DNA of 64,000 bases from Aquamicrobium lusatiense (GTDB taxonomy: Bacteria; Pseudomonadota; Alphaproteobacteria; Rhizobiales; Rhizobiaceae): assembly GCF_014201615.1 (NCBI RefSeq), contig NZ_JACHEU010000003.1, positions 1 to 64,000 of the forward strand. The letters are read 5' to 3'. Made by a program: the position numbers and the translations under genes. Shown here piece by piece: positions 1-64,000 of the stretch. Position 1 is the first letter of the stretch, and every line of letters begins with the position of its first letter. The notes under the pieces are model-generated. The model was not told the DNA's origin, searched no databases, and saw only the letters and a list, made by a program, of their open reading frames with translations.

Positions 1-408
1 ATCGCTCGCGCCATGGGCGAAGCTGCGCACCAGCAATCCGTGGTAGCCGGCGGCCAGAAGCCTTGCGGCGAAGGCCTGCGTCGGGGCTTCGCCGGCGGCC
101 TTCATCCGGTCGCGCCAGGTGGGGTCGGCAAGGGCTTGCAGGGTCATACCTTCGGCCCGCAGGGCGGTGGCGTCCCGGCTGTCGAAGACATTCCCGATGT
201 CCGCCTCATAGGCGACGAGGGTGGTCGGTTGCAGCGAGCCGACCTGATTGGCCTCGCGCAAGGCCGTCATGATCGACAGCGACGCATAGAGGGCCGGCGT
301 TCCCTTGCGGTTGAAACGGCCGCCATAAAGCTCGGCGCCGCGCCCGGACAAGGGCTCGCGCGCATAGATCGGGTTCAGCGCCCGGTAGAGTGATCCGCGA
401 TACTCCAT
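1..408 (-). CDS. RES-domain toxin, NAD+-degrading type (3' end cut by window edge)
   Basis: The first 136 residues are visible and the window edge removes the C-terminus; RES toxins are usually 150-230 residues. The three residues that name the family can be placed: Arg9 in LYRAL, Glu52 in ALREA and Ser129 in LVRSF. GGRFN (29-33) and ALYAS (39-43) also fit the RES fold. Characterised RES toxins degrade NAD+ and stop growth until bound by their antitoxin. The gene begins 7 bases after the stop codon of the DUF2384 antitoxin gene, the usual order in Xre-RES pairs, so the two are probably co-transcribed. Whether this copy is active cannot be judged without the missing end. Confidence 0.85.
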   Translation of the reverse strand, partial: MEYRGSLYRALNPIYAREPLSGRGAELYGGRFNRKGTPALYASLSIMTALREANQVGSLQPTTLVAYEADIGNVFDSRDATALRAEGMTLQALADPTWRDRMKAAGEAPTQAFAARLLAAGYHGLLVRSFAHGASD

Positions 409-415
409 CTGCGCT

Positions 416-766
416 TCAAGCGTGCACGCCGGCGTCGACCGCGTCGATATAGTCGAGCACCTCGTCGGCCCGGCCGTCGCGCACAAGCTGCATGGCCGTG
501 AGGCCGGAGAAGCCCGGCAGCGGTTCCGACCGGTACCACGCATAGGCCATGAGCGCCGAGCCGAACCGGGGCTCGACTTTGTTGACGATCTCGGTCATCT
601 CGCGCAGGCGCCGCTGCGTCTTGTCCGAACGGATGCGGTCCTTGCGCTGGATCGCATCCTTGCCGAGCCCCGCCGTGCGCGCGATCTCCTCGCTCGTCGT
701 GCGCAAGGCGCTGGCGATCTTGCGTGGCGAGAACAGTCCGTCATCGGCATATTGAGCCAGACCCAT
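416..766 (-). CDS. Xre/MbcA/ParS-type antitoxin (DUF2384) of a RES toxin
   Basis: A protein of 116 residues with an N-terminal helix-turn-helix-like part (SPRKIASALRTTSEEIARTA) and a C-terminal toxin-binding DUF2384 part. That part has the usual features: an EPRFGSALMAY-like segment, a PLPGFSGLTAMQL loop and a closing ADEVLDYIDAVDAG helix. It should neutralise the downstream RES toxin and repress the shared promoter. The start at 766 was chosen because GGAGG lies 8 bases upstream; an in-frame ATG at 793 would add nine residues but has no clear ribosome binding site. A perfect inverted repeat sits about 35 bases upstream. Confidence 0.85.
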   Translation of the reverse strand: MGLAQYADDGLFSPRKIASALRTTSEEIARTAGLGKDAIQRKDRIRSDKTQRRLREMTEIVNKVEPRFGSALMAYAWYRSEPLPGFSGLTAMQLVRDGRADEVLDYIDAVDAGVHA

Positions 767-799
767 CTGCTTGCCTCCATTCGGGAATGCCAATTATTA

Positions 800-817
800 T
801 GACGCAATATAGCGTCA
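800..817. promoter_or_regulatory. Palindromic operator candidate of the toxin-antitoxin pair
   Basis: TGACGC-6-GCGTCA is a perfect inverted repeat with an A/T-only spacer. It lies 34 bases upstream of the antitoxin start, where AT-rich promoter sequence for the minus strand is also present. Autoregulation by the antitoxin or the complex is usual for this class. That this repeat is the site is inferred from its position. Confidence 0.55.
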
Positions 818-1063
818 GAATTTCCGGATTTCAATGGTTCGTGGCGGACGGCTTCGGCAACCCGCATATGCGCTGTCGTGCAAACAATCGTTCCCTGCCG
901 GCAAAGACAAGCTTTTACACAGGGCCTAGCTTTCCGGCTGCACGGTGCAAAAGACACCGGCAGTCCGCTCCGCAAGAAAGAGCGGGCCGTGTCAACGAGG
1001 CTCGGGAACGTCTCGGAAGCGCACATATCGCGACGAGGCTTCGCGCTGCGAGGGGAAAAACCC

Positions 1064-2416
1064 ATGTCCGGAAAGATTTCGATGGAAGAGGTCGATACGC
1101 TCGACTTCTCGACGACGGCTGTGCCGCCGAATGCGCGCATGCCGAAATTCGGCCTGACCATGGCCTGGTGGGCCGTGTGCAGCGCCCTGTTCTATATCGT
1201 CGTCGGCGCGGCGCTCGCGCTCGGCTTCGGCAGCAAAAATGCCATCATCGGCATGGTGCTGTCTGTGATCGCCTATTCGGCGGTCAATGCGGTGCTGAGC
1301 CGCTATGCGATCAGGACCGGCCTGTCGGTCGCCCTGTTCTCGCGCGTGCTGTTCGGCAATGTCGGCGCGGGCATCGCCACGCTCATCTTCTGCGCCACGG
1401 CCATCTACTATGCGGTGTTCGAGGGCTCGGTGATCGCGGTCGGCATCAACACGGTGTTTCCGTCCGTCGCTTATCCGGCGGCGGCGCTGATCGTGGTGCT
1501 CTACAGCGTGCCGCTGATCTTCGGCAGCATCCAGAGCTGGCTCGACAAGTTCAACGGCGTGCTGCTGCCCTTCTACATTCTTGGCCTGATCGTGGCGGTG
1601 GCGCTCGCCATCGGCGAATATGGCTACAGCGACAAATGGCTCAATCTCGGGCCCGAAGGCGGCGCGCCCGCTTCCGGCTGGTGGTCCTGCTTCGTCGCCT
1701 ATATGGGCGTGTGGGTGCTGATGATGTTCACCTTCGACTATGCCCGTTTCGGCCGGCAGGAGGATGCGGACTATCACGCCTGGTTCAACTTCGGCACGCC
1801 CTTCTACCTGATGGTCTTCGTGGTGAGCGGGCTGTTCGGCATGTTCATGGTCGCCACGGTGCCCGATGTCGGCGCGACGGAGGTTTCGGTGCTGCTGGCG
1901 CTTCTCAAGCTGATGGGCATCTGGGGACTGGCGTTCGTGTGGATCACCCAGACCCGCATCAACACCGCCAATTATTATCTGGCGGCGGTGAACATGGAGG
2001 CGCTGGTCGCGGCCTTCGGCAGAATGCCCTTCGGCCGGATCGGCTGGGCGATTGCCGTCGGCGCCATCGTCTATGTGCTGATGCTGGCCGACGTCTTCGC
2101 CTATCTGCTTCAGGCACTGGCCTATCAGGGCATATTCGTCGTCGCATGGGTGGCGGTCGCCATGGCCCATATTCTCAGCGATCGCTACGACCGGCTTTCC
2201 GGCGGCACGGTGGAGTACAGGTCCGAACAGGTGCCGGCCTTCAATCCGCTTGGCCTCACCGCATGGTTCGGGGCGGCCGCCATCGGCATCCTGCTCCACG
2301 TCTCGGGCGGAAGCTACGCGGATTTCTCCGCTCCGGCCACGGCAGTCGTCGCGTTCGCGATCTACGCGGCGGGTCTGCGCAGCGCCAGGCGATCCTGGTT
2401 CTTTGCGGCAGGATGA
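1064..2416 (+). CDS. NCS1-family purine/hydantoin/allantoin-type permease
   Basis: A polytopic inner-membrane protein of 450 residues with about 12 hydrophobic segments and the general pattern of the nucleobase-cation-symport-1 (codB/Mhp1) family. It starts after AGGGG with a short cytoplasmic N-terminus that ends near PKFGLTMAWWA. The family imports hydantoins, allantoin, cytosine and related ureides with Na+ or H+. Because an AraC regulator and HyuAB hydantoinase subunits follow on the same strand, a hydantoin-like or cyclic-amide substrate is the best inference; the exact compound cannot be read from sequence. An upstream in-frame start at 878 is less likely because the added residues are not membrane-protein-like. 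Confidence 0.8.
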   Translation: MSGKISMEEVDTLDFSTTAVPPNARMPKFGLTMAWWAVCSALFYIVVGAALALGFGSKNAIIGMVLSVIAYSAVNAVLSRYAIRTGLSVALFSRVLFGNVGAGIATLIFCATAIYYAVFEGSVIAVGINTVFPSVAYPAAALIVVLYSVPLIFGSIQSWLDKFNGVLLPFYILGLIVAVALAIGEYGYSDKWLNLGPEGGAPASGWWSCFVAYMGVWVLMMFTFDYARFGRQEDADYHAWFNFGTPFYLMVFVVSGLFGMFMVATVPDVGATEVSVLLALLKLMGIWGLAFVWITQTRINTANYYLAAVNMEALVAAFGRMPFGRIGWAIAVGAIVYVLMLADVFAYLLQALAYQGIFVVAWVAVAMAHILSDRYDRLSGGTVEYRSEQVPAFNPLGLTAWFGAAAIGILLHVSGGSYADFSAPATAVVAFAIYAAGLRSARRSWFFAAG

Positions 2417-2425
2417 CAACACACC

Positions 2426-2453
2426 GCACCTGCCGGTTCAGGCCGGCGGGTGC
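2426..2453 (+). terminator. Stem-loop after the permease gene
   Basis: GCACCTGCCGG pairs with CCGGCGGGTGC (11 bp with one G-T pair) around a short loop, 10 bases after the permease stop. There is no T-run, so it is a weak intrinsic terminator or an mRNA-stabilising hairpin. Confidence 0.4.
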
Positions 2454-2618
2454 GCCCGGGCACAAGACAGGGTGCACACAGATGCAAGACTCGGCAGCAT
2501 GGCGAAACTAGCGTATTCCTATGACGAGACTATTGCAGGAGACGATAGCTCGGGGTTCCGGGGAAATTTGTTCGACGGCGGCGCGATATTGCGCCTGACC
2601 ACGGAATGGGAGGTTCGA

Positions 2619-3578
2619 ATGGACATCAGATATTCCACCGCCGATGCCAGTCCTGCCGCGCGCAAGCGTTACTGGAACGAAGCCGTATCGCAGACCTATT
2701 TCTCGCTCGACCTGACCTTCAGGAACGAGCCCCGCTTCGACGGCTCCCTCAACAACTGGAACCTCGGCACGCTGTCGCTGTCGCGGCTGGCATCGGACGG
2801 CCTGCTCTACCGCCGCCACAAGCACCATCTGCTGCACGAGCGCGACGAGAGCTATCTGATCACCGTGCCGGAACGCGCCGACGTGCATTTCCTGCAGGAT
2901 GGCCGCGAGGCGCATTGCAAGCCCGGCCAGATCCTGGTCGAGCGCAGCCATCTTCCCTATGATTTCTCCTATGCCGAGGCCAATGCGCTGTGGGTGCTGA
3001 AGGTGCCGGGCAGCGTGCTGCGCTCGCGCGTCGTGCTGCCGGAGCGGCTGGCGTCGCTGAGCTTCGACGCCACCTGCGGGGCGGGCGCATTGTTCGTCGA
3101 CATGATGCGTCTGGTCGCCGCGCGGCTGGAGGAGATGGACGATCAGGCGCGCACCATGTCCGGCCGCCATCTGGTCGACATGCTGGCCATGGCGGTTTCC
3201 GCCGACGAAAAGATGCTCAACGCCAACGCGTCCTCCGTGCAGATGGCGCATCTGTATCGCGTGGAGAATTTCATCCGTCTCAATCTGGCTTCGCCCTCGC
3301 TCAGCCCTCAAACCATCGCCGACGCCTGCGGCATTTCCGTGCGCTATCTGCACCAGCTTTTCACCGGCTTTGGCCGCTCGGTCAGCGAATGGGTGAAGTT
3401 GCAGCGGCTGTTGATGTGCCGGCAGATGCTGTGCGATCCCGCCTGCCGGAAGAAGGTTTCGGAGATCGCCTATGAATGGGGCTTCAGCGATCAGGCCCAG
3501 TTCAGCCGGCTCTATCGCGCCGAGTTCGGCGAAACGCCAAGCGGGACGAGAGAGCGAAGCCGCATGACATCGCCCTGA
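2619..3578 (+). CDS. AraC-family transcriptional regulator of the hydantoinase locus
   Basis: A protein of 319 residues. The N-terminal 190 or so residues form an AraC-binding_2-type sensor with HKHHLLHERDESYLI and the typical CKPGQILVERSHLPYDF stretch. The C-terminal 100 residues hold two helix-turn-helix motifs (SPQTIADACGISVRYLHQLF and KVSEIAYEWGFSDQAQFSR). The start at 2619 follows GGGAGG; longer in-frame extensions back to 2250 would overlap the permease gene and read as non-protein-like. It lies between the permease and hyuAB, all on one strand, so it most likely activates those genes in response to the imported substrate. No operator could be assigned. Confidence 0.85.
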   Translation: MDIRYSTADASPAARKRYWNEAVSQTYFSLDLTFRNEPRFDGSLNNWNLGTLSLSRLASDGLLYRRHKHHLLHERDESYLITVPERADVHFLQDGREAHCKPGQILVERSHLPYDFSYAEANALWVLKVPGSVLRSRVVLPERLASLSFDATCGAGALFVDMMRLVAARLEEMDDQARTMSGRHLVDMLAMAVSADEKMLNANASSVQMAHLYRVENFIRLNLASPSLSPQTIADACGISVRYLHQLFTGFGRSVSEWVKLQRLLMCRQMLCDPACRKKVSEIAYEWGFSDQAQFSRLYRAEFGETPSGTRERSRMTSP

Positions 3579-3654
3579 CTGACAGTGCCGGCATAACCAG
3601 CTGAGAGCGCTGCCGGCGCGCCCTTCCCATTACATTGCCAAAAAGGAGAACACG

Positions 3655-5676
3655 ATGCCCAGCTTGCGTGTGGCGGTCGACGTCGGAGGTACGTTCACCG
3701 ACGTCTGTATCATGGACGAGAAATCCGGAAGCATCCGGATCGAGAAGACCGCCTCTACCCCCGATCCGATCGACGGCATCCTCGGCGGCGTGGCCAAGGC
3801 GGGCGTGGACATGGCCGATGTGGCGCTGTTCTCGCACGGAACCACGGTTGCCACCAACGCGCTGATCACCCGCCGCCTGCCGCGCGCGGCCATGGTCTGC
3901 ACCGAAGGATTTCGCGACGTGATTGAGATCCGCCGCGCCAACAAGGAAGACCTTTGGGACACCTACAAGGACGTGGTGCCGCCCTACATTCCGCGCCGCG
4001 ACCGGCTGACGGTTCCCGAACGCGTCGATGCCGCCGGCAAGGTGGTCAGGCCGCTCGATGAGGCAGCCGCCCGCGAAGTCGCCCGCATCCTGAAGCGCCG
4101 CAACGTTGCCGCCGTGGCGGTGTGCTTCATGAACGCCTTCGTCAACGGCGCCAATGAAAAGCGCATGAAGGAAATCCTGCAGGAGGCAATGCCGGACGTT
4201 CCCGTCTCGACTTCGTCCGAGGTGCTGCCGGAAATCTTCGAGCATGAGCGCTTTTCCACCACCGTCGCCAATGCCGTCCTGACCCCTGTGGTGGTGGACT
4301 ACACCAGACGGCTCGGCCAGCGCCTGCAGGAGGACGGCTACACCCGCGACCTGCTTCTGCTGCACACCGGCGGCGGCGTGATGACGCCGAAGAGCGTCGA
4401 GGATTTCGCCGCCCGCCTCGCCGGGTCGGGCATCGCGGCGGGCGCCATCGCCAGCCGCCAGATCGCCATGCTGTGCGGCTTCCGCAACTCCATCGGCCTC
4501 GACATGGGCGGTACCTCCACCGACGTGTCGCTGGCCTATGACGGGCAGTCGCGCGTCACCAAGGACTGGTTCATCGAATATGGCTATCCGATCCGCTTTT
4601 CCTCCATCGAGGTGCTGACCATCGGCGCCGGCGGCGGCTCGCTGGCCTGGCGCGACGAGGCCGGCTCGCTGCGCAACGGCCCGCAATCGGCGGGCGCCAA
4701 TCCGGGACCGGCCTGCTATGGCAACGGCAACAGGCAGCCGACCAACACCGACGCCAACGTGGTGCTCGGCCGTCTCGGCACCAGCCTTGCCGGCGGCAAG
4801 ATCACGCTCGATCCGGCACTGGCCGCGCAGGCGGTGACGGAAGGCGTCGCCGAACCGTTCGGCCTGTCCATTCATGCGGCCGCCGACGCCGTCATCAAGG
4901 TCGCCAACGCCAACATGTCGGACGCCGTGCGGCTGATCTCGATCAGCCGCGGCTACGATCCGCGCGACTTCGCGCTGGTCGCCTTCGGCGGTGCGGGCGC
5001 GCTGCATGGCGCCGCGATTGCGAAGGAACTGTCGATCCCCGCCGTGATCGTGCCGCCCAATCCCGGCGTCACCTCGGCGCTCGGCTGCCTGCTCGTCGAC
5101 ATGCAGCACGACTTCTCCGAAAGCTACATCAAGGCGGCTTCCGAAGCGGATGCCGCGACCATCGAGGCCGATTTCGCCCGCATGGAGAAGGATGCGGTGG
5201 AGCGGCTGGTGCATGAGGGCGTCGAGCCCGGCGACATCGTGCTCCAGCGCAGCGTCGACATGATGTATCAGGGCCAGTGGCGTTCGCTGGCGGTGAATGC
5301 GCCGACCCCTGTCACCAGCATCGCCGATCTGGTCGAGGCGTTCCATCGCGAGCACAAGCGCGAATACAATTTCCGCCGCGACGAAACCCCGGTCAGCCTC
5401 TACCGCCTCAACCTGAAGGCCACCGGCATCGTGCCGAAGGCCGAACTGCCGAAGCATGAGCCGACCGGCGTCACACCCGCGCCGCTTCATCGCCGGCCGG
5501 TCTGGTTCGGGCCGGACGAGCCGCATGACACGCCGGTCTATGACCGCGACGACCTGCCGGCGGGCTTCAGCTTCGAAGGACCGGCCATCGTCGAGCAGCT
5601 CGACTCCACCGTGGTGGTGCCGCCCGGCACGAAGGCGGAAGTCGACCAGTATCTCAACATCATCATCCGCGTCTGA
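3655..5676 (+). CDS. hyuA: Hydantoinase/oxoprolinase subunit A (HyuA-type ATPase)
   Basis: A protein of 673 residues in the size class of HyuA, N-methylhydantoinase A and acetone carboxylase beta. The N-terminal VAVDVGGTFTDVCIMD motif and a second GLDMGGTSTDVSL motif (about 278-290) are the ASKHA-type nucleotide-binding signatures. The GAGGGSLAW and FGGAGALHG segments are also typical. These subunits work with HyuB in cytosolic ATP-dependent opening of hydantoin, 5-oxoproline or N-methylhydantoin rings. AAGGAG lies just before the ATG. The hyuB gene starts 12 bases after the stop, so the pair is surely co-expressed. Substrate choice among the family members is not readable. Confidence 0.85.
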   Translation: MPSLRVAVDVGGTFTDVCIMDEKSGSIRIEKTASTPDPIDGILGGVAKAGVDMADVALFSHGTTVATNALITRRLPRAAMVCTEGFRDVIEIRRANKEDLWDTYKDVVPPYIPRRDRLTVPERVDAAGKVVRPLDEAAAREVARILKRRNVAAVAVCFMNAFVNGANEKRMKEILQEAMPDVPVSTSSEVLPEIFEHERFSTTVANAVLTPVVVDYTRRLGQRLQEDGYTRDLLLLHTGGGVMTPKSVEDFAARLAGSGIAAGAIASRQIAMLCGFRNSIGLDMGGTSTDVSLAYDGQSRVTKDWFIEYGYPIRFSSIEVLTIGAGGGSLAWRDEAGSLRNGPQSAGANPGPACYGNGNRQPTNTDANVVLGRLGTSLAGGKITLDPALAAQAVTEGVAEPFGLSIHAAADAVIKVANANMSDAVRLISISRGYDPRDFALVAFGGAGALHGAAIAKELSIPAVIVPPNPGVTSALGCLLVDMQHDFSESYIKAASEADAATIEADFARMEKDAVERLVHEGVEPGDIVLQRSVDMMYQGQWRSLAVNAPTPVTSIADLVEAFHREHKREYNFRRDETPVSLYRLNLKATGIVPKAELPKHEPTGVTPAPLHRRPVWFGPDEPHDTPVYDRDDLPAGFSFEGPAIVEQLDSTVVVPPGTKAEVDQYLNIIIRV

Positions 5677-5687
5677 GAGGAACCAAG

Positions 5688-7649
5688 ATGCTGACCAAGC
5701 CAACTCTCGATCCCGTCACCTTCGAGGTGCTGAAGAACTCCTTCATCACCTCCGTCGACCAGATGGCGGAGCAGATCCTGCGCACCTGCTATTCCTTCGT
5801 CATCTACAATCGCGACTTTTCGAGCGCCCTGCATGACGCGGAAGGCAACTGCGTGGCGCAGGGCAACCAGGACATCGCCGTGCATGTCGGCACGCTCCAC
5901 TTCACCTGCAAGGAGGTGATCCGCGCCTTTGCCGGCGACATGCATCCGGGCGACGTCTACGCCATCAACGACCCCTATGCCGGCGGCACCCACTTCAACG
6001 ACGTGCGCCTGATCCGGCCGATCTTCCACGATGGCGAGGTCATCGCCTTCTCGCAGTCGAACGGCCACTGGTCCGACCTCGGCGGTTCGGTTCCGGGCTC
6101 CTTCGACGTCAGCGCCACCGACATGTTCAGGGAAGGCATGCGCATCACCCCGGTGCGCCTGTTCGCAAAAGGCCGCTTCTGCGAGGACGTCGCCCGGATG
6201 ATCGCTTCCAACACCCGTGACCCGGCCTCGATCATCGGCGATATCCACGCGCAGGCACAGGCCACGCAGGTGTGCGAGCGCGAAATCCTGCGCCTTGTCG
6301 CCAAATATGGCGTCGACACCATAAAGCTCGGCATGGCCGCCGTGCAGGATTATGTCGAGCGCGCCATGCGCCAGCGCATCGAAGCCCTGCCGGACGGCGA
6401 GTGGGAAACGCAGGATTTCATCGATCAGGACCCGGCCGGCGAAGAGGGGCTGATTCCGATCAAGGTGAAGCTGACGATCAAAGGCGACCGCGTCAGCTAC
6501 GACTTCAGCGGCTCTCACGCCACCATCGGCTCGATCTACAATTCCGCCTTCGGCTCCACCTTCTCGGCGGTGGCGGCGGGCATGAAGACCTTCTTCCCCG
6601 ACCTGCCGCTGAACAGCGGATTCTACCGCCTGTTCGACATCACGGCTCCCGAAGGCTCCATCGTCGATGCCAGATGGCCGGTGGCGGTAACGGGCTTCCT
6701 GATGCCGTTCGAGAAGATCATGAACGCCATCTACGAGATGTGGTCCAAGATCCTGCCCGAGCGCGCCATCGCCTGCGCCTTCAACCTCGAATATCTGCTG
6801 ACCGGCGGCCGCGATGCGCGCAGCCCCGAAAAGCCGATCTTCATGTTCTACGACTGGCTGCCGGGCGGCTGGGGCGGGCGCAATGGCCGCGACGGCTGCA
6901 ACGTCACCACCGCCTGCTTCGGCACCGGGCTGATGGCGCAGCCGGTGGAAGGTCAGGAGCGTGCCAACCCGATGATGACCACGCGCTTCGAGGTGCTGAC
7001 GGATTCCGCCGGCCCCGGCAAATGGCGCGGCGGTGCCGGCGTGCAGAAAACCTCCGTCATGCTGGAGGCCGAGAACACGGTGATCTCCTACATCTGCGAC
7101 CGCGAGCGCGCCGTGGTGTGGGGCATCGAAGGCGGCCTGCCGTCCATGCCGCACGGGCTGACGCTGCGCCGTCATGGCTCGGACAAGCCCGAATGGCTGG
7201 GCTCGGTGTTCTCCAACGTCGCCATCGGGCAGAACGACGAGTTCGGCCGCCCGACCGCCGGCGGCGGCGGCTTCGGCGATCCGCTGGAGCGCGATCCCGA
7301 GCGCGTGTTGCAGGACGTCATCGACGATTATGTCTCGGTGGAGCGCGCCGCGCTGGACTACGGCGTGGTCATCACCCCGGTCGATCCCGAAATCTGCGAA
7401 TACGAGATCGATGCGGAGGCGACGAAGAAAGAGCGCGAGCGCATCCGGGCCGGACGCAGCGGCTGGATCGCAACCCCGCCTGAAGAGGTGGCGGCCCTGT
7501 TCCAGGCCGGAAAGATCAATGCGCTCGATGCGGTGCGGCGCTATGCGGTGATCCTCGACTGGGACAAGGGCACGCTTCTGCCGAAATCCACGGAGCAGTT
7601 CCGCGAGATGTACCACAAGCGCACCGCCTCCCGCTGGGCGGCAGCCTGA
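5688..7649 (+). CDS. hyuB: Hydantoinase/oxoprolinase subunit B (HyuB)
   Basis: A protein of 653 residues with the HyuB hallmarks: the N-terminal LDPVTFEVLKNSF, a NDPYAGGTHFNDV metal-site-like segment, and the glycine-rich RFEVLTDSAGPGKWRGG and AGGGGFGDPLERDP stretches near the C-terminus. HyuB is the obligate partner of HyuA in ATP-dependent cyclic-amide hydrolysis. The final 50 residues include KERERIRAGRSGW and look intact. Length and motif order match full-size family members, so no truncation is suspected. A stem-loop follows the stop codon. Confidence 0.85.
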   Translation: MLTKPTLDPVTFEVLKNSFITSVDQMAEQILRTCYSFVIYNRDFSSALHDAEGNCVAQGNQDIAVHVGTLHFTCKEVIRAFAGDMHPGDVYAINDPYAGGTHFNDVRLIRPIFHDGEVIAFSQSNGHWSDLGGSVPGSFDVSATDMFREGMRITPVRLFAKGRFCEDVARMIASNTRDPASIIGDIHAQAQATQVCEREILRLVAKYGVDTIKLGMAAVQDYVERAMRQRIEALPDGEWETQDFIDQDPAGEEGLIPIKVKLTIKGDRVSYDFSGSHATIGSIYNSAFGSTFSAVAAGMKTFFPDLPLNSGFYRLFDITAPEGSIVDARWPVAVTGFLMPFEKIMNAIYEMWSKILPERAIACAFNLEYLLTGGRDARSPEKPIFMFYDWLPGGWGGRNGRDGCNVTTACFGTGLMAQPVEGQERANPMMTTRFEVLTDSAGPGKWRGGAGVQKTSVMLEAENTVISYICDRERAVVWGIEGGLPSMPHGLTLRRHGSDKPEWLGSVFSNVAIGQNDEFGRPTAGGGGFGDPLERDPERVLQDVIDDYVSVERAALDYGVVITPVDPEICEYEIDAEATKKERERIRAGRSGWIATPPEEVAALFQAGKINALDAVRRYAVILDWDKGTLLPKSTEQFREMYHKRTASRWAAA

Positions 7650-7666
7650 AACAGCCTCTCTCCATT

Positions 7667-7690
7667 CCGCCGGACTTCACGGTCCGGCGG
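7667..7690 (+). terminator. Stem-loop downstream of hyuB
   Basis: CCGCCGGAC and GTCCGGCGG form a perfect 9-bp stem around a 6-base loop, 18 bases after the hyuB stop. No clear T-run follows. It probably ends or stabilises the hyu transcript. Confidence 0.5.
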
Positions 7691-8217
7691 CAGGATTTAC
7701 GGGCGGCAGGGATGCCGCCTGCCGCGTCGGGGACGCCGCTCCGGAGTTTCCCCCGACCTGCGCCAGCAGATCAGGTCTGCATGCTCTTATCCTGCATGAT
7801 GGAGACATGTTTCCCTGCGGTGAAGCTGTCCTTGCGGAGGAGGAAGCCAGCCCCGTCACCGGCGGCGCATGCCACCCGGTACGATCGCTGCCCGACGGTT
7901 TTCTTTTCCGCCGTCGCTCTCGCCGCCATCGTAATCTTCTGGCTCTGATCAACGGGTCATGACCCTACGCTGAACTATCTCGGCCTCAGCGCCGCAACCC
8001 CGCCGCCAGATGCAAGGCTGGGCCGGGACGGGTGCGTTCCGCATGAGGAACAGCACACACGAGATGTGAAGCCCATGCAGCGGCTGGCGGAGTTGGCGAT
8101 TGTCACTCTCAGCTAGCGGGGCAACAGCGCCGCGCTGGCGTCGCGCCTCGGTGATCCATGTTGCGGCCGCTCATCGGAAACAAGGGCAAAATCACGCCCT
8201 TTTGAAAAAATGAAACT
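7691..8217. other. Gene-free stretch before the efflux regulator
   Basis: About 530 bases with no convincing coding sequence on either strand. Short open frames here lack ribosome binding sites and family resemblance. I see no repeat or RNA gene. The right end becomes AT-rich and leads into the regulator promoter. Confidence 0.5.
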
Positions 8218-8243
8218 TTACATACATTCTTGTTTGTATATAA
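8218..8243. promoter_or_regulatory. AcrR-type operator candidate
   Basis: TTACATACA (8218-8226) and TGTATATAA (8235-8243) are inverted half-sites with one mismatch, separated by 8 bases. The core TACATACATTC resembles the operator that E. coli AcrR recognises. It sits 22 bases upstream of the TetR start, so autoregulation plus control of the downstream efflux genes is likely. Confidence 0.65.
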
Positions 8244-8264
8244 GAGCGCCCGAAAGGTGTCGTC

Positions 8265-8870
8265 ATGCGCAGGACCAAGGAAGACGCGGAACAGACCCGA
8301 ACGGCCATCCTCGATGCCGCCGAGCGCGTCTTCATGGAGCGCGGCATCGATGCCGCGACGCTGGACGGCATCTCACGCGCTGCAGGCGTCACGCGCGGCG
8401 CCTTCTACTGGCATTTCAAGGACAAGACCGATCTTCTGAGCGCGTTGCAGGCGCGCAGTTCGCTGCCGCAGGAAGAACTGCTCGCTTATGACGAGACCAG
8501 CAGCACCGACGATCCGTTCGAGTTTCTGGAAGCTGCCGGCATCAAGGCCCTGACCGTCTTCGCGGAAGATGAAAGCTGCCAGCGCCTGTTCAGCATTCTC
8601 TCCAGCCATACCGGCCGGGGGCAGAGCGCCGACTGGATGGACGATGCCAATTGCCGCCTGTTCAGGCTGATTTCGCGCCTGACGCGCATCGCTGCGGATC
8701 AGGGCAAGCTCGGTCCCCACTTCACGCCGGACGAGGCGGCATGCGTGCTCATGGCCAGCATGAACGGGCTTCTGGGCGAATGGCTGCGGGCCAAGAAAGT
8801 CTTCCCGCTGAAGGAGCTTGGCTCCAAACTGTTGCGCAGTCAGCTCGCCATGCTGAGGGCATCCGAATGA
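8265..8870 (+). CDS. TetR/AcrR-family repressor of the adjacent RND efflux pump
   Basis: A protein of 201 residues. The N-terminal helix-turn-helix has the family pattern RTAILDAAERVFMERG followed by TLDGISRAAGVTRGAFYWHF. The C-terminal part is a ligand-binding helical bundle (TetR_C_2/AcrR-like) with LEAAGIKAL and CVLMASMNGLLGEWL. AcrR-type proteins bind hydrophobic drugs and then release the efflux promoter. The gene lies directly upstream of and in the same direction as the membrane-fusion protein gene, not divergent as in E. coli, so readthrough from its own operator-controlled promoter could drive the whole set. The 120-base gap before the pump genes shows no second clear operator. Confidence 0.85.
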   Translation: MRRTKEDAEQTRTAILDAAERVFMERGIDAATLDGISRAAGVTRGAFYWHFKDKTDLLSALQARSSLPQEELLAYDETSSTDDPFEFLEAAGIKALTVFAEDESCQRLFSILSSHTGRGQSADWMDDANCRLFRLISRLTRIAADQGKLGPHFTPDEAACVLMASMNGLLGEWLRAKKVFPLKELGSKLLRSQLAMLRASE

Positions 8871-8991
8871 TCCCGCTGATCTTCTCGCTACCCCCTCCGC
8901 CGGCATCGGATCTGCCCGGCTAGCCGGAACAAAAGGCGCTGTCGCCAGCGCAAACACATTCTCCCAAAAACGGTTTCATCAGAGAGTTCCC

Positions 8992-10137
8992 ATGCGAAAC
9001 AGGCTCACAGGAAGCGCTGCAACGGGTGTCTTCGCTTTGGTTCTGAGCGGGCTTGCCCCGCTTGCATCCATGGCGCAGGAGCAACCGCCGGCGACGGTAA
9101 CGGTCATGAAAGCCGAACCGCAGGATTTCACGGTGACCGCGCGGCTGCCCGGCCGCGTCAAGGCATCCACGGTCGCGGAGGTGCGCCCGCAGGTGTCCGG
9201 CATCATCCGCGAGCGGCTGTTCGACGAAGGTGCGCGGGTCGAGGCGGGCCAGCAGCTCTACAAGATCGAGGACGACACCTATGTCGCCGCCGTAGCCGCG
9301 GCGAAGGCGACTGTCGCGCAGGCCCAGGCCAACTATGATCTGGCGGTGCGTGAAGCCCGCCGCGCCGACGAACTGTTTCAGGCAAAGACCGGCTCCGAAC
9401 AGCGCCGCGACAGCGCCAACGCCACGCGCGATGCCGCCGACGCCGCGCTGCAGCTCGCGAAGGCGCAACTGATGAGCGCCGAGATCGAACTCGAACGCAC
9501 CAATGTGCGCGCGCCGGTTTCCGGCGTTATCGGACTGTCGCAGACGACCACCGGCGCACTTGTCGGCGCACAGCAGGCGACTGCGCTGGCCACCATCCGC
9601 ACGCTCGACCCGATCTATGTCGACGTCACCCAGTCGGCCAACGACCTGATGCGCTGGCAGGGGTCGCGCAAGTCTGAAGAGCCCGGCGCGGATGCCGCAA
9701 CCCTGATCCTGCCGACCGGCGGCGCGTTCCAGCACAAGGGAAAGCTCAGGGCGGCCGAACCGCAGGTGGAGCCGATGACGGGCATGATCACCCTGCGCGT
9801 CACCTTCGACAATCCCGAACACACGCTGCTGCCCGGCCTGTATGTGGAGGTGGAGCTGCCGCAGGCTGTCGCCGAAGGTGCCTATCTGGTGCCGCAGAAC
9901 GCCGTGATGCGCGACACGACCGGCGCCGCCCATGCCTGGGTGGTCGAGGACGGAAAGGTCGCCGTGCGCAATCTCGCGGTGCTGACGGCTTCAGAAAACC
10001 GCTGGGTCATCACCGGCGGCCTGAAGGAAGGCGATGAGATCATCACTTCCGGCTTCCAGAAGATCGGCCCCGGCGCGCCCGTGGAAATCGTGCGCGAGAA
10101 GATTGAAGCAGCCGTGCAGCCGGCCGAAGGAAACTGA
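8992..10137 (+). CDS. RND efflux periplasmic adaptor (AcrA/MexA type)
   Basis: A protein of 381 residues. A signal peptide (about residues 1-28, ending ASMAQEQ) has no lipobox cysteine, so it is probably not lipid-anchored, unlike E. coli AcrA. The order is the usual one: a beta-barrel strand and half lipoyl motif (LPGRVKASTVAEVRPQVSGI), an alpha-hairpin rich in Ala/Gln (about 95-160), a second lipoyl half (RTNVRAPVSGVIG), a beta-barrel and a membrane-proximal domain. It bridges the inner-membrane pump to an outer-membrane channel. The pump gene follows after 3 bases. No outer-membrane factor is encoded here, so a TolC-type protein must come from elsewhere. Confidence 0.9.
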   Translation: MRNRLTGSAATGVFALVLSGLAPLASMAQEQPPATVTVMKAEPQDFTVTARLPGRVKASTVAEVRPQVSGIIRERLFDEGARVEAGQQLYKIEDDTYVAAVAAAKATVAQAQANYDLAVREARRADELFQAKTGSEQRRDSANATRDAADAALQLAKAQLMSAEIELERTNVRAPVSGVIGLSQTTTGALVGAQQATALATIRTLDPIYVDVTQSANDLMRWQGSRKSEEPGADAATLILPTGGAFQHKGKLRAAEPQVEPMTGMITLRVTFDNPEHTLLPGLYVEVELPQAVAEGAYLVPQNAVMRDTTGAAHAWVVEDGKVAVRNLAVLTASENRWVITGGLKEGDEIITSGFQKIGPGAPVEIVREKIEAAVQPAEGN

Positions 10138-10140
10138 CCC

Positions 10141-13100
10141 ATGGCCCGCTTCTTCATCGACCGGCCCATCTTTGCATGGGTCATAGCCATCATCATCATG
10201 GGCCTTGGCCTGCTTTCGGTATCGCGGCTTGCGGTGTCGCAATATCCCTCGATTGCCGGCCCCTCGATCGTCATCAGCGCGGTCTATCCCGGCGCCTCGG
10301 CGGAGACCGTCGCCGATACGGTCGTCCAGATCGTCGAAAAGGAAATGACCGGCCTCGACGGGCTGCGCTACATCAAATCGAGCACCACCTCGACCGGCAC
10401 CGCCTCGATCACGCTGACCTTCAACATCGGCACCGATCCCGACATCGCGCAGGTTCAGGTGCAGAACAAGCTCGCCCAGGCGGAAGCCAACCTGCCTGAA
10501 GCCGTGGTGCGCCAGGGTGTTACGGTGGAGAAGTCGGCGACCGGCTTCCTGATGGTGATTGCGCTGATCTCAGACGACGGCGCGCGCCGCGACGTCGATC
10601 TCGCCGACTATCTGAACTCCTACATGGTCGAGCCGATCGCCCGTCTCACCGGCGTCGGCAAGGTTCAGGTGTTCGGCTCCGAATATGCGATGCGCATCTG
10701 GCTCGATCCGCAGAAGCTCAAATATTACAATCTGGCGCCTTCGACGGTGGTTGCGGCCATCAACGCCCAGAACGCGCAGATTTCGGCGGGTTCCTTCGGC
10801 GCCATGCCGGCGCCGGAAGGCCAGCTGCTCAACGCCACCATCACCGCCCAGTCGCTCCTGAAAACGCCCGAGGATTTCGAGGGCATCGTGCTGCGTGCCG
10901 ATGCCGATGGCGGCCTCGTGCTGCTGCGCGACGTGGCGCGCGCCGAACTGGGCACCGAGAATTACGAGATCACCGGTTTCTATAACGGCAAGCCTTCCTC
11001 CGGCATGGCGATCCAGCTCGCTTCCGGCGCGAACGCGCTGGATACGGCCGAACTGGTCAAGGCCAAGATGGAGGAGCTTGCCGCTTCGCTGCCGGCGGGC
11101 GTCAGCTACGTCATCCCCTACGACACGACGCCATTCGTTCTGATTTCGATCGAGGCGGTGCTGCACACGCTGGGTGAGGCGATCATTCTCGTCTTCTTCG
11201 TGATGCTGCTGTTCCTGCACAATTTCAGGGCCACGCTCATTCCAACGCTCGCCGTTCCGGTTGTGCTGCTGGGAACCTTCGGCATCATGGCGGCGCTGGG
11301 CTTCACCATCAACACGCTGACCATGCTGGCCATGGTGCTCGCCATCGGCCTTCTGGTGGACGATGCCATCGTGGTGGTGGAGAACGTCGAGCGCATCATG
11401 CGCGACGAACATCTGGGGCCGGTCGAAGCCACGCGGAAATCCATGGACGAAATCACCGGCGCCCTGGTCGGCATCGCCATGGTCGTGTCCGCGGTGTTCG
11501 TGCCGATGGCATTCTTCGGCGGTTCCACCGGCGAGATGTACAAGCAGTTCGCCGTCACCATCGTTTCCGCCATGGGATTGTCGGTGCTGGTGGCGATCGT
11601 GTTCACGCCGGCCCTGTGCGCCACGATGCTCAAGCCGCATTCGCATGCGCCGCGCAAGGGAATGCTGGCCCGCATGGGTGGCGCGTTCAGCGATGGTTTC
11701 GAGCGGCGCTTCTCGCAGGTGACGTCGGGCTATTCCGGCATCGTCCGCTTCGCGACCCGCGGGCCGCTGCGCATGCTGGTGGTCTATGCCCTGATCGTCG
11801 GCGGCATGGTCATGCTCTACCAGCGCACGCCTCCCTCCTTCCTTCCTGATGAGGATCAGGGCGTGCTGATGGCCATCGTCCAGCTTCCCTCCGGGGCCAC
11901 CGCCGGACAGACGGAAGAGGTGCTGCACAAGGTGGAGCAGTACTTCATCAGCGCCGAACCGGAGAATGTGGCGTCGGTGTTTTCCGTTCGGGGCTTCTCG
12001 TTTTCCGGTCAGGGACAGAACATGGGCATGATGTTCATCAAGCTGAAGGACTGGTCACTGCGCACCTCTCCCGATGCCTCGGCATCGGCCATTGCCGGAC
12101 GCGCCTTCGGCCCGCTGTTCGGCGGCATCCGCGAGGCCATGGTGGTGCCTTTCGTGCCGCCTGCTGTCATGGAGCTTGGCACGTCGAACGGTTTCACCGC
12201 CTTCCTTCAGGCCTCGGCGGGCCAGAGCCATGAGGAACTGCTGAACGCCCGCAACATGCTGATCGGCATGGCGTCCGACGATCCGATGCTGACGGCGGTG
12301 CGGCCGAACGGCGTGGAGGACGCCACCCAGTTCCGCCTGAACATCGACTGGAAGAAGGCCGGCGCCGTGGGGGTGACGGCGGCGGATGTCGGCACCTTCC
12401 TGAACACCATCTGGTCGGGCGCCTATGTCAACGACTTCCTCTATGAAGGCCGCGTCAAGCGCGTCTATGTGCAGGGTGAGCCTTCGGCACGGACCAAGCC
12501 TGAAGACATGGCGCTGTGGCGCATCCCCAACGTCAATGGCGATTTCGTGGACCTGACGACCTTCTCCGAGCAGCAATGGGTGTTCGGGCCGCAGCAGGTG
12601 ACGCGCTACAACGCGCTGCCGGCCATGGAACTCGAAGGTTCGGCCCGCGACGGCTTCACCTCGGGCGAGGCAATTTCCGCCATGGAGCGGCTCGCCGAAA
12701 AGCTGCCCCCCGGCTACAATCTGCGCTGGACGGGCATGTCGCTTGAAGAAAAGGAAGCCGGTGCGGGTGCCATGATCCTGTATGGTCTGGCGCTGGCCAC
12801 CATGTTCCTGTGTCTTGCGGCCCTCTACGAAAGCTGGACCATTCCGATCGCCGTGCTGCTGGCGATGCCGGTCGGCATTCTGGGCGCGCTGATCGGCGCC
12901 TGGATCGGCGGCCAGTCCAACGGCGTCTACTTTCAGGTGGGCCTGCTGACCGTCGTCGGCCTGACCGGCAAGAACGGCATCATGATCGTGGAATTCGCCC
13001 GCGACCGCATGGCCAAGCTCGGCGAGAGCGCGGTCGAAGCGGCGCGCGAGGCATCGAAACTGCGCTTCCGCCCGATCCTGATGACCTCGCTGGCCTTCGG

Positions 13101-13290
13101 CCTCGGCGTTCTGCCGCTGGTGGTGTCGTCGGGCGCCGGCGCGGGCGCGCGCCAGGCCATCGGCTTCGCCACCTTCTTCGGAACCATCACCGGAACGCTT
13201 CTGGCTCTGGTGTTCGTGCCGGTGTTCTTCGTCGTCATCAACCGGCTGTTTTCCCGCCGCCGGACGGAAGATCGGGCGGTCACCGCCTGA
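10141..13290 (+). CDS. RND multidrug efflux pump, HAE-1 family (AcrB/MexB type)
   Basis: A protein of 1049 residues, the same length class as AcrB. The N-terminus MARFFIDRPIFAWVIAIIIM is typical. The proton relay can be seen as the Asp pair in GLLVDDAIVVVENVERI (fourth membrane helix) and the Lys in GLTGKNGIMIVEFARD (tenth helix). Two large periplasmic loops follow helices 1 and 7. It is the proton-driven inner-membrane pump that captures drugs or hydrophobic compounds from the periplasm. It forms one transcription unit with the adaptor gene and is closed by a strong terminator. Confidence 0.93.
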   Translation: MARFFIDRPIFAWVIAIIIMGLGLLSVSRLAVSQYPSIAGPSIVISAVYPGASAETVADTVVQIVEKEMTGLDGLRYIKSSTTSTGTASITLTFNIGTDPDIAQVQVQNKLAQAEANLPEAVVRQGVTVEKSATGFLMVIALISDDGARRDVDLADYLNSYMVEPIARLTGVGKVQVFGSEYAMRIWLDPQKLKYYNLAPSTVVAAINAQNAQISAGSFGAMPAPEGQLLNATITAQSLLKTPEDFEGIVLRADADGGLVLLRDVARAELGTENYEITGFYNGKPSSGMAIQLASGANALDTAELVKAKMEELAASLPAGVSYVIPYDTTPFVLISIEAVLHTLGEAIILVFFVMLLFLHNFRATLIPTLAVPVVLLGTFGIMAALGFTINTLTMLAMVLAIGLLVDDAIVVVENVERIMRDEHLGPVEATRKSMDEITGALVGIAMVVSAVFVPMAFFGGSTGEMYKQFAVTIVSAMGLSVLVAIVFTPALCATMLKPHSHAPRKGMLARMGGAFSDGFERRFSQVTSGYSGIVRFATRGPLRMLVVYALIVGGMVMLYQRTPPSFLPDEDQGVLMAIVQLPSGATAGQTEEVLHKVEQYFISAEPENVASVFSVRGFSFSGQGQNMGMMFIKLKDWSLRTSPDASASAIAGRAFGPLFGGIREAMVVPFVPPAVMELGTSNGFTAFLQASAGQSHEELLNARNMLIGMASDDPMLTAVRPNGVEDATQFRLNIDWKKAGAVGVTAADVGTFLNTIWSGAYVNDFLYEGRVKRVYVQGEPSARTKPEDMALWRIPNVNGDFVDLTTFSEQQWVFGPQQVTRYNALPAMELEGSARDGFTSGEAISAMERLAEKLPPGYNLRWTGMSLEEKEAGAGAMILYGLALATMFLCLAALYESWTIPIAVLLAMPVGILGALIGAWIGGQSNGVYFQVGLLTVVGLTGKNGIMIVEFARDRMAKLGESAVEAAREASKLRFRPILMTSLAFGLGVLPLVVSSGAGAGARQAIGFATFFGTITGTLLALVFVPVFFVVINRLFSRRRTEDRAVTA

Positions 13291-13327
13291 TTGCGTGCGT
13301 AGCTGAGTAAACTCGTACCGCGTAACG

Positions 13328-13368
13328 GCCCTGCCGCCCGTGTCAAAACCGGCGGCAGGGCTTTTTTT
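13328..13368 (+). terminator. Rho-independent terminator of the efflux operon
   Basis: A perfect 11-bp stem (GCCCTGCCGCC with GGCGGCAGGGC) with a 12-base loop and seven T residues directly after, 38 bases past the pump stop codon. Confidence 0.92.
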
Positions 13369-13425
13369 GAAGCAGGGCTTGCGCATTCCTGATCATCAGG
13401 AACGGTTGAAAGGGACACCGAAGCG

Positions 13426-13878
13426 ATGAGCAAGACGGAAAATCCGAAACGCCCGAAGGAAGGCGTTTCCGTCATTCCGGCGGCGCAGAGCCGGCAGCGC
13501 GACCGCGTTTTCTGTGCCGTCGTCGCGGTTGCGCTCGATCAGGGATTTGGCCACGTCACCATGGATGCGGTGGCGAGGCAGGCAAAGCTGAGCAAGGGCG
13601 GCCTGCTCTACTACTTTCCCAACAAGGCTGAACTGATCCAGGCGATGCTCGCCAGATATTCAGGCTGGGAAAACACCCCGCAATGCAATCCGGACAAGGG
13701 CGGCAGCGCAGGCGGCGTCGACCCTTTCGCCGTTGCCGTCCTGGTCGCCGCCGCCGAAGATCCCTCCTTGCTTGCCTGTGCTGCCGATTGCCCCGGCCAG
13801 GAAGCCACCGGCGACGACAAGGCTGCATTTTCGGCAAGATGGCGTCTTTTCTGCCATCTCCTCGCCAACCGCCTTTAG
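13426..13878 (+). CDS. Short TetR-family regulator
   Basis: A protein of 150 residues. After a charged N-terminal arm the helix-turn-helix reads VTMDAVARQAKLSKGGLLYYF and is fully conserved in pattern. The C-terminal part is short: most TetR proteins of this kind run to about 190 residues. It contains three cysteines (LLACAADC, FCHLL) and ends soon after one hydrophobic helix. No obvious continuation appears in another frame. It is preceded by the efflux terminator, so it has its own promoter. It may be a shortened local regulator of the pump or a decaying gene. Confidence 0.65.
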   Translation: MSKTENPKRPKEGVSVIPAAQSRQRDRVFCAVVAVALDQGFGHVTMDAVARQAKLSKGGLLYYFPNKAELIQAMLARYSGWENTPQCNPDKGGSAGGVDPFAVAVLVAAAEDPSLLACAADCPGQEATGDDKAAFSARWRLFCHLLANRL

Positions 13879-14352
13879 GGTCGGGGCTGAATGCTTAAGT
13901 GACGGCCATTATTGAGAAAATGGCTGCTGGCCAAGCGTGGCTGCGATGCAAACTGATTTCGTGACGCTTCATGGGCAAAGGGATCACAGACGGCATTCAA
14001 TTCCCTTTGCCTTCCTGCCATGCCGCGCAAGCCCCTGACGATCGGCGTCGATTACGCCCTGAGCCGGGTAAGGACCATATATCCGCAGCCGCACGACATC
14101 CCGATGGACGTCATCGTCACCGACTGACCGCGGAGGCATGGGCCTTGACCCCGACCGCGACCGCGTGACGCCGACCCTTCCGTGACTGCTGCTTGCGCGC
14201 ATAGGCAGAGGTGCTTGCCGTCACCTTCGGATGCATTTCCGCACGGATTTCATGAAGGGCGCCCCTGAAATGGGGCCTTGCCGGAGTGTCTGAGAATGAG
14301 CCGGCGCCTGCTGCGACCATATCGCACATTTGTTGTCGGGGGAGTTTGCGCA
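13879..14352. other. Gene-poor stretch before the nsrR promoter
   Basis: About 470 bases without a supported gene. One small open frame at 14020-14127 (35 codons) has no ribosome binding site and no family resemblance. The stretch between two regulator genes probably holds the 3' region of the TetR transcript and the upstream part of the nsrR promoter. Confidence 0.45.
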
Positions 14353-14378
14353 AAAAGATTATCTGAGATACCTCTTTT
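14353..14378. promoter_or_regulatory. Dyad upstream of nsrR (candidate NsrR site)
   Basis: AAAAGA (14353-14358) and TCTTTT (14373-14378) flank ATC-TGA-GAT, giving a nearly symmetrical AT-rich 26-bp dyad with a one-base offset. NsrR operators in other bacteria are AT-rich dyads that begin with AAGAT-like half-sites, so autoregulation is plausible. This is inferred from shape and position only. Confidence 0.45.
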
Positions 14379-14385
14379 AGGAGGA

Positions 14386-14400
14386 GCACGAATTTCGTGC
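14386..14400. promoter_or_regulatory. Perfect 15-bp palindrome in the nsrR leader
   Basis: GCACGAATTTCGTGC is symmetrical around its middle base. It lies between the upstream dyad and a possible small leader reading frame. It could be an operator half of a second regulator or a small RNA hairpin. Confidence 0.45.
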
Positions 14401-14411
14401 AGGAGAGCCCG

Positions 14412-14510
14412 ATGCCATCCGTTTCCGATTTGCGTCTGACAGCCCTTGTCAGGCCCGTTTTCATCACAGTCTCCGGCTTCCGTATTGCATGGGCGCTGCC
14501 ATGCGCCTGA
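14412..14510 (+). CDS. Possible 32-residue leader peptide before nsrR
   Basis: An ATG with AGGAGA six bases upstream opens a 32-codon frame whose TGA overlaps the nsrR start region by 10 bases. The peptide has no recognisable motif. The good ribosome binding site and the overlap with the next start suggest translational coupling, since nsrR itself has no clear Shine-Dalgarno sequence. No homologue is known to me, so this is a hypothesis. Confidence 0.3.
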   Translation: MPSVSDLRLTALVRPVFITVSGFRIAWALPCA

Positions 14511-14947
14511 CGCTGCATACCGACTATGCGCTGCGCATGCTGATCTACGCCGCGACACGGCCCGACCGGGCGTGCACGGTGAGCGATGTGGCCGAAGCCT
14601 ACGGGTTGTCGCGCAATCACCTGCTCAAGGTAGCCCAGACGCTGCGCGAGCATGACTTCATCGAGACGGTGCGGGGGCGCTCCGGCGGCATAAGGCTGAA
14701 GCGGGAACCCGCCAGCATCGGCATCGGCGCACTGGTGCGCACGATCGAGGAAGATCTCTCGCTTGTGGAATGCATGCAGAAGCGCGGCGGGCACTGCGTG
14801 ATCTCGCCCTGCTGTGAGCTCCGGAACATGTTTTCCGAGGCGCTCGCCGCCTGGCTGGCCGTCCTCGATAAGTACACGCTCGCCGATATCGTGCGCAACA
14901 GGGCACAGCTCGGCATCCTGCTCGGCATCGAGGGCATCGCGGCATAG
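14501..14947 (+). CDS. nsrR: Rrf2-family nitric-oxide-sensing regulator NsrR
   Basis: A protein of 148 residues starting with the canonical MRLTLHTDYALR of NsrR. The winged helix-turn-helix includes SDVAEAYGLSRNHLLKV. Three cysteines expected to hold an Fe-S cluster are present at 91, 99 and 104 (plus Cys105) in VECMQKRGGHCVISPCCEL. NsrR represses NO-detoxifying and nitrite or nitrate respiration genes until NO destroys its cluster. An ATG at 14489 would add four residues; the later start matches the family. The ccoN start is only 27 bases downstream, so nsrR appears to be the first gene of the cytochrome cbb3 operon. Confidence 0.85.
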   Translation: MRLTLHTDYALRMLIYAATRPDRACTVSDVAEAYGLSRNHLLKVAQTLREHDFIETVRGRSGGIRLKREPASIGIGALVRTIEEDLSLVECMQKRGGHCVISPCCELRNMFSEALAAWLAVLDKYTLADIVRNRAQLGILLGIEGIAA

Positions 14948-14974
14948 CCGGCAAACAAGCGAGGGGAAAGCCAG

Positions 14975-16630
14975 ATGGTTTCAGGATTGACGGTCTCCGA
15001 ACGCCAGCTTTCGCTGGCCGTGCTCACGATGCTGGCGCTGTGCGGGCTTGCCATGGCCGCTGCCGGCCGGGCCGATGCGCTGGGCGTTCACGGCTTCATC
15101 GTGCTTGCCTTCAGCCTTGGGCTGATCTTCCTGGTGATCTCGCGCTACAACGATCCCGAACCGCCTGCGGAGCGGCTGGCGCACTATTACGACGACCCGA
15201 CGAGGGTCGGCATCGTGCTCACCATGATCTGGGCCGTGGCCGGCATGTTCTTCGGTGTGTGGGTGGCCGCGCTGCTGGCGTGGCCGGATCTGACCTTCGA
15301 CGCCGGCTGGGCGAGCTTCGGCCGCCTGCGGCCGGTGCATACCTCCGGCGTGATCTTCGGCTTCGGCGGCAATGCGCTGATCGCCACCTCCTTCCACGTT
15401 CTCCAGCGCACCTCGCGGGCGCGCCTGCCCGACCAGTTCAGCCCGTGGTTCGTGCTGATCGGCTACAATCTGTTCTGCGTGCTGGCCGCCAGCGGCTATC
15501 TGATGGGGCTGACCCAGTCGAAGGAATATGCCGAGCCCGAATGGTATGCCGACATCTGGCTGGTGATCGTGTGGGTGGTGTATTTCCTCATCTACATCCG
15601 CACCCTGCAGCGGCGGAAGGAACCGCATATCTACGTCGCCAACTGGTACTACATGGCCTTCATCCTGGTCGTGGCGGTGCTGCACATCGTCAACAATCTC
15701 GCCGTGCCGGTCTCCTTCGGCCATGCCAAGAGCTATTCGCTGTTCTCCGGCGTGCAGGATGCGATGACGCAATGGTGGTACGGCCACAACGCGGTCGCCT
15801 TCTTCCTGACGTCCGGCTTTCTCGGCATGATGTATTACTATCTGCCCAAGCGCGCCGAACGGCCGATCTTCTCCTACAGGCTTTCCATCATCAGCTTCTG
15901 GGGCATCACTTTCATGTATATGTGGGCGGGCTCGCACCACCTGCACTATACGGCGCTGCCGCAATGGGTGCAGACGCTGGGCATGACCTTCTCGCTGGTG
16001 CTGCTGGTGCCGTCATGGGCCTCGGCCGGCAATGCGCTGGCGACGCTGAACGGCGCATGGGACAAGGTGCGCACCGACGCCACGCTGCGCTTCATGATGG
16101 TGGCGGCCGTGTTCTACGGGCTGTCCACCTTCGAGGGCTCGTTCATGGCCATCCGCGCCGTCAACTCGCTGTCGCACTATACCGACTGGACCGTCGGCCA
16201 CGTCCATGCGGGCGCGCTCGGCTGGGTGGCGATGATCACCTTCGGCTCGCTCTATGCGCTGGTGCCGTGGATGTGGAAGCAGCAGCGCATGTATTCGCCG
16301 AAGCTGGTCGAGGTCCACTTCTGGCTCGCGCTCACAGGCACCGTCATCTACGTCTTCGCCATGTGGAACTCGGGCATCATCCAGGGCCTGATGTGGCGCA
16401 CCTACAATGACAGCGGCACGCTGGCCTATTCCTTCATCGACAGCCTCGTCGCCATGCATCCCTACTATATCGCGCGCACCGTCGGCGGCCTGTTCTTCCT
16501 TGCCGGCGCCATCGTGGCCTCCTGGAACGTGTGGATGACGATCCGCATGGCCCGCACCGGCCAGCATCAGGAGGGCGGCGCCGACGTGCCGCTTTACGGC
16601 AGGGCTGACGCCGTGCAGGCAGGTGAATAG
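14975..16630 (+). CDS. ccoN: Cytochrome cbb3 oxidase subunit I
   Basis: A protein of 551 residues with about 12-14 membrane helices. All metal ligands can be placed by the spacing known from Pseudomonas stutzeri CcoN: His122 and His411 for low-spin heme b, His409 for heme b3, His271, His321 and His322 for CuB, and Tyr315 as the cross-linked tyrosine. It is the catalytic O2-reducing subunit of the high-affinity terminal oxidase used under microaerobic conditions. GAGGGG precedes the start. About 70 extra N-terminal residues before the core are normal for rhizobial CcoN. Confidence 0.96.
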   Translation: MVSGLTVSERQLSLAVLTMLALCGLAMAAAGRADALGVHGFIVLAFSLGLIFLVISRYNDPEPPAERLAHYYDDPTRVGIVLTMIWAVAGMFFGVWVAALLAWPDLTFDAGWASFGRLRPVHTSGVIFGFGGNALIATSFHVLQRTSRARLPDQFSPWFVLIGYNLFCVLAASGYLMGLTQSKEYAEPEWYADIWLVIVWVVYFLIYIRTLQRRKEPHIYVANWYYMAFILVVAVLHIVNNLAVPVSFGHAKSYSLFSGVQDAMTQWWYGHNAVAFFLTSGFLGMMYYYLPKRAERPIFSYRLSIISFWGITFMYMWAGSHHLHYTALPQWVQTLGMTFSLVLLVPSWASAGNALATLNGAWDKVRTDATLRFMMVAAVFYGLSTFEGSFMAIRAVNSLSHYTDWTVGHVHAGALGWVAMITFGSLYALVPWMWKQQRMYSPKLVEVHFWLALTGTVIYVFAMWNSGIIQGLMWRTYNDSGTLAYSFIDSLVAMHPYYIARTVGGLFFLAGAIVASWNVWMTIRMARTGQHQEGGADVPLYGRADAVQAGE

Positions 16631-16632
16631 CG

Positions 16633-17364
16633 ATGAAGGAGTTCTTCCACCGCAAGATCGAACGCAACGCCATCGGCTTCGTTCTGGCGATCGTCGGCGT
16701 CGCCTCCATCGGCGGCATCGTGGAGATCGCGCCGCTGTTCACCATCAGCGAGACGGTCGAGGAAGCGCCCGACATGCGCCTCTACACGCCGCTCGAACTG
16801 GCCGGGCGCAACATCTACATCCGCGAGGGCTGCTATGCCTGCCACTCGCAGATGATCCGCACGCTGCGCGACGAGGTCGAGCGCTACGGGCCGTTCTCGC
16901 TGGCGGTGGAGTCGCAATACGACCACCCCATGCTGTGGGGGTCGAAGCGCACCGGGCCGGACCTCGCCCGCCTCGGCGAAAAATATTCCGACGCCTGGCA
17001 TGTCGCCCACCTCATCAATCCGCGTGACGTGGTGCCGGAATCGGTGATGCCGAAATATGGCTGGCTGATGCGCAATGAGCTGAAATACGACGATCTCGGG
17101 CTGCATCTGGCGGCCCAGCGCAAGGTGGGCGTGCCCTATACCGACGAGATGATCGCCAATGCGCAATGGGACGCCTACGGGCAGGCCAACCCTGACAGCA
17201 ATCAGGCGCAGGGCGTGGCCGGGCGCTATGGCGAGGCCACCACCATAAGGGTGTTCGACGGCGATCCCGCGCGCATCACCGAGATGGACGCGCTGGTCGC
17301 CTATCTGCAGATCCTCGGCAGACTGACGGATGCCGCGCACCAGAGCGCGGCCGTGGAGGAGTGA
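16633..17364 (+). CDS. ccoO: Cytochrome cbb3 oxidase monoheme subunit II
   Basis: A protein of 243 residues with one N-terminal membrane anchor (about 13-32) and a periplasmic c-type heme domain. The heme motif GCYACH gives Cys67, Cys70 and His71; Met139 in SVMPKYGW is the expected sixth ligand. It passes electrons from CcoP toward CcoN. It begins 2 bases after the ccoN stop, so translation is probably coupled. Confidence 0.96.
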   Translation: MKEFFHRKIERNAIGFVLAIVGVASIGGIVEIAPLFTISETVEEAPDMRLYTPLELAGRNIYIREGCYACHSQMIRTLRDEVERYGPFSLAVESQYDHPMLWGSKRTGPDLARLGEKYSDAWHVAHLINPRDVVPESVMPKYGWLMRNELKYDDLGLHLAAQRKVGVPYTDEMIANAQWDAYGQANPDSNQAQGVAGRYGEATTIRVFDGDPARITEMDALVAYLQILGRLTDAAHQSAAVEE

Positions 17365-17368
17365 GGCC

Positions 17369-17539
17369 ATGGACCACGAGACGCTCGTCGCCTTCTCCAA
17401 GAGCTGGGGGCTGTTCTATCTGATCATCTTCGCCATCGGGGTGCTGGTCTACGCCTTCTGGCCGGCCAACAGGAAGCGGTTCGACCGCGCCAAGAAGAGC
17501 ATTCTCGACGATGACGACCGGCCGGGGAAGGGGGAGTAG
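17369..17539 (+). CDS. ccoQ: Cytochrome cbb3 oxidase small subunit CcoQ
   Basis: A protein of 56 residues with one membrane helix (about 12-30, SWGLFYLIIFAIGVLVYAFW) and a charged cytoplasmic tail. CcoQ stabilises the cbb3 complex. It starts 4 bases after ccoO with GAGG-like sequence from the ccoO end as ribosome binding site. Size, position and FWPANRKRFD after the helix match the family. Confidence 0.9.
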   Translation: MDHETLVAFSKSWGLFYLIIFAIGVLVYAFWPANRKRFDRAKKSILDDDDRPGKGE

Positions 17540-17543
17540 GCGC

Positions 17544-18428
17544 ATGGCAACCGAACGACACGACCCCATCACCGGGCGCCCGACCACCGGGCACGAATGG
17601 AACGGCATCGAGGAACTGGAGACGCCGGTCCCGCGCGTGGTGTTCTTCTTCCTGATCGCCGGCACGCTGTTTGCGGTCGGCTACTGGCTGCTGATGCCGG
17701 CATGGCCGCTCGGCTGGACCTACACGAAGGGCCTGCTCGGCATCGACCAGCGCACCGTGGTGACGCGGCAGGTGGAGCAGGCCGCCGTCTCGCGCGCCGT
17801 CTGGGCCGACCGCATCGCCGGCGAGGACTTTGCCGCCATTGCCGCCGACGAGGAGCTGATGCGCCATGTGCGCGACACCGGCCGCACGCTGTTCGTCGAC
17901 AATTGCGCCGTGTGCCATGGCGTGCGTGGCACCGGCGGTCCGGGCTTTCCCAATCTGGCGGCTGGCGCGTGGCTGTGGGGCGGCGACCCCGAGACCATCG
18001 CCGAAACCATCAGCGTCGGCATCAATTCGACCGATGACGATACGCGCATCTCGCAGATGATGGCCTTCGGCCGCGACGGCGTGCTCGAAATCGGGCAGGT
18101 CAGGGCGGTGGCGGCCTATGTGCGCTCACTGTCCGGCCAGCAGCTGGGCGAAACCGATCAGGCCCGGCTGCCGGAAGGGCAGGAGGTGTTCGCGGCGAAC
18201 TGCGCCGCCTGTCATGGCGAGGAGGGCAAGGGCATGGCCGAGGCCGGCGCGCCAGACCTGACCGACGAGAACTGGATCTATGGCGGCGACGCGCAGTCGG
18301 TGTTCACCACCATCTATTCGGGCCGCCAGGGACACATGCCGCACTGGCAGGACCGGCTGTCGCCGGTCGATATCAGGATCCTCGCCCTTTATGTCGGCAC
18401 GCTCGCGACCGACGGAGGCACGCAATGA
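17544..18428 (+). CDS. ccoP: Cytochrome cbb3 oxidase diheme subunit III
   Basis: A protein of 294 residues with the typical N-terminal GHEWNGIEELETPVPR, one or two membrane helices (about 31-60) and two c-type heme domains: CAVCH (Cys121, Cys124, His125) and CAACH (Cys220, Cys223, His224). It accepts electrons from cytochrome bc1 or soluble cytochrome c. The ATG at 17544 follows GGGGGAG and is preferred over an upstream in-frame start inside ccoQ. The stop overlaps the next start (ATGA). Confidence 0.95.
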   Translation: MATERHDPITGRPTTGHEWNGIEELETPVPRVVFFFLIAGTLFAVGYWLLMPAWPLGWTYTKGLLGIDQRTVVTRQVEQAAVSRAVWADRIAGEDFAAIAADEELMRHVRDTGRTLFVDNCAVCHGVRGTGGPGFPNLAAGAWLWGGDPETIAETISVGINSTDDDTRISQMMAFGRDGVLEIGQVRAVAAYVRSLSGQQLGETDQARLPEGQEVFAANCAACHGEEGKGMAEAGAPDLTDENWIYGGDAQSVFTTIYSGRQGHMPHWQDRLSPVDIRILALYVGTLATDGGTQ

Positions 18429-18631
18429 GCGCCGCGCCTCCCGCCACGCGCCCCGGCCGGCTCAACTGGCGCCTCATATCGGCGCTGATCGTCGCTGGCG
18501 GCGTGCTGCTGTTTGCCGGCGCCAATGCCCATCTCGTCTATGTCGCGCTCGGCTCGCAGCCCGATTGCGTGCCGCATGAAAAGACGGCCGATGGCGCGGG
18601 AACCTACCGCGCCGCCAGATCGTCCTGCTGA
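18425..18631 (+). CDS. Small membrane protein coupled to ccoP, function unknown
   Basis: A protein of 68 residues with one hydrophobic segment (about 17-42) and a short C-terminal tail that includes SQPDCVPHEK and a terminal cysteine. Its ATG overlaps the ccoP stop in ATGA, so it is translated with the oxidase. I do not recognise a named family; it is too short and unlike CcoH or CcoS. The position argues for a role in cbb3 assembly or stability. The Cys-Val-Pro-His motif could face the periplasm. Confidence 0.65.
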   Translation: MSAAPPATRPGRLNWRLISALIVAGGVLLFAGANAHLVYVALGSQPDCVPHEKTADGAGTYRAARSSC

Positions 18632-18642
18632 GGAGGAAGTTC

Positions 18643-19419
18643 ATGGGACGCACCGAAAGCACGCCGCTTCCGCTGTCCCGGCAGCGCCGGCGCAATCTGC
18701 CGGCAAGCGCCGCCTTCGGCTGGCTGGGGGCCGGCTGGCGCGACCTGTGGCGCAATCCCCTGCCCAGCCTCGCCTATGGGCTGGTTGTGTTCGTGTTGTC
18801 GCTGGCGGTGGTGACTTGCCTGTTCAGGCTGGAGCTCGACTACATATTGTTCCCGGCGCTGGCCGGCTTCATGGTGGTCGGGCCACTGGTCGCCATCGGC
18901 CTCTACCAGAAAAGCCGCGATCTGGAGGAGGGCAGGCCGGTGAGCCTTGCCCGCATGATCTTCGTCCGGGCGGAATCGGGCGCGCAGGTGTGGTTCACCG
19001 GCGCCATCCTGTGCCTGCTGATGCTGGTGTGGATGCGCGCCGCCGTCATCATCTATGCGCTGTTCTTCGGCCTTCGGCCTTTCCCCGGCCTCGACCACAT
19101 CGCCGCCATGCTGTTCACCACGCCCGAAGGCTGGGGCATGCTGGTGGTGGGCACCGTGGTGGGCGGCCTGTTTGCCGCCTTCTCCTTCGCCATCAGCACC
19201 TTCTCCATACCCATGCTGCTGGCCGAGAAGGTCGATGCCTTCACCGCCATGGGCACCTCCATCTCCTTGGTGTTCAGGAACCTGCCGGTGATGCTGGTCT
19301 GGGGCGCCATCGTGCTTGCGCTGTTCCTGATGTGCATCGTCACCGGCCTTGTCGGCCTCGTCGTCATCTTCCCGCTGCTCGGCCATGCGACGTGGCACAG
19401 CTACAGGGCGATCAGATGA
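18643..19419 (+). CDS. DUF2189 integral membrane protein
   Basis: A protein of 258 residues with six predicted hydrophobic segments. Residues 30-60 (AGWRDLWRNPLPSLAYGLVV) and the C-terminal LGHATWHSYRAIR fit DUF2189. The role of the family is not established. It starts 11 bases after the preceding small gene with AGGAGG upstream, inside the cco operon. Because ccoS follows, the gene is enclosed by oxidase genes, which suggests a part in oxidase maturation, heme or copper handling, or adaptation to NO. Confidence 0.8.
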   Translation: MGRTESTPLPLSRQRRRNLPASAAFGWLGAGWRDLWRNPLPSLAYGLVVFVLSLAVVTCLFRLELDYILFPALAGFMVVGPLVAIGLYQKSRDLEEGRPVSLARMIFVRAESGAQVWFTGAILCLLMLVWMRAAVIIYALFFGLRPFPGLDHIAAMLFTTPEGWGMLVVGTVVGGLFAAFSFAISTFSIPMLLAEKVDAFTAMGTSISLVFRNLPVMLVWGAIVLALFLMCIVTGLVGLVVIFPLLGHATWHSYRAIR

Positions 19420-19453
19420 GCTGCCGCACCACATGGCGGCATCGGGCCTGCGG

Positions 19454-19714
19454 ATGACGGGCAGCCTCCTCTATCTCGTTCCGCTGGCGCTGATGCTCGG
19501 CGCAGTCGCGCTCGGCGCTTTCCTGTGGTCGCTGAAGAGCGGCCAGTACGAGGACCTTGAGGGCGCTGCGCAGCGCATCCTCATCGATGCCGAGAGCGAC
19601 CGTATCGACGGCCATCCGGAGCCTTCGTCCGGCGAGGCCACCGAACCGCGCGAGAAGCGCGGCCAGAGCATTTTGCAGCCAGATGGAAACATCTGGCGTC
19701 GCAACTGTTTGTGA
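19454..19714 (+). CDS. ccoS: Cytochrome cbb3 oxidase maturation protein CcoS
   Basis: A protein of 86 residues. The N-terminal helix and LGAFLWSLKSGQYEDLEGAAQRIL are the CcoS signature; CcoS is needed for cofactor insertion into CcoN. An ATG at 19433 would add seven residues. The last 15 residues (SILQPDGNIWRRNCL) are encoded by a short repeat element found again at 28649, so the C-terminus was probably extended or replaced by that element. The stop codon also falls inside the NnrR-type box of the nirK promoter. ccoG, ccoH and ccoI are not in the window. Confidence 0.85.
   Translation: MTGSLLYLVPLALMLGAVALGAFLWSLKSGQYEDLEGAAQRILIDAESDRIDGHPEPSSGEATEPREKRGQSILQPDGNIWRRNCL
19668..19703. repeat. 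36-bp intergenic repeat, copy 1
   Basis: It reads GCATTTTGCAGCC, then a perfect 8-bp hairpin GCCAGATG-GAAA-CATCTGGC, then GTCGCA. It matches 28649-28684 at 34 of 36 positions. Here it lies inside the ccoS reading frame. Confidence 0.8.
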
Positions 19715-19750
19715 TTGCGCAAAGTCCGTTCCGCGCGGCCCGGATAGATT
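19709..19750 (+). promoter_or_regulatory. nirK promoter with FNR/NNR-type box
   Basis: TTGTGATTGCGCAA (19709-19722) fits the 14-bp TTG-N8-CAA pattern of Crp/FNR proteins and is close to the NNR form TTGCG-N4-CGCAA. A -10-like TAGATT lies at 19745-19750. A start site 7 bases later would put the box centre at -41.5, the class II activator position. The nnrR gene nearby is the obvious activator. Confidence 0.8.
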
Positions 19751-19783
19751 CCGTCTGAAATCATCGACAAAGGAGTTTTCCCG

Positions 19784-21286
19784 ATGAACAGAGGAAGCAG
19801 GGCCGGGCCGGACATGGTTCGCAGACACCCGGCGCGGTGGCTGGCGGCGATGACGGGTGCCGTGATGCTGGCGATGGCTCCCGCGATGGCGCAGGAGCAT
19901 AACCACGCCACGGGCACGGATTCGTCGCAGGCGACCACTGCGCAGCCTGTGGCAACACCCGCCGACGGCACCAGCACGGCTGCCTCGCCGGCCGTCAGCT
20001 ACCACAACGCCACCATCTTCACCCTGAAGACGGGCATTGCCGGCGGGCGCATGGTCTATATCGGCGTCGGCGGCGATATAGACGGCCAGACCAATCCGAC
20101 GCTGATGGTGCATGAGGGCGAACTCGTGCAGATCAACCTCATCAACGGCGAGGGCGCCGAGCATGATGTGGTCATCGATCAGTATCCCGCCCGCTCCTCC
20201 ATCGTCGTGGGCATCAACGCGTCCTCGACCTTCTCCTTCATCGCCAACAAGGTCGGCGAATTTACCTATTTCTGCTCGATCGCCGGGCATCGCGAAGCGG
20301 GCATGGAAGGACTGATCAGGGTCATGCCCGGCCCGCGCGAGGCCATGGACACGGACGCGGCGGACATCGTGCATGATCCGGCGGATCTGCCCGGCCCCAT
20401 CGGCCAGCGCGCCCCTCAGGTGGTCAAGGTCGAGATGGAGACGGTTGAGCTGAAGGGCAAGCTCGACGACGGCACGAGCTATGTCTACTGGACGTTCAAC
20501 CGCAAGGTTCCGGGGCCGTTCATCCGCGTGCGCGTGGGCGACACGGTGGAGGTCCACCTCAAGAATGCGTCCGACAGCGTGATGCCGCATTCGGTCGATT
20601 TCCATGCCGCGACGGGTCCCGGCGGCGGCGCCGACTTCACCCAGATCGCGCCGGGCGAGGAGGCGGTGGTGACATTCAAGGCCCTCAAGCCGGGGATCTA
20701 TGTCTATCATTGCGCCACGCCGAGCGTCGCCCACCACATCACCAGCGGCATGTACGGCCTCATCCTCGTGGAGCCGGAAGGCGGATTGCCCCAGGTCGAT
20801 CGCGAATTCTACGTGATGCAGGGCGAACTCTACACCGTCGAGCCCTTCGGCACGCAGGGCGAGATGGAGATGGACTATGACAAGCTGATCTCCGAGCGGG
20901 CGGAATACTTCCTGTTCAACGGCTCGGTCGGGGCGCTCACCAAGTCGCATCCGCTCTATGCCACGGCCGGCGAGACGGTGCGGATCTTCTTCGGCGTCGG
21001 CGGGCCGAACTACACCTCGTCCTTCCATGTCATCGGCGAGATCTTCGACCATGTCTACACGCTGGGCAGCGTGACCTCGCCGCCCGTCACCGGGGTCCAG
21101 ACGGTCACCGTGCCGCCCGGCGGCGCCACCATCGTCGACTTCAGGATCGATCGTGGCGGACATTATGTGCTGGTCGATCACGCCCTGTCGCGCGCCGAGC
21201 GCGGGCTGGCCGGCTACCTGATCGTGGACGGCCCGGTGGATGACGAGATCATGCATTCCGGCCCGGCCGGAAGCCTCGGCAAATAA
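19784..21286 (+). CDS. nirK: Copper nitrite reductase with N-terminal cupredoxin domain
   Basis: A protein of 500 residues, far longer than the usual 340-380. A signal peptide ends near residue 36 (AMA/QEH). Residues 75-182 form an extra cupredoxin with a complete type 1 copper set: His127, Cys164, His169 and Met174. The NirK core follows with type 1 ligands His269, Cys310, His318 and Met323, type 2 ligands His274, His309 and His466, and catalytic Asp272 and His415. The layout resembles the three-domain enzymes of Hyphomicrobium and Bradyrhizobium. It reduces nitrite to NO in the periplasm. It follows the cco genes and has its own NnrR-type promoter and terminator. Confidence 0.95.
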   Translation: MNRGSRAGPDMVRRHPARWLAAMTGAVMLAMAPAMAQEHNHATGTDSSQATTAQPVATPADGTSTAASPAVSYHNATIFTLKTGIAGGRMVYIGVGGDIDGQTNPTLMVHEGELVQINLINGEGAEHDVVIDQYPARSSIVVGINASSTFSFIANKVGEFTYFCSIAGHREAGMEGLIRVMPGPREAMDTDAADIVHDPADLPGPIGQRAPQVVKVEMETVELKGKLDDGTSYVYWTFNRKVPGPFIRVRVGDTVEVHLKNASDSVMPHSVDFHAATGPGGGADFTQIAPGEEAVVTFKALKPGIYVYHCATPSVAHHITSGMYGLILVEPEGGLPQVDREFYVMQGELYTVEPFGTQGEMEMDYDKLISERAEYFLFNGSVGALTKSHPLYATAGETVRIFFGVGGPNYTSSFHVIGEIFDHVYTLGSVTSPPVTGVQTVTVPPGGATIVDFRIDRGGHYVLVDHALSRAERGLAGYLIVDGPVDDEIMHSGPAGSLGK

Positions 21287-21297
21287 ACCGGGGGCAG

Positions 21298-21332
21298 GAA
21301 CGGGCGCGTCTGCGATGCGCCCGTTCTTTTTT
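21298..21332 (+). terminator. Rho-independent terminator of nirK
   Basis: GAACGGGCGC pairs perfectly with GCGCCCGTTC around a 9-base loop, followed by six T residues, 11 bases after the nirK stop. Confidence 0.92.
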
Positions 21333-21335
21333 CCA

Positions 21336-21443
21336 TTAAAGCATGTTGCCCGGAAGCGGGGACCGGTTTCGGGACAACGACATGCGTAAAAACAACGGCT
21401 TAAAGCGTAAGGAGCGCATCTGAAGGATTGCGGCGCGCTTTAA
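21336..21443. repeat. 108-bp intergenic repeat with terminal inverted repeats
   Basis: The ends are TTAAAGC and GCTTTAA, a perfect 7-bp inverted pair. Inside, GCATGTTGCCCGG at the left and CGACATGCGTAAAAACAA resemble the many-copy intergenic repeats of rhizobial genomes. It begins 3 bases after the nirK terminator T-run and lies upstream of the DUF1858 gene. Only one copy is in the window, so its family assignment is from memory of the pattern. Confidence 0.6.
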
Positions 21444-21459
21444 GTTCTCCGGCTGGAAG

Positions 21460-21473
21460 GGCCAGCGCTGGCC
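21460..21473. promoter_or_regulatory. Perfect palindrome abutting the DUF1858 start
   Basis: GGCCAGCGCTGGCC is a perfect 14-bp palindrome that ends at the base before the ATG at 21474. It could hide the ribosome binding region (GGAAGG) in a hairpin or be an operator. Confidence 0.35.
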
Positions 21474-21695
21474 ATGCCCACCAACAGGCAGTACCGGGAC
21501 GACATGAGCATGGATGAGATCATGCGGCTGTGGCCGGCGACCATCCGTGTCGTGCTCGACCATCGCCTGCTGTGCGTCGGCTGTCCGATTGCCCCTTTTC
21601 ACACGGTGGAGGACGCGATACGCGCCCACAAGATCGACGGCGACGATTTCCGTGCTGCCCTGATGAAAGCCACAGGCGGCAGCCGGCAGGGCTGA
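21474..21695 (+). CDS. DUF1858-domain protein, possible NO/Fe-S related
   Basis: A protein of 73 residues. MSMDEIMRLWPATIRVVLDHRLLCVGCP is the DUF1858 pattern, with a CxxC pair at Cys34 and Cys37. This domain occurs alone next to NO-related genes and as the N-terminal part of Fe-S repair protein ScdA/RIC. Context (after nirK, before nnrR) fits a role in handling NO damage or in nitrite reductase function. The start could also be Met11 (21504). It ends 6 bases before the convergent nnrR gene. Confidence 0.75.
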   Translation: MPTNRQYRDDMSMDEIMRLWPATIRVVLDHRLLCVGCPIAPFHTVEDAIRAHKIDGDDFRAALMKATGGSRQG

Positions 21696-21701
21696 AAAGC
21701 T

Positions 21702-22412
21702 TCAGGCGCGGCCGGTCCTGCCGTCGGCCAGCAGAAGCAATCCGTGCGGATCGGTGATGCAGACCTGCATGCGGCCGGAGCCGACCAGCCCCTTTTCCTC
21801 CCATGCGGTCAGCAGCCTGCTTACCGTGTGCAGGGTGGTGCCGGTCATTTCGGCGATATCCTGCCGCGACAGCGGAAAGTCGATCAGAATGCCCTTGTCC
21901 GTCTTGCGCCCCGATTGATGGGCGAGCCGCAACAGGGCATGGGCGACGCGGCGCTCCACCTGCTCTGTGGCCAGTTCCATGACCTGCGTCTGCATGTCAC
22001 TGAGGCGGGCGCCCACCGTCCTGTACGTGGTCGTGCCGAAGGTGGGAAAGGCGGCGGCGAACTCGGACCAGAGCTTGCCCGGCCAGCTCAGCAGCACGCA
22101 ATCGACGACGGCTATCGCGCTGGCCGGATAGGTGCTGCGCGCCAGAGCCTGCGCGATGCCCAGCAGCTCGCCGGGAACAATGTAGCGCACGATGATCTGC
22201 TGGCCGTCGACGGTGGATTTCACCACCCGCACTTTTCCATCGAGCAGCACGAAGAAGGAATGTGCCTCGCCATCCTGCCCGAAGATCGCGGCATCCTTCT
22301 CCACCCGCAGCGACCGGGCGCTTTGGAGAACGGCGTCCAGATCGGCGGCATCCAGACCCTCGAACGGAGGCAGACCTGAAATCAGGGAACGGTCGAGTCT
22401 GCTCACATTCAT
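21702..22412 (-). CDS. nnrR: Crp/Fnr-family NO-responsive regulator (NnrR type)
   Basis: A protein of 236 residues. An N-terminal cyclic-nucleotide-binding-like sensor (about 10-140) is followed by a helix-turn-helix with the FNR-subgroup recognition stretch SRQDIAEMTGTTLHTVSRLL. There is no N-terminal cysteine cluster, so it is not an oxygen-sensing FNR; NnrR/NNR proteins of this kind respond to NO. The start at 22412 follows AGGGA and gives the family length; in-frame ATGs at 22451 and 22547 would add 13 or 45 residues. It is transcribed away from the pseudoazurin gene and is the likely activator of the boxes at 19709 and 22528. Confidence 0.85.
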   Translation of the reverse strand: MNVSRLDRSLISGLPPFEGLDAADLDAVLQSARSLRVEKDAAIFGQDGEAHSFFVLLDGKVRVVKSTVDGQQIIVRYIVPGELLGIAQALARSTYPASAIAVVDCVLLSWPGKLWSEFAAAFPTFGTTTYRTVGARLSDMQTQVMELATEQVERRVAHALLRLAHQSGRKTDKGILIDFPLSRQDIAEMTGTTLHTVSRLLTAWEEKGLVGSGRMQVCITDPHGLLLLADGRTGRA

Positions 22413-22527
22413 CGGTCCCTGGATTGTCTGCGTACGGGCGGATTCCTCCATACCGACTTTCACATGAACGCGATATGTCGGGCAAGCTTGTCTCGCGGCA
22501 TGATGATCTCTGCTTTTCCTGTTCTGT

Positions 22528-22569
22528 TTGCGTTTTTGCAAAGTCACGCGGAGCGCGCGCGCCTAGAAA
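22528..22569 (+). promoter_or_regulatory. Pseudoazurin promoter with FNR/NNR-type box
   Basis: TTGCGTTTTTGCAA (22528-22541) is nearly the NNR consensus TTGCG-N4-CGCAA. A -10-like TAGAAA lies at 22564-22569. The distance between box and -10 (22 bp) is exactly that of the nirK promoter. Confidence 0.8.
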
Positions 22570-22613
22570 CAGCACAACGTCAGACGTTGGAAACAGAGTG
22601 AAAGGCAAGAAAA

Positions 22614-23054
22614 ATGAAATGGACGCTCACGATCGCGGCAGCACTCGCAGGCATGCTGCTGGGTGGCGGCGCGCAGGCTGCGGACCATCAGGTGCAGATG
22701 CTCAACAAGGGCGACAAGGGCGCGATGGTGTTCCAGCCCGACTTTATCGCGGCGGCTCCCGGAGACACGGTGACCTTCCTGCCGACCGACAAGTCGCATG
22801 ATGCCGAAAGCGTCAATGGCATGCTCCCGGAAGGGGCGACGCCCTTCAAGGGAAAGGTGAATGAGCAGATCACCGTTACGTTCGACAAGGAGGGCGTCTA
22901 CGGCATCAAATGCACGCCTCACTACGGCATGGGTATGGTGGCGTTGATCGTCGTGGGCAATGCGGTCAATCTGGAAGAGGCCAAAACCGTCAAGCATCCC
23001 GGCAAGGCCAAGAAAGTGTTCGCCGAACTTCTGGAACAGGCTGCGGCGAACTGA
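22614..23054 (+). CDS. Pseudoazurin (blue copper electron donor)
   Basis: A protein of 146 residues. A signal peptide ends at AQA (about residue 22). The type 1 copper ligands are His62, Cys100, His103 and Met108, with the exact spacing of characterised pseudoazurins. It is a periplasmic carrier that gives electrons to NirK. The gene is divergent from nnrR and shares the nirK promoter layout, so the two should be induced together by NO or nitrite respiration. Confidence 0.92.
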
Positions 23055-23156
23055 CATCGGAATGAAGTCAGACGGTTTGCCGGGGACGGCTGCGATGCAG
23101 CCGGTTCCCGGCGGCTCTGACGGCAAGTCTTCAGCCGAACACCTGCCGTCGGCGCC

Positions 23157-24014
23157 TCAGTCCCGCCCGGCCCATGGCACCAGCCTGCGCTCAAGATTGC
23201 GGATGGCGAATTCCAGCAGGAAGGCGATGGCCGCGATGACGAATATGCCCATGATCACCACGTCGGTGACCAGAAACTGCGCCGCCGACTGGATCATGAA
23301 GCCGAGCCCCTCGGTCGCGGCGATCAGCTCGGCGGCGACCAGCGTTGTCCATCCCGTTCCGAGCGCGATGCGCAAGCCGGTCAGGATCGAGGGCAGGGCG
23401 TCCGGCAGCACCACATGGCGGATCACCTGGGCGCGCGAGGCGCCGAGCGTGCGCGCCGCATTGACGCGGTCGCGGCTGGCGCTCTTCACCCCCGAAGCCG
23501 TCGACAGCGCGATCGGCGCCAGCATGGCGATGGCGATCACCAGCACCTTGGACGGTTCGCCGATGCCGAACCAGATGATGATCAGCGGCAGATAGGCGAG
23601 CGGCGGGATCGGCCGCAGGAACTCCAGCAGGGGATCGAAGATGCCGCGCCCGACGGGGCTCAGCCCGATGGCGAGGCCAACCGGAACGCCGACGGCCAGC
23701 GCGCCGACCAGCGCGGCGAAGACGCGCCCGAGGCTGGCGCCCAGATGGGTCCAAAGCGAGGCGTCGGCGAAACCATTGGCGGATACGGTGACGAATTTCC
23801 CGGCCACCGCGGCAGGCGAGGGCAGGAACACCGGCGACACCAGCCGCAACTCCGCGACGAGCGCCCACAGCGCGATGAGTACGGCAAGGGTCGCGAGGCT
23901 GATGCGCTGCGAGGTCCAGAACCGCTTCCTGCGCGTCGGCGGGGCCTGTCGTGCGGCGGCGGCTCGCGGCGCGGCGGGCGCCGGTTTGGCGAGCGTGCCG
24001 GATACGGTGCTCAT
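23157..24014 (-). CDS. ABC permease, taurine/sulfonate type (TauC/SsuC)
   Basis: A protein of 285 residues with six membrane helices after a proline/alanine-rich cytoplasmic N-terminus. The EAA-like loop that contacts the ATPase is visible around AARTLGASRAQVIRHVVLPDALP. It belongs to the BPD_transp_1 permeases of nitrate/taurine/sulfonate importers. The ATG overlaps the stop of the ATPase gene by 4 bases, so it is the last gene of the tauABC-like operon read on the minus strand. Confidence 0.88.
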   Translation of the reverse strand: MSTVSGTLAKPAPAAPRAAAARQAPPTRRKRFWTSQRISLATLAVLIALWALVAELRLVSPVFLPSPAAVAGKFVTVSANGFADASLWTHLGASLGRVFAALVGALAVGVPVGLAIGLSPVGRGIFDPLLEFLRPIPPLAYLPLIIIWFGIGEPSKVLVIAIAMLAPIALSTASGVKSASRDRVNAARTLGASRAQVIRHVVLPDALPSILTGLRIALGTGWTTLVAAELIAATEGLGFMIQSAAQFLVTDVVIMGIFVIAAIAFLLEFAIRNLERRLVPWAGRD

Positions 24015-24784
24015 ACTGTTTCTCCCTCGAAGATCGCGGCCGACAGCTCGGCCCGGGCGGCGATGAATTCAGGGTCGGCCTTGATCGAGGCGATCGGCTC
24101 GCCATCGGCGTAGCGCCGGCCGAATGCCGCCTTGCGGCTCCACACGATGCGGCCGGGGCCCGGCGCCATCACCACGATGCGGGTGCCGAGCAGCAGGGCT
24201 TCCTCGATGCCGTGCGTGACCATCAGCACGCCGGCCTCCGCCGAGGCCCAGATGTCGAGCAAAAGGCTCTGCATGCGCTCGCGCGTCAGCGCGTCCAGCG
24301 CGCCGAGCGGTTCATCCATCAGCAGGAAGTCGGGTTCGGCGGCCAGCGCGCGTGCCAGCCCGACCCGCTGGCGCATGCCGCCGGAAAGCTCCCAGATGCG
24401 CTTGTCGCCGCTGTTGTCGAGCCGCACCTTTCGCAACAGCGCGTCGGCCTGCGCCTGCCTGCGCCCGGGCGCCACGCCGCGCATGCGCAGCGCGAAGGCG
24501 ACGTTCTCGCGCACGCTCAGCCACGGAAACAGGGCATCGTTCTGGAAGACCACCGCCCTGTCGGCGCCGGGCGTGGTGATCGGCCGGCCGTCTATCGTCG
24601 CCGAGCCGGACAGCGGCTCGACCAGGCCCGCCGCGACATTGAGCAGGCTGGTCTTGCCGCAGCCGGAGCGGCCGGTAAGCACCACGAACTCGCCCGTGGC
24701 CACGGCGAGCGAGGTTTGCGCCACCGCCACATGCGGCTGGCCGTCATAATGGATGGTGATGTCGTCGAGCGACAGTTGCGGCAT
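24011..24784 (-). CDS. ABC ATPase, taurine/sulfonate type (TauB/SsuB)
   Basis: A protein of 257 residues with Walker A GRSGCGKTS, signature LSGGMRQR, Walker B FLLMDEP and the switch His in VTHGIEEAL. It powers the sulfonate importer. The ATG at 24784 follows AGGATCTCC; a longer reading back to 24913 adds a proline-rich segment unlike the family. The binding-protein gene lies 100 bases upstream. Confidence 0.9.
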   Translation of the reverse strand: MPQLSLDDITIHYDGQPHVAVAQTSLAVATGEFVVLTGRSGCGKTSLLNVAAGLVEPLSGSATIDGRPITTPGADRAVVFQNDALFPWLSVRENVAFALRMRGVAPGRRQAQADALLRKVRLDNSGDKRIWELSGGMRQRVGLARALAAEPDFLLMDEPLGALDALTRERMQSLLLDIWASAEAGVLMVTHGIEEALLLGTRIVVMAPGPGRIVWSRKAAFGRRYADGEPIASIKADPEFIAARAELSAAIFEGETV

Positions 24785-24884
24785 GTCGGAGATCCTTTTT
24801 GCCACGAAGCCCGCCCCACGCCACGGAGGCGATGGAGCGGGCCGGCGAGCGCGTCCGGTATGGGCGTCAGGGGAGGATGACGCG

Positions 24885-25913
24885 TCAGTTGGACAGGGCA
24901 GCCTGTTCGACATATCTGGCGGAGACGTACTTGCCGTAGTCGGGCAGCACCGCGTCGATGCGCTCCTGTTCTTTCAGGAACTGCGACGTCGCGGTGAGCG
25001 CCTGCGTGATGGCGCCGCCAAGGAACTTATCCGAGGCCTGTTCCGCCAGCGACGGAAACACGTAGCCGCCGAGCAGAAGCTCGGTGTCGTCCTGCTTCGC
25101 GCCGGTCAGCCTGCTGATCTTGGCCGCGTTTTCGGATGAATTGTTCCAGGCGGAAGGGTTCTTCAGGAAATCGTCGTAGGCGGCGCCCGTCACCCGCGCG
25201 AAGCCTGTCACCGCGTCGGGGTTCTTCTCCGCGAATTCGGTGCGCACGATCCACGCGTCGAAGGTGGGCGCGCCCCATTCCGCGACCTTCGCGGAATCGA
25301 TGATGATCTCGCCCGAGGTCCTGATCTGGCCGAGCGCGGGGTCCCACACATAGGCGGCGTCGATGTCGCCGCGCTCCCATGCCGCCGCGATTTCCGGCGG
25401 ACGCAGGTTCAGGATCTGCACGCTCTTCGGGTCGACGCCCTCGTGCTTGAGTGCGGCGAGCAGGGAATAATGCGTGGTGGACACGAAGGGCACCGCCACC
25501 TTCTTGCCGGCAAGGTCCTTGACCGAGGCGATGCCGGAGCCGTTGCGGGCCACCAGCGCCTCCGACTTGCCGATCAGGCCGACCACGAAGATGGTCTCGA
25601 TCGGCAGCTCGCGGCTTGCCGCGGCCGCCAGCGGGCTCGACCCGACATAGCCGATGTCGATCGCGCCGGAGGCGATGGCGGCGATGACGTCCGCGCCGGA
25701 ATCGAATTTGCGCCAGTCGATGGTCGCGCCCAGCGCCTTTTCATAGTCGCCATTCGCCTGCGGAACCTTGGAGGGCTCCACCACGGTCTGGTAGCCGATG
25801 GTCAGCTTGAGGTCCTGCGCGGCGGCCGGCCATGCCAGCGAAGCGGCAAGCAGGGCGGTCGAAGCCGCGATGACGGCGCGGCGGGTGATCGTTGGCCGGA
25901 AAATCCTGGACAT
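24885..25913 (-). CDS. Periplasmic taurine/sulfonate-binding protein (TauA type)
   Basis: A protein of 342 residues. The N-terminus has RRAVIAAST followed by a hydrophobic stretch and an AAAQ cleavage site near residue 33. The mature part is a type II periplasmic binding protein with KLTIGYQTVVEPSKVPQ, GAIDIGYVGSSPL and an AYVWDPAL segment typical of TauA. It captures taurine or a related organosulfonate. The first gene of tauABC-like; no tauD dioxygenase is nearby, but the SsuD monooxygenase is 1.6 kb away on the opposite strand. Confidence 0.88.
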   Translation of the reverse strand: MSRIFRPTITRRAVIAASTALLAASLAWPAAAQDLKLTIGYQTVVEPSKVPQANGDYEKALGATIDWRKFDSGADVIAAIASGAIDIGYVGSSPLAAAASRELPIETIFVVGLIGKSEALVARNGSGIASVKDLAGKKVAVPFVSTTHYSLLAALKHEGVDPKSVQILNLRPPEIAAAWERGDIDAAYVWDPALGQIRTSGEIIIDSAKVAEWGAPTFDAWIVRTEFAEKNPDAVTGFARVTGAAYDDFLKNPSAWNNSSENAAKISRLTGAKQDDTELLLGGYVFPSLAEQASDKFLGGAITQALTATSQFLKEQERIDAVLPDYGKYVSARYVEQAALSN

Positions 25914-26131
25914 GGGGCTCGTTCCCGTTCGTGTTGAACCTGAGTGCCCGTCTACGATGCAGAATCCCGCCTTTGCTGTAGAGCCAACCCATGCCAAGTT
26001 TTCCGGAGGCAGGGGAAATTTCATTTCATTCTCCGGTTGCCGCCGTCGTGCGCGTTCGGCCGGCGGCGGCAACCCGGCTGTGGGTCAGACAGCCGATATA
26101 GTCAGGCGACCTGTGGTCAGACAGGCGATGA

Positions 26132-27247
26132 TCAGGCAGCCGACGGATAGTCGATATAGCCTTTGGCCCCGCCGCCGTAGAAGGTCGTATTGTCGGGCGT
26201 CGCCAGCTCGGCGCCCTTCTTCAGCCTCTCGACCAGATCGGGGTTCGAGATGAACAGCCGTCCGAAGGCGACGAGGTCGGCAGTGCCGTCCGCCACCGCC
26301 TTTTCGGCCAGTTTCGCGTCATAGCCATTGTTGACCAGCCACGCGGCCTTGCCGCCGGCATCGCGATAAGCGGTCCTGAAGGCAGCGTAATCGAAGGGCT
26401 GGCCGCCCTGCCGGAAGTCCCGGTCGCCGCCGGTCGCGCCTTCGATCACATGCACATAGGCAAGGCCGTAGGGAGCCAGATGCGCGGCGACATGTTCGAA
26501 CAGGGGCTGCGGATCGGGATCGGAGGCATCGTTGGCGGGGGTCACGGGCGAGAGCCGGATGCCGGTGCGCTCGCCGCCCACCGCAGCGGTGACGGCCTTC
26601 GTCACCTCGAACAGGAAGCGCGCCCGGTTCTCTATGGAGCCGCCATAGGCGTCGGTGCGATGGTTGGAGCCGGCACGCAGGAACTGGTCGATCAGATAGC
26701 CGTTGGCGGCGTGGATCTCGACGCCGTCGAACCCGGCTTCCTCGACGGCAGCCTTTGCGGCGCGGCGATAATCCTCCACGATGGCGGGGATCTCGTCGAT
26801 GTCGAGCGCGCGCGGCTCAGACGTCTCGTCGAAGGCGCCGCTGCCGTCCTCGTTGACCAGATAGGTCTTGGCCGCCGCGCGGATGGCCGACGGCGCCACG
26901 GGCTTGCCGCCGCCCGGCTGGAGCCGCACATGCGAGATGCGCCCCACATGCCACAGCTGCACCACGATGCGCCCGCCGGCGGCGTGAACGGCATCCGTCA
27001 CCTTCTTCCAGCCGGCGAGCTGGTCGGGCGCGTAGAGGCCGGGCACATTGGCATAGCCCTGCCCCTGATGGTTGATCGCCGTGGCCTCGGTGATGAGCAG
27101 CCCGGCGCTGGCGCGCTGGCTGTAATAGGTCACCGCCAGTTCGCCGGGAACCGCACCCGGAGAGCGGTTGCGCGTCAGCGGGGCCATCACGATGCGGTTG
27201 GGAAGATCGAGGGCGCCGACCTTGATCGGGTCGAAGAGCGTCGTCAT
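26132..27247 (-). CDS. Old-yellow-enzyme family alkene reductase (NemA type)
   Basis: A protein of 371 residues with a TIM-barrel FMN fold. The N-terminal LFDPIKVGALDLPNRIVMAPLTRNRS and the substrate-site HAANGYLIDQFL (His and Asn) followed by the ring-binding SNHRTDAYGGS are the NemA/OYE signature. It reduces activated alkenes, nitro compounds or similar electrophiles with NAD(P)H. The start at 27247 follows AAAGG. It lies between the sulfonate importer and ssuD and is divergent from ssuD; a role in sulfonate use is possible but unproven. Confidence 0.88.
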   Translation of the reverse strand: MTTLFDPIKVGALDLPNRIVMAPLTRNRSPGAVPGELAVTYYSQRASAGLLITEATAINHQGQGYANVPGLYAPDQLAGWKKVTDAVHAAGGRIVVQLWHVGRISHVRLQPGGGKPVAPSAIRAAAKTYLVNEDGSGAFDETSEPRALDIDEIPAIVEDYRRAAKAAVEEAGFDGVEIHAANGYLIDQFLRAGSNHRTDAYGGSIENRARFLFEVTKAVTAAVGGERTGIRLSPVTPANDASDPDPQPLFEHVAAHLAPYGLAYVHVIEGATGGDRDFRQGGQPFDYAAFRTAYRDAGGKAAWLVNNGYDAKLAEKAVADGTADLVAFGRLFISNPDLVERLKKGAELATPDNTTFYGGGAKGYIDYPSAA

Positions 27248-27495
27248 TGCGGAAGCCTTTCTCGAGTGTGGAACCGTGGTGATAGATCGGCTCTCGCGGC
27301 TCGCGAAACAAGGCAAATGATTCCACTTTTGCAGGCGTTCGCGAAGCGGTTTCGCCTGCGCGGTGGTCCGGCGGCGCGCAAGCCTGTTCCGGGATCGCGT
27401 GCATTATTGGAACGCCCTTTCTCGCGCCGGCCGCTGCTTCCGGCAATGTTTGCGCGACCATTCCCATCCGCAAAAGGCACGGACAGCGCAGCCCC

Positions 27496-28647
27496 ATGAG
27501 CATTCACATTCACTGGTATCTGCCCACCAATGGCGACAGCCGCGAGATCGTGGGCTCGGGCGACGATTCCCATGTCATTGAAGGGGTCAGCCGGCCGAGC
27601 TTTCGCGAGCCGAGCATCGGCTATCTCGCCGACGTCGCCCGCACGGCGGAGCGGCTGGGCTATGAGGCGGTGCTGACGCCGACCGGCACTTGGTGCGAGG
27701 ATGCGTGGATCACCACCGCGGCGCTGACGCAGGCGACCGCGCGGCTGAAGTTCCTCGTCGCCTTCCGGCCGGGCCTCGTGACCCCGACGCTCGCCGCCCA
27801 TCAGGCCGCAACCTTCCAGCGCATATCGGGCGGGCGCCTGCTTCTCAACATCGTGACCGGCGGCGATCCGGTGGAGCAGCGGCGCTTCGGCGATTTCCTC
27901 GATCACGACCAGCGCTATGCGCGCACCGGCGAATTTCTGGAAGTGCTGCGCGGCGTCTCGAAGCCGGCGCATGAGCCCGGCGAGTTCGACTATGACGGCC
28001 GCCACTACCGCATCGAAGCGGCGCGCATCGATTTCGGCGGCTATGAGCTGCCGCAGATATTCTTTGGCGGGGCGAGTGCGGCGGCCGAGCAGGTCGCCGC
28101 CCGCCATGTCGACACCTACCTGACATGGGGCGAGCCACCCTCGGTGGTGGAAGAGCGGGTGCGCCGCGTGCGCGACCTTGCCGCCTCGCATGGCCGCACC
28201 GTGTCCTTCGGCATCCGCCTCCACGTCATCAGCCGGGATACGGAAGCGCAGGCCTGGGCCGAGGCCGACAGGCTGATCGAGCGGATAACGCCCGAGCGCG
28301 TCGCAAAGGCGCAGGCCGTCTTCGCGCGCACGGAATCGACCGGGCAGCAGCGCATGACGCAATTGCAGGAGGGTTCCGGCATCGCGGCCGTGACGTCGCG
28401 CAATGCGCGGGCGCTCGAAGTATCGCCCGGCCTGTGGGCCGGATACGGGCTGGTGCGCGGCGGGGCCGGCACAGCACTTGTCGGCAGCCACGAGCAGGTC
28501 GCCGACCTCATCGGCGAATATCATGAGCTCGGCTTCGACCACTTCATCCTGTCCGGCCAGCCGCATGTGGAGGAAGCCTATCATTTCGCCGAGGGCGCCG
28601 CCGCCGTGCTGCGCGCGCGCAGGCTGATCGCGCAGACCCACGGCTAG
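27496..28647 (+). CDS. ssuD: FMNH2-dependent alkanesulfonate monooxygenase
   Basis: A protein of 383 residues, the length of E. coli SsuD (381). It starts with IHWYLPTNGDSR and shows LPQIFFGGAS and the luciferase-like barrel (GRLLLNIVTGGDPVEQRRFG). It cleaves C-S bonds of alkanesulfonates to give aldehyde and sulfite in the cytosol. It needs reduced FMN from a partner reductase; no ssuE is in the window. The gene is divergent from the OYE gene across a 248-base promoter region and ends right before the second 36-bp repeat. Confidence 0.92.
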   Translation: MSIHIHWYLPTNGDSREIVGSGDDSHVIEGVSRPSFREPSIGYLADVARTAERLGYEAVLTPTGTWCEDAWITTAALTQATARLKFLVAFRPGLVTPTLAAHQAATFQRISGGRLLLNIVTGGDPVEQRRFGDFLDHDQRYARTGEFLEVLRGVSKPAHEPGEFDYDGRHYRIEAARIDFGGYELPQIFFGGASAAAEQVAARHVDTYLTWGEPPSVVEERVRRVRDLAASHGRTVSFGIRLHVISRDTEAQAWAEADRLIERITPERVAKAQAVFARTESTGQQRMTQLQEGSGIAAVTSRNARALEVSPGLWAGYGLVRGGAGTALVGSHEQVADLIGEYHELGFDHFILSGQPHVEEAYHFAEGAAAVLRARRLIAQTHG

Positions 28648-28648
28648 T

Positions 28649-28684
28649 GCATTTTGCAGCCGGATGGAAACATCTGGCATCGCA
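28649..28684. repeat. 36-bp intergenic repeat, copy 2
   Basis: The second copy of the element at 19668 starts one base after the ssuD stop codon. The two differ at two positions; one makes a G-T pair in the hairpin, so pairing is kept. Confidence 0.8.
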
Positions 28685-28860
28685 CAAATGCGGGCAAAAC
28701 AAGGAAAGGCTCCGGGTGAACCACAAGCGCGGCGGGGATCGCTGAGCAATCGGCGGGACCGGTATCGTTGCCACGAACCACACCCGCCGGCACGGCAGGT
28801 TTTGCCCGACCGGGCCGGATACCAGAAGCGTGATCAGAAGGGCGCGATGGCCATCGGGGA

Positions 28861-28886
28861 AACCCGCAGCACCGAAGCTGCGGGTT
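28861..28886 (-). terminator. Terminator-like hairpin after the TRAP operon
   Basis: AACCCGCAGC and GCTGCGGGTT form a perfect 10-bp stem with a 6-base loop, 9 bases after the DctM stop on the minus strand. On that strand a TTT follows. Confidence 0.65.
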
Positions 28887-28895
28887 CCGGGTTCG

Positions 28896-30170
28896 TCAGA
28901 ACATCAGGTCGGGAAGGAACGTCACCAGCGCCGGCACATAGGTCAGCAGCATCAGCACGCCAAAGGACGCGACCAGAAAGGGCAGGGACGCCTTCGTAAA
29001 ATCCTCCACCGAACACCGGGTGATCGAGCAGACGGTGAACATCACCGTGCCGACAGGGGGGGTCATCGAACCAATGGCAGTGTTGAACACAAGCACCACG
29101 CCGAGATGGACGGGATCGACACCCAGACCCTGCGAAACCTGCATGAGCAGGGGCCCGAGGATCACGATGATCGCCAGCCCTTCGAACACCGTTCCGAGGA
29201 TCAGCAATGCGATGTTGATGATCAGCAGCACGACATACTTGTTGTCCGATACCGAAAGCAGCGTGGTGATCAGGTGCTGGGGAACCTGTTCAAGGCTCAG
29301 GATCAGCGAGAACACCGAGGCCGACGCGACAATGAACATGACGCCGGCGGTGGTGAGCGCTGACTCCGTCAGCAGCGACATGGTTTCTCCGGCCGTCAGG
29401 CCGCGATAGACGATGATGCCGACGAGAAACGCATAGACCGCCGCCACCGCGCCAAGCTCGGTGGGCGTGAACCAGCCGCTGCGCAATCCCAGCAACAGCA
29501 TCACCGGCATGGCCAGAGCCCACAGGGCGGCACGGCCATTGGTCAGGATCTCGGCAGGTTTCGCCCGGCTTTCACGGGCTGGCGCGAGGTTCATGCGCAC
29601 TGCCGTCCAGCGCACCGTGAGCATCAGTGCAACCGCGATGACCAGTGCGGGAATTACGCCGCCAAGAAACAGCTTCCCAATCGAGGTGTCGGTCAGCAGG
29701 CCGTAGATGATCAGCGCGATGCTTGGCGGCATGATCGGAGCAATCAGCGACGAGGCCGCGCTGACGGCCGAGCCATAGGCGTTGGAATAGCCGCGCTTGC
29801 GCATGACCGGCACGATGGTGCGGGCATCGATGGCCGCGTCGGCATTGGCCGATCCCGACATGGCGCCCATGAATACGGAATTCAGCACCGCGATCTGGGC
29901 AAGCCCGCCGCGCCAGTGGCCGACCAGCGTTTCGCAGAAGGCATAGAGGCGATCCGCGATGCCGCCCCGCGCCATGGCCCCGCCGGCAACCACGAAAAGC
30001 GGTATCGCCAGCAGCGGAAAGGATTCCAGCCCGGAAGACATGCGCTGAGCGACGAGGCTGGTCATCATGGGGTTCATGGCGAAATAGGCCATGGAAGCGC
30101 CCAGCATGACGAAACCGACCGGCAGCCCGAGTACAAGAAGAACGACGAAAACAATGGCAACGACGGTCAC
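28896..30170 (-). CDS. TRAP transporter large permease (DctM)
   Basis: A protein of 424 residues with about 12 membrane segments and the DctM/SiaM patterns: SMTPPVGTVMF near the C-terminus and SAASSLIAPIMPPSI in the middle. The start is GTG at 30170 with GGAAGG upstream, and it overlaps the dctQ stop by 4 bases. It is the ion-coupled translocation subunit. It belongs to the operon frlD-dctP-dctQ-dctM, so it probably imports the Amadori compound that the Frl enzymes use. Confidence 0.9.
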   Translation of the reverse strand: MTVVAIVFVVLLVLGLPVGFVMLGASMAYFAMNPMMTSLVAQRMSSGLESFPLLAIPLFVVAGGAMARGGIADRLYAFCETLVGHWRGGLAQIAVLNSVFMGAMSGSANADAAIDARTIVPVMRKRGYSNAYGSAVSAASSLIAPIMPPSIALIIYGLLTDTSIGKLFLGGVIPALVIAVALMLTVRWTAVRMNLAPARESRAKPAEILTNGRAALWALAMPVMLLLGLRSGWFTPTELGAVAAVYAFLVGIIVYRGLTAGETMSLLTESALTTAGVMFIVASASVFSLILSLEQVPQHLITTLLSVSDNKYVVLLIINIALLILGTVFEGLAIIVILGPLLMQVSQGLGVDPVHLGVVLVFNTAIGSMTPPVGTVMFTVCSITRCSVEDFTKASLPFLVASFGVLMLLTYVPALVTFLPDLMF

Positions 30171-30643
30171 GGACGTTCCTTCCTTAAATCCTCGGCCATG
30201 TTGAGAAGAAGACCGGCCATCACGAGAATCATGCCTGTGGCCAGAAAGGCCGCGACGATCCATTTCGGCCACCCGAGCGTGAGAAAGGTCGTGAACCTTG
30301 CGGTGGCGATCTGCGCAAATGCGGCGCGGATCACCTGCGCGCAGATGAGAAGCACGAGGATGTTCGCCAGCAGCCGCGCGAAAGGCGCATATCGCTCCGG
30401 CAACCTGTCGACGAACAGGGAAATGCCGAACAGCTGCCCGTTCATGGACGCGCCGACCAGACCCAGCCAGACCGTGGCGGCCATCAGCACGACCGCGAGC
30501 TCCTGCGCCCACATGATCGAGGTCGCAAAAAAGTTGCGTGCTATGACGTCGGACAGGACAATGACGACCAGCGCCGCAAGCAGCAGCGCGGGCACGGTCA
30601 CGCCCAGAAATTCGATAATCGAGCGCAGCGCTTTCATCGCCAT
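30167..30643 (-). CDS. TRAP transporter small permease (DctQ)
   Basis: A protein of 158 residues with four membrane helices and the DctQ hallmark ATSIMWAQELAVVLMAATVWLG. It forms the membrane complex with DctM. It lies between the binding-protein gene and dctM on the minus strand. Confidence 0.88.
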   Translation of the reverse strand: MAMKALRSIIEFLGVTVPALLLAALVVIVLSDVIARNFFATSIMWAQELAVVLMAATVWLGLVGASMNGQLFGISLFVDRLPERYAPFARLLANILVLLICAQVIRAAFAQIATARFTTFLTLGWPKWIVAAFLATGMILVMAGLLLNMAEDLRKERP

Positions 30644-30667
30644 CGTCTCCTCCCTGTGGGCGGAGGG

Positions 30668-30692
30668 CCGGGCTGATCAGGGGTCAGCCCGG
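30668..30692 (-). other. Intercistronic hairpin after the TRAP binding-protein gene
   Basis: CCGGGCTGA and TCAGCCCGG form a perfect 9-bp stem between dctP and dctQ. Such hairpins often protect the 3' end of the binding-protein message and limit readthrough to the permease genes. Confidence 0.55.
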
Positions 30693-30705
30693 TCCCTCGC
30701 GCTGA

Positions 30706-31704
30706 TCAGTTTCCTGTGGCTGCCGCCCGCACCTGGTCATAAAGGCCCTCCGGCCAGTTCGGGAAGCTGGTGTAGAAGCTTGCGGTTGCCTGACGATAAG
30801 CCTCGATATCGGCTTCGTGGAACGTCACACCCTGCTTCTCGAATTCCTCACGGATTTCTTTTTCGAGGTCGGCGGACACTTTCGTCAGGTCGCGGCCGCC
30901 CTGACGGAATTCCTCAAGGAGAATGCCACGATCCTTATCGCTCATCTGCCGGAACACGGCCTCACTCATCACCCAGCCGGTGAAAAGATTGAAATGGCCG
31001 GTCAGCGTTATCTCCTTGGCGGCTTCCTGCCAGCCCGAGGCCCGCAAGCCGGTCAGCGGGCTTTCGGCAGCCGTAACAACGCCCTGCGAAAGGGCCGAGT
31101 AAACTTCAGCCGCTTCAACCGTCGTGGCCACGACGCCGAGAGGCTGGAAGGTTTTCAGCCACGTCTCCACCGGCGGAACCCGCATGCGCACGCCCTTCAG
31201 GTCCGCCGGCGATGAATAGCTGGCAGTCCCGATCATGTGGCGGGGTCCGTCGAACCAGTTGATGGCGACGACGCGAATGCCGGCTGTCCCGGCGAGCTTG
31301 TCGTAATAGCCCTGCATCAGCGGCGAGAAGGCCAGCTTATCGGCTTCATCCGTATCGGAGACGATGAACGGGCCTTCCAGAATCGACAGTTCGGGAACGC
31401 CGAAGGATGCCAGGAATGAAGCCGAGGTGAAGGTCATCATGGGCAGACCCTGGCTCGCCTGCTCGATGGAATCCGTGGTCGTGCCGAGCTGGCCGGAAGG
31501 GAACCCTTCAAATTTCACCCGTCCGTCGGTGCGCTCCGTAACCCGCTTCGCGGTTTCCATCACGCCCTTCCAGGATTCGCTGGTTGGCGAATTGACCGAT
31601 GCAATGCGAATGGTCACGTCCTGCGCCAGCGCCGTTCCGGCCAGCAGAACAGACAGGGATGCGACAGCGGCGAACATGCCGGGAGATGAATAGTGGCGTG
31701 TCAT
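30706..31704 (-). CDS. TRAP transporter solute-binding protein (DctP)
   Basis: A protein of 332 residues. A signal peptide ends at ALAQ (about residue 28). The mature part is a DctP-type binding protein with the ligand-carboxylate Arg expected in GVRMRVPPVETW and the NWFDGPRHM segment before it. TRAP proteins bind organic acids through this Arg, which fits the carboxylate of a fructosyl-amino acid. It is encoded 63 bases downstream of the frlD gene on the same strand. Confidence 0.88.
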   Translation of the reverse strand: MTRHYSSPGMFAAVASLSVLLAGTALAQDVTIRIASVNSPTSESWKGVMETAKRVTERTDGRVKFEGFPSGQLGTTTDSIEQASQGLPMMTFTSASFLASFGVPELSILEGPFIVSDTDEADKLAFSPLMQGYYDKLAGTAGIRVVAINWFDGPRHMIGTASYSSPADLKGVRMRVPPVETWLKTFQPLGVVATTVEAAEVYSALSQGVVTAAESPLTGLRASGWQEAAKEITLTGHFNLFTGWVMSEAVFRQMSDKDRGILLEEFRQGGRDLTKVSADLEKEIREEFEKQGVTFHEADIEAYRQATASFYTSFPNWPEGLYDQVRAAATGN

Positions 31705-31767
31705 TGAGTTCCTCCTGAGATCTATGCCTAACCCACGTTCGGACGCAGCGGCACCGTCATACGGGCA

Positions 31768-32679
31768 TCACCTTGTGAGAACGATTTCCTTCATGTCTGC
31801 CGGCCCGGCGACAGGCCTCGTGTTCCGGTAAATTTCATCGAGCGTGAGCATCGTGGTCAGATCGATGTCCATCGCTGCGCCATGCCCGAAGGCGCCCGGC
31901 GAGAGGCAGGTTTCCGCGGCGGCCGTGGCGGCTTCGCTCAGCAAAACATCCGGCGCTTCGTCGCGCAGCAGCCCGACCAGCGTGCGGGCGATGAACGTGT
32001 CGCCGGCGCCAAGCGTGTCGACAGGCACGACGGGCGCCGCAGGCACTTCATATATCCCGCCACGGCCGACCAGCATGGCGCCATCCTCGCCACGTGTCGT
32101 GATCGCCCATTGAGCGCCGTTGCGCAGCGCCGCTTCGCCAAGGGCGAGGGCTTCTTCACGGCTCAGGCCGCCACCGGAAAACCCGGCGAGAAAGCAGTGA
32201 GGCGCGAGGCGGGCGATATGTGCTTCATCGCGGATGGTGGCGAAATCATAGGACACGCGGGTCAGCGAGGCGAAACGGGGCAGCCAGGCATCGATGTGGC
32301 TTGAGCGGCCCGTATGCACGGCGTCCGCCCTGCTCATCCGGTCGAGATCGCCCTGCGAAGGCGCAATGATCGACACGCCGAGATTTGCGCCCACGAAAAC
32401 CCGCTCGCCATTCTCATTGGCGATGACGCAATAGGCCGTCTGCCCGGGCATGAAACGCAGCAGCGAGACATCCACCCCCTCGGCGAGGCAGGCATCGCGA
32501 ATGGCCCGGCCCGCCGCATCGTCGCAGACCGCGCCGGCATAGGCGGCTTCTGCGCCAAAACGCCGGGCAAACACGGCGTGATTGACGCAGTTCCCACCCG
32601 GAAACATGCGCTTCTGGTCGCGGTAGCAGTCCACGACATTGTCGCCAAAGGCGATAATTCTGGGGGCCTTTCGTGACAC
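31768..32679 (-). CDS. frlD: PfkB-family kinase, fructoselysine 6-kinase type (FrlD)
   Basis: A protein of 303 residues. The PfkB fold is shown by the substrate-side FPGGNCVNHAVFARRFG (26-42) and the catalytic DTLGAGDTF with GAGD at 224-227. The GGNxVN stretch right after a short N-terminus is the form seen in E. coli FrlD. It should phosphorylate C6 of the fructosyl moiety of an Amadori product. It heads the minus-strand operon with the TRAP genes and is divergent from frlB. Confidence 0.8.
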   Translation of the reverse strand: MSRKAPRIIAFGDNVVDCYRDQKRMFPGGNCVNHAVFARRFGAEAAYAGAVCDDAAGRAIRDACLAEGVDVSLLRFMPGQTAYCVIANENGERVFVGANLGVSIIAPSQGDLDRMSRADAVHTGRSSHIDAWLPRFASLTRVSYDFATIRDEAHIARLAPHCFLAGFSGGGLSREEALALGEAALRNGAQWAITTRGEDGAMLVGRGGIYEVPAAPVVPVDTLGAGDTFIARTLVGLLRDEAPDVLLSEAATAAAETCLSPGAFGHGAAMDIDLTTMLTLDEIYRNTRPVAGPADMKEIVLTR

Positions 32680-32704
32680 GGATATGTCGTCTCCTCATCA
32701 ATGT

Positions 32705-32774
32705 GAGAACGTTCGCAATAAATCGTCCGGCTTGTCAATGGCTGCTTGACACTCTCCAGATAAAATTAATATGT
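32705..32774. promoter_or_regulatory. Divergent frlD/frlB control region
   Basis: The centre GAACGTTC (32707-32714) is an 8-bp palindrome of the kind LacI-family proteins bind. TTGACA (32746-32751) with AT-rich sequence 17-18 bases downstream is a good -35 for frlB. A direct repeat ATGTC-TTATGTC follows. The two regulators encoded in the plus-strand operon (GntR and LacI types) both could act here. Confidence 0.5.
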
Positions 32775-32805
32775 CTTATGTCATCTTATCGAAAGGTGAT
32801 AGCAG

Positions 32806-33810
32806 ATGACACTCCCAGATCGCTTCCATCCGGCTGTTTCGGCCGCCCTGTCGGCCATCGATGCCGATGGTCTGCGCCATGTGTTCTTCGTGGCCTGCGG
32901 CGGCTCTCTGTCGATCATGCATCCGGCCAAGTTCATGCTCGACCAGCATGGAACGGTGGCCTCCGATGTCTACAACGCAGCCGAATTCGTGGCGCGCGCG
33001 CCGAAGCGGCTCGGTCCCGGCACGCTTGTCGTTCTGTGCTCCATGACCGGGACGACGAAGGAGACCGCCGCCGCCGCGAAGTTCGCGCGCGAAAAAGGGG
33101 CGACCACAATCGGCCTCACCGTGGAGCCGGAATCGCCGCTGGGCAAAGCGGTCGATTTTGCCGTGAAATTCGAGGCTCCTTACACGACCGGAACCCCGAT
33201 CGATGCCCGCGACAGCAACTACTCGATCATCTACCAGATCGTCATGGGGCTTGTGGCTGCAACCGGCGGAGAAAATCTCACCGGACCGCTGATCGACAGC
33301 CTGTGCAATCTTCAGGCGGCGATCGACAAGGCGCAGGAAACCTATGCGCCGCTGTGGGACCGCTATGCAAGGCACTTCGCCGCGCAGGACGTGATCTACA
33401 CCATGGCCTCCGGCGCCAGTTACGGCGCGGCCTATTCCTTCGCCATCTGCGTGCTGATGGAGATGCAGTGGATCAACAGCCAGGCCATCCACTCCAACGA
33501 GTTCTTCCACGGACCGTTCGAGGTTCTGGACGAGACGCGCTGCTTCGTGCTGATGAAGGGACTGGACTCCACCCGTCCGCTCGACGAGCGGGCCGATGAA
33601 TTCCTGCACCGCTTCGGCAAGGCTGAGAACATTCTCGTTCTCGACGCGGCAAAGCTCGATCTGTCGGGGATCGACGAGCGCTTCCGGGGCAATGTCGTGC
33701 CGCTGATCTTTTTCGACACGCTCTGGCGCTTCATTTATAAGGTTGCCGACTTCCGCCAGCAGGTCATGCTGGACGGACGCCGCTACATGAAGAAGCTCAC
33801 CGACTATTGA
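32806..33810 (+). CDS. frlB: SIS-domain fructosamine-6-phosphate deglycase (FrlB/FraB type)
   Basis: A protein of 334 residues with two SIS domains (about 15-150 and 185-320). CGGSLS and CSMTGTTKET bind the sugar phosphate. Glu219 in LMEMQW and His235 in NEFFHGPFE have the 16-residue spacing of the catalytic Glu/His pair described for Salmonella FraB. It should split the 6-phosphorylated Amadori product into glucose 6-phosphate and an amino acid. It starts 15 bases after AAGGTGATAGC and is the first gene of the plus-strand operon. Confidence 0.82.
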   Translation: MTLPDRFHPAVSAALSAIDADGLRHVFFVACGGSLSIMHPAKFMLDQHGTVASDVYNAAEFVARAPKRLGPGTLVVLCSMTGTTKETAAAAKFAREKGATTIGLTVEPESPLGKAVDFAVKFEAPYTTGTPIDARDSNYSIIYQIVMGLVAATGGENLTGPLIDSLCNLQAAIDKAQETYAPLWDRYARHFAAQDVIYTMASGASYGAAYSFAICVLMEMQWINSQAIHSNEFFHGPFEVLDETRCFVLMKGLDSTRPLDERADEFLHRFGKAENILVLDAAKLDLSGIDERFRGNVVPLIFFDTLWRFIYKVADFRQQVMLDGRRYMKKLTDY

Positions 33811-33814
33811 GGCA

Positions 33815-34522
33815 ATGATGACGCAGGACGGCTTGCTCCCCCTCTACGAACAGGTGCGACGCAGGCTCCTGTCGGAGATCGAGACGGGCCGTCTTGCCGA
33901 AGGCAGCTTCCTGCCGCCGGAGTTCGAGCTGTGCGCGACCTACGGCGTCAGCCGCATAACGTTGCGGCGGGCTGTTGGTGAACTGTGCGCCGAGGGCGTG
34001 CTGATCCGCCAGCAGGGCCGGGGCACGGTGATCGCGCCCCGCAAGCTGCAGCAATCGATCTCGCTGTCGGGATTCGCGGATGTGGTGGAAGGCAGGGGGC
34101 ACAAGGCCGGCCATCGCATTCTCGGGCGCGAGGATGGCGCCGATGCGCCTGCCGCTGCCAGCCGTCTGCGCGCGGAGCGGGTCGTGCGGTTTGTGCGCCT
34201 TCTCGAAATCGATGACCGGCCGATGACGCTGGAGACCCTGTTCTTCGACGAAGAGCGTTTTGCCGATGCTGTCGGGCCGGTCGGAACCGGCGAGAGCTTC
34301 TTCGCGACCCTGCGGGCAAGTTATGGCGTCGAGCCGGAACATGCCGAACGTGTCATCGACGTCGGGTTCGCCCGCGCTTCCGAGGCTCAGTCGCTGGGTG
34401 TCTCCACCACGGAACCCGTCTACCGAATCGAGAAACTGGTTCTTGGCGCCGGTGGTGCCCCGATAGCCCTGTCCCATACAATCACGCCCTGCCGCCTGGT
34501 CACGCTTGCCGTGAAGAACTGA
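33815..34522 (+). CDS. frlR: GntR/HutC-family regulator (FrlR type)
   Basis: A protein of 235 residues. The N-terminal winged helix (YEQVRRRLLSEIETGRLAEG and YGVSRITLRRAVGELCAEG) is followed by a UTRA ligand domain (about 90-235). FrlR of enteric bacteria has this layout and represses frl genes until the phosphorylated Amadori intermediate is present. It starts 4 bases after frlB. Met at 33818 is an equal start choice. Confidence 0.72.
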   Translation: MMTQDGLLPLYEQVRRRLLSEIETGRLAEGSFLPPEFELCATYGVSRITLRRAVGELCAEGVLIRQQGRGTVIAPRKLQQSISLSGFADVVEGRGHKAGHRILGREDGADAPAAASRLRAERVVRFVRLLEIDDRPMTLETLFFDEERFADAVGPVGTGESFFATLRASYGVEPEHAERVIDVGFARASEAQSLGVSTTEPVYRIEKLVLGAGGAPIALSHTITPCRLVTLAVKN

Positions 34523-34553
34523 GCGGGCGGATGCGATGCCATAAGGAAATGCG

Positions 34554-35489
34554 ATGAAGGTTTATGACGCTGCCGCGGTTCGTGCAGCTTTGCCGTGGCC
34601 CGTTCTCATCAGAGCCTTGTCGGAGGCGCATCGCGGGCCAGTTCCGGCCTCGGACGTCGTGGTGCAAGGCGATCCTGCCGGCAGCGGCAACCAGTTCATC
34701 ACCCTGCCCGGCTGGCTTGCCGGAGGGCCGGTTGCCGTCAAGATGGTGGGCGTGTTTCCCGCGAACGAGAAGCTGACGCCGCCCCAGCCCAATGTTCAGG
34801 GGCTGGTTGCGATGTTCGACGGCTCGACCGGCGCACCGCTTCTCGTCGCTGACGGGGCCGCTATGACCGAGCGCAAGACGGCCGGCGATTCCGCCCTTGG
34901 CGCTTCGCTTCTGGCGCGCGACGATGCTGAAATGCTGCTGATCGTTGGTGCCGGCGCTCTGGCGCCGCATTTCGCCGAGGCGCACATGGCTGCGCGGCCC
35001 TCCCTCAGACGCGTCATGATCTGGAACCGCACCGCGCACAAGGCCGTGGCCGTGGCCGCACAGCTTCGCGCCGGCGGCATCGATGCCGGGGCGGTGAGCG
35101 ACCTCGATGCGGCGGTTCGTCAGGCCGACGTCATCAGCTGCGTGACCATGTCCGACCGCCCGCTGGTGAAGGGCGCGCTCCTGAAGCCCGGAACCCATCT
35201 GGATCTCGTTGGGGCTTACATGACGGAGTTGCGCGAGACCGACGACGACGCTCTGCTCAGAAGCCGGATCTTCGTCGACACGCGCCGCGGCATGGAAAAC
35301 ACCGGCGATCTCGGACAGGCGCTCGCGTCGGGGCTCATATCGCCTGACGCCATCGCCGGTGATCATTTCGATCTCGCACAGGGCAGAGTTCAGGCCCGCC
35401 AGTCCTCTGAGGAAATCACCATCTTCAAGAATGTGGGCGGCGCGCATCTCGACGTGTTCACGGCAATCGCGCTTTTTGAAGCCGGCTGA
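34554..35489 (+). CDS. Ornithine cyclodeaminase / mu-crystallin family enzyme
   Basis: A protein of 311 residues with the family order: an N-terminal substrate domain with GNQFITLPGWLAGGPVAVKMVGVFP, LTERK-like MTERKTAGDSALGAS and a Rossmann NAD site (LLIVGAGALAPHF). Members deaminate ornithine to proline, or reduce ketimines and imino acids. Inside an Amadori operon it may process the amino acid that FrlB sets free, or an imine formed from it. The exact reaction cannot be read. Confidence 0.78.
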   Translation: MKVYDAAAVRAALPWPVLIRALSEAHRGPVPASDVVVQGDPAGSGNQFITLPGWLAGGPVAVKMVGVFPANEKLTPPQPNVQGLVAMFDGSTGAPLLVADGAAMTERKTAGDSALGASLLARDDAEMLLIVGAGALAPHFAEAHMAARPSLRRVMIWNRTAHKAVAVAAQLRAGGIDAGAVSDLDAAVRQADVISCVTMSDRPLVKGALLKPGTHLDLVGAYMTELRETDDDALLRSRIFVDTRRGMENTGDLGQALASGLISPDAIAGDHFDLAQGRVQARQSSEEITIFKNVGGAHLDVFTAIALFEAG

Positions 35490-35558
35490 AATCCGGACCG
35501 GCCGGGAAGACCGGCCGGCGGCGCGGCGGTGAACAGGGATCTGGTGGAGGGACGTACA

Positions 35559-36686
35559 GTGGCGAAGAACCCGAAGGCGACGATTGCCGATGTGGCGCGG
35601 CTTGCCGGCGTTTCGACCGCCACGGCCGGACGCGTGCTCGGCCGTTACGGCTACACGAAGGAAGAAACCCGCAGCCACGTGCTGGAGGCGGCGCGCAAGC
35701 TTGGTTATCGCACCAATGCGCTGGCGCGCAGTCTCATCACCGGAAAGACCCGCACGATCGGCGTCGTTGCCGGTGACATCCAGAACCCGTTCTACGCCTC
35801 GATCCTGCGCGGCATCGCCGATGTCGTCGAAAACCGCGAATTCGGCCTTTTGATCATCAACTCCGATGAGAGCCTCGAAAAGGAAATCCGCGCTGTCGAT
35901 CTGCTGAGGGAAAAGCAGGTGGACGGGATCATCGTTTCGCCATGCGACACGCGCGATTCCCGCCATCTTCGCGATCTTCATGCAGAAGGCCTGCCGCTGG
36001 TGCTTCTCGACCGCACCGTGGCGGGGCTGGATGTGGATCGGGTCGCCATCAACAATATCGACGCTGCCGAGCGTGCGGTCGCCGCCCTGATTGCAGCCGG
36101 TCACAGACGCATCGGCCTCGTCGGAGAGCTGCTTGAAGGGGCCGGCGACGATCTTGAGGCATTTGTCCGCCGCGCGCTTTCCGGCAATGTCCTTTCAACC
36201 GACACGCTCTATCCAAGCTGGCAGCGGCTGCTCGGCTATCTGCGCGCCCACCAGAGGGCGGGGCTCGATGTCGATCTGTCCCTGATATGCCGGGTCGGGG
36301 CCTATTCGGCAGCACGGGCGGTAGCCGCAGCATTGCCGCTGATCAGCCGGGCCGATCGGCCGACCGCGGTTTTCGCCACCGACGGCACGATGTCGGAAGG
36401 TGTCGTGCGGGCAATCGCGCAATCCGCGCTTCGGATGCCCGAAGACCTCTCCATCGTTTGTTTCGATGATCTCGACTGGATGGATTTCGTCGCGCCCGGC
36501 ATATCGACCATGGCCCAGCCCAGACTGGCGATGGGGGAGGCGGCTGCAACCATGCTGCTGGAACGCATCGATGGTTCGGACCACCCCGCAAGAGCGATCG
36601 AGATGCAGGCGGAGTTCATCTCGCGCGGGTCCATTTCCACCCCCGGCCAGACCATCGGGGGCCAGACCAGAGGGAAAAAGCCATGA
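35559..36686 (+). CDS. LacI-family regulator of the Amadori operon
   Basis: A protein of 375 residues if the GTG at 35559 is used; GGAGGGA lies 7-8 bases before it. The N-terminal helix-turn-helix TIADVARLAGVSTATAGRVL is typical and the rest is a periplasmic-binding-like sugar sensor with IGVVAGDIQNPFYASILRGI. A GTG at 35529 would add ten residues without a ribosome binding site. The last codons overlap frlC (ATGA). With the GntR gene it makes two regulators in one operon, unlike enteric frl. Confidence 0.85.
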   Translation: MAKNPKATIADVARLAGVSTATAGRVLGRYGYTKEETRSHVLEAARKLGYRTNALARSLITGKTRTIGVVAGDIQNPFYASILRGIADVVENREFGLLIINSDESLEKEIRAVDLLREKQVDGIIVSPCDTRDSRHLRDLHAEGLPLVLLDRTVAGLDVDRVAINNIDAAERAVAALIAAGHRRIGLVGELLEGAGDDLEAFVRRALSGNVLSTDTLYPSWQRLLGYLRAHQRAGLDVDLSLICRVGAYSAARAVAAALPLISRADRPTAVFATDGTMSEGVVRAIAQSALRMPEDLSIVCFDDLDWMDFVAPGISTMAQPRLAMGEAAATMLLERIDGSDHPARAIEMQAEFISRGSISTPGQTIGGQTRGKKP

Positions 36687-37522
36687 CGCTCGCCCAGACC
36701 CATATTTGCGGCATGAATTTTCATTACTTCCGGCATGGCCTCGATCGCTTTCTGGATGACGCTGAAACGCTTGGCCTGCCACTGGTGGAAATCTGGGGCG
36801 CGGCGCCTCACTTCTATCTGGGCGACAGGACGCTTGCCGATGCCCGGGCGCTCGGCGCAAACATCCGGGCGCGGGGAATGGCGATCAGCTGCTTTACCCC
36901 GGAACAATGCGTGTATCCGATCAACCTCAGCTCGCCTCAGGCAGAATTGCGCGACCGATCGATCCGGTATTTTCTCGAAAGTCTTGAAATGTCCGTGGAA
37001 ATGGGCAGCCCCGCGCTGCTCGTCACACCGGGATCAGGCTTTGCTGACCAGCCCCGCAGCGAGGCTTTCGAGCGTTGCGTGGCGGGACTTCGGCTTCTTG
37101 CCGATCGCGCCGGCAAGCTCGGCCAGAAGCTGTTCCTCGAAGCGCTGCCGCCGGCCTGGTCCAACATCGCGGCAACCGCAACGGAGCTTCGCACCCTCCT
37201 GGATGCCGTGGGTTCGAACGCACTCTTCGGCATGCTGGACACGGCCGGAGCCCTCGGCACCGGCGAAACCGTGACCGACTATGTCAACGCTCTGGGTGAC
37301 AGGCTGGCGCATGTGCACATGATCGATTCCGATCCGGCCGGCAGCCATCTGTCATGGGGCGATGGGGTGCTTTCGGCACAGGCGATCGTCTCCGAACTGC
37401 AAGGCGCCGGATATGGGGGCGCCCTGTCGATCGAGATCACCAGTCCCCGCTATTATCTCGATCCGAAAACCGCGATGGCGCGCTCGGTGGCCGCGCTCCG
37501 CAGCGTGCTGCCGGAAGGCTGA
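36683..37522 (+). CDS. frlC: Sugar-phosphate isomerase/epimerase family, fructoselysine 3-epimerase type (FrlC)
   Basis: A protein of 279 residues with a TIM-barrel xylose-isomerase-like fold. EIWGAAPHF, CFTPEQCVYPINL, FLEALPPAWSN, MLDTAGA and HVHMIDSD line up one after another with the same blocks in E. coli FrlC. FrlC interconverts fructoselysine and its C3 epimer psicoselysine. The metal-binding Glu and His residues lie in those blocks. The start overlaps the LacI stop. Confidence 0.78.
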   Translation: MTLAQTHICGMNFHYFRHGLDRFLDDAETLGLPLVEIWGAAPHFYLGDRTLADARALGANIRARGMAISCFTPEQCVYPINLSSPQAELRDRSIRYFLESLEMSVEMGSPALLVTPGSGFADQPRSEAFERCVAGLRLLADRAGKLGQKLFLEALPPAWSNIAATATELRTLLDAVGSNALFGMLDTAGALGTGETVTDYVNALGDRLAHVHMIDSDPAGSHLSWGDGVLSAQAIVSELQGAGYGGALSIEITSPRYYLDPKTAMARSVAALRSVLPEG

Positions 37523-37618
37523 GACGCCGGAGCGCATCCGGGTAGGCTTGTAAGGGCAGCACTTCTGCCGGCGGGGAGAGCCGGCCTTCTGAAGATGATC
37601 ACCGGCCGGCCGGGCGGT

Positions 37619-38467
37619 TTACGCTGCCGGTTCTCTGCTGGCTGAAGCCTGCATGGTGACGCTGCCGGTCTGCGAGCGGACCCAGAGCGTGTGATCCTGT
37701 GCGCTGGCTGCGGCGTTCACGGTGAAACTGCCGCCGTCAAACAAGGGCGCAATGCTGCGAAACGCGAAACGGGCAGGCATGCGGCCTTCATTCATGCGGC
37801 AGACAAGCCGCAGAAGATAGGTTGCCTGAAGCGGGCCGTGCACCACGAGACCCGGATACCCTTCCTCCCGCTGGCAATAGTCACGATCGTAATGGATCCT
37901 GTGTCCGTTGAACGTGACCGCCGAATAACGGGCCAGAAGAACCGGGCTCGCCCCGACCTCATGCGAGGCGTCGGGCGACGGCTGCGGAATGTCCTGCGCG
38001 GCTCCGGCCGATGCCGTCCGGACCGGCCGGTAGACGATATCCTGACGCTCGCTCAGCACCTGCCCACGGGGACCGGAATAGTCGTGAGTGACCGTGACGA
38101 AGCACAGCATGCCCGTGCGGCCGGTCTTCAGCGCCACATCAGCTATGCGGGAACGCCGGATCATGGCGTCGCCGACCCGGAAGTCCCCCGAAAACACCAG
38201 CTCCCCACCCGCCCACATGCGGCGGGGCAGGGCGACCGGCGGCAGGAAATCGCCGCGCGCAGGATGGCCGTCCGGCCCGAGGCCCGACATCGGCGCGATA
38301 TCCGGTGACAGGCACCAGTGGATGCCGGCGGGCGCCGGATCACCTTCCCCGAGACGCGGCGCCTCGTCCAGCACGGCGGCGAGGCCGTTTGCGAGACGCG
38401 GCGAGATCACGTCCCGGCTTTCGCGGGTGGTGCCGATCCAGCTTTTCAGATGGTCCAAATCGAGCAA
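37619..38467 (-). CDS. ich: Itaconyl-CoA hydratase type / mesaconyl-C4-CoA hydratase (double hot-dog)
   Basis: A protein of 282 residues with two hot-dog halves: an N-terminal FAS1-type dehydratase half (PPVALPRRMWAGGEL) and a MaoC-like C-terminal half with the hydratase motif around FNGHRIHYDRDYCQREEGYPGLVVHG. It should hydrate itaconyl-CoA to citramalyl-CoA. It is the last gene of a minus-strand operon whose order matches the P. aeruginosa itaconate locus (PA0878-PA0883). Mesaconyl-C4-CoA hydratase is the main alternative. Confidence 0.75.
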   Translation of the reverse strand: MLDLDHLKSWIGTTRESRDVISPRLANGLAAVLDEAPRLGEGDPAPAGIHWCLSPDIAPMSGLGPDGHPARGDFLPPVALPRRMWAGGELVFSGDFRVGDAMIRRSRIADVALKTGRTGMLCFVTVTHDYSGPRGQVLSERQDIVYRPVRTASAGAAQDIPQPSPDASHEVGASPVLLARYSAVTFNGHRIHYDRDYCQREEGYPGLVVHGPLQATYLLRLVCRMNEGRMPARFAFRSIAPLFDGGSFTVNAAASAQDHTLWVRSQTGSVTMQASASREPAA

Positions 38468-38512
38468 TGCAGGATCCTCTTTTTTCGCCTGAGCCGTGAC
38501 GATGCGCCGGCT

Positions 38513-39682
38513 TCAGAAAGAGCGGGGAAGGCCAAGAATATGCTCTGCCACATAGGACAGAATGAGATTGGTCGAAATCGGAGCCACCTGATAAAGGCGG
38601 GTCTCGCGGAATTTACGCTCCACATCATATTCGCAGGCGAAGCCAAAACCGCCGTGGAACTGCAGGCAGGCATTGGCTGCCTCCCAGCTTGCCTTTGCCG
38701 CCAGATACTTCGCCATATTCGCTTCGGCTCCGCAGGGCATGCCGGCGTCGAACTTGCGGCAGGCCTCGTTGCGCATGAGGTTGGCCGCCTCGATTTCGAT
38801 ATAGGCCTCGGCAATCGGAAACTGCACGCCCTGGTTCTGGCCGATCGGGCGGCCGAACACCACGCGATCCGATGCGTAAGCGACGATCCTGTCGGTAAAC
38901 CAGTAGCCGTCGCCGATGCATTCGGCGGCGATCAGCGCCCGCTCGGCATTGAGGCCGGTCAGGATATATCTGAAGCCCTGTCCCTCTTCGCCAATCAGGT
39001 TTTCTGCCGGGATTTCGAGGTCATCGAAGAACAGCTCGTTGGTCTCGTGATTGACCATGTTCAGGATGGGGCGCACCTGCATCCCCTTCTTCATCGCCTC
39101 CTTCACGTCGACCAGGAAGATCGAAAGTCCCTCTGATTTCTTCTTCACCTGATCCAGCGGCGTGGTGCGGGCAAGCAGGATCATCAGATCGGAATGCTGC
39201 ACCCGGCTGATCCATGTTTTCTGCCCGTTGATGACCCAGCGGTCGCCTTTCCTGACCGCCGCCGTCTTCAGTTGGGTGGTGTCGGTCCCGGTTGTCGGTT
39301 CGGTGACGCCCATGCTTTGCAGGCGCAACTCGCCGCTCGCGATCCTTGGCAGGTATTTCCGCCGCTGCTCGTCCGACCCATGCCGGACCAGCGTGTTCAT
39401 ATTGTACATCTGCCCATGGCAGGCACCCGAATTGCCGCCGGCGCGGTTGATCTCCTCCATGATGATCGCCGCTTCGGTCAGGCCGAGACCCGAGCCGCCA
39501 TAGGCTTCCGGGATCAGCGCCGACATCCAGCCTTCCTTCGTGAGCGCGTCGACGAATTCTTCAGGATAGGCACGCGCCTCATCCACCTTCCGGTGATACT
39601 CGGCCGGGAAACCGGCGCACAGCGCGCGGATGCCTTCACGCAGTTCGGCATGGGTTTCGTGCTGACTGTTTATGTCTTTCAA
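38513..39682 (-). CDS. Acyl-CoA dehydrogenase of the itaconate-type cluster
   Basis: A protein of 389 residues with the usual three-part acyl-CoA dehydrogenase fold: LQSMGVTEPTTGTDTTQLKT and INGQKTWISRVQHSD for FAD, and the C-terminal helical domain. The usual catalytic Glu near the C-terminus (in YEGT of MCAD) is replaced in RLYQVAPISTN. A Glu at 247 in LNAERALIAA fits the position used by isovaleryl-CoA dehydrogenase. The P. aeruginosa locus has the same family at this place (PA0879). The substrate is unknown. Confidence 0.85.
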   Translation of the reverse strand: MKDINSQHETHAELREGIRALCAGFPAEYHRKVDEARAYPEEFVDALTKEGWMSALIPEAYGGSGLGLTEAAIIMEEINRAGGNSGACHGQMYNMNTLVRHGSDEQRRKYLPRIASGELRLQSMGVTEPTTGTDTTQLKTAAVRKGDRWVINGQKTWISRVQHSDLMILLARTTPLDQVKKKSEGLSIFLVDVKEAMKKGMQVRPILNMVNHETNELFFDDLEIPAENLIGEEGQGFRYILTGLNAERALIAAECIGDGYWFTDRIVAYASDRVVFGRPIGQNQGVQFPIAEAYIEIEAANLMRNEACRKFDAGMPCGAEANMAKYLAAKASWEAANACLQFHGGFGFACEYDVERKFRETRLYQVAPISTNLILSYVAEHILGLPRSF

Positions 39683-39718
39683 GGCAGGTCTCCGGTGGAA
39701 ATGCGGGCGCTGGCGCGA

Positions 39719-41074
39719 TCAGCCGAACCAGCCGCGCAGCGAAGGGGCTTGCGGCAGTTCGCCAAGGCGGGCCAGCAGGGCGTCGGCGCCATGGTTGAGC
39801 ACGGGGCCGGCAAGTGTCCTGAACTTCGTTGCCATCGCTTCGCGGTCCGGGAAACTGCCCGGCTCGCCGGATGGGTCGGCAATGCGAAGACGGTGATCGA
39901 CATCGCCTGTGCGCAGCGTCAGGGTCGCGCCGAATGGATGGCGCAGCCCTTCGAGCGTTTCGTCGCGCACCACATCGACGCGATCGGCCAGCGCCTCGAC
40001 CTCCGCTTTTCCGAGCAGGTCGTAATCATCCCAGCCGAAGCGCCCGCGCAACAGGGCGACGGCTGCGGCGAACGGCATCGAGAACTGGCCTTCGACCACG
40101 CTGCGGGCCCGCCGCTTTTCCTCAAGCGGCGCGCCGACAAGGGTAATGCCGTTGCGGTGCAGCCCCACGGTGATTTTCTGCACATCCTCCGGTGCAAGGC
40201 CCAGTTCCGCCCTCAGGGCGAGAATGCCGTCCACGGCGGCGTGGGTATAGCGGCAGGCCGGGTAAGGCTTGACGCCGATGCGCATGGTTTCCCAGACGCC
40301 GCCAAGGCCCGCAACAACCCGGGACGGTTCTGCGCCGTCGCTGTAGCCGCCGAGAAACCCGTGCTTGCCGTCGATCGCGTCCTCGGCGCCGACAAACCCG
40401 GAATCCGCAAGGGTGGCGGCCATCAGCCCCTTCATGGCCGCTTCGCCCACCTGATATCGCTTGTTCCATGCGCCGTTGACGAGGAACTGAAGCGATCCGG
40501 ACGCCTGGCTGGCGGCGACCCCGAAGGCGGAGGCCATGGCGTCTCCATCGAGGCCGAGCAAACGCCCGGCGGCGGCTGCCGCGCCGAATGTTCCGGCGGT
40601 TGCGGTGGGATGAAAGCCGCGCGCGTAATGCGCAGTCGGGTCCAGTGCCATTCCGAGCCGGCAGCAGACCTCGAAACCGACGACCACCGCGGCAAGAAAT
40701 TCCGCGCCCGATGCACCCGTCATCTCAGCCGCCGCAAGAGCTGCCGGAACCACCGGCGCGCTTGGGTGCAGGGAACTGTCGGCGTGGGTGTCGTCGAAAT
40801 CGAGACTGTGCCCGAGGGTTCCGTTGAGCAAGGCGGCAGCCGCCGCGCCATAATGGCGGTTGAGGCCGAAAACCGTGCACGGGCCTTCGCCGTCCATGCC
40901 AAGCCGCCCAAGCATGGCAAGAACCGCCGGCGTTGAATCCGCTTCATGCGCCGCCCGCAGGACCGACCCCGTCAGGTCCGTCACCAGTGCAAGCGCGCGC
41001 GCCGTGACTTCGGCCGGAATCTCGTTCGCAGCGAACCCCGCTGCGAAATCGGCCAGAGTTCTGGTCACTGACAT
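39719..41074 (-). CDS. MmgE/PrpD-family protein of the itaconate-type cluster
   Basis: A protein of 451 residues with the PrpD fold: GTLGHSLDFDDTHADSSLHPSAPVVPAALA near residue 85 and the helical C-terminal region. Known members dehydrate 2-methylcitrate or isomerise aconitate-like acids. A member lies in the P. aeruginosa itaconate locus (PA0881), possibly acting on related tricarboxylates. The start overlaps the ccl stop by 10 bases. Confidence 0.85.
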   Translation of the reverse strand: MSVTRTLADFAAGFAANEIPAEVTARALALVTDLTGSVLRAAHEADSTPAVLAMLGRLGMDGEGPCTVFGLNRHYGAAAAALLNGTLGHSLDFDDTHADSSLHPSAPVVPAALAAAEMTGASGAEFLAAVVVGFEVCCRLGMALDPTAHYARGFHPTATAGTFGAAAAAGRLLGLDGDAMASAFGVAASQASGSLQFLVNGAWNKRYQVGEAAMKGLMAATLADSGFVGAEDAIDGKHGFLGGYSDGAEPSRVVAGLGGVWETMRIGVKPYPACRYTHAAVDGILALRAELGLAPEDVQKITVGLHRNGITLVGAPLEEKRRARSVVEGQFSMPFAAAVALLRGRFGWDDYDLLGKAEVEALADRVDVVRDETLEGLRHPFGATLTLRTGDVDHRLRIADPSGEPGSFPDREAMATKFRTLAGPVLNHGADALLARLGELPQAPSLRGWFG

Positions 41075-41898
41075 ATGTCGCTCCTCCCGGCCGGCATCGC
41101 GTGGCGGGCCATGATCTGCCGGGCCCGTTGCACCACAGGCGCATCCACCATCGCCCCGTCGACCCGAACGGCGGCACCGCCCGCCTGCGCCGCAAGCACG
41201 CGCTTTGCCCAGCCAAGCTCATCCTGCGATGGCGCAAAGCCTCGTCGGGCGGGGGCGATCTGGGCGGGATGGATCAGCAGCTTCCCGGAAAAACCCAGCT
41301 CCACCGCATGCGCGCAATCCTCTGCGATGAGACCGGCATCGTGGATGGCGGTGGTGACGCCGTCCAGAGGGGCGGCCTTTCGGGCGATGCGCGCCGCCAT
41401 GACAAGGGTTGAGCGTGCCATCAGCAGCGACTGGCGCGTATGGGCCATGGCAAGGTCGGCGGCGAAATCGATGGAGCCGAAGGCTATGCGTTCCGAAGCC
41501 CCCGCAATCCCCACCGCCCGGTGCAGGCCGGCAGCTGATTCGATCAGAGCGATCACCGGACAGCCGCAGCGATCTGCGACCCGATGGAGATCTCCGGGTT
41601 CTTCGGCTTTCGGCACCATCACCGCGGCAAGAGGCAGGCGACGGGCAGCTTCGATGTCGGCTTCGTGCCATTCCGTGTCCGTGCCATTGATGCGCAACAG
41701 GACGGGCATCGCCCGCGGCATGGCCGCCAGCCCTTCGACGAGCAGGTCGCGCGACGCGGCTTTGGCCTCCGGCGCTACGGCGTCTTCCAGATCGACGATC
41801 ACCGCGTCGGCGCCGGCTGCGGCAGCCTTGAGGAACCGTTCCGGCCGGTCGGCCGGCACGAAAAGCGGCAATGTCAGACTGGCGATTTCCCCTGGCAT
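41065..41898 (-). CDS. ccl: CitE/HpcH-family lyase, citramalyl-CoA lyase type
   Basis: A protein of 277 residues, CitE-like TIM barrel: LFVPADRPERF, VDLEDAVAPEAK (Mg ligands), the active-site LLRING, IALIESAAGL and FGSIDFAADLAM. It should cleave citramalyl-CoA to acetyl-CoA and pyruvate, the last step of itaconate breakdown. The ATG at 41898 was chosen because it gives the family N-terminus; no strong ribosome binding site is seen. It is the first gene of the minus-strand operon. Confidence 0.78.
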   Translation of the reverse strand: MPGEIASLTLPLFVPADRPERFLKAAAAGADAVIVDLEDAVAPEAKAASRDLLVEGLAAMPRAMPVLLRINGTDTEWHEADIEAARRLPLAAVMVPKAEEPGDLHRVADRCGCPVIALIESAAGLHRAVGIAGASERIAFGSIDFAADLAMAHTRQSLLMARSTLVMAARIARKAAPLDGVTTAIHDAGLIAEDCAHAVELGFSGKLLIHPAQIAPARRGFAPSQDELGWAKRVLAAQAGGAAVRVDGAMVDAPVVQRARQIMARHAMPAGRSDICQ

Positions 41899-41978
41899 CG
41901 GATTTTCCGGCTCCCCTCTGGCCCGGGGATGATGGGGACAGAGGGGTATAAAGGGAAATATATTTTTTATCTCAATTC

Positions 41979-42029
41979 CATAACGCAAATGTATCTCGAC
42001 GCGCGCCGGAGCCATCTGTTTTCGTTATG
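41979..42029. promoter_or_regulatory. Inverted elements in the divergent ccl/ict promoter
   Basis: CATAACG (41979-41985) and CGTTATG (42023-42029) are perfect inverted copies whose centres are 44 bp apart, about four helix turns. Extended to 16 bases, the two elements share 12 positions. The nearby LysR gene encodes the probable binder. Confidence 0.5.
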
Positions 42030-42144
42030 CCCGATGGAGAAAGCCGTTATTTGATGTGATGGCTGCTTTCGTCAATTCTGCCGCCGGTACGAGGATGCCC
42101 CAACCCACCCCGGGGGTCATCCGAAACTTCTGACGGGAGCAGAC

Positions 42145-43287
42145 ATGACCAAAACCGACCTTGCCGGCCTGCTCGTGGTGTCGGTCGAACAGGCCGTGGC
42201 CGCCCCGCTGGTTTCTTCCCGGCTGGCGGAGGCAGGCGCGCGCGTCATCAAGGTCGAGCGACCGGAAGGCGACTTCGCCCGCAACTATGACCGGCTGGTG
42301 CATGGTGAGAGCGCATATTTCGTGTGGCTGAACCGGGGCAAGCAATCCGTCTGCCTCGATTTACGCGAGGAAACTGCGCGGGCTGCGCTTCAAAGGATGA
42401 TCGCACGTGCGGATGTCTTCATTCAAAACCTGGCACCCGGAGCGATCGACAGGCTGGGCTTCGCGCCCGAGGTGCTGCGCAAGCGCCATCCGCGCCTGAT
42501 CACGGTTTCGATCTCCGGCTATGGCGAGGACGGACCGTACAGGAACCTCAAGGCCTATGATCTGCTGGTGCAGGCTGAAAGCGGTCTTTCCTCCATCACC
42601 GGCACACCTGAGGGCATGACCCGGGTCGGCATCTCGATCTGCGACATAGCTGCCGGGGCAACGGCACATCAGGCGGTGCTTCAGGCGCTCTATGCTAGGG
42701 AGCGCACGGGGGAAGGCCGGCACATCGCCATTTCGCTCTTCCATGCGCTGACCGACTGGATGAACGTCCCCTACCTGCAATATGTCTATGGCGGTCAGGT
42801 TCTGCCGCGCAACGGCCTGACGCATCCCACCATCGCTCCCTATGGCGCCTATGCCGACCACTCGGGGCGGGAAGTGCTGTTCTCCATTCAGAACGAGCGG
42901 GAATGGGCGCAGTTCTGCGCCGAAGTCCTGCTTCTGCCCGATCTGGCCTCCGATCCGCGTTTCCACGACAATTCCGCGCGGGTGGCCAACCGCCCGGCTC
43001 TCAACACCATCATCGAAAGCGAGTTCGGCAGGCTCCACCGGGACGAGATCGTCGCAAGGCTGGAAAAGGCGCGGATTGCCTATGGACGGGTGTCCACGCT
43101 GCAGGATCTCGCCGCTCACCCGCAGAACCGCTACGTGCAGGTCGAAACCCCCACCGGACCGGTACGCATGCTGGCGCCGGGCACGGTGGTCGACGGCATG
43201 ACGACCGAGCTGGGGCCGGTCCCGGCGCTCGGCGCGCATACGACCGAAATACTCGACGAGTTCGGCGAGGCCAGAGCTGCCGAATGA
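42145..43287 (+). CDS. ict: Class III CoA-transferase (CaiB/BaiF), itaconate CoA-transferase type
   Basis: A protein of 380 residues with the family N-terminus (VVSVEQAVAAPLVSSRLAEAGARVIKVERP) and the catalytic Asp167 in VGISICDIAAG. It should move CoA from succinyl-CoA or a similar donor to itaconate. It is divergent from the ccl-ich operon and followed by the LysR gene. The P. aeruginosa homologue in this setting is PA0882. Confidence 0.78.
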   Translation: MTKTDLAGLLVVSVEQAVAAPLVSSRLAEAGARVIKVERPEGDFARNYDRLVHGESAYFVWLNRGKQSVCLDLREETARAALQRMIARADVFIQNLAPGAIDRLGFAPEVLRKRHPRLITVSISGYGEDGPYRNLKAYDLLVQAESGLSSITGTPEGMTRVGISICDIAAGATAHQAVLQALYARERTGEGRHIAISLFHALTDWMNVPYLQYVYGGQVLPRNGLTHPTIAPYGAYADHSGREVLFSIQNEREWAQFCAEVLLLPDLASDPRFHDNSARVANRPALNTIIESEFGRLHRDEIVARLEKARIAYGRVSTLQDLAAHPQNRYVQVETPTGPVRMLAPGTVVDGMTTELGPVPALGAHTTEILDEFGEARAAE

Positions 43288-43410
43288 GGGGCGCTGCCGA
43301 TGCCGGGCTGAGCTGACAGGCACATCGGGCGCCTGGCCACATGATCCATGGCTGAAGGCAGAACGCACTATCAGGATGCGAAACCGCACCCGTTGTTGTA
43401 GTCATCCGGC

Positions 43411-44388
43411 ATGGACATTCGCCAGCTTCGATACTTCATCGCCATCGTTGAGCAGGGCTCGTTTTCGCGGGCGGCACAGATTCTGCACATAGCGCAACCG
43501 GCGCTGTCGCTGCATGTGCGCAACATCGAGGCGGATCTCGGCACGCAATTGCTGTTTCGCAGCCCGCAGGGCGTGGTGCCGACCGAGGCCGGCGAGATCC
43601 TGCTGAGGAATGCGCGCATCATTCTCGACCAGCTCGTCGTTGCCGAAGAGGAAATCCGGGGCCACAGGAACGATCCTTCCGGCGTGGTGCGTCTGGGATT
43701 GCCGGGGACCGTCAGCGAAATCCTCTCCGTGCCGCTGATCACCGAAGCGCGGCGGCGCTATCCGAAAATCCAGCTTCGCATCGCCGAGGCCATGAGCGGG
43801 TTCGTGCTGGAATGGATGCGTGACGCGCGCATCGATCTGGCGGTCATATATCGCAAGGTGTCGGATGCGGGACTGGCGACGGTCGAACTGCTCGAAGAGG
43901 AACTTGTATTTTTCGCGCCGCGCCGCGGTCTTGGGGAAGAGATCGCTCTGCCGCCGTCGGGCAAGCCTCTCCGCCTTGCCGATGTGGCGGGGCTGCCGAT
44001 GATCCTGCCGGGGGAAGACCACGGTCTGCGCTCGCTTCTGGATCAGCATGCCAGGGCCGCCCGCGTGGAGATGAACGTCAGCATCGAGGTCGATTCCTAT
44101 TCGAACATCAAGGAACTGGTGGCGGCGGGCTTCGGCTGCTCCGTACTGCCTCTGAACGCCGTTTCACGGGAGGTTCAGGCAGGTAGCCTGCGCAGCTGGA
44201 GCATCACCGACCCGCCGATCCGCCGCTCTGTTCATCTGGCCTCGTCGGTCGAACGGCCGATGACGAACGCCGTCGCGGCCATACGCGATCTGGTGCGCGA
44301 ACTGCTGCACGAACTGTCGGAAAACGGCCGTTGGGCCGGCGCCACGGCCGTTCGGGAAAGCCGTTCCGACAGCAAGGGCGTGGTGTAG
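43411..44388 (+). CDS. LysR-family regulator of the itaconate-type cluster
   Basis: A protein of 325 residues with the N-terminal MDIRQLRYFIAIVEQGSFSRAAQILHIAQPALSLHV helix-turn-helix and a C-terminal two-lobed inducer domain. A LysR gene also adjoins the P. aeruginosa locus. It lies 123 bases after ict on the same strand and should activate both arms through the inverted elements at 41979 and 42023. Confidence 0.88.
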   Translation: MDIRQLRYFIAIVEQGSFSRAAQILHIAQPALSLHVRNIEADLGTQLLFRSPQGVVPTEAGEILLRNARIILDQLVVAEEEIRGHRNDPSGVVRLGLPGTVSEILSVPLITEARRRYPKIQLRIAEAMSGFVLEWMRDARIDLAVIYRKVSDAGLATVELLEEELVFFAPRRGLGEEIALPPSGKPLRLADVAGLPMILPGEDHGLRSLLDQHARAARVEMNVSIEVDSYSNIKELVAAGFGCSVLPLNAVSREVQAGSLRSWSITDPPIRRSVHLASSVERPMTNAVAAIRDLVRELLHELSENGRWAGATAVRESRSDSKGVV

Positions 44389-44615
44389 GCCCCATATAAT
44401 TTGACGCGGCACGCCCGAGCCGATGTCAGAACATTTACATATGGGGGGTGACGAATTTCTGAATTTGTCCTCCTGCCGGCTTAGCTGCCACTATCGCCTC
44501 AACCGCCCCGCTACGGCAGACCGTCGCGAAGGCGCCGAGGAGGTTTTGGCCTGTCAGGTTTCCGTCCCGCCGCATTGGGCGGGATGGCGGCGGGCCTGTC
44601 AGGGAGGGCAGCCGC

Positions 44616-46092
44616 GTGGCTGAAAACTATCCGCGTGAGGCCGGACTGCGGCCCGCACAGGGCTGCTTCATCAACAATCGCTGGGAGCCGTCCTCTTCGG
44701 GTGCGGCGCTGCCCGTCATCGCGCCTGCCGAGGGCGTCATTTTCGCGGAAATCGCCGCCGGCAATGCACAGGATGTGAACCGTGCCGTGGCTGCGGCCCG
44801 CGCTGCCTTCGAGGGCGGCCCGTGGTCGCGCCTGACCGCCACCGAGCGCGGACGCCTGCTGATGCGGCTCTCGCAGCTTGTCACCGACAACCTTGAGGAA
44901 CTGGCCGCCATCGAAGCCCGGGACTGCGGCAAGCCTTTGCGCGCCGCCCGTGCCGATATTCAGGCGACGGCCCGCTACTTCGAGTTCTACGGCGGCGCTG
45001 CGGACAAGTTCCACGGCGAGCAGATCCCGTTCATGAACGGCTACTACGTGACCGGCGAGCGCGAGCCGCTGGGCGTTACCGGCCATGTCATTCCCTGGAA
45101 CTATCCGGCGCAGATGACCGGGCGCACGCTGGGTCCCGCACTTGCCATGGGCAATGCCACGGTGCTGAAGCCGGCCGAAGACGCCTGCCTGACGGTGCTG
45201 CGCATTGCCGAACTCGCCGCCGGGGCGGGCTTCCCGGAGGGGGGCCGTCAATGTGGTGCCGGGCCTCGGCCACGAAGCGGGCGCGGCGCTGGCGGAGCAT
45301 CCCGGCATCGATTTCATTTCCTTTACCGGTTCGCCGCAGGTCGGCACGCTGATCCAGACCGCTGCTGCACGCAACCATATCGGCTGCGTGCTCGAACTGG
45401 GCGGAAAAAGCCCTCAGATCCTCTTCGACGATGCCGATCTCGATGCCGCCGTCCCGGTCGTCGTCGCGGCCATCATACAGAACGCCGGGCAAACCTGCTC
45501 GGCCGGCGCGCGCGTGCTCATCCAGCGCCCGATCTGGGACAGGACGGTTTCGCTCATCGCCGAAAAATTCTCGATGCTGAAGGCAGGCCTGCCGGACGAC
45601 GAGCCCGATCTCGGGTCGATCATCAGCGCCCGGCAGAAGGAGCGTGTCGAAGGCTTCATCGCCCGCGCGAAGGAACAGGGCGTTCCTGTCATCGCGGAAG
45701 GCGGCATTGATCCGAACGCGCCCGCCGGCGGCTTCTATGTGCCTCCCGTCGTGTTCGGCCCGGTGCCGCGTGACAATGCGCTGGCTTTCGATGAAGTCTT
45801 CGGTCCGGTTCTCGCGGCGATCCCCTTCGAGGATGAAGCCGATGCCGTCGCGCTCGCCAATGGCACGGAATACGGGCTGATCGCCGGCGTGTGGACCCGC
45901 GACGGCAGCCGCGCGCTGCGCGTTGCGCGGCAACTGCGGGGCGGTCAGGTCTATGTGAATGCCTACGGCGCCGGCGGCGGCATCGAGCTGCCCTTCGGCG
46001 GCACCCGGAAATCCGGCCATGGGCGCGAAAAAGGGTTTGAGGCTCTCTACGAGTTCTCCGCGCTCAAGACCATTGTCATCAAACACGACTAG
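44616..46092 (+). pseudogene. NAD-dependent aldehyde dehydrogenase broken by a +1 frameshift
   Basis: Residues from the GTG at 44616 read as a normal ALDH up to AGFPEG. Then a run of six G residues near 45238-45244 shifts the frame; with one G removed the sequence continues as EGAVNVVPGLGHEAG and runs to the stop at 46092, giving 491 residues. Catalytic Glu (LELGGK) and Cys (GQTCSAG) are both intact in the second part. AGGGAGG precedes the start. Either a sequencing or assembly error in the G-run or a very recent inactivation or phase-variable tract explains this. Confidence 0.85.
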
Positions 46093-46103
46093 GAGAGAAA
46101 GCC

Positions 46104-46868
46104 ATGGCAGCAGAACAGGGCCGTCTGGCGGGGAAAATCGCCGTCATAACCGGAGCCGGAGGCGGTTTCGGTGAGGGAATCGCAAGGCTTTTCGCCGCCG
46201 AGGGCGCAAAGGTCGGCGTGCTCGATCTCAGAGGCGAGGCAGCGGAAAGAGTGGCCGCCGACATCGGCGCCAACGCCGTCGCCCTGACCGCGGACGTCAC
46301 CTCCCGCACGCAGATGGAAGAAGCGGTGCAGAAGGTGGTCGATACGTTCGGCATTCCCAATGTCTTCGTGAACAACGCCGGCTGGACGCATCGCAACAAG
46401 CCGATGCTGGAGGTGAGCGAGGAGGAGTTCGACCGCGTCTATGCGATCAACGTGAAGTCGATCTATCACATCACCAACATCATCGTGCCCCTGATGCGCA
46501 GCATTGGCGGCGGCTCGATCGTCAATATCGGCTCGGTTGCCGGCATCCGGCCACGGCCGGGCCTGACCTGGTACAACTCCACCAAGGGCGCCGTGAACAT
46601 CCTGTCGCAGTCGATGGCCGTGGAGCTTGCGCCCGACAAGATCCGCGTCAATGCCATCTGCCCGGTCATGGGCGAGACGGGGCTTCTGGAAGCTTTCATG
46701 GGCGTTCCCGACACGCCGGAAAACCGCGCCCGCTTCGTGGCGACGATTCCGATGGGACGCATGTCGCGCCCTGAAGATATTGCGCGGGCAACGCTCTATC
46801 TGGCCTCCGACGACGCCGAGTTCATAACGGGCGTGCTGCTGCCCGTAGACGGTGGGCGAACCGTCTGA
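46104..46868 (+). CDS. Short-chain dehydrogenase/reductase
   Basis: A protein of 254 residues with the SDR signatures: TGAGGGFG (cofactor), NNAG, the catalytic Ser in IGSVAG, and YNSTK with Tyr and Lys. It oxidises or reduces an alcohol/ketone with NAD(H). It starts 11 bases after the aldehyde dehydrogenase stop and precedes a zinc alcohol dehydrogenase, so the three probably act in one catabolic route. Substrate unknown. Confidence 0.88.
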   Translation: MAAEQGRLAGKIAVITGAGGGFGEGIARLFAAEGAKVGVLDLRGEAAERVAADIGANAVALTADVTSRTQMEEAVQKVVDTFGIPNVFVNNAGWTHRNKPMLEVSEEEFDRVYAINVKSIYHITNIIVPLMRSIGGGSIVNIGSVAGIRPRPGLTWYNSTKGAVNILSQSMAVELAPDKIRVNAICPVMGETGLLEAFMGVPDTPENRARFVATIPMGRMSRPEDIARATLYLASDDAEFITGVLLPVDGGRTV

Positions 46869-46876
46869 ATTCTCCC

Positions 46877-46920
46877 GGCCGCCTTTCCCCCAACACACCC
46901 CCCGGGGGCGGCCCCTTTTT
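46877..46920 (+). terminator. Terminator between the SDR and alcohol dehydrogenase genes
   Basis: GGCCGCC pairs with GGCGGCC (7 bp), a C-rich loop lies between, and CC plus five T residues follow. It stands between two genes of the same direction with only 70 bases between them, so it is probably a partial terminator or attenuator. Confidence 0.55.
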
Positions 46921-46938
46921 CCTCGGGAACCCGTGTCC

Positions 46939-48126
46939 ATGAAGATTCGCGCTGCCATTCTGAAGCAATCGCCGGCTGCCGCACCCTTTGCACAAAGCCG
47001 GCCGTTGTCGATCGAGGAGATCGAACTCGATCCGCCCGGTCCGGAAGAGCTGCTGGTGCGGATCGGCGCGGCCGGGCTGTGTCACTCCGATCTGTCGGTG
47101 ATCAACGGCAACCGTCCCCGGCAGACGCCGATGGTGCTTGGCCATGAGGCTGCGGGCACGGTCGTCGAGGTGGGAGCCGGCATCCGGGATCTGGCTCCCG
47201 GCGACCGGGTGGTGATGACCTTCCAGCCGAGCTGCGGCCATTGCCTGCCCTGTGCGGAGGGGCGTCCGGCGCTCTGCATTCCCGGTGCCGAGGCCAACGG
47301 CAAAGGCGTCATGATGGCGGGCGGGGTCCGCCTGCATGATGAGCACGACCACCATGACATCCACCATCATTGCGGCATTTCCGGATATGCCGATCACGCG
47401 GTGGTTTCCCGCCATTCGGTGGTCAGGGTCGATGCCCCGGACGTGCCGTTCGCCGAGCTTGCGCTTTTTGGATGTGCCGTGCAGACGGGCGTCGGCGCAA
47501 TCATCAATACCTGTCGCGTTCAGCCCGGCCAGAGCGTTGCAATCGTCGGGCTGGGCGGGGTTGGCCTTGCGGCCCTGCTGGGCGCGGTGGCGGCCGGAGC
47601 GACCGAGATCATCGCCATCGATCTTTCTCAGGAAAAGATGGCAATCGCGCGCAGCCTCGGCGCGACGAGAACCTACAACGCGTCCGGCGAGAACGTGATC
47701 GAAGAGGTGCGCAAGGACACAGGAGGTGGCGTCGACCACGCCGTGGAGGTTGCCGGAGCAGCGCCCGCCTTCGATCTCGCCTATCGCATCACACGCCGCG
47801 GCGGACAGACCGTTTCTGCCGGACTGGCCTCCCCGACCGCCGAATTCAGGATTCCGGCCGTGAATGTCGTGGCCGACGAGCGCACGGTGAAAGGCAGCTA
47901 CATGGGTTCCTGCGTGCCGCAGCGCGATATTCCGCGCTTCATCAGCCTCTACCGGGCCGGGAAGCTGCCGGTCGACCGCCTGCTGACCGACGTGCTTTCC
48001 CTGGATGACATCAATGAAGGTTTCGACCGGCTGGATCGCGGGGAAGCCATCCGTCAGGTCGTCCTGTTCGACCCGCAGGAGATCACGGCGTGGCGGAGCA
48101 ACAAGGGCGGACGCGTCATAAAATGA
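46939..48126 (+). CDS. Zinc-dependent alcohol dehydrogenase with a His-rich insert
   Basis: A protein of 395 residues. The catalytic zinc ligands are Cys48, His69 and Glu70, and Cys179; the structural zinc has Cys99, Cys102, Cys105 and Cys113. The Rossmann motif GLGGVG is at 204-209. Residues 133-144 hold an unusual His/Asp cluster (HDEHDHHDIHHH) at the edge of the structural-zinc lobe. MDR members of this type oxidise primary alcohols, polyols or hydroxymethyl compounds with NAD+. The stop codon lies inside the 23-bp operator-like site at 48123. Confidence 0.88.
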   Translation: MKIRAAILKQSPAAAPFAQSRPLSIEEIELDPPGPEELLVRIGAAGLCHSDLSVINGNRPRQTPMVLGHEAAGTVVEVGAGIRDLAPGDRVVMTFQPSCGHCLPCAEGRPALCIPGAEANGKGVMMAGGVRLHDEHDHHDIHHHCGISGYADHAVVSRHSVVRVDAPDVPFAELALFGCAVQTGVGAIINTCRVQPGQSVAIVGLGGVGLAALLGAVAAGATEIIAIDLSQEKMAIARSLGATRTYNASGENVIEEVRKDTGGGVDHAVEVAGAAPAFDLAYRITRRGGQTVSAGLASPTAEFRIPAVNVVADERTVKGSYMGSCVPQRDIPRFISLYRAGKLPVDRLLTDVLSLDDINEGFDRLDRGEAIRQVVLFDPQEITAWRSNKGGRVIK

Positions 48127-48145
48127 TTATTGACTCAAGAATCAT
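48123..48145. promoter_or_regulatory. 23-bp operator-like palindrome, site 1
   Basis: The half-sites ATGATT and AATCAT flank TTGACTCAA; the arms pair except at one position on each side of the centre. A second site, 19 of 23 positions identical, lies at 56717. TTGACT could also be a -35 element for the ABC genes. Confidence 0.65.
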
Positions 48146-48299
48146 TAAAGTGTCTTCTCTGCGTGGGAGATTGCGGTGCGCGACCACCGGGGCGGAGTTG
48201 GTGGCACCTGTAACATGCAAGCAGGCCGGGCGCGTGAAAGCGCATAAAGAAGCGACTGTGTCACCAGTGCGGTCTCCAGGCCTTTAGGGAGGGAAGTCC

Positions 48300-49337
48300 A
48301 TGAAAACCCCTGTCGAGGGTCAGACGGCTGGCCGGCCGGCTTCGGTTGCCGCTCTTCTCAGCGGATCGGGCAAGACCGGTTTCGACCAGCTGAAGATCGT
48401 CACCCTGCTGTTCATCGTCATCTTCGTGATCTATTCGCTGGTGCTGCCCGGCTTCTTCAGCCTTGGCAACCTGCTGACGCTGATGCGCACGGTCGCCGTG
48501 CTCGGCATTCTTGGCCTTGGCATGGCCATCGTGGTGATCGGGCGCGGCATCGACCTGTCGATGATCGCCTCGCTGGCCGTGCCTTCGGCGCTGGTTCTGA
48601 TGCTGGCATCCAAGGGATATGGCGTGGCTCCCGCACTCGCTGCCGGTCTGCTGATGGCGGTCGCCATCGGCGCTCTCAACGGCGTGCTGGTGGCTTACGC
48701 CGAAATCCCCTCGCTGTTCACGACGCTTGCCGTGGGCATTGGTGTGGCCGGTATCGGGCAGATCGGGCTCTTCGACTATGAAATCGTTTCATGGCCGGCC
48801 CAGCTTGACGTGATCGCCTGGATCGGACGAGGCAGCATATTGGGAATTCCATATTCCGTGCTGGCTTTCGCCGTGGTCGCGGTACTGGTCGGGATCTTCC
48901 TGAACCGCACCCGGCCGGGCATGTTCGTTTATGCTTCGGGCGACAATCCGGGCGCGACCCGGCTGACCGGAATTTCGCTGCGCCCGGTGCTCGTCATGCA
49001 ATACATCATCGCTTCCTGCGTGGCCTTTTTCGCCGGCATGGTTCTGGCCGCCTCATCGGCCAGCATGGATACCCGCATCTTCAATCTCACCTGGATTTAC
49101 GACGTCATCCTGGTCGTCGTGCTTGGCGGCATCGGCCTTTCGGGCGGACGCGGCGGCGTCGTCAACGTCATCATCGGCACCCTGCTGATCGGCACCATCA
49201 TGAACGGGCTCACCATCATGAACGTGTCTTTCGAGATGCAGAATCTGGTGCGCGGTCTCGTGCTGCTGCTGGCGGTTCTCGCCGACAGCATCATCAACCC
49301 CCGCAACGAGGAGACCTCACAGCAGGGCGATATCTGA
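48300..49337 (+). CDS. ABC sugar permease (RbsC type)
   Basis: A protein of 345 residues with about ten membrane helices, BPD_transp_2 family. VLGILGLGMAIVVIGRGIDLSMIAS is the family signature and LGGIGLSGGRGGVVNVIIGTL lies near the C-terminus. It works with the binding protein and second permease that follow. It starts after AGGGAGGG and is the first gene of the unit that runs to the ATPase at 55233. Confidence 0.88.
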   Translation: MKTPVEGQTAGRPASVAALLSGSGKTGFDQLKIVTLLFIVIFVIYSLVLPGFFSLGNLLTLMRTVAVLGILGLGMAIVVIGRGIDLSMIASLAVPSALVLMLASKGYGVAPALAAGLLMAVAIGALNGVLVAYAEIPSLFTTLAVGIGVAGIGQIGLFDYEIVSWPAQLDVIAWIGRGSILGIPYSVLAFAVVAVLVGIFLNRTRPGMFVYASGDNPGATRLTGISLRPVLVMQYIIASCVAFFAGMVLAASSASMDTRIFNLTWIYDVILVVVLGGIGLSGGRGGVVNVIIGTLLIGTIMNGLTIMNVSFEMQNLVRGLVLLLAVLADSIINPRNEETSQQGDI

Positions 49338-49397
49338 ACCCGTCACCGCCGGCATCAGGCCGGCATGGCGGACAACGTAATCATCGGGAGGATTAGA

Positions 49398-50414
49398 ATG
49401 AACAGACTTTCCAGATTTGCCTGCGGCCTCGCCATGGCGGCCATGCTCGGCGGCGCAACCCACGCCGTCGCCCAGACCAGCATGGGCGATCCCTTGCGGG
49501 AAAGCTATTACACGAACCTCAAGGACCGGAAGGTGGTGTTCGTACCCGTGTTCATGGGGCTGGACCTGACCGAGGGCTGGTCCAAGATCATGTCCCGTCA
49601 GGCCAGTGAGCTTGGCTACAGCTATGAAGTGCGCAATTCAAACTTCAACACGGCGGCCGGCGCGCAGACCATCACCTCGCTCATCAGCGAGAAGCCCGAC
49701 GTCATCGTCGTGCAGAACCCCGACGTTCAGTCCTATGCCAAGCTTCTCCAGCAGGCCGAGAAGGCCGGCATTCACGTCATTCAGCTGAACATGAAGACCA
49801 ACTACCAGACCACCGGGTTTGTCGGCGCCGATGTCGAGCTGATCGGTGAGAAGCAGGCAGAGGCCGCGGTGGCCAAATGCGGCGGCGGCGATCAGCCCGG
49901 CAAGGTTCTGGTGCTGGCAGGTCCTCCGACCAGCCCCTTCTCGGCATATATGCTCAAGGGCTACGAGAATGTGCTGAACGACAATGCCAAGATCCAGATC
50001 GTTTCGGTGCAGTCCACCGGCGATTATGAATCCTCCAAGGCCAAGTCGATCACCCAGGTGGTGCTGCAGCAGCATCCCGATCTTTGCGCCATTCTCGGTG
50101 TCTGGGACAATGCCGATGTCGGCACCGCAGCGGCGCTGCAGGAAGCCGGCAAGAAGCCCGGCGATATCCTCGTGACAACCTCCGGCGGTGGCGGCGAACT
50201 GGCCTGCCGGGGACTGCGTGAAGGCCTCTGGCAGTATTACGTCAGCTACGACGTTCCCGGGCAGGGCCGCGACCTCAACGCGCTGATCCTCGCGGCACTT
50301 CAGGACAAGAACGAGGTCGGCTCGACGCGAACCGTCATCTACACCCCGCTGGTGACCTATACCCCCGAAACGCTTGGGGACGAGCGGTGCTGGACGCTGG
50401 ATACCCTGCGTTAA
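49398..50414 (+). CDS. Periplasmic sugar-binding protein (type I, RbsB/XylF-like)
   Basis: A protein of 338 residues. The signal peptide ends near AVAQ (residue 26). The mature part has the Peripla_BP_4 fold with VFVPVFMGLDLTEGW, KPDVIVVQNPDVQSYAKLL and GVWDNADVGTAAALQEAG. It starts after GGGAGG. It is the ligand receptor of the ribose-type importer; the ligand is not readable. A strong hairpin follows its stop. Confidence 0.88.
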   Translation: MNRLSRFACGLAMAAMLGGATHAVAQTSMGDPLRESYYTNLKDRKVVFVPVFMGLDLTEGWSKIMSRQASELGYSYEVRNSNFNTAAGAQTITSLISEKPDVIVVQNPDVQSYAKLLQQAEKAGIHVIQLNMKTNYQTTGFVGADVELIGEKQAEAAVAKCGGGDQPGKVLVLAGPPTSPFSAYMLKGYENVLNDNAKIQIVSVQSTGDYESSKAKSITQVVLQQHPDLCAILGVWDNADVGTAAALQEAGKKPGDILVTTSGGGGELACRGLREGLWQYYVSYDVPGQGRDLNALILAALQDKNEVGSTRTVIYTPLVTYTPETLGDERCWTLDTLR

Positions 50415-50434
50415 AACCATCTTCCCGGGAAAGA

Positions 50435-50464
50435 CTTCCCCCTCCCGCCACAGGGAGGGGGAAG
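50435..50464 (+). other. Intercistronic hairpin after the sugar-binding-protein gene
   Basis: CTTCCCCCTCCC and GGGAGGGGGAAG form a perfect 12-bp stem with a 6-base loop, 20 bases after the binding-protein stop and 45 before the next start. It should stabilise the binding-protein message and lower permease expression. Confidence 0.7.
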
Positions 50465-50508
50465 CGCGGCCCAGGTCGCGCAACTGTCAGGGTCAGAGGC
50501 AACGGATC

Positions 50509-52614
50509 ATGAATACACTCGTAAAACTGCGCTACCGCTTCTGGCCGGACAAGATTTTTGGCGAACTCCTGCAGAAGCCATGGATGGAAACGGCGGTGCC
50601 GCTTCTGGTTCTGCTGGGCGTCGTTGCCTTCTTCAGCGCGCGGATCGACAATTTCATTTCCGTCGCCAGCATGTCGGATACGCTGCGGCAGGCCTGCGAA
50701 CTCGGCTTTGTCGTTCTTGGAATGTCCATCGTCCTGATCGTCGGCGGCATCGACCTGAGCGTCGGCTCCATCTATGCGCTGTGCAATCTTCTGGCGCTCT
50801 ACTGCGTCAACGTGCTTGGCCTTGGCATGGTGCCCACAGTTGCGATCACCCTTGTGGCGGGCGGGCTTCTGGGCGGCGTCAACGGCGTGCTGATCGGCTA
50901 TTTCCGCATGCGCGCCTTCCTGACCACAATGGTCACGCTCATCGTCTACAAGGCTGCGAACGATATGCTGAACGCCAGAATCGGCGTTGAAATCTCGGCC
51001 AATTTCCCCGACGCCCCGGCCTGGGATTATCTCGGCATGGGCACGTTCCTCCACATCCCCGTCATCGTCTGGGTGTTCGGTGCCGTGGCCATTGCCGGAC
51101 ACATCTTCCTGACGCGTCTCAGAGCAGGCTGGCATGTGCTTGCAATCGGCGGCAATCGCCGCTCCGCCTACAATACCGGCCTGCCCGTGAAGCGGGTGGT
51201 GGCGCTTTCCTATGTCGCTTCAGGCGCCTTCGCCGCACTGGCCGCGATCTTCTATGCCTCGCGCCTGGCTTCGCCGGGTGCCGATACGGGCAAGGGTCTG
51301 GAAATCGTCGTGCTGACGGCGGCGATCCTCGGCGGCATTCGCCTCGGCGGCGGCAAGGGTTCGGTGATGAAGGCGATCCTCGGCACGCTGATCGTCCTTC
51401 TGCTGACCAATGGCATGTTGCGGATGGCGATGTCGGCAGGCACGTCGCGCGTTATCCTTGCCTCCATTCTGCTTCTGGCCGCGCTGCTCGACATCCGCTG
51501 GTTCAAGAACCGCCACAAGGCTGTGCAGGAACTGTATGTGAGCCCCGGCTACATGGAACTGCCGCCGCCGCAAACCACCGGGCGCGACAGCGGCTCTCCC
51601 TATGCGCTGAACGACAAGCTGCGCGGCGTGGAGACCATTGGTCTGGGTGAAGTCGAAGCGCCCGAGGACGTGGTGCTGGACCTCGACAACAATCTCTACT
51701 GCGGCAACCGCCACGGCGACATCATCCGCTTCTTCGCGCCCGACTATAAGCGGCAGGAAGTGTATGCGCATATCGGCGGACAGCCTCTCGGCATGGCGAT
51801 GACGGAGGACGGGACGCTGTTCGTGTGTGTCGGCGGCATGGGGCTCTACAAGGTGGGGCCAGACAGAAGCGTCGCCAAGGTAACGGACGAGACGAACCGC
51901 TCGCTGCTGTCGATCATCGATGACAGCCGCCTGCGCCTTGCCGACGACCTCGACATCGCACCTGACGGCCGCATCTTCTTCTCCGAGGCCACCGTTCGCT
52001 ACGAGATGCATGAATGGCCCACCGACAGCCTTGAGGCGCGGGGCAACGGCCGCATCATCTGCTACGACCCCGCAACCGGCAAAACGACGACGGTGCTGCG
52101 CAACCTCGTCTTTCCGAACGGCATCGTCATGGCTTCCGACGGGCAGTCGCTGCTTTTCGCGGAAAGCTGGGCCTGCCGGATCAGCCGCTACTGGTTCGAT
52201 GGACCGAAGAAGGGCACGGTCGAAGTCATCATCGATGACCTTCCCGGCTATCCCGACAACCTCAACCGGGCTTCCGACGGCCATTACTGGCTGGCGATCA
52301 TGGGCGTGCGCAGCCCGGTCTTCGATCTGGCGATGAAGCGGCCGGCCTTCCGCCGCCGCATGTCCAAGAAGCTGCCGGGCGACGAATGGCTGGCGCCCAA
52401 TCTCAACACCGGCTGCATCGTCAAGATCAGCGAAACCGGCGAGATTCTCGATGTCATGTGGGACCTCGGTGGCGAGAACCATCCGATGATCACCTCCATG
52501 CGCGAACATCGCGGCCATCTTTACATCGGAGGCATCCACAACAACCGCATCGGGCGGCTGAAGCTGGACAATGTCGCCCCCGATTTCGTCGACCTGAAGG
52601 TGTCCCATGCTTGA
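50509..52614 (+). CDS. Fusion: ABC sugar permease plus strictosidine-synthase-like beta-propeller
   Basis: A protein of 701 residues in one unbroken frame. Residues 1-335 are a second RbsC-type permease with about ten membrane helices (GMSIVLIVGGIDLSVGSIYA). A linker (336-370) leads to a six-bladed SMP-30/strictosidine-synthase-like propeller (371-701) with APEDVVLDLDNNLYCG, RLADDLDIAPDGRIFFSEAT, FPNGIVMASDGQSLLFAES and LPGYPDNLNRASDGHYWLA. Such propellers are lactonases or hydrolases. If the last helix ends in the cytosol, the propeller may act on the imported sugar or lactone as it enters. Both parts look complete. Confidence 0.85.
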   Translation: MNTLVKLRYRFWPDKIFGELLQKPWMETAVPLLVLLGVVAFFSARIDNFISVASMSDTLRQACELGFVVLGMSIVLIVGGIDLSVGSIYALCNLLALYCVNVLGLGMVPTVAITLVAGGLLGGVNGVLIGYFRMRAFLTTMVTLIVYKAANDMLNARIGVEISANFPDAPAWDYLGMGTFLHIPVIVWVFGAVAIAGHIFLTRLRAGWHVLAIGGNRRSAYNTGLPVKRVVALSYVASGAFAALAAIFYASRLASPGADTGKGLEIVVLTAAILGGIRLGGGKGSVMKAILGTLIVLLLTNGMLRMAMSAGTSRVILASILLLAALLDIRWFKNRHKAVQELYVSPGYMELPPPQTTGRDSGSPYALNDKLRGVETIGLGEVEAPEDVVLDLDNNLYCGNRHGDIIRFFAPDYKRQEVYAHIGGQPLGMAMTEDGTLFVCVGGMGLYKVGPDRSVAKVTDETNRSLLSIIDDSRLRLADDLDIAPDGRIFFSEATVRYEMHEWPTDSLEARGNGRIICYDPATGKTTTVLRNLVFPNGIVMASDGQSLLFAESWACRISRYWFDGPKKGTVEVIIDDLPGYPDNLNRASDGHYWLAIMGVRSPVFDLAMKRPAFRRRMSKKLPGDEWLAPNLNTGCIVKISETGEILDVMWDLGGENHPMITSMREHRGHLYIGGIHNNRIGRLKLDNVAPDFVDLKVSHA

Positions 52615-53743
52615 GTTTGTCGGACAGATGATCGGCGGTCTTTTCGGCCGCAGCGGTTCAGGCCTTTCAGTGCCGATCCTCGATGGCGCCTTCAGGCCGA
52701 ACAACCTTCTTGAAGAAGCCGAGGTGCTGTTTGAACGCCCCGGCCTCGAAGACATGGCCGTTGCCCCCGACGGCACCCTGCTGCTGGCGGCCGGCAGCGA
52801 AGTTCTGGTTGCCGGAGCTCCGGGGGCAGGGGGACTGGGGGCTGGTGGACTGGGGGCTGGGGGCGACGGATTGCGAATGGCGGAGCGCCATGACGGCACG
52901 ATCACCGCCCTGACCGTCCTTGCCGATGGCCGCCGGGTTGTCGCACTGGGAGACCGCATCGTGATCGAAGGCGGGGCTGCCCCGATCGCCGAGGCATGCG
53001 GGCGGCGCTTCAGGGCGATCACCGCTCTTTCGGTCATGACCGACGGGCGCATTCTGGTTTGCGATGCTTCCGCGCGCTACGAAGGCGCGAAGTGGCAGTA
53101 TGACCTGATGATCCGCGGAAAGTCCGGGCGTCTCGTGGCGCTTGAGCCGGCCACCGGCAAGGCTGAACTGCTCCAGAGCGATCTGTCCTGGGCCTTCGGC
53201 GCGATGGAGAGCGACGACGGCATCCTGATTTCCGAAAGCTGGCGCCACCGCCTGCGCCGTGCCGGGAAGGGCGATGCCACCGGCGAGCTTCCCGGCTATC
53301 CCGCCCGCATCACGCCAACAGCCGATGGCGGCTTCTGGCTGTCGCTGTTTTCGGGGCGCGCGCAGATCGTGGAATTCGTGCTGCAGGAGAACGCGTTCCG
53401 CCGCGAGATGATGGAAACCATCGACCCGAAATACTGGATTTCTCCGGCGCTTTCGTCGGGAGAGGATTTTCTGGAGCCGCTGCAAAGCGGTGGCGTCAAA
53501 CACATGGGCATCCTGAAGCCTTGGGCGCCGCCGCGCTCCTACGGCCTTGCCGTGCGCTGCGACGCCAGCCGCAATCCGCTGATGTCCGTTCACAGCCGGG
53601 TCGGCGGCATGAACCACGGCATCGTGACCACGCTCGAACGCGGCGACGAGGTTCTGGCCCTTTCGAAGGGAGCGGGGCGTCTGCTGCGCATGAAGCTTCA
53701 GGAAATCCGCGCGGCAAACGGCGTGACCGGAGGTGTGGCATGA
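52607..53743 (+). CDS. Second strictosidine-synthase-like beta-propeller protein, divergent
   Basis: A protein of 378 residues, overlapping the fusion gene by 8 bases. It parallels the propeller part of the fusion (GLEDMAVAPDGTLLLAAG, ITALSVMTDGRILVCDASARYEGAKWQYDL, LPGYPARITPTADGGFWLSL), but several conserved metal-site residues differ: PGYPDN becomes PGYPAR and FPNG becomes WAFG. It may be a non-catalytic partner or have another specificity. Residues 70-87 hold a Gly/Ala-rich tandem repeat. Confidence 0.75.
   Translation: MLEFVGQMIGGLFGRSGSGLSVPILDGAFRPNNLLEEAEVLFERPGLEDMAVAPDGTLLLAAGSEVLVAGAPGAGGLGAGGLGAGGDGLRMAERHDGTITALTVLADGRRVVALGDRIVIEGGAAPIAEACGRRFRAITALSVMTDGRILVCDASARYEGAKWQYDLMIRGKSGRLVALEPATGKAELLQSDLSWAFGAMESDDGILISESWRHRLRRAGKGDATGELPGYPARITPTADGGFWLSLFSGRAQIVEFVLQENAFRREMMETIDPKYWISPALSSGEDFLEPLQSGGVKHMGILKPWAPPRSYGLAVRCDASRNPLMSVHSRVGGMNHGIVTTLERGDEVLALSKGAGRLLRMKLQEIRAANGVTGGVA
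52823..52867 (+). repeat. 15-bp tandem repeat inside the second propeller gene
   Basis: Three units (52823-52837, 52838-52852, 52853-52867) code for GAGGL, GAGGL and GAGGD. The third is diverged at its end. The length is a multiple of three, so copy changes would keep the frame. Confidence 0.8.
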
Positions 53744-55233
53744 CCCCTGTTCTGGAACTGCGAGGCCTCACCAAGCTCTATGCCCGCGTGCCTGCGGTGG
53801 AGAACATCAATTTCACCCTGATGCCGGGTGAGGTCCATGCCCTTCTCGGGGAGAACGGTGCCGGAAAATCGACCCTCACGAAGATGATCGCCGGGGTTGT
53901 CGATCCCACCTCCGGAGAGATTCTGCTCGACGGAAAGCCCGTTCATCTGCGCACCCCGGCAGCCGCCCTTGAAGCGGGTATCGCCATGGTGTTTCAGGAG
54001 ACGAGCCTCGTTCCCTCGATGACCGTGGCGCAGAACCTGTTCATGGGCAACGAGCAGTTCTTCAATCGCCTGCGCGGCATCAATATCGCCGCGCAGCAAT
54101 TCATGCAGGCTCTGAACTTTCAGGTTGACCCGACCGCCATGGTCCAGACGCTGGGCGCGGCCAAGAAGCAGATGATCGAAATCGCCCGGGCCATGCTGTC
54201 GAATGCAAGGGTCATCGTCTTCGACGAGCCGACCGCAACGCTGACGCCGGAGGAAAAGAAGCACTTTTTCGACCTCGTGCGCACTCTGCGGAGCAGGGGC
54301 GTCGCCATCATCTTCATCAGTCATGCGCTGGAAGAGGCACTGGCTATCTCCGACCGCATCACCATCCTGCGGGACGGGCAGCATGTCGTCACCGACGACA
54401 CCGCCAGTTTCGACCGGGCGCGCATCGTGCAGTCGATGGTGGGACGAAGCCTGTCGGAAGAGCTTTATGGCAAGCGCAAGGATTTCGTCCGTCCGCCGGG
54501 CGAACGAATTCTCCAGGTCTCCAATCTGCGTGTCGGCAACATGGTCCGCAACAATTCGCTGTCGGTGTTCGCGGGACAGGTGACGGGTGTGTTCGGCCTT
54601 GTCGGCTCGGGCCGGACGGAAACCTTCAAGGTCGTGTCCGGCGCGATCAAGCGCAACTATCTCAACGGCGGTGAGGTGTTCATCCGCGGCAAGCGCGTGC
54701 GCTACCGCGTGCCGGCGCAAAGCCTGCGCGAGAGGGTCGCCTACATCACCGAGGACCGCAAGATCGAAGGTTTTTTCGAGACCATGTCGATCAAGGCCAA
54801 CATCTTCATGGGCAAGCTCGCCAAGGCGGGATGGCGAAAGTTCTGGCTGCGCCGTTCGGAAATGAACCGCATCGGCGAAGAGTGGGGCAAGTCGCTGCAC
54901 ATCCGCGCCGTCAGCAAGGATGCAAAGGTCATCGAGCTTTCAGGCGGCAACCAGCAGAAAGTGGTGATAGCCAAGTCGCTGATTCAGGAGCCCGAACTCA
55001 TCATCTTCGATGAACCCACGCGCGGCGTCGATGTGGGGGCGATCGCCGAGATTCATCAGATGATCAACAGGCTGGCCGATGAAGGCAAGGCGGTGGTGGT
55101 CATCTCCTCCTATCTGCCGGAGGTCATGCAGCTGTCCGACCGGCTGCTGGTCGCCCGGCAGGGCAGGGTGGTCGAGGAGTTTTCGCCGCTCGACGCGACG
55201 GAAGAAAACCTGATGTACGCAGCCGTTCACTGA
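53740..55233 (+). CDS. ABC sugar importer ATPase, two-domain (RbsA type)
   Basis: A protein of 497 residues with two nucleotide-binding domains. The first has Walker A GENGAGKST (37-45) and Walker B VIVFDEPTATLT, but its signature reads LGAAKKQ instead of LSxGxxQ. The second has a degenerate Walker A (GSGRTET, normal for RbsA) and an intact signature LSGGNQQK with Walker B LIIFDEPTRGVD. It overlaps the propeller stop in ATGA. It completes an importer with two permeases and one binding protein. Confidence 0.9.
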   Translation: MTPVLELRGLTKLYARVPAVENINFTLMPGEVHALLGENGAGKSTLTKMIAGVVDPTSGEILLDGKPVHLRTPAAALEAGIAMVFQETSLVPSMTVAQNLFMGNEQFFNRLRGINIAAQQFMQALNFQVDPTAMVQTLGAAKKQMIEIARAMLSNARVIVFDEPTATLTPEEKKHFFDLVRTLRSRGVAIIFISHALEEALAISDRITILRDGQHVVTDDTASFDRARIVQSMVGRSLSEELYGKRKDFVRPPGERILQVSNLRVGNMVRNNSLSVFAGQVTGVFGLVGSGRTETFKVVSGAIKRNYLNGGEVFIRGKRVRYRVPAQSLRERVAYITEDRKIEGFFETMSIKANIFMGKLAKAGWRKFWLRRSEMNRIGEEWGKSLHIRAVSKDAKVIELSGGNQQKVVIAKSLIQEPELIIFDEPTRGVDVGAIAEIHQMINRLADEGKAVVVISSYLPEVMQLSDRLLVARQGRVVEEFSPLDATEENLMYAAVH

Positions 55234-55252
55234 ATTTCGGGCCACCACGAAA

Positions 55253-55290
55253 CAAGAAGCCCCCGGATCGGAAGATGCGGGGGCTTCTTG
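55253..55290. terminator. Bidirectional terminator between convergent genes
   Basis: CAAGAAGCCCCCG and CGGGGGCTTCTTG form a perfect 13-bp stem with a 12-base loop between the ABC ATPase gene and the convergent MmgE/PrpD gene. Confidence 0.85.
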
Positions 55291-55301
55291 TCAGGCGACC
55301 G

Positions 55302-56654
55302 TCAGCGGCGGATCAGTGGGCGCGCACGCGCAAAAACGTCATTCAGGAAGGCAATGCCTGCACCCTCCGGATCCCGGCAAAAAGTGCTGAGACCGGCGAT
55401 GCATGAGGCCGGCAGTCCTTCCTGCGCTGCGGTCCGCGTCAGGCGGTCCTGCAAGTCGCCGAAGCTCCAGGCGTAGTCGGCAGGGGTCATGTTGCAAACC
55501 TCGGACAGGATTGCGCCACCTGCGAGTTGCAATTCGATGCGGCAGCACAGAACGGGCACTTCGGCGTCTGCAACCAGATGCACTTTTTCGACCAGCGCAT
55601 TGATTTCGGCGTCGTCATATCTGGTCATCATGGCCATCGAGGGCGCGCCGCGCAGAAGGGTCTGGGCGATGCAGAAGGGGATGCTCATCAACGTGCCGCC
55701 GATCGTCGAGAAGGGGCCCTTGCTGTCCATTCCCGCATAGCCGCATTCATAGGGGTTCATGCGCACCACGACGTTTTCGATGCAGAGCCCCGCCAGTTTC
55801 TCACGCAGGGACAAGGCCGCTGTTACCGGCGTCTGGTTGAACGCGCAGACCGGGAACGGCTTGAAGGCAACGCGCAAGGTCTGCCAGTCGCGGCCGATCC
55901 TTGCGACCGTATCTTCGGTATCCAGCGGCCGCCCCGCGAAGGCCCGGGCCAGCCCCTTGGCTCCCTCATATGCCTCACGCAGGCTGACGGAGCCCGCCCT
56001 TGCAAGCTCAGCCGCGGTCCAGCCGGAATGCGCGGTCACGCCAACCTGATAGCGCCATTCGTCGGTTCCCTCCGCAAAGGTCTGGAGAAGCCCGCCTGAA
56101 AAGGAAACGGCATTTCCAAGGGCCGCGCATGTCCGTTCGGCATCCATCCGCAAAAGCCGCGCGACCGCCGCTGCGGCAGCACCTGTTCCGTAAAGGGTGG
56201 TGGCGCGAAAACCCTTTGGCGTTGTGTCGCCGGCCAGCAGTTCCTCGAACAGCCCGCCCACTTCGTAACCGGCGACCATCGCCGGTATCAGATCGGTGAT
56301 GCTGGCCCGCCCGCTCTCAATGAGGGCCATCAGAAGCGGGATCATCACCGCTCCCAGATGCGCCGCACCGCAGGTGTCTTCCTGCCCACGGCCATGGAAA
56401 AGCGCGCCATTGGCCATGGCCGCCCCGGTTACGCTGCTCATTTCGCCGCTGCCAAGCAGCGTCGCCTCTCCAGCCCCGCCATACATGGCAAGGGCCGCCT
56501 GACGGGCTACGGGCTCGTAGTGCGTTGCGAGGCCGGCCATGGCGATGCCATAGCCGTTGAGAAGGCACGCATGGGCCTTCTCCCGGACGTCTTCGGGAAT
56601 GTTTTCCCGCGTCAGCGCTGAAGTGAATTGCGCGAGCTCCTGCGCGATCGTCAT
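55302..56654 (-). CDS. MmgE/PrpD-family protein, second copy
   Basis: A protein of 450 residues with the PrpD fold (MANGALFHGRGQEDTCGAAHLGAVMIPLLMALIE and the FKPFPVCAFNQTP stretch). It differs clearly from the copy at 39719, for example in lacking SLDFDDTHADS. Its substrate should be a tricarboxylate- or hydroxyacid-like compound of the pathway served by the surrounding transporters. It is divergent from the SDR gene at 56777 and shares its operator-like site. Confidence 0.83.
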   Translation of the reverse strand: MTIAQELAQFTSALTRENIPEDVREKAHACLLNGYGIAMAGLATHYEPVARQAALAMYGGAGEATLLGSGEMSSVTGAAMANGALFHGRGQEDTCGAAHLGAVMIPLLMALIESGRASITDLIPAMVAGYEVGGLFEELLAGDTTPKGFRATTLYGTGAAAAAVARLLRMDAERTCAALGNAVSFSGGLLQTFAEGTDEWRYQVGVTAHSGWTAAELARAGSVSLREAYEGAKGLARAFAGRPLDTEDTVARIGRDWQTLRVAFKPFPVCAFNQTPVTAALSLREKLAGLCIENVVVRMNPYECGYAGMDSKGPFSTIGGTLMSIPFCIAQTLLRGAPSMAMMTRYDDAEINALVEKVHLVADAEVPVLCCRIELQLAGGAILSEVCNMTPADYAWSFGDLQDRLTRTAAQEGLPASCIAGLSTFCRDPEGAGIAFLNDVFARARPLIRR

Positions 56655-56716
56655 GGCTTTCCTCCACCGAATTGTGGCCCGCAGGCTAGAGCGGCCGCGC
56701 CTGTCATGTCAACAAA

Positions 56717-56739
56717 ATGATAATTGACTCATAATTCAT
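56717..56739. promoter_or_regulatory. 23-bp operator-like palindrome, site 2
   Basis: The pattern ATGA-N4-TGACTCA-N4-TCAT is symmetrical. It matches the site at 48123 in 19 of 23 positions. It lies in the divergent promoter of the MmgE/PrpD and SDR genes. Confidence 0.7.
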
Positions 56740-56776
56740 TTATGTTACGTTGCCGCCATATTCGAGGGAGGAAACC

Positions 56777-57562
56777 ATGTCGCAGCAGGCTCAGCTTGCA
56801 GACCGCATCATTGCCATCACAGGCGGCGCCAGCGGCATTGGTGCGGCATGCGCGGAGGTTGCAGCCTCACGCGGCGCAAAGGTCGCCATACTGGATCGCA
56901 ACATGGATCAGGCCCGCAGCGTCGCGGAGCGGATCGGCGGAAGAGCTTTTGAGCTCGATGTCGCCGAGGAGCAGAGCGTCATCGATGCCGTTTGCGCCGT
57001 GGAGCGCGATATGGGCCCCATCTCGGGTGGCATCACGTCCGCCGGCATCGTCCAGACGCCGAAGCCGCCGGCCGAGCTGGACATGGAGGTTTTCGACCGC
57101 ATCTATGAGATCAATTTCCGCGGCACCTTCCTGTCTCTCAGGGAGATGGCGCGCCACATGATCCCGCGCCGTTCCGGCAGCCTTGTGGCGCTCAGCTCGA
57201 TCACCGCGCGCCGCTCCACCCCGCTTCATGCCTATGGCCCCGGCAAGGCGGCCGTCACCAATCTGGTGGAGGGGCTTTCGGGCGAGTGGGGCCGGGCCGG
57301 CATCCGCATCAATGCCATCGAGCCGGGCTATACGCGCACGCCGGCACTTCAGGCCCAGATCGATCTCGGCCATCGCGACATATCCCTGATGAATGCGAAT
57401 TCGACGCTTGGCCGCATGGTCGAGCCGTCGGAAATCGGCACGGTCGCCGCCTTCCTGCTGTCGGATGACGCCTCGGCCGTCACCGGCGTTTCGATGGCGG
57501 TCGATGCGGGCTTTTATCAGGTGGGCTCCTGGGCGCCGTATGGGGGCGTCCGGGAATACTGA
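56777..57562 (+). CDS. Short-chain dehydrogenase/reductase heading the Liv operon
   Basis: A protein of 261 residues with TGGASGIG (cofactor), a Ser in ALSSI, and YGPGK with Tyr and Lys of the active site. NNAG is replaced by TSAG. GGGAGG precedes the ATG. It is the first gene of an apparent operon with the Liv-type importer and the E1 genes, and probably oxidises a hydroxyl group of the imported compound. Confidence 0.87.
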   Translation: MSQQAQLADRIIAITGGASGIGAACAEVAASRGAKVAILDRNMDQARSVAERIGGRAFELDVAEEQSVIDAVCAVERDMGPISGGITSAGIVQTPKPPAELDMEVFDRIYEINFRGTFLSLREMARHMIPRRSGSLVALSSITARRSTPLHAYGPGKAAVTNLVEGLSGEWGRAGIRINAIEPGYTRTPALQAQIDLGHRDISLMNANSTLGRMVEPSEIGTVAAFLLSDDASAVTGVSMAVDAGFYQVGSWAPYGGVREY

Positions 57563-57623
57563 CGTCCGGCATCGGCCGGCCTGCCGCTCCGGGAGAGGGC
57601 GGCTTTCAACAATGGAGGAATGA

Positions 57624-58883
57624 ATGACCGTATCCCATCGGACCGGATTGTCCCGGCGTAGCTTTTTGTCAGCGGCAGGCGCCCTTGGTGCGGCGACGCT
57701 CGCCGCACCGTCCATCCTGCGGGCGCAGGGTTCCACCATCCGGGTCGGTGTTCCGACCATCCTGTCCGGCCGCGTCGCCATCCTTGGTGAAACCGCCTCG
57801 ATCGGCGCGAAAATGGCGGTCGATGCGGTCAATGCCGCCGGCGGCATCGACGGGCGCATGATCGAGCTGGTCATCCGTGATACGAAGGGAAAGCCCGACG
57901 AGGCGGCCCGCATCACCCGCGAGCTGATCAGCACCGACGGCTGTCAGATCATTCTCGACGCGGAAGCCTCGGGAGGGGCCTTCGCGGTGCATGAGGTCGT
58001 GCGCGATACCGGCACCTATTGCGTCCACTCCATCTCCGAAACCTCGTCCCTGACCGCCGATCCCGCCAATGCGGCACACTGGATCTTCCGGTCTGGCCGG
58101 CAGGGCATCCATGACGCGATTGCCGGCGGTCTTTATGCCTCGGAACTGGCAAAGGGGGGCGTCAGGCGCTGGGCGACCTGCTCGCCGGATTACGCCTATG
58201 GCCGCGACACCACGGCGGAGTTCATGGAGTTCCTGACCATCTTCGCGCCGGATGTAAAGCTTGTCGGCGAGACGTGGCCGAAATCCTTCCAGCCGGACTA
58301 TACCGAAAACATCACCAATCTCCTGAACCTCGCTCCGGAAGCGCTCTACACCTGCCTGTGGGGCGGCGATCTGGTGGCGTTCTTCGATCAGGCCAGCCTC
58401 TACGGTCTTTTCGACCAGTTCCAGACCGTGGCCGTCAACATGGGCGACGCTCCGGTTCTGGAAGCGATCAAGAACCTGCCTGCGGGCATCCATTCCGGCA
58501 ATCGCTACCACAAGGACATTCCCGACAGCGAGGCGAACGAGAACTGGAACGAAGCCTTCCGCAAATCCGGCAAGCTGCCAACCAACTGGGGCTGGCAGGC
58601 CTATACCGGCGCCTGCTTCGTCATCGAGGCCCTCAGGGCGACCGGCGGCGGCATCGACCGCGACAAGCTGGCGGAGGCAACCAGGGGCCGCACCATCGAC
58701 AGCCCGCTCGGCGTGAGCGGCACCGTCACCATGCGCGAAAGCGACAACACGCTGGTCGACTATGCGCTCGGCTATGGCAAGACGATCTCCGAAGCGCCTT
58801 ATCTCACGGACTTCCAGCCCATGGCCTGGGACGTGATCGTCGAACACGAGACCGAGTGGAAGAAGCGCAAGGGCTTCATCTGA
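57624..58883 (+). CDS. Branched-chain-amino-acid-type ABC binding protein with Tat signal
   Basis: A protein of 419 residues. The N-terminus has a twin-arginine motif (SRRSFLSAAG) and ends at LRAQ near residue 36, so it is exported folded. The mature part is a Peripla_BP_6 protein with IRVGVPTILSGRVAILGE and AVNAAGGIDGRMIELVIRDTKGKPDEA. These proteins bind amides, aromatic or aliphatic acids as well as amino acids. AATGGAGGAATGA gives the ribosome binding site. A GC-rich hairpin follows. Confidence 0.88.
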   Translation: MTVSHRTGLSRRSFLSAAGALGAATLAAPSILRAQGSTIRVGVPTILSGRVAILGETASIGAKMAVDAVNAAGGIDGRMIELVIRDTKGKPDEAARITRELISTDGCQIILDAEASGGAFAVHEVVRDTGTYCVHSISETSSLTADPANAAHWIFRSGRQGIHDAIAGGLYASELAKGGVRRWATCSPDYAYGRDTTAEFMEFLTIFAPDVKLVGETWPKSFQPDYTENITNLLNLAPEALYTCLWGGDLVAFFDQASLYGLFDQFQTVAVNMGDAPVLEAIKNLPAGIHSGNRYHKDIPDSEANENWNEAFRKSGKLPTNWGWQAYTGACFVIEALRATGGGIDRDKLAEATRGRTIDSPLGVSGTVTMRESDNTLVDYALGYGKTISEAPYLTDFQPMAWDVIVEHETEWKKRKGFI

Positions 58884-58894
58884 TCCTCACCCGC

Positions 58895-58919
58895 CGCGCG
58901 GCGCCTGTGCCCGCGCGGT
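58895..58919 (+). other. Intercistronic hairpin after the Liv-type binding-protein gene
   Basis: CCGCGCG and CGCGCGG pair over 7 bp with an 11-base loop, 11 bases after the binding-protein stop and 26 bases before livH. Weaker than the other two hairpins of this kind. Confidence 0.4.
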
Positions 58920-58945
58920 CCCCTCTCTAAGGAAAGCCGCCGCAG

Positions 58946-59854
58946 ATGCTCGATCTCGATGCATTGCTGAACTGTTTCAGCGCGACGTCCTGTCTGGTCA
59001 CGCAGACCTCCACCGGCATCATCATCGGGATGCTGCTGTTTCTCGTCGCCTCAGGTGTGACGCTGATCTTCGGTGTTCTGCATGTCGTGAACTTCGCCCA
59101 CGGCGCCTTCTACATGATCGGCGCCTACACCGCATGGTCGGCCTACACTGCGACCGGCAGCTACTATCTTGCCGTTCTGGCCGGCGCGCTTTCCGCTGCG
59201 GTGATCGGCATCGTTTTCGAGCGGCTGGCCATCAGCAGGGTCTACAAGGAAAACCTGCTGATGCAGCTTCTGGTCTGCTACGCCTTCGTGCTGGTCGCGG
59301 ACGACGCCGTGAAGATGATCTGGGGCGCGGAATATCTCGCCATGGGGATTCCGGCGGAATTTCGTGTGCCGCCATACCGGTTCGCCGGCGGCGTGGTGCC
59401 GCCTTTCTATGTGTTCCTCGTCGCGACATCGCTGGCGGTGGCGATAGCCTGCCTGCTGCTGATCCGTTACAGCCGGTTCGGCAAGATCGTGCGGGCGGCG
59501 GCCCAGAATGCCTCCATGGTGTCGGTGCTGGGCATTCGCGTGCCGGTCTATTTCGCGGCGCTGTTCGGCCTTGGCTGCGCGCTTGCCGGCATGGCGGGCG
59601 CTCTGGCTGCGCCGGTCCGCTCGATGACGCCGGGAATGGGGCTTTCGATCCTGATCGACAGCTTCATCGTCACCGTCATCGGCGGCATGGGGTCCATCCC
59701 CGGCGCATTGCTCGCAGCCATCCTGCTCGGGGTCACGCGGTCGTTCGGCAGTCTCGGCTTTCCGCTCTTCGTCGACGGCGTGATGTTCATCATGATGGTC
59801 GCCATTCTCGTCTTCCGCCCGCAGGGGCTGCTGGGTGAAAGGGCGCCGCGATGA
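58946..59854 (+). CDS. livH: ABC permease LivH type
   Basis: A protein of 302 residues with about eight membrane helices, BPD_transp_2. GILHVVNFAHGAFYMIGAY-like sequence (GVLHVVNFAHGAFYMIGAYT) and GMGSIPGALLAAILLG are typical of LivH. It pairs with the LivM protein whose start overlaps its stop by 4 bases. Confidence 0.9.
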   Translation: MLDLDALLNCFSATSCLVTQTSTGIIIGMLLFLVASGVTLIFGVLHVVNFAHGAFYMIGAYTAWSAYTATGSYYLAVLAGALSAAVIGIVFERLAISRVYKENLLMQLLVCYAFVLVADDAVKMIWGAEYLAMGIPAEFRVPPYRFAGGVVPPFYVFLVATSLAVAIACLLLIRYSRFGKIVRAAAQNASMVSVLGIRVPVYFAALFGLGCALAGMAGALAAPVRSMTPGMGLSILIDSFIVTVIGGMGSIPGALLAAILLGVTRSFGSLGFPLFVDGVMFIMMVAILVFRPQGLLGERAPR

Positions 59855-60876
59855 CCCGCTTTCATCCATTCGCCCATCCATTCGCCCGGGCCGCGCTGCT
59901 GGCATTCGCCGCCTTTTGCGGTTTCCTTCTCGTCGGAGCGATCAGCCCCGGCACATGGCTGCTCGATACGCTGACAGGCCTGTTCGCGGCGGGGCTGCTT
60001 GTGATGTCGCTGCATCTGCTGATCGGCTACACCGGGCTGATATCGTTCGGCCATGCGGCTTACTATGCCAGCGGCGGCTACATCTTCGGGATGGTTCTGC
60101 AGACACCCGCCTTCGTGGCCGCCTGCGGTGCGTGGTCGGTGCCGCTTGCCACGCTGCTTGCCTTTTGCGGAACGGGGCTCTTCGCGCTGGTCGTCGGATC
60201 GATCTGCGCGCGGCTGTCGGAAATCTACTTTGCCTTCCTGACACTCGCGTTCCAGATGCTGTTCGTGTCCATCATCCAGGGTCTGGTGCACTATACCGGA
60301 GGCGATCAGGGGCTGATGGGCGGCATTCCGCGCCCGGCTTTCCTCGGGCTCGATCTGGTGCAGGCGCGGGATCGCTATGCGTTCTCAGCCTTCCTGTTCG
60401 TCGCCGGCGTGCTGGCCGTGCGCCTGATCACGCTGTCATCTTTCGGCGCGAGCCTGCGCATGGTGCGCGACAATGAACGCCGCGCCGCCTTCCTCGGCGT
60501 GAACACCTATCTCGTGAAGGTTCTGGCTTTCACGGCGGCCGGATCGATCGCCTCGCTGGGTGGCGTCGTCCTCGCCGTCTTCACCTCGGCCGCCTATCCC
60601 GAATGGGCAAGCTGGTCGGTTTCGGGCGAAGCGATCTTCATGATCATGCTCGGTGGCCTGCACAGCTTCTGGGGGCCGCTGGTGGGTGTGGTGGCCATGC
60701 GGATCATCAACGACCTGACGCTGCTCTACACGACCCATACCGAAATGGCGAAAGGGCTGGCGATCCTGTTCGTCGTTCTGGTCCTCAAGCGCGGCATTCT
60801 CGACTGGCTGGCCGACTGGCGAAAGGCGCGCCACGCCGCCCCTTCCGCAAAGGAGCAAGACCATGCTGCGCCTTGA
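59851..60876 (+). CDS. livM: ABC permease LivM type
   Basis: A protein of 341 residues. LIGYTGLISFGHAAYYASGGY and FTAAGSIASLGGVVLAVFTSAA with LGGLHSFWGPLVG are LivM patterns. ATGA overlap with livH and a 14-base overlap with livG show tight coupling. Confidence 0.9.
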   Translation: MTRFHPFAHPFARAALLAFAAFCGFLLVGAISPGTWLLDTLTGLFAAGLLVMSLHLLIGYTGLISFGHAAYYASGGYIFGMVLQTPAFVAACGAWSVPLATLLAFCGTGLFALVVGSICARLSEIYFAFLTLAFQMLFVSIIQGLVHYTGGDQGLMGGIPRPAFLGLDLVQARDRYAFSAFLFVAGVLAVRLITLSSFGASLRMVRDNERRAAFLGVNTYLVKVLAFTAAGSIASLGGVVLAVFTSAAYPEWASWSVSGEAIFMIMLGGLHSFWGPLVGVVAMRIINDLTLLYTTHTEMAKGLAILFVVLVLKRGILDWLADWRKARHAAPSAKEQDHAAP

Positions 60877-61618
60877 GCATCTCGTGAAACGCTTTGGCGG
60901 GCTGACGGCAACGGACGACGTTTCGCTGAACTTCCCCGCCGGCTCGCTCTCGGCCATCATCGGGCCGAATGGCGCGGGCAAGACCACGCTGTTCAACCAG
61001 ATCACCGGCCACCTCGTTCCGACAAGCGGCAGGATCCGGCTTGAAAATGAGGATATCACCGGCCTCAAACCCGCAGCCATCGTGCGCAAGGGGATAGGCC
61101 GCGCGTTCCAGATCGCCAGCATCTTTCCCTCGATGACCGTGAGGGAGGCGCTTGCCGCCGCGGTGACGGCGCATCGCCGCGCCACCTTCAGTCTGGGAAG
61201 TGCCTTTCCCCGTCGCGATATCGCAGATCGCACGGACGAGCTTCTCGGCCTTCTGGGCATGGAAGACGTCGCGGAGCGCATATCCGGCCAGATTTCGCAC
61301 GGCGATCAGAAGCTGCTGGACGTCGGCCTTGCCCTGGCGCTTGAACCGAAGGTGCTTCTTCTGGACGAACCGGCCGCCGGCATGGGGCCTGAAGAGCGCT
61401 GGCAGATGATGGCGACGGTGCAGCGTCTGTGGAAGAGCGCCAACATGACGCTCATCTTCATCGAGCACGACATCGAACTGGTGTTCCGCACCGCCGAAGT
61501 CATCCACGTCCTGCGCTACGGAGCCGTGCTCGCGTCCGGCACGCCGGATGAAATCCGCGGGCATCCCGATGTGATCGAAGCCTATCTCGGCCGCGAAACC
61601 GTGGAGGAAACGGCATGA
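60863..61618 (+). CDS. livG: ABC ATPase LivG type
   Basis: A protein of 251 residues with Walker A GPNGAGKTT, signature-like ISHGDQKLLDV, Walker B LLLDEPAAGM and switch His in FIEHDIELVF. The signature starts ISHGDQ instead of LSGGxQ, as in many LivG proteins. It powers the LivH-LivM importer together with LivF. Confidence 0.92.
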   Translation: MLRLEHLVKRFGGLTATDDVSLNFPAGSLSAIIGPNGAGKTTLFNQITGHLVPTSGRIRLENEDITGLKPAAIVRKGIGRAFQIASIFPSMTVREALAAAVTAHRRATFSLGSAFPRRDIADRTDELLGLLGMEDVAERISGQISHGDQKLLDVGLALALEPKVLLLDEPAAGMGPEERWQMMATVQRLWKSANMTLIFIEHDIELVFRTAEVIHVLRYGAVLASGTPDEIRGHPDVIEAYLGRETVEETA

Positions 61619-62328
61619 GCGACGTGGTGCTCGATCTTCGCGGGGTCAACGTTTTCTACGGGGCGTCCCACATCCTCTTCGACATGGGGTTCCAGGCGCG
61701 CAGGGGACGCACGCTCGCTCTGCTTGGCCGCAACGGTGCCGGCAAGTCGACAACCATGAAGGCGATCATGGGGGTTGCGCCCGCCCGGTCAGGCGAAATT
61801 CACTATGCGGGCAGCCGCATCGACGGGCAGGCGCCGCACGCCATCGCCCGGCGCGGCATCGGACTTGTGCCGGAAGACAGGCAGGTCTTCTCCCGGCATT
61901 CGGTCGACGACAATCTGCGCATCGCCGCCAAGCCGGGCGCAGATGGCCAGACCAGATGGACGATGGACAACATCTACGATGCGTTCCCCATTCTGGCGAA
62001 AATGCGCGGCCGTGCAGCGGGCATGATGTCGGGCGGCGAGCAGCAGCTTCTGTCCATGGCGCGCTGCCTGATGGGGAACCCGGATCTCATCCTGCTCGAT
62101 GAACCGTCGGAGGGGCTTGCGCCGATTATCGTGCAGGAGATTGGCCGTCTCATCCGGAGCCTGCGCAGCACCGGCGTGACGATCGTTCTGGCCGAGCAGA
62201 ACATGCATTTCTGCCTCGGCATCTCGGACGACGCCGTCGTCATCGACAAGGGCCAGATCGTCTATCGCGGCACCATCGAAACCTTGAAAGCCGACAAGGA
62301 CATCACCGGCCGCTACCTGGCCATCTGA
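61615..62328 (+). CDS. livF: ABC ATPase LivF type
   Basis: A protein of 237 residues with Walker A GRNGAGKST, signature MSGGEQQLLS, Walker B LILLDEPSEGLAP and VLAEQN in place of the usual switch His, as is normal for LivF. It overlaps livG by 4 bases and is the last importer gene. Confidence 0.92.
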   Translation: MSDVVLDLRGVNVFYGASHILFDMGFQARRGRTLALLGRNGAGKSTTMKAIMGVAPARSGEIHYAGSRIDGQAPHAIARRGIGLVPEDRQVFSRHSVDDNLRIAAKPGADGQTRWTMDNIYDAFPILAKMRGRAAGMMSGGEQQLLSMARCLMGNPDLILLDEPSEGLAPIIVQEIGRLIRSLRSTGVTIVLAEQNMHFCLGISDDAVVIDKGQIVYRGTIETLKADKDITGRYLAI

Positions 62329-62370
62329 ACGCAAAATCATGACCAGCACCAACATGAAGAGGGCCGTGCC

Positions 62371-63363
62371 ATGAGTCGCAAGACCGCCCCCAACAACCCG
62401 GCGGAGGCGCTGAAGAGCATCTATCGCCGCGCCATGATCATTCGCGAGGCGGAAAAGACGCTGCAGCAGCTGTTCGTCGACGGCAAGGTTCCGGGCTTCC
62501 TGCACCTGTCCATCGGACAGGAGGCGGTCGCTTCCGCGATCTCGGAATTCCTGACACCCGGCGACACGGTTTCCTCCAATCACCGTGGCCATGGGCACAC
62601 GCTTGCCAAGGGCGTGGACCTGACCGGCTTCTTCGCCGAGATTCTCGGCCGCGCCACGGGCATCTGCGGCGGCAGGGGCGGGTCGATGCATGTCGCCGAC
62701 CTGCGGCTGGGCATGCTCGGCGCGAATGGGATCGTTGCTGCCGGGCTGCCGATCACGACCGGATCGGCGCTCGCGCTGAAAGGGCGCGGAAAAGGCGAGA
62801 TCGCGGTCGTCTATTTCGGCGACGGCGCGCTGGCCGAGGGGCTGGTGCACGAATGCCTGAACATTGCCAGCCTCTGGTCGCTGCCGGTTCTGTTCTGCTG
62901 CGAGAACAATGGCTGGTCCGAATTCAGCCCGACGGAAAAGCAGCTTGCGGTGAAGCTGAAGGATCTGGCGGCGGCCTTTGGCATCGCCTATGCCGAAGCG
63001 GACGGCAACGACATGCTGGCCATGCATGATGTGGCGCGCGATGCCATCGGGCGCATGCGGGCGGGGTGTATTCCCCACATTCTGGAATGTCACACCACCC
63101 GGGTTCGCGGTCATTATGAGGGCGACAGGCAGGACTATCGCCCGGAGGGCGAGGCAGACGAAATGTCGGCCCGCGACCCTGTCGCCATCGGCCGCCGCCG
63201 CCTCGCCGAGGCCGGCGTGGAGGGCGACTGGATAGAAACCACCGACGCCGAAGTGAAAGCCGCCAATGCGGCGGCGCTTGAGGCGGCGCTGGCGGCGCCG
63301 CTGCCGGATGCCGCCACCCTGCTTGCCGATGTCTATACCGAAGGGGGTCTCCGTCATGGCTGA
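62371..63363 (+). CDS. TPP-dependent dehydrogenase E1 alpha (acetoin/2-oxoacid type)
   Basis: A protein of 330 residues. The TPP-binding motif begins at GDGALAEGLVHECLNIAS and ends in ENNGWSEF. HRGHGHTLAKG and GGRGGSMHVAD are also typical of AcoA/PDH E1 alpha. With the beta subunit it decarboxylates a 2-oxoacid or cleaves acetoin and passes the acyl group to a lipoyl E2. Being the final step after the Liv importer and SDR, it suggests the pathway yields a 2-oxoacid or acetoin-like diketone. Confidence 0.88.
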   Translation: MSRKTAPNNPAEALKSIYRRAMIIREAEKTLQQLFVDGKVPGFLHLSIGQEAVASAISEFLTPGDTVSSNHRGHGHTLAKGVDLTGFFAEILGRATGICGGRGGSMHVADLRLGMLGANGIVAAGLPITTGSALALKGRGKGEIAVVYFGDGALAEGLVHECLNIASLWSLPVLFCCENNGWSEFSPTEKQLAVKLKDLAAAFGIAYAEADGNDMLAMHDVARDAIGRMRAGCIPHILECHTTRVRGHYEGDRQDYRPEGEADEMSARDPVAIGRRRLAEAGVEGDWIETTDAEVKAANAAALEAALAAPLPDAATLLADVYTEGGLRHG

Positions 63364-64000
63364 AAGCCGCTATGTCAGGGCCGTCACCCGCGCCATGCAG
63401 GATGCGATGGCCGCCGACGCTTCCGTCATCCTGATCGGGGAGGACGTCGCCGCTGCGGGCGGTTCGTTCAAGGCCACGCGCGGGTTGCTGGAAGAGTTCG
63501 GGCCGCAGCGCGTCTATGATGCGCCCATTGCCGAAGCCGCGATTGCGGGCATGGCGGTGGGGGCCGCCCTTTCAGGCATGCGCCCCATCGCCGAAATCAT
63601 GTTCATGGACTTTGTCACGCTGTCCATGGACATGCTGGTCAATCAGGCGGCCAAGGCCCGTTACATGTTCGGCGGGCAGGGCTCGGTGCCCATGGTGTTG
63701 CGGACGCCTCATGGCGGCGGGCTCTCCGCAGGGCCACAGCATTCGCAATGCCTCGAAGCCTGGTTTGCGCATATTCCCGGCCTGAAGGTCGTGGTGCCGG
63801 CGACCGTTGAAGACGCCTACAGTCTCCTGCGCGCCGCCATCGATGATCCCGATCCGGTGATCGTCGTGGAAAACAAGGCGCTCTACGCCCTCAAGGGAGA
63901 CCTGCCGGACGCGCCGGCGTCAGCCCGTATCGGTGAGGCGCTGGTGCGCCGCGAGGGCACGGACGTGACGCTGGTCACCTATGGCGCGACGCTGTGGACG
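63356..64000 (+). CDS. TPP-dependent dehydrogenase E1 beta (3' end cut by window edge)
   Basis: The first 215 residues of about 325 are visible. ILIGEDVAAAGGSFKATRGLLEEFGPQRVYDAPIAEAAI and PHGGGLSAGPQHSQ are the AcoB/PdhB signatures, with the TPP-site Glu and the catalytic His in these blocks. It overlaps E1 alpha by 8 bases. An E2 gene would be expected next, outside the window. Confidence 0.9.
   Translation, partial: MAESRYVRAVTRAMQDAMAADASVILIGEDVAAAGGSFKATRGLLEEFGPQRVYDAPIAEAAIAGMAVGAALSGMRPIAEIMFMDFVTLSMDMLVNQAAKARYMFGGQGSVPMVLRTPHGGGLSAGPQHSQCLEAWFAHIPGLKVVVPATVEDAYSLLRAAIDDPDPVIVVENKALYALKGDLPDAPASARIGEALVRREGTDVTLVTYGATLWT

Follow-up and report, generated by a model that had tools for sequence, protein, structure and literature searches.

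Soil, rotting plant matter, the contents of the gut and heated food are all common sources of Amadori products, and a locus of Aquamicrobium lusatiense (GCF_014201615.1, contig NZ_JACHEU010000003.1) raises the question of whether such compounds can be supplied to a kinase-deglycase pathway by a TRAP carrier. The window, meaning the whole stretch of DNA analysed here (64,000 nucleotides, positions 1-64,000 of the contig), holds at positions 28896-37522 two compact divergent operons, frlD-dctPQM on the minus strand and frlB-gntR-ocd-lacI-frlC on the plus strand. The original prediction of nine genes in two divergent operons was borne out, with all nine open reading frames in place and all nine proteins exceeding Pfam gathering scores. 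Its remark that no TRAP-fed Amadori system had been described also holds for the open-access literature searched. The intergenic distances fit a two-operon structure, with frlD-dctP and dctP-dctQ separated by 63 and 62 bp and dctQ/dctM overlapping by 4 bp on one strand, and frlB-gntR, gntR-ocd and ocd-lacI separated by 4, 31 and 39 bp and lacI/frlC overlapping by 4 bp on the other. A comparative locus search recovered the arrangement repeatedly across Alphaproteobacteria, which argues that it is not due to chance. The locus is most probably a two-operon regulon for the uptake and recycling of glycated amino acids (Amadori products), with glycated lysine as the likeliest substrate, a reading to which we assign a probability of roughly 0.7.

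The catabolic core consists of a PfkB kinase (frlD-like; 31768..32679, minus strand; PF00294), predicted to phosphorylate fructosyl-amino acids at position 6, a putative SIS-domain deglycase (frlB-like; 32806..33810, plus strand) and a sugar-phosphate isomerase/epimerase resembling fructoselysine 3-epimerase (frlC-like; 36683..37522, plus strand). Among NCBIfam models, FrlD scores best with fructoselysine 6-kinase NF007321 (128.9 bits; next family 67.5), FrlB with NF008481 (103 bits; next 57.2) and FrlC with NF007360 (140.2 bits; next 31.1), and all three stay below the equivalog cut-offs of 247, 430 and 305, respectively, so that they are not filed as fructoselysine equivalogs. The best PDB sequence match of FrlB is 3eua (E 6.8e-82), a putative fructose-amino acid-6-phosphate deglycase that we take to be from B. 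subtilis. FrlB is thus related to known fructosamine-6-phosphate deglycases, and it carries the presumed catalytic Glu and His. The motifs named in the original prediction proved right: Glu219 and His235 of FrlB are kept without exception in an alignment of 87 rows taken at ≥50% identity, and the GAGD motif of FrlD (224-227) occurs in 77 of 77. One plasmid region (L054 = L128) enters these counts, and the DctP count given below, twice. Glu219 and His235 presumably correspond to E214 and H230 of FraB, to judge by their equal spacing. One FraB study describes the E214A variant as inactive (PMC12755824). Among the best 80 of 95 FrlB loci, 74 also contain frlD. Homology and context support well a glycated amino acid as the substrate class, as had been supposed, and FrlB and FrlD would act in the turnover of fructosyl-amino acids.

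The carrier encoded beside these enzymes is a complete TRAP system on the minus strand, comprising the large permease DctM (28896..30170; PF06808, 377 bits; TIGR00786, 403 bits against a cut-off of 268), the small permease DctQ (30167..30643; PF04290, 76.4 bits) and the solute-binding protein DctP (30706..31704), whose N-terminus looks signal-like by eye. All three exceed Pfam gathering scores, and DctP retains the conserved, presumably carboxylate-binding arginine. Arg155 and Arg175 are invariant in its clade (30 of 30 rows), and Arg175 is assumed from its motif to occupy the position of Arg147 in SiaP. A gene-neighbourhood search for frlB with dctPQM, which the original prediction had suggested as a check, found the DctP clade in 24 of the best 80 of 95 FrlB loci, including four that also have a polar-amino-acid (PAAT-type) ABC importer, while 51 have the ABC importer only and five have neither. 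These figures differ from the automatic tally (ABC 52, TRAP 19, both 4, neither 5) by two changes made by hand: the "ABC" matches of L064 (32-35% identity) were removed, and the TRAP genes of L054, just beyond the 8 kb limit, were added. The loci with neither carrier lie on a 3.3 kb contig (L065) or within 11-16 kb of sequence (L096, L111, L113 and L115). One carrier can replace the other without any change in gene order, since one locus (L076) reads OCD-DctM-DctQ-DctP/LacI/FrlD/FrlB-GntR and another (L082) OCD-ATPase-permease-SBP/LacI/FrlD/FrlB-GntR, and on the FrlB tree the TRAP label requires at least seven changes along starred branches. Every member of the DctP clade (≥60% identity) that the genome and plasmid searches turned up came from a replicon or genome that also has frlB. 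The link between TRAP and Frl genes, proposed at first from gene order, is supported by its recurrence in rearranged loci, the in-place exchange with ABC importers, a common LacI operator and this frlB-bound distribution of the DctP clade.

The operator is a predicted LacI-type element (TGAGAACGTTCGCA; 32704..32717) centred 32 bp from the frlD start, where it covers the frlD-dctPQM promoter. Its pattern, derived like that of the GntR box from part of the data later counted, gave 127 sites in the 88 stretches searched, all 127 upstream of Frl-locus or carrier genes, in 120 distinct contexts and in 75 of the 88 stretches. In the 4.39 Mb genome the exact TGNGAACGTTCNCA occurs once, as the window operator, and the wider pattern that gave the 127 sites has two exact places, the window's and C1:1270863, the latter a seemingly unrelated place with no Frl gene recognisable by eye. 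A one-mismatch search of the genome with TGNGAACGTTCNCA returned five places, against four for a reversed-pattern control; four of the five thus look like chance, and further operators in the genome were rejected. A dctP that has moved often has its own operator copy (L054/L128, L064, L076, L077 and L079). Two loci, L066 and L075, have a dctP that follows frlD at a distance of about 2.1 kb and lacks its own site, and in genome G242 a TRAP-OCD module about 22 kb from frlBCD has a dctP without the exact operator. Only two of the 24 TRAP loci lack an operator at frlD, frlB or dctP (scored at up to one mismatch), and they are exactly the two without lacI (no match at ≥45%). A predicted GntR-type box (TATGTCATCTTA; 32777..32788; consensus TATGACGTCATA) precedes the frlB start by 17 bp and differs from the consensus at three positions; all 46 rows that contain gntR have such a box with at most three mismatches, and all 35 that lack gntR show at least four. 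The LacI-family regulator (35529..36686, plus strand; PF00356, PF13377) is therefore predicted to bind the element at 32704 and would repress frlD-dctPQM, and the GntR/UTRA regulator (33815..34522, plus strand; PF00392, PF07702) would act on the frlB operon through the box at 32777.

The amino-acid half of the substrate is suggested by the OCD/mu-crystallin-family protein (34554..35489, plus strand), whose gene is present in 63 of the best 80 FrlB loci. It had been assigned to the ornithine-cyclodeaminase family, and the family stands. The catalytic Asp228 of cyclodeaminases (P. putida OCD numbering), whose role is described in PMC3497308, gives way to Tyr in 68 of 69 rows and to Trp in the remaining one, and cyclodeamination of ornithine or lysine was rejected for this reason. 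A true OCD of the same genome (L149) retains the Asp. The protein matches NF004793 (Delta1-pyrroline/piperideine-2-carboxylate reductase) with 309.8 bits, narrowly under the cut-off of 322 (next family 163.2), and is better read as a predicted ketimine reductase acting on Delta1-piperideine-2-carboxylate. In addition, a pipecolate-oxidase homologue occurs in 11 of 24 TRAP loci against one of 56 others (raw locus counts; L041 was scanned with the HMM library and the other 11 loci were called by tblastn at ≥39% identity). The two kin proteins scanned, from L041 (Aquamicrobium aerolatum DSM 21857, whose locus has the gene order of the window) and from L126, which lies outside the 80 loci, score 412-443 bits, whereas the window genome has only distant relatives, the best at 189.6 bits. 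P6C dehydrogenase and HglS score above cut-off in L126 and also in the window genome, where both lie on the window's contig, with the HglS operon at C3:325660-332291. From the ketimine-reductase-like protein, the pipecolate oxidases of TRAP loci and these lysine-to-2-hydroxyglutarate genes, we propose lysine as the amino-acid moiety, an element absent from the original prediction.

Alternatively, the TRAP-fed regulon may serve glycated amino acids in general, or Amadori opines such as deoxyfructosyl-glutamine, with the lysine and pipecolate genes as side modules. This reading overlaps with the preferred one, the odds not being exclusive, and we rate it as a serious contender at somewhat below even chances. 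It draws on the proximity of FrlB to the B. subtilis-type deglycase 3eua, on a preference of the B. subtilis pathway for alpha-glycated amino acids, as stated in PMC12632257, and on the position of the lysine-route genes, which do not adjoin the window locus and accompany just some of the kin loci (P6C dehydrogenase 5/80, HglS 4/80). However, it is not evident what a ketimine reductase would do in a route that is general or specific to glutamine, yet the OCD-family gene is widespread among the loci, and pipecolate oxidase follows the TRAP loci.

It is rather unlikely that some unrelated acid, such as a sugar acid or pipecolate, is the cargo of the TRAP system, which would then merely share an operon with the Frl genes while Amadori products depend on a different carrier for entry. 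Solved TRAP binding proteins of the same fold bind, by their titles, sialic acid, sugar acids, ectoine and isethionate, and the four dual-carrier loci, together with an oxidase that tracks TRAP rather than ABC, suggest that TRAP and ABC might differ in what they import. These points are set against the fact that an amino-acid ABC importer takes the place of TRAP one for one, in an identical position and governed by a common operator, and against the plasmid DctP homologues (≥60% identity), all nine of which sit with SIS and OCD genes. Close relatives of the binding proteins from the exchanged ABC importers are likewise missing from the genome: the two binding-protein queries gave matches of only 24-34% identity, on which grounds the idea that such an importer is encoded at some other genomic site was rejected, and in the window the ABC queries matched ATPase-type stretches only, with no binding protein or permease. 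The DctP fold did not discriminate a ligand, the 50 matches shown being TRAP binding proteins in general. Least probable is that the substrate of the SIS and PfkB proteins is a different phosphorylated amino sugar (for instance a glucosaminate, a glucosyl-amine or a Heyns-type product) rather than an Amadori compound, a reading that would draw on the unreached Frl cut-offs, weak SIS matches to GlmS and NagB-type models and 2a3n (E 1.2e-33; its only label being putative glucosamine-fructose-6-phosphate aminotransferase), but that is countered by three Frl proteins found together, each of which scores far better with its Frl model than with any other, and by the E value of 3eua against those of the GlmS chain 1moq (7.2e-7) and 3tbf (9.9e-9).

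Under the preferred reading of a glycated-lysine regulon, periplasmic DctP would capture the fructosyl-amino acid through its carboxylate, and DctQM would import it using an ion gradient. FrlD would then phosphorylate the sugar at C6, FrlB would cleave the product, releasing the free amino acid along with glucose 6-phosphate, and 3-epimers (psicosyl forms) may be rescued by FrlC. Alpha-oxidation or racemisation of lysine, encoded elsewhere, would yield Delta1-piperideine-2-carboxylate, which the OCD-family protein would reduce to L-pipecolate, and further enzymes, beside some kin loci or elsewhere in the genome, would convert this further to 2-oxoadipate and 2-hydroxyglutarate. What the sequences themselves show is the genes with their order and motifs, the conserved promoter elements, the recurrence of the locus and the exchange of carriers; uptake, substrate, every enzyme activity, the pairing of regulators with elements and the direction of regulation are inferred from them. 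The complete chain, in which fructosyl-lysine passes through TRAP, FrlD/FrlB, ketimine reductase, pipecolate oxidase, P6C dehydrogenase and HglS to 2-hydroxyglutarate and TRAP and ABC cassettes are swapped under one LacI operator, is tentative and falls a little short of an even bet; if true, unrelated carrier classes would have adapted to a single substrate in one locus position under one operator. Confirmation would mean that Amadori products, for which permease, PTS and ABC uptake is known, can also be imported by a secondary, ion-driven carrier with a binding protein; it would widen the substrate range of TRAP carriers to glycated amino acids, and provide a natural series of two unrelated importer classes replacing each other under one operator. 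The analysis also offers a concrete functional guess for a common OCD-family gene and suggests that DctP might be of use as a sensor protein to detect glycated lysine.

Among known systems, E. coli frlABCD (fructoselysine/psicoselysine) has the same FrlB, FrlC and FrlD set and takes up its substrates through the permease FrlA, whereas the window proteins fall under the NCBIfam cut-offs. Salmonella fraBDAE (fructose-asparagine) and gfr resemble the locus in their SIS deglycase with an essential Glu and in the kinase FraD; uptake there is by a FraA-type carrier or a PTS, and we know of no OCD or TRAP gene in them. The B. subtilis frlBONMD-frlP system has an FrlB deglycase, an FrlD kinase and a dedicated binding-protein importer, which is the type I ABC system FrlONM energised by FrlP or MsmX, and the fructosamine operon as described in PMC12632257 names no OCD, LacI or TRAP gene. 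The P. putida D-lysine/L-pipecolate pathway, which serves free lysine according to PMC7286885, provides the counterparts of the pipecolate oxidase, P6C dehydrogenase and HglS neighbours of some kin loci, but in the kin loci these enzymes stand beside a deglycase regulon. Agrobacterium soc (santhopine) and the rhizobial PAAT-ABC loci of this analysis likewise use binding-protein-dependent uptake. The window locus does not contain the soc-like combination of SBP_bac_3 binding protein, permease and ATPase. With the rhizobial loci it has frlB, frlD, lacI and the operator in common, and mostly ocd and gntR too; these loci, like soc, carry an ABC importer where the window has TRAP.

The divergent operons frlD-dctPQM (minus strand) and frlB-gntR-ocd-lacI-frlC (plus strand) at 28896-37522 contain all nine genes and motifs described in the original prediction, and this observation is confirmed. 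The kinase, the SIS protein, and the epimerase have the Frl models as their best NCBIfam matches by wide margins, and all three score below the equivalog cut-offs, so the proteins are named here FrlD-, FrlB-, and FrlC-like. The closest solved relative of FrlB is 3eua, named a putative fructose-amino acid-6-phosphate deglycase (E 6.8e-82). Among aligned rows picked by similarity, with one plasmid region entered twice, Glu219 and His235 of FrlB are conserved in 87/87, the GAGD motif of FrlD in 77/77, and both Arg residues of DctP in 30/30. Glu219 is presumably equivalent to E214 of Salmonella FraB, given the equal distance to the His. The E214A variant of FraB has no catalytic activity (PMC12755824). 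The adjoining region (37619-42015), with MaoC-like, acyl-CoA dehydrogenase, MmgE/PrpD-like, and CitE-like genes recognised by eye only, is a putative separate acid-degradation cluster.

A search of genome contigs recovered 95 FrlB relatives, the best 80 of which were taken as loci, and their neighbours were assigned by tblastn mapping of the window proteins and representative neighbour proteins. The frlB-dctPQM neighbourhood recurs: the window's DctP clade is found in 24 of these best 80 loci, four of which also carry an ABC importer, while 51 harbor only an amino-acid-type ABC importer with an SBP_bac_3 binding protein, and five (one 3.3 kb contig and stretches of 11-16 kb) harbor neither. 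The automatic tally (ABC 52, TRAP 19, both 4, neither 5) was adjusted by excluding the weak ABC matches of locus L064 (32-35% identity) and including the TRAP genes of L054, located slightly past the 8 kb limit. In some pairs of loci the core is identical except for the carrier. For example, L076 (Microvirga) and L082 (Aureimonas) share the order and orientation OCD-carrier/LacI/FrlD/FrlB-GntR, with dctPQM in the carrier slot of the former and ATPase-permease-SBP genes in that of the latter; L076 has an additional oxidase gene behind gntR. In a quick tree of 86 FrlB rows, at least seven of the 10 changes required by the TRAP label are forced by starred branches; these counts do not separate gain from loss. 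Locus L128/L054 (plasmid pMVF16-5 of Microvirga sp. VF16) is a composite island of three adjoining importer modules: an ABC importer of type 1, a TRAP-OCD module that has a LacI and an operator of its own, and a fused type 2 ABC importer accompanied by an oxidase. In L084 (Mesorhizobium sediminum), dctP and dctM both match in two separate pieces, and frlD has a short frame (9357-9872); this operon may be decaying or contain sequencing errors.

The DctP clade also co-occurs with FrlB at the genome level. Of 297 genomes from the order, 30 encode an FrlB-like protein (E 1e-30 or better) and only two a DctP (E 1e-60 or better); these two, the window genome and G242, both contain frlB. In G242, a dctPQM-OCD-oxidase-LacI module shares a contig with frlB, frlC, and frlD, at a distance of about 22 kb. 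Other DctP matches among 385 genomes of the class, with at most five candidates scored per genome, are restricted to two genomes (37-39% identity). A DctP match at E 1e-50 or better occurs in 12 of 72,556 plasmid records. Nine of the 12 reach at least 60% identity; each of these has SIS and OCD genes no more than 10 kb away, and eight have a PfkB-family kinase gene (two named ribokinase) immediately before dctP. tblastn detected no FrlB or FrlD match in the three records at 37-40% identity, one of which (L130, Agrobacterium sp. 33MFTa1.1 plasmid NZ_CP036360.1, 1-18897) has other SIS genes and an FrlC-like gene. In L130, a second, distant TRAP (DctP 39% identical to the window's) neighbours two such SIS-domain genes, the FrlC-like epimerase gene (134 bits), and a gene of the asparaginase family (255.6 bits, cut-off 314); immediately behind dctM lies a gene whose annotation is isonitrile synthase family (only 39.9 bits). 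L130 is possibly another TRAP-fed sugar-amine system.

The divergent promoter (32680-32805) contains two conserved elements. The first is a LacI-type palindrome, TGAGAACGTTCGCA (32704-32717), a putative operator whose centre lies 32 bp away from the start of frlD. The first loci supplied the pattern TG[N][GT]AACGTT[CA][N]CA, which was later widened once. The wider pattern has 127 sites, which represent 120 different sequence contexts and fall in 75 of the 88 stretches searched (the window, the 80 loci, and seven more; 1,735,517 bases); ten mononucleotide shuffles yielded none. Of these sites, 108 match the stricter pattern TGNGAACGTTCNCA. All 127 lie upstream (-30 to 260 bp) of frlD, frlB, dctP, ABC binding protein genes, lacI, frlC, or a neighbouring oxidase gene. 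The window genome has one exact strict match and two wider ones, the second (C1:1270863) in a stretch with no recognised Frl gene. In L054/L128, L064, L076, L077, and L079, dctP does not immediately follow frlD or frlB and has an operator of its own; none was found at the likewise displaced dctP of L066, L075, and G242. A site at frlD, frlB, or dctP (at most one mismatch) is present in 22 of the 24 TRAP loci, and the remaining two, L070 and L100, are also the two without a lacI match of at least 45% in the stretch examined. The second element, near the frlB start, is a GntR-type box, TATGTCATCTTA (32777-32788; consensus TATGACGTCATA), found with at most three mismatches in 46/46 rows with gntR and 0/35 without. 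For 24 of these 81 rows, the consensus was chosen with the upstream sequence already inspected. The window's box, with three mismatches, is among the six weakest. Predicted regulation through the LacI-type operator would tie the TRAP carrier to the Frl enzymes. Collectively, recurrence, carrier exchange, the shared operator, and clade co-occurrence with FrlB provide strong comparative support for the predicted TRAP-Frl linkage.

The OCD-family protein has Delta1-pyrroline/piperideine-2-carboxylate reductase as its best NCBIfam model (309.8 bits, cut-off 322). Aligned to the true OCD of the window genome (L149; 1u7h, E 1e-119), it has Tyr at the catalytic Asp228 position in 68/69 rows and Trp in one. 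In the modelled OCD mechanism, Asp228 accepts the alpha-amine proton (PMC3497308). This replacement, together with the best-scoring model, makes a predicted ketimine reductase likelier than a cyclodeaminase.

Pipecolate-oxidase homologues (at least 39% identity) occur in 11/24 TRAP loci vs 1/56 others (Fisher p 2.4e-6, kinship ignored); for this FAD oxidoreductase the best model is L-pipecolate oxidase, at 412 bits in L041 and 443 in L126, both below the cut-off of 600. On the Sulfitobacter plasmid L126, which is not among the 80 loci, genes for an aminotransferase, a P6C dehydrogenase (803.9 bits, cut-off 730), and HglS (702.8 bits, cut-off 550) come after the oxidase gene. Relatives of all four are present in L041, whose FrlB is more similar to the window's than that of any other row (91% identity). 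The full lysine-route set is exceptional, since P6C dehydrogenase and HglS relatives occur in only 5 and 4 of the best 80 of 95 loci. HglS converts 2-oxoadipate to D-2-hydroxyglutarate in P. putida D-lysine catabolism (PMC7286885). On the window's contig, C3:325660-332291 encodes HglS (757 bits) about 1.6 kb from P6C dehydrogenase (820 bits), with aminotransferase and LysR relatives; the window genome has no close pipecolate oxidase (best 189.6 bits). From the reductase reading and this pipecolate oxidase, P6C dehydrogenase, and HglS context, we propose glycated lysine as the probable substrate, and an Amadori role is the best reading of the locus.

Oxidoreductase genes also accompany ABC-type loci. 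Many of these, including most of L043-L063 (e.g. L043:5352-9893), carry a GlpD-like FAD oxidoreductase with frlC, often an old-yellow-enzyme-type oxidoreductase, and in several a LacI-type operator upstream. Ten Mesorhizobium loci (L099, L101-L107, L112, L116), without a gntR or ocd match, have a ThiO/DadA-like FAD oxidoreductase immediately after frlB and a permease-ATPase fusion as importer. L053, L092, and L113 each harbor two frl sets at most about 10 kb apart, the second of them only distantly related (FrlB 27-28%, FrlD 29-30%, FrlC 30-34% identity).

Among the known systems, E. coli takes up its substrate by the FrlA permease, Salmonella by a FraA-type carrier or, with Gfr, a PTS, and the Agrobacterium Soc system by an ABC importer. 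The original prediction knew of no described TRAP-fed Amadori system, and none was found in the library of open papers searched; the same searches returned nothing on a TRAP transporter with Amadori or fructoselysine, and "TRAP transporter" was absent among the matches listed by broader ones. "Tripartite ATP-independent" and Amadori were co-mentioned in two papers, in one of them as unrelated terms; the other reviews Siglecs and sialic acid. In B. subtilis, fructosamines are imported via the ABC importer FrlONM (PMC12632257), whereas the window locus is predicted to employ the TRAP carrier DctPQM.
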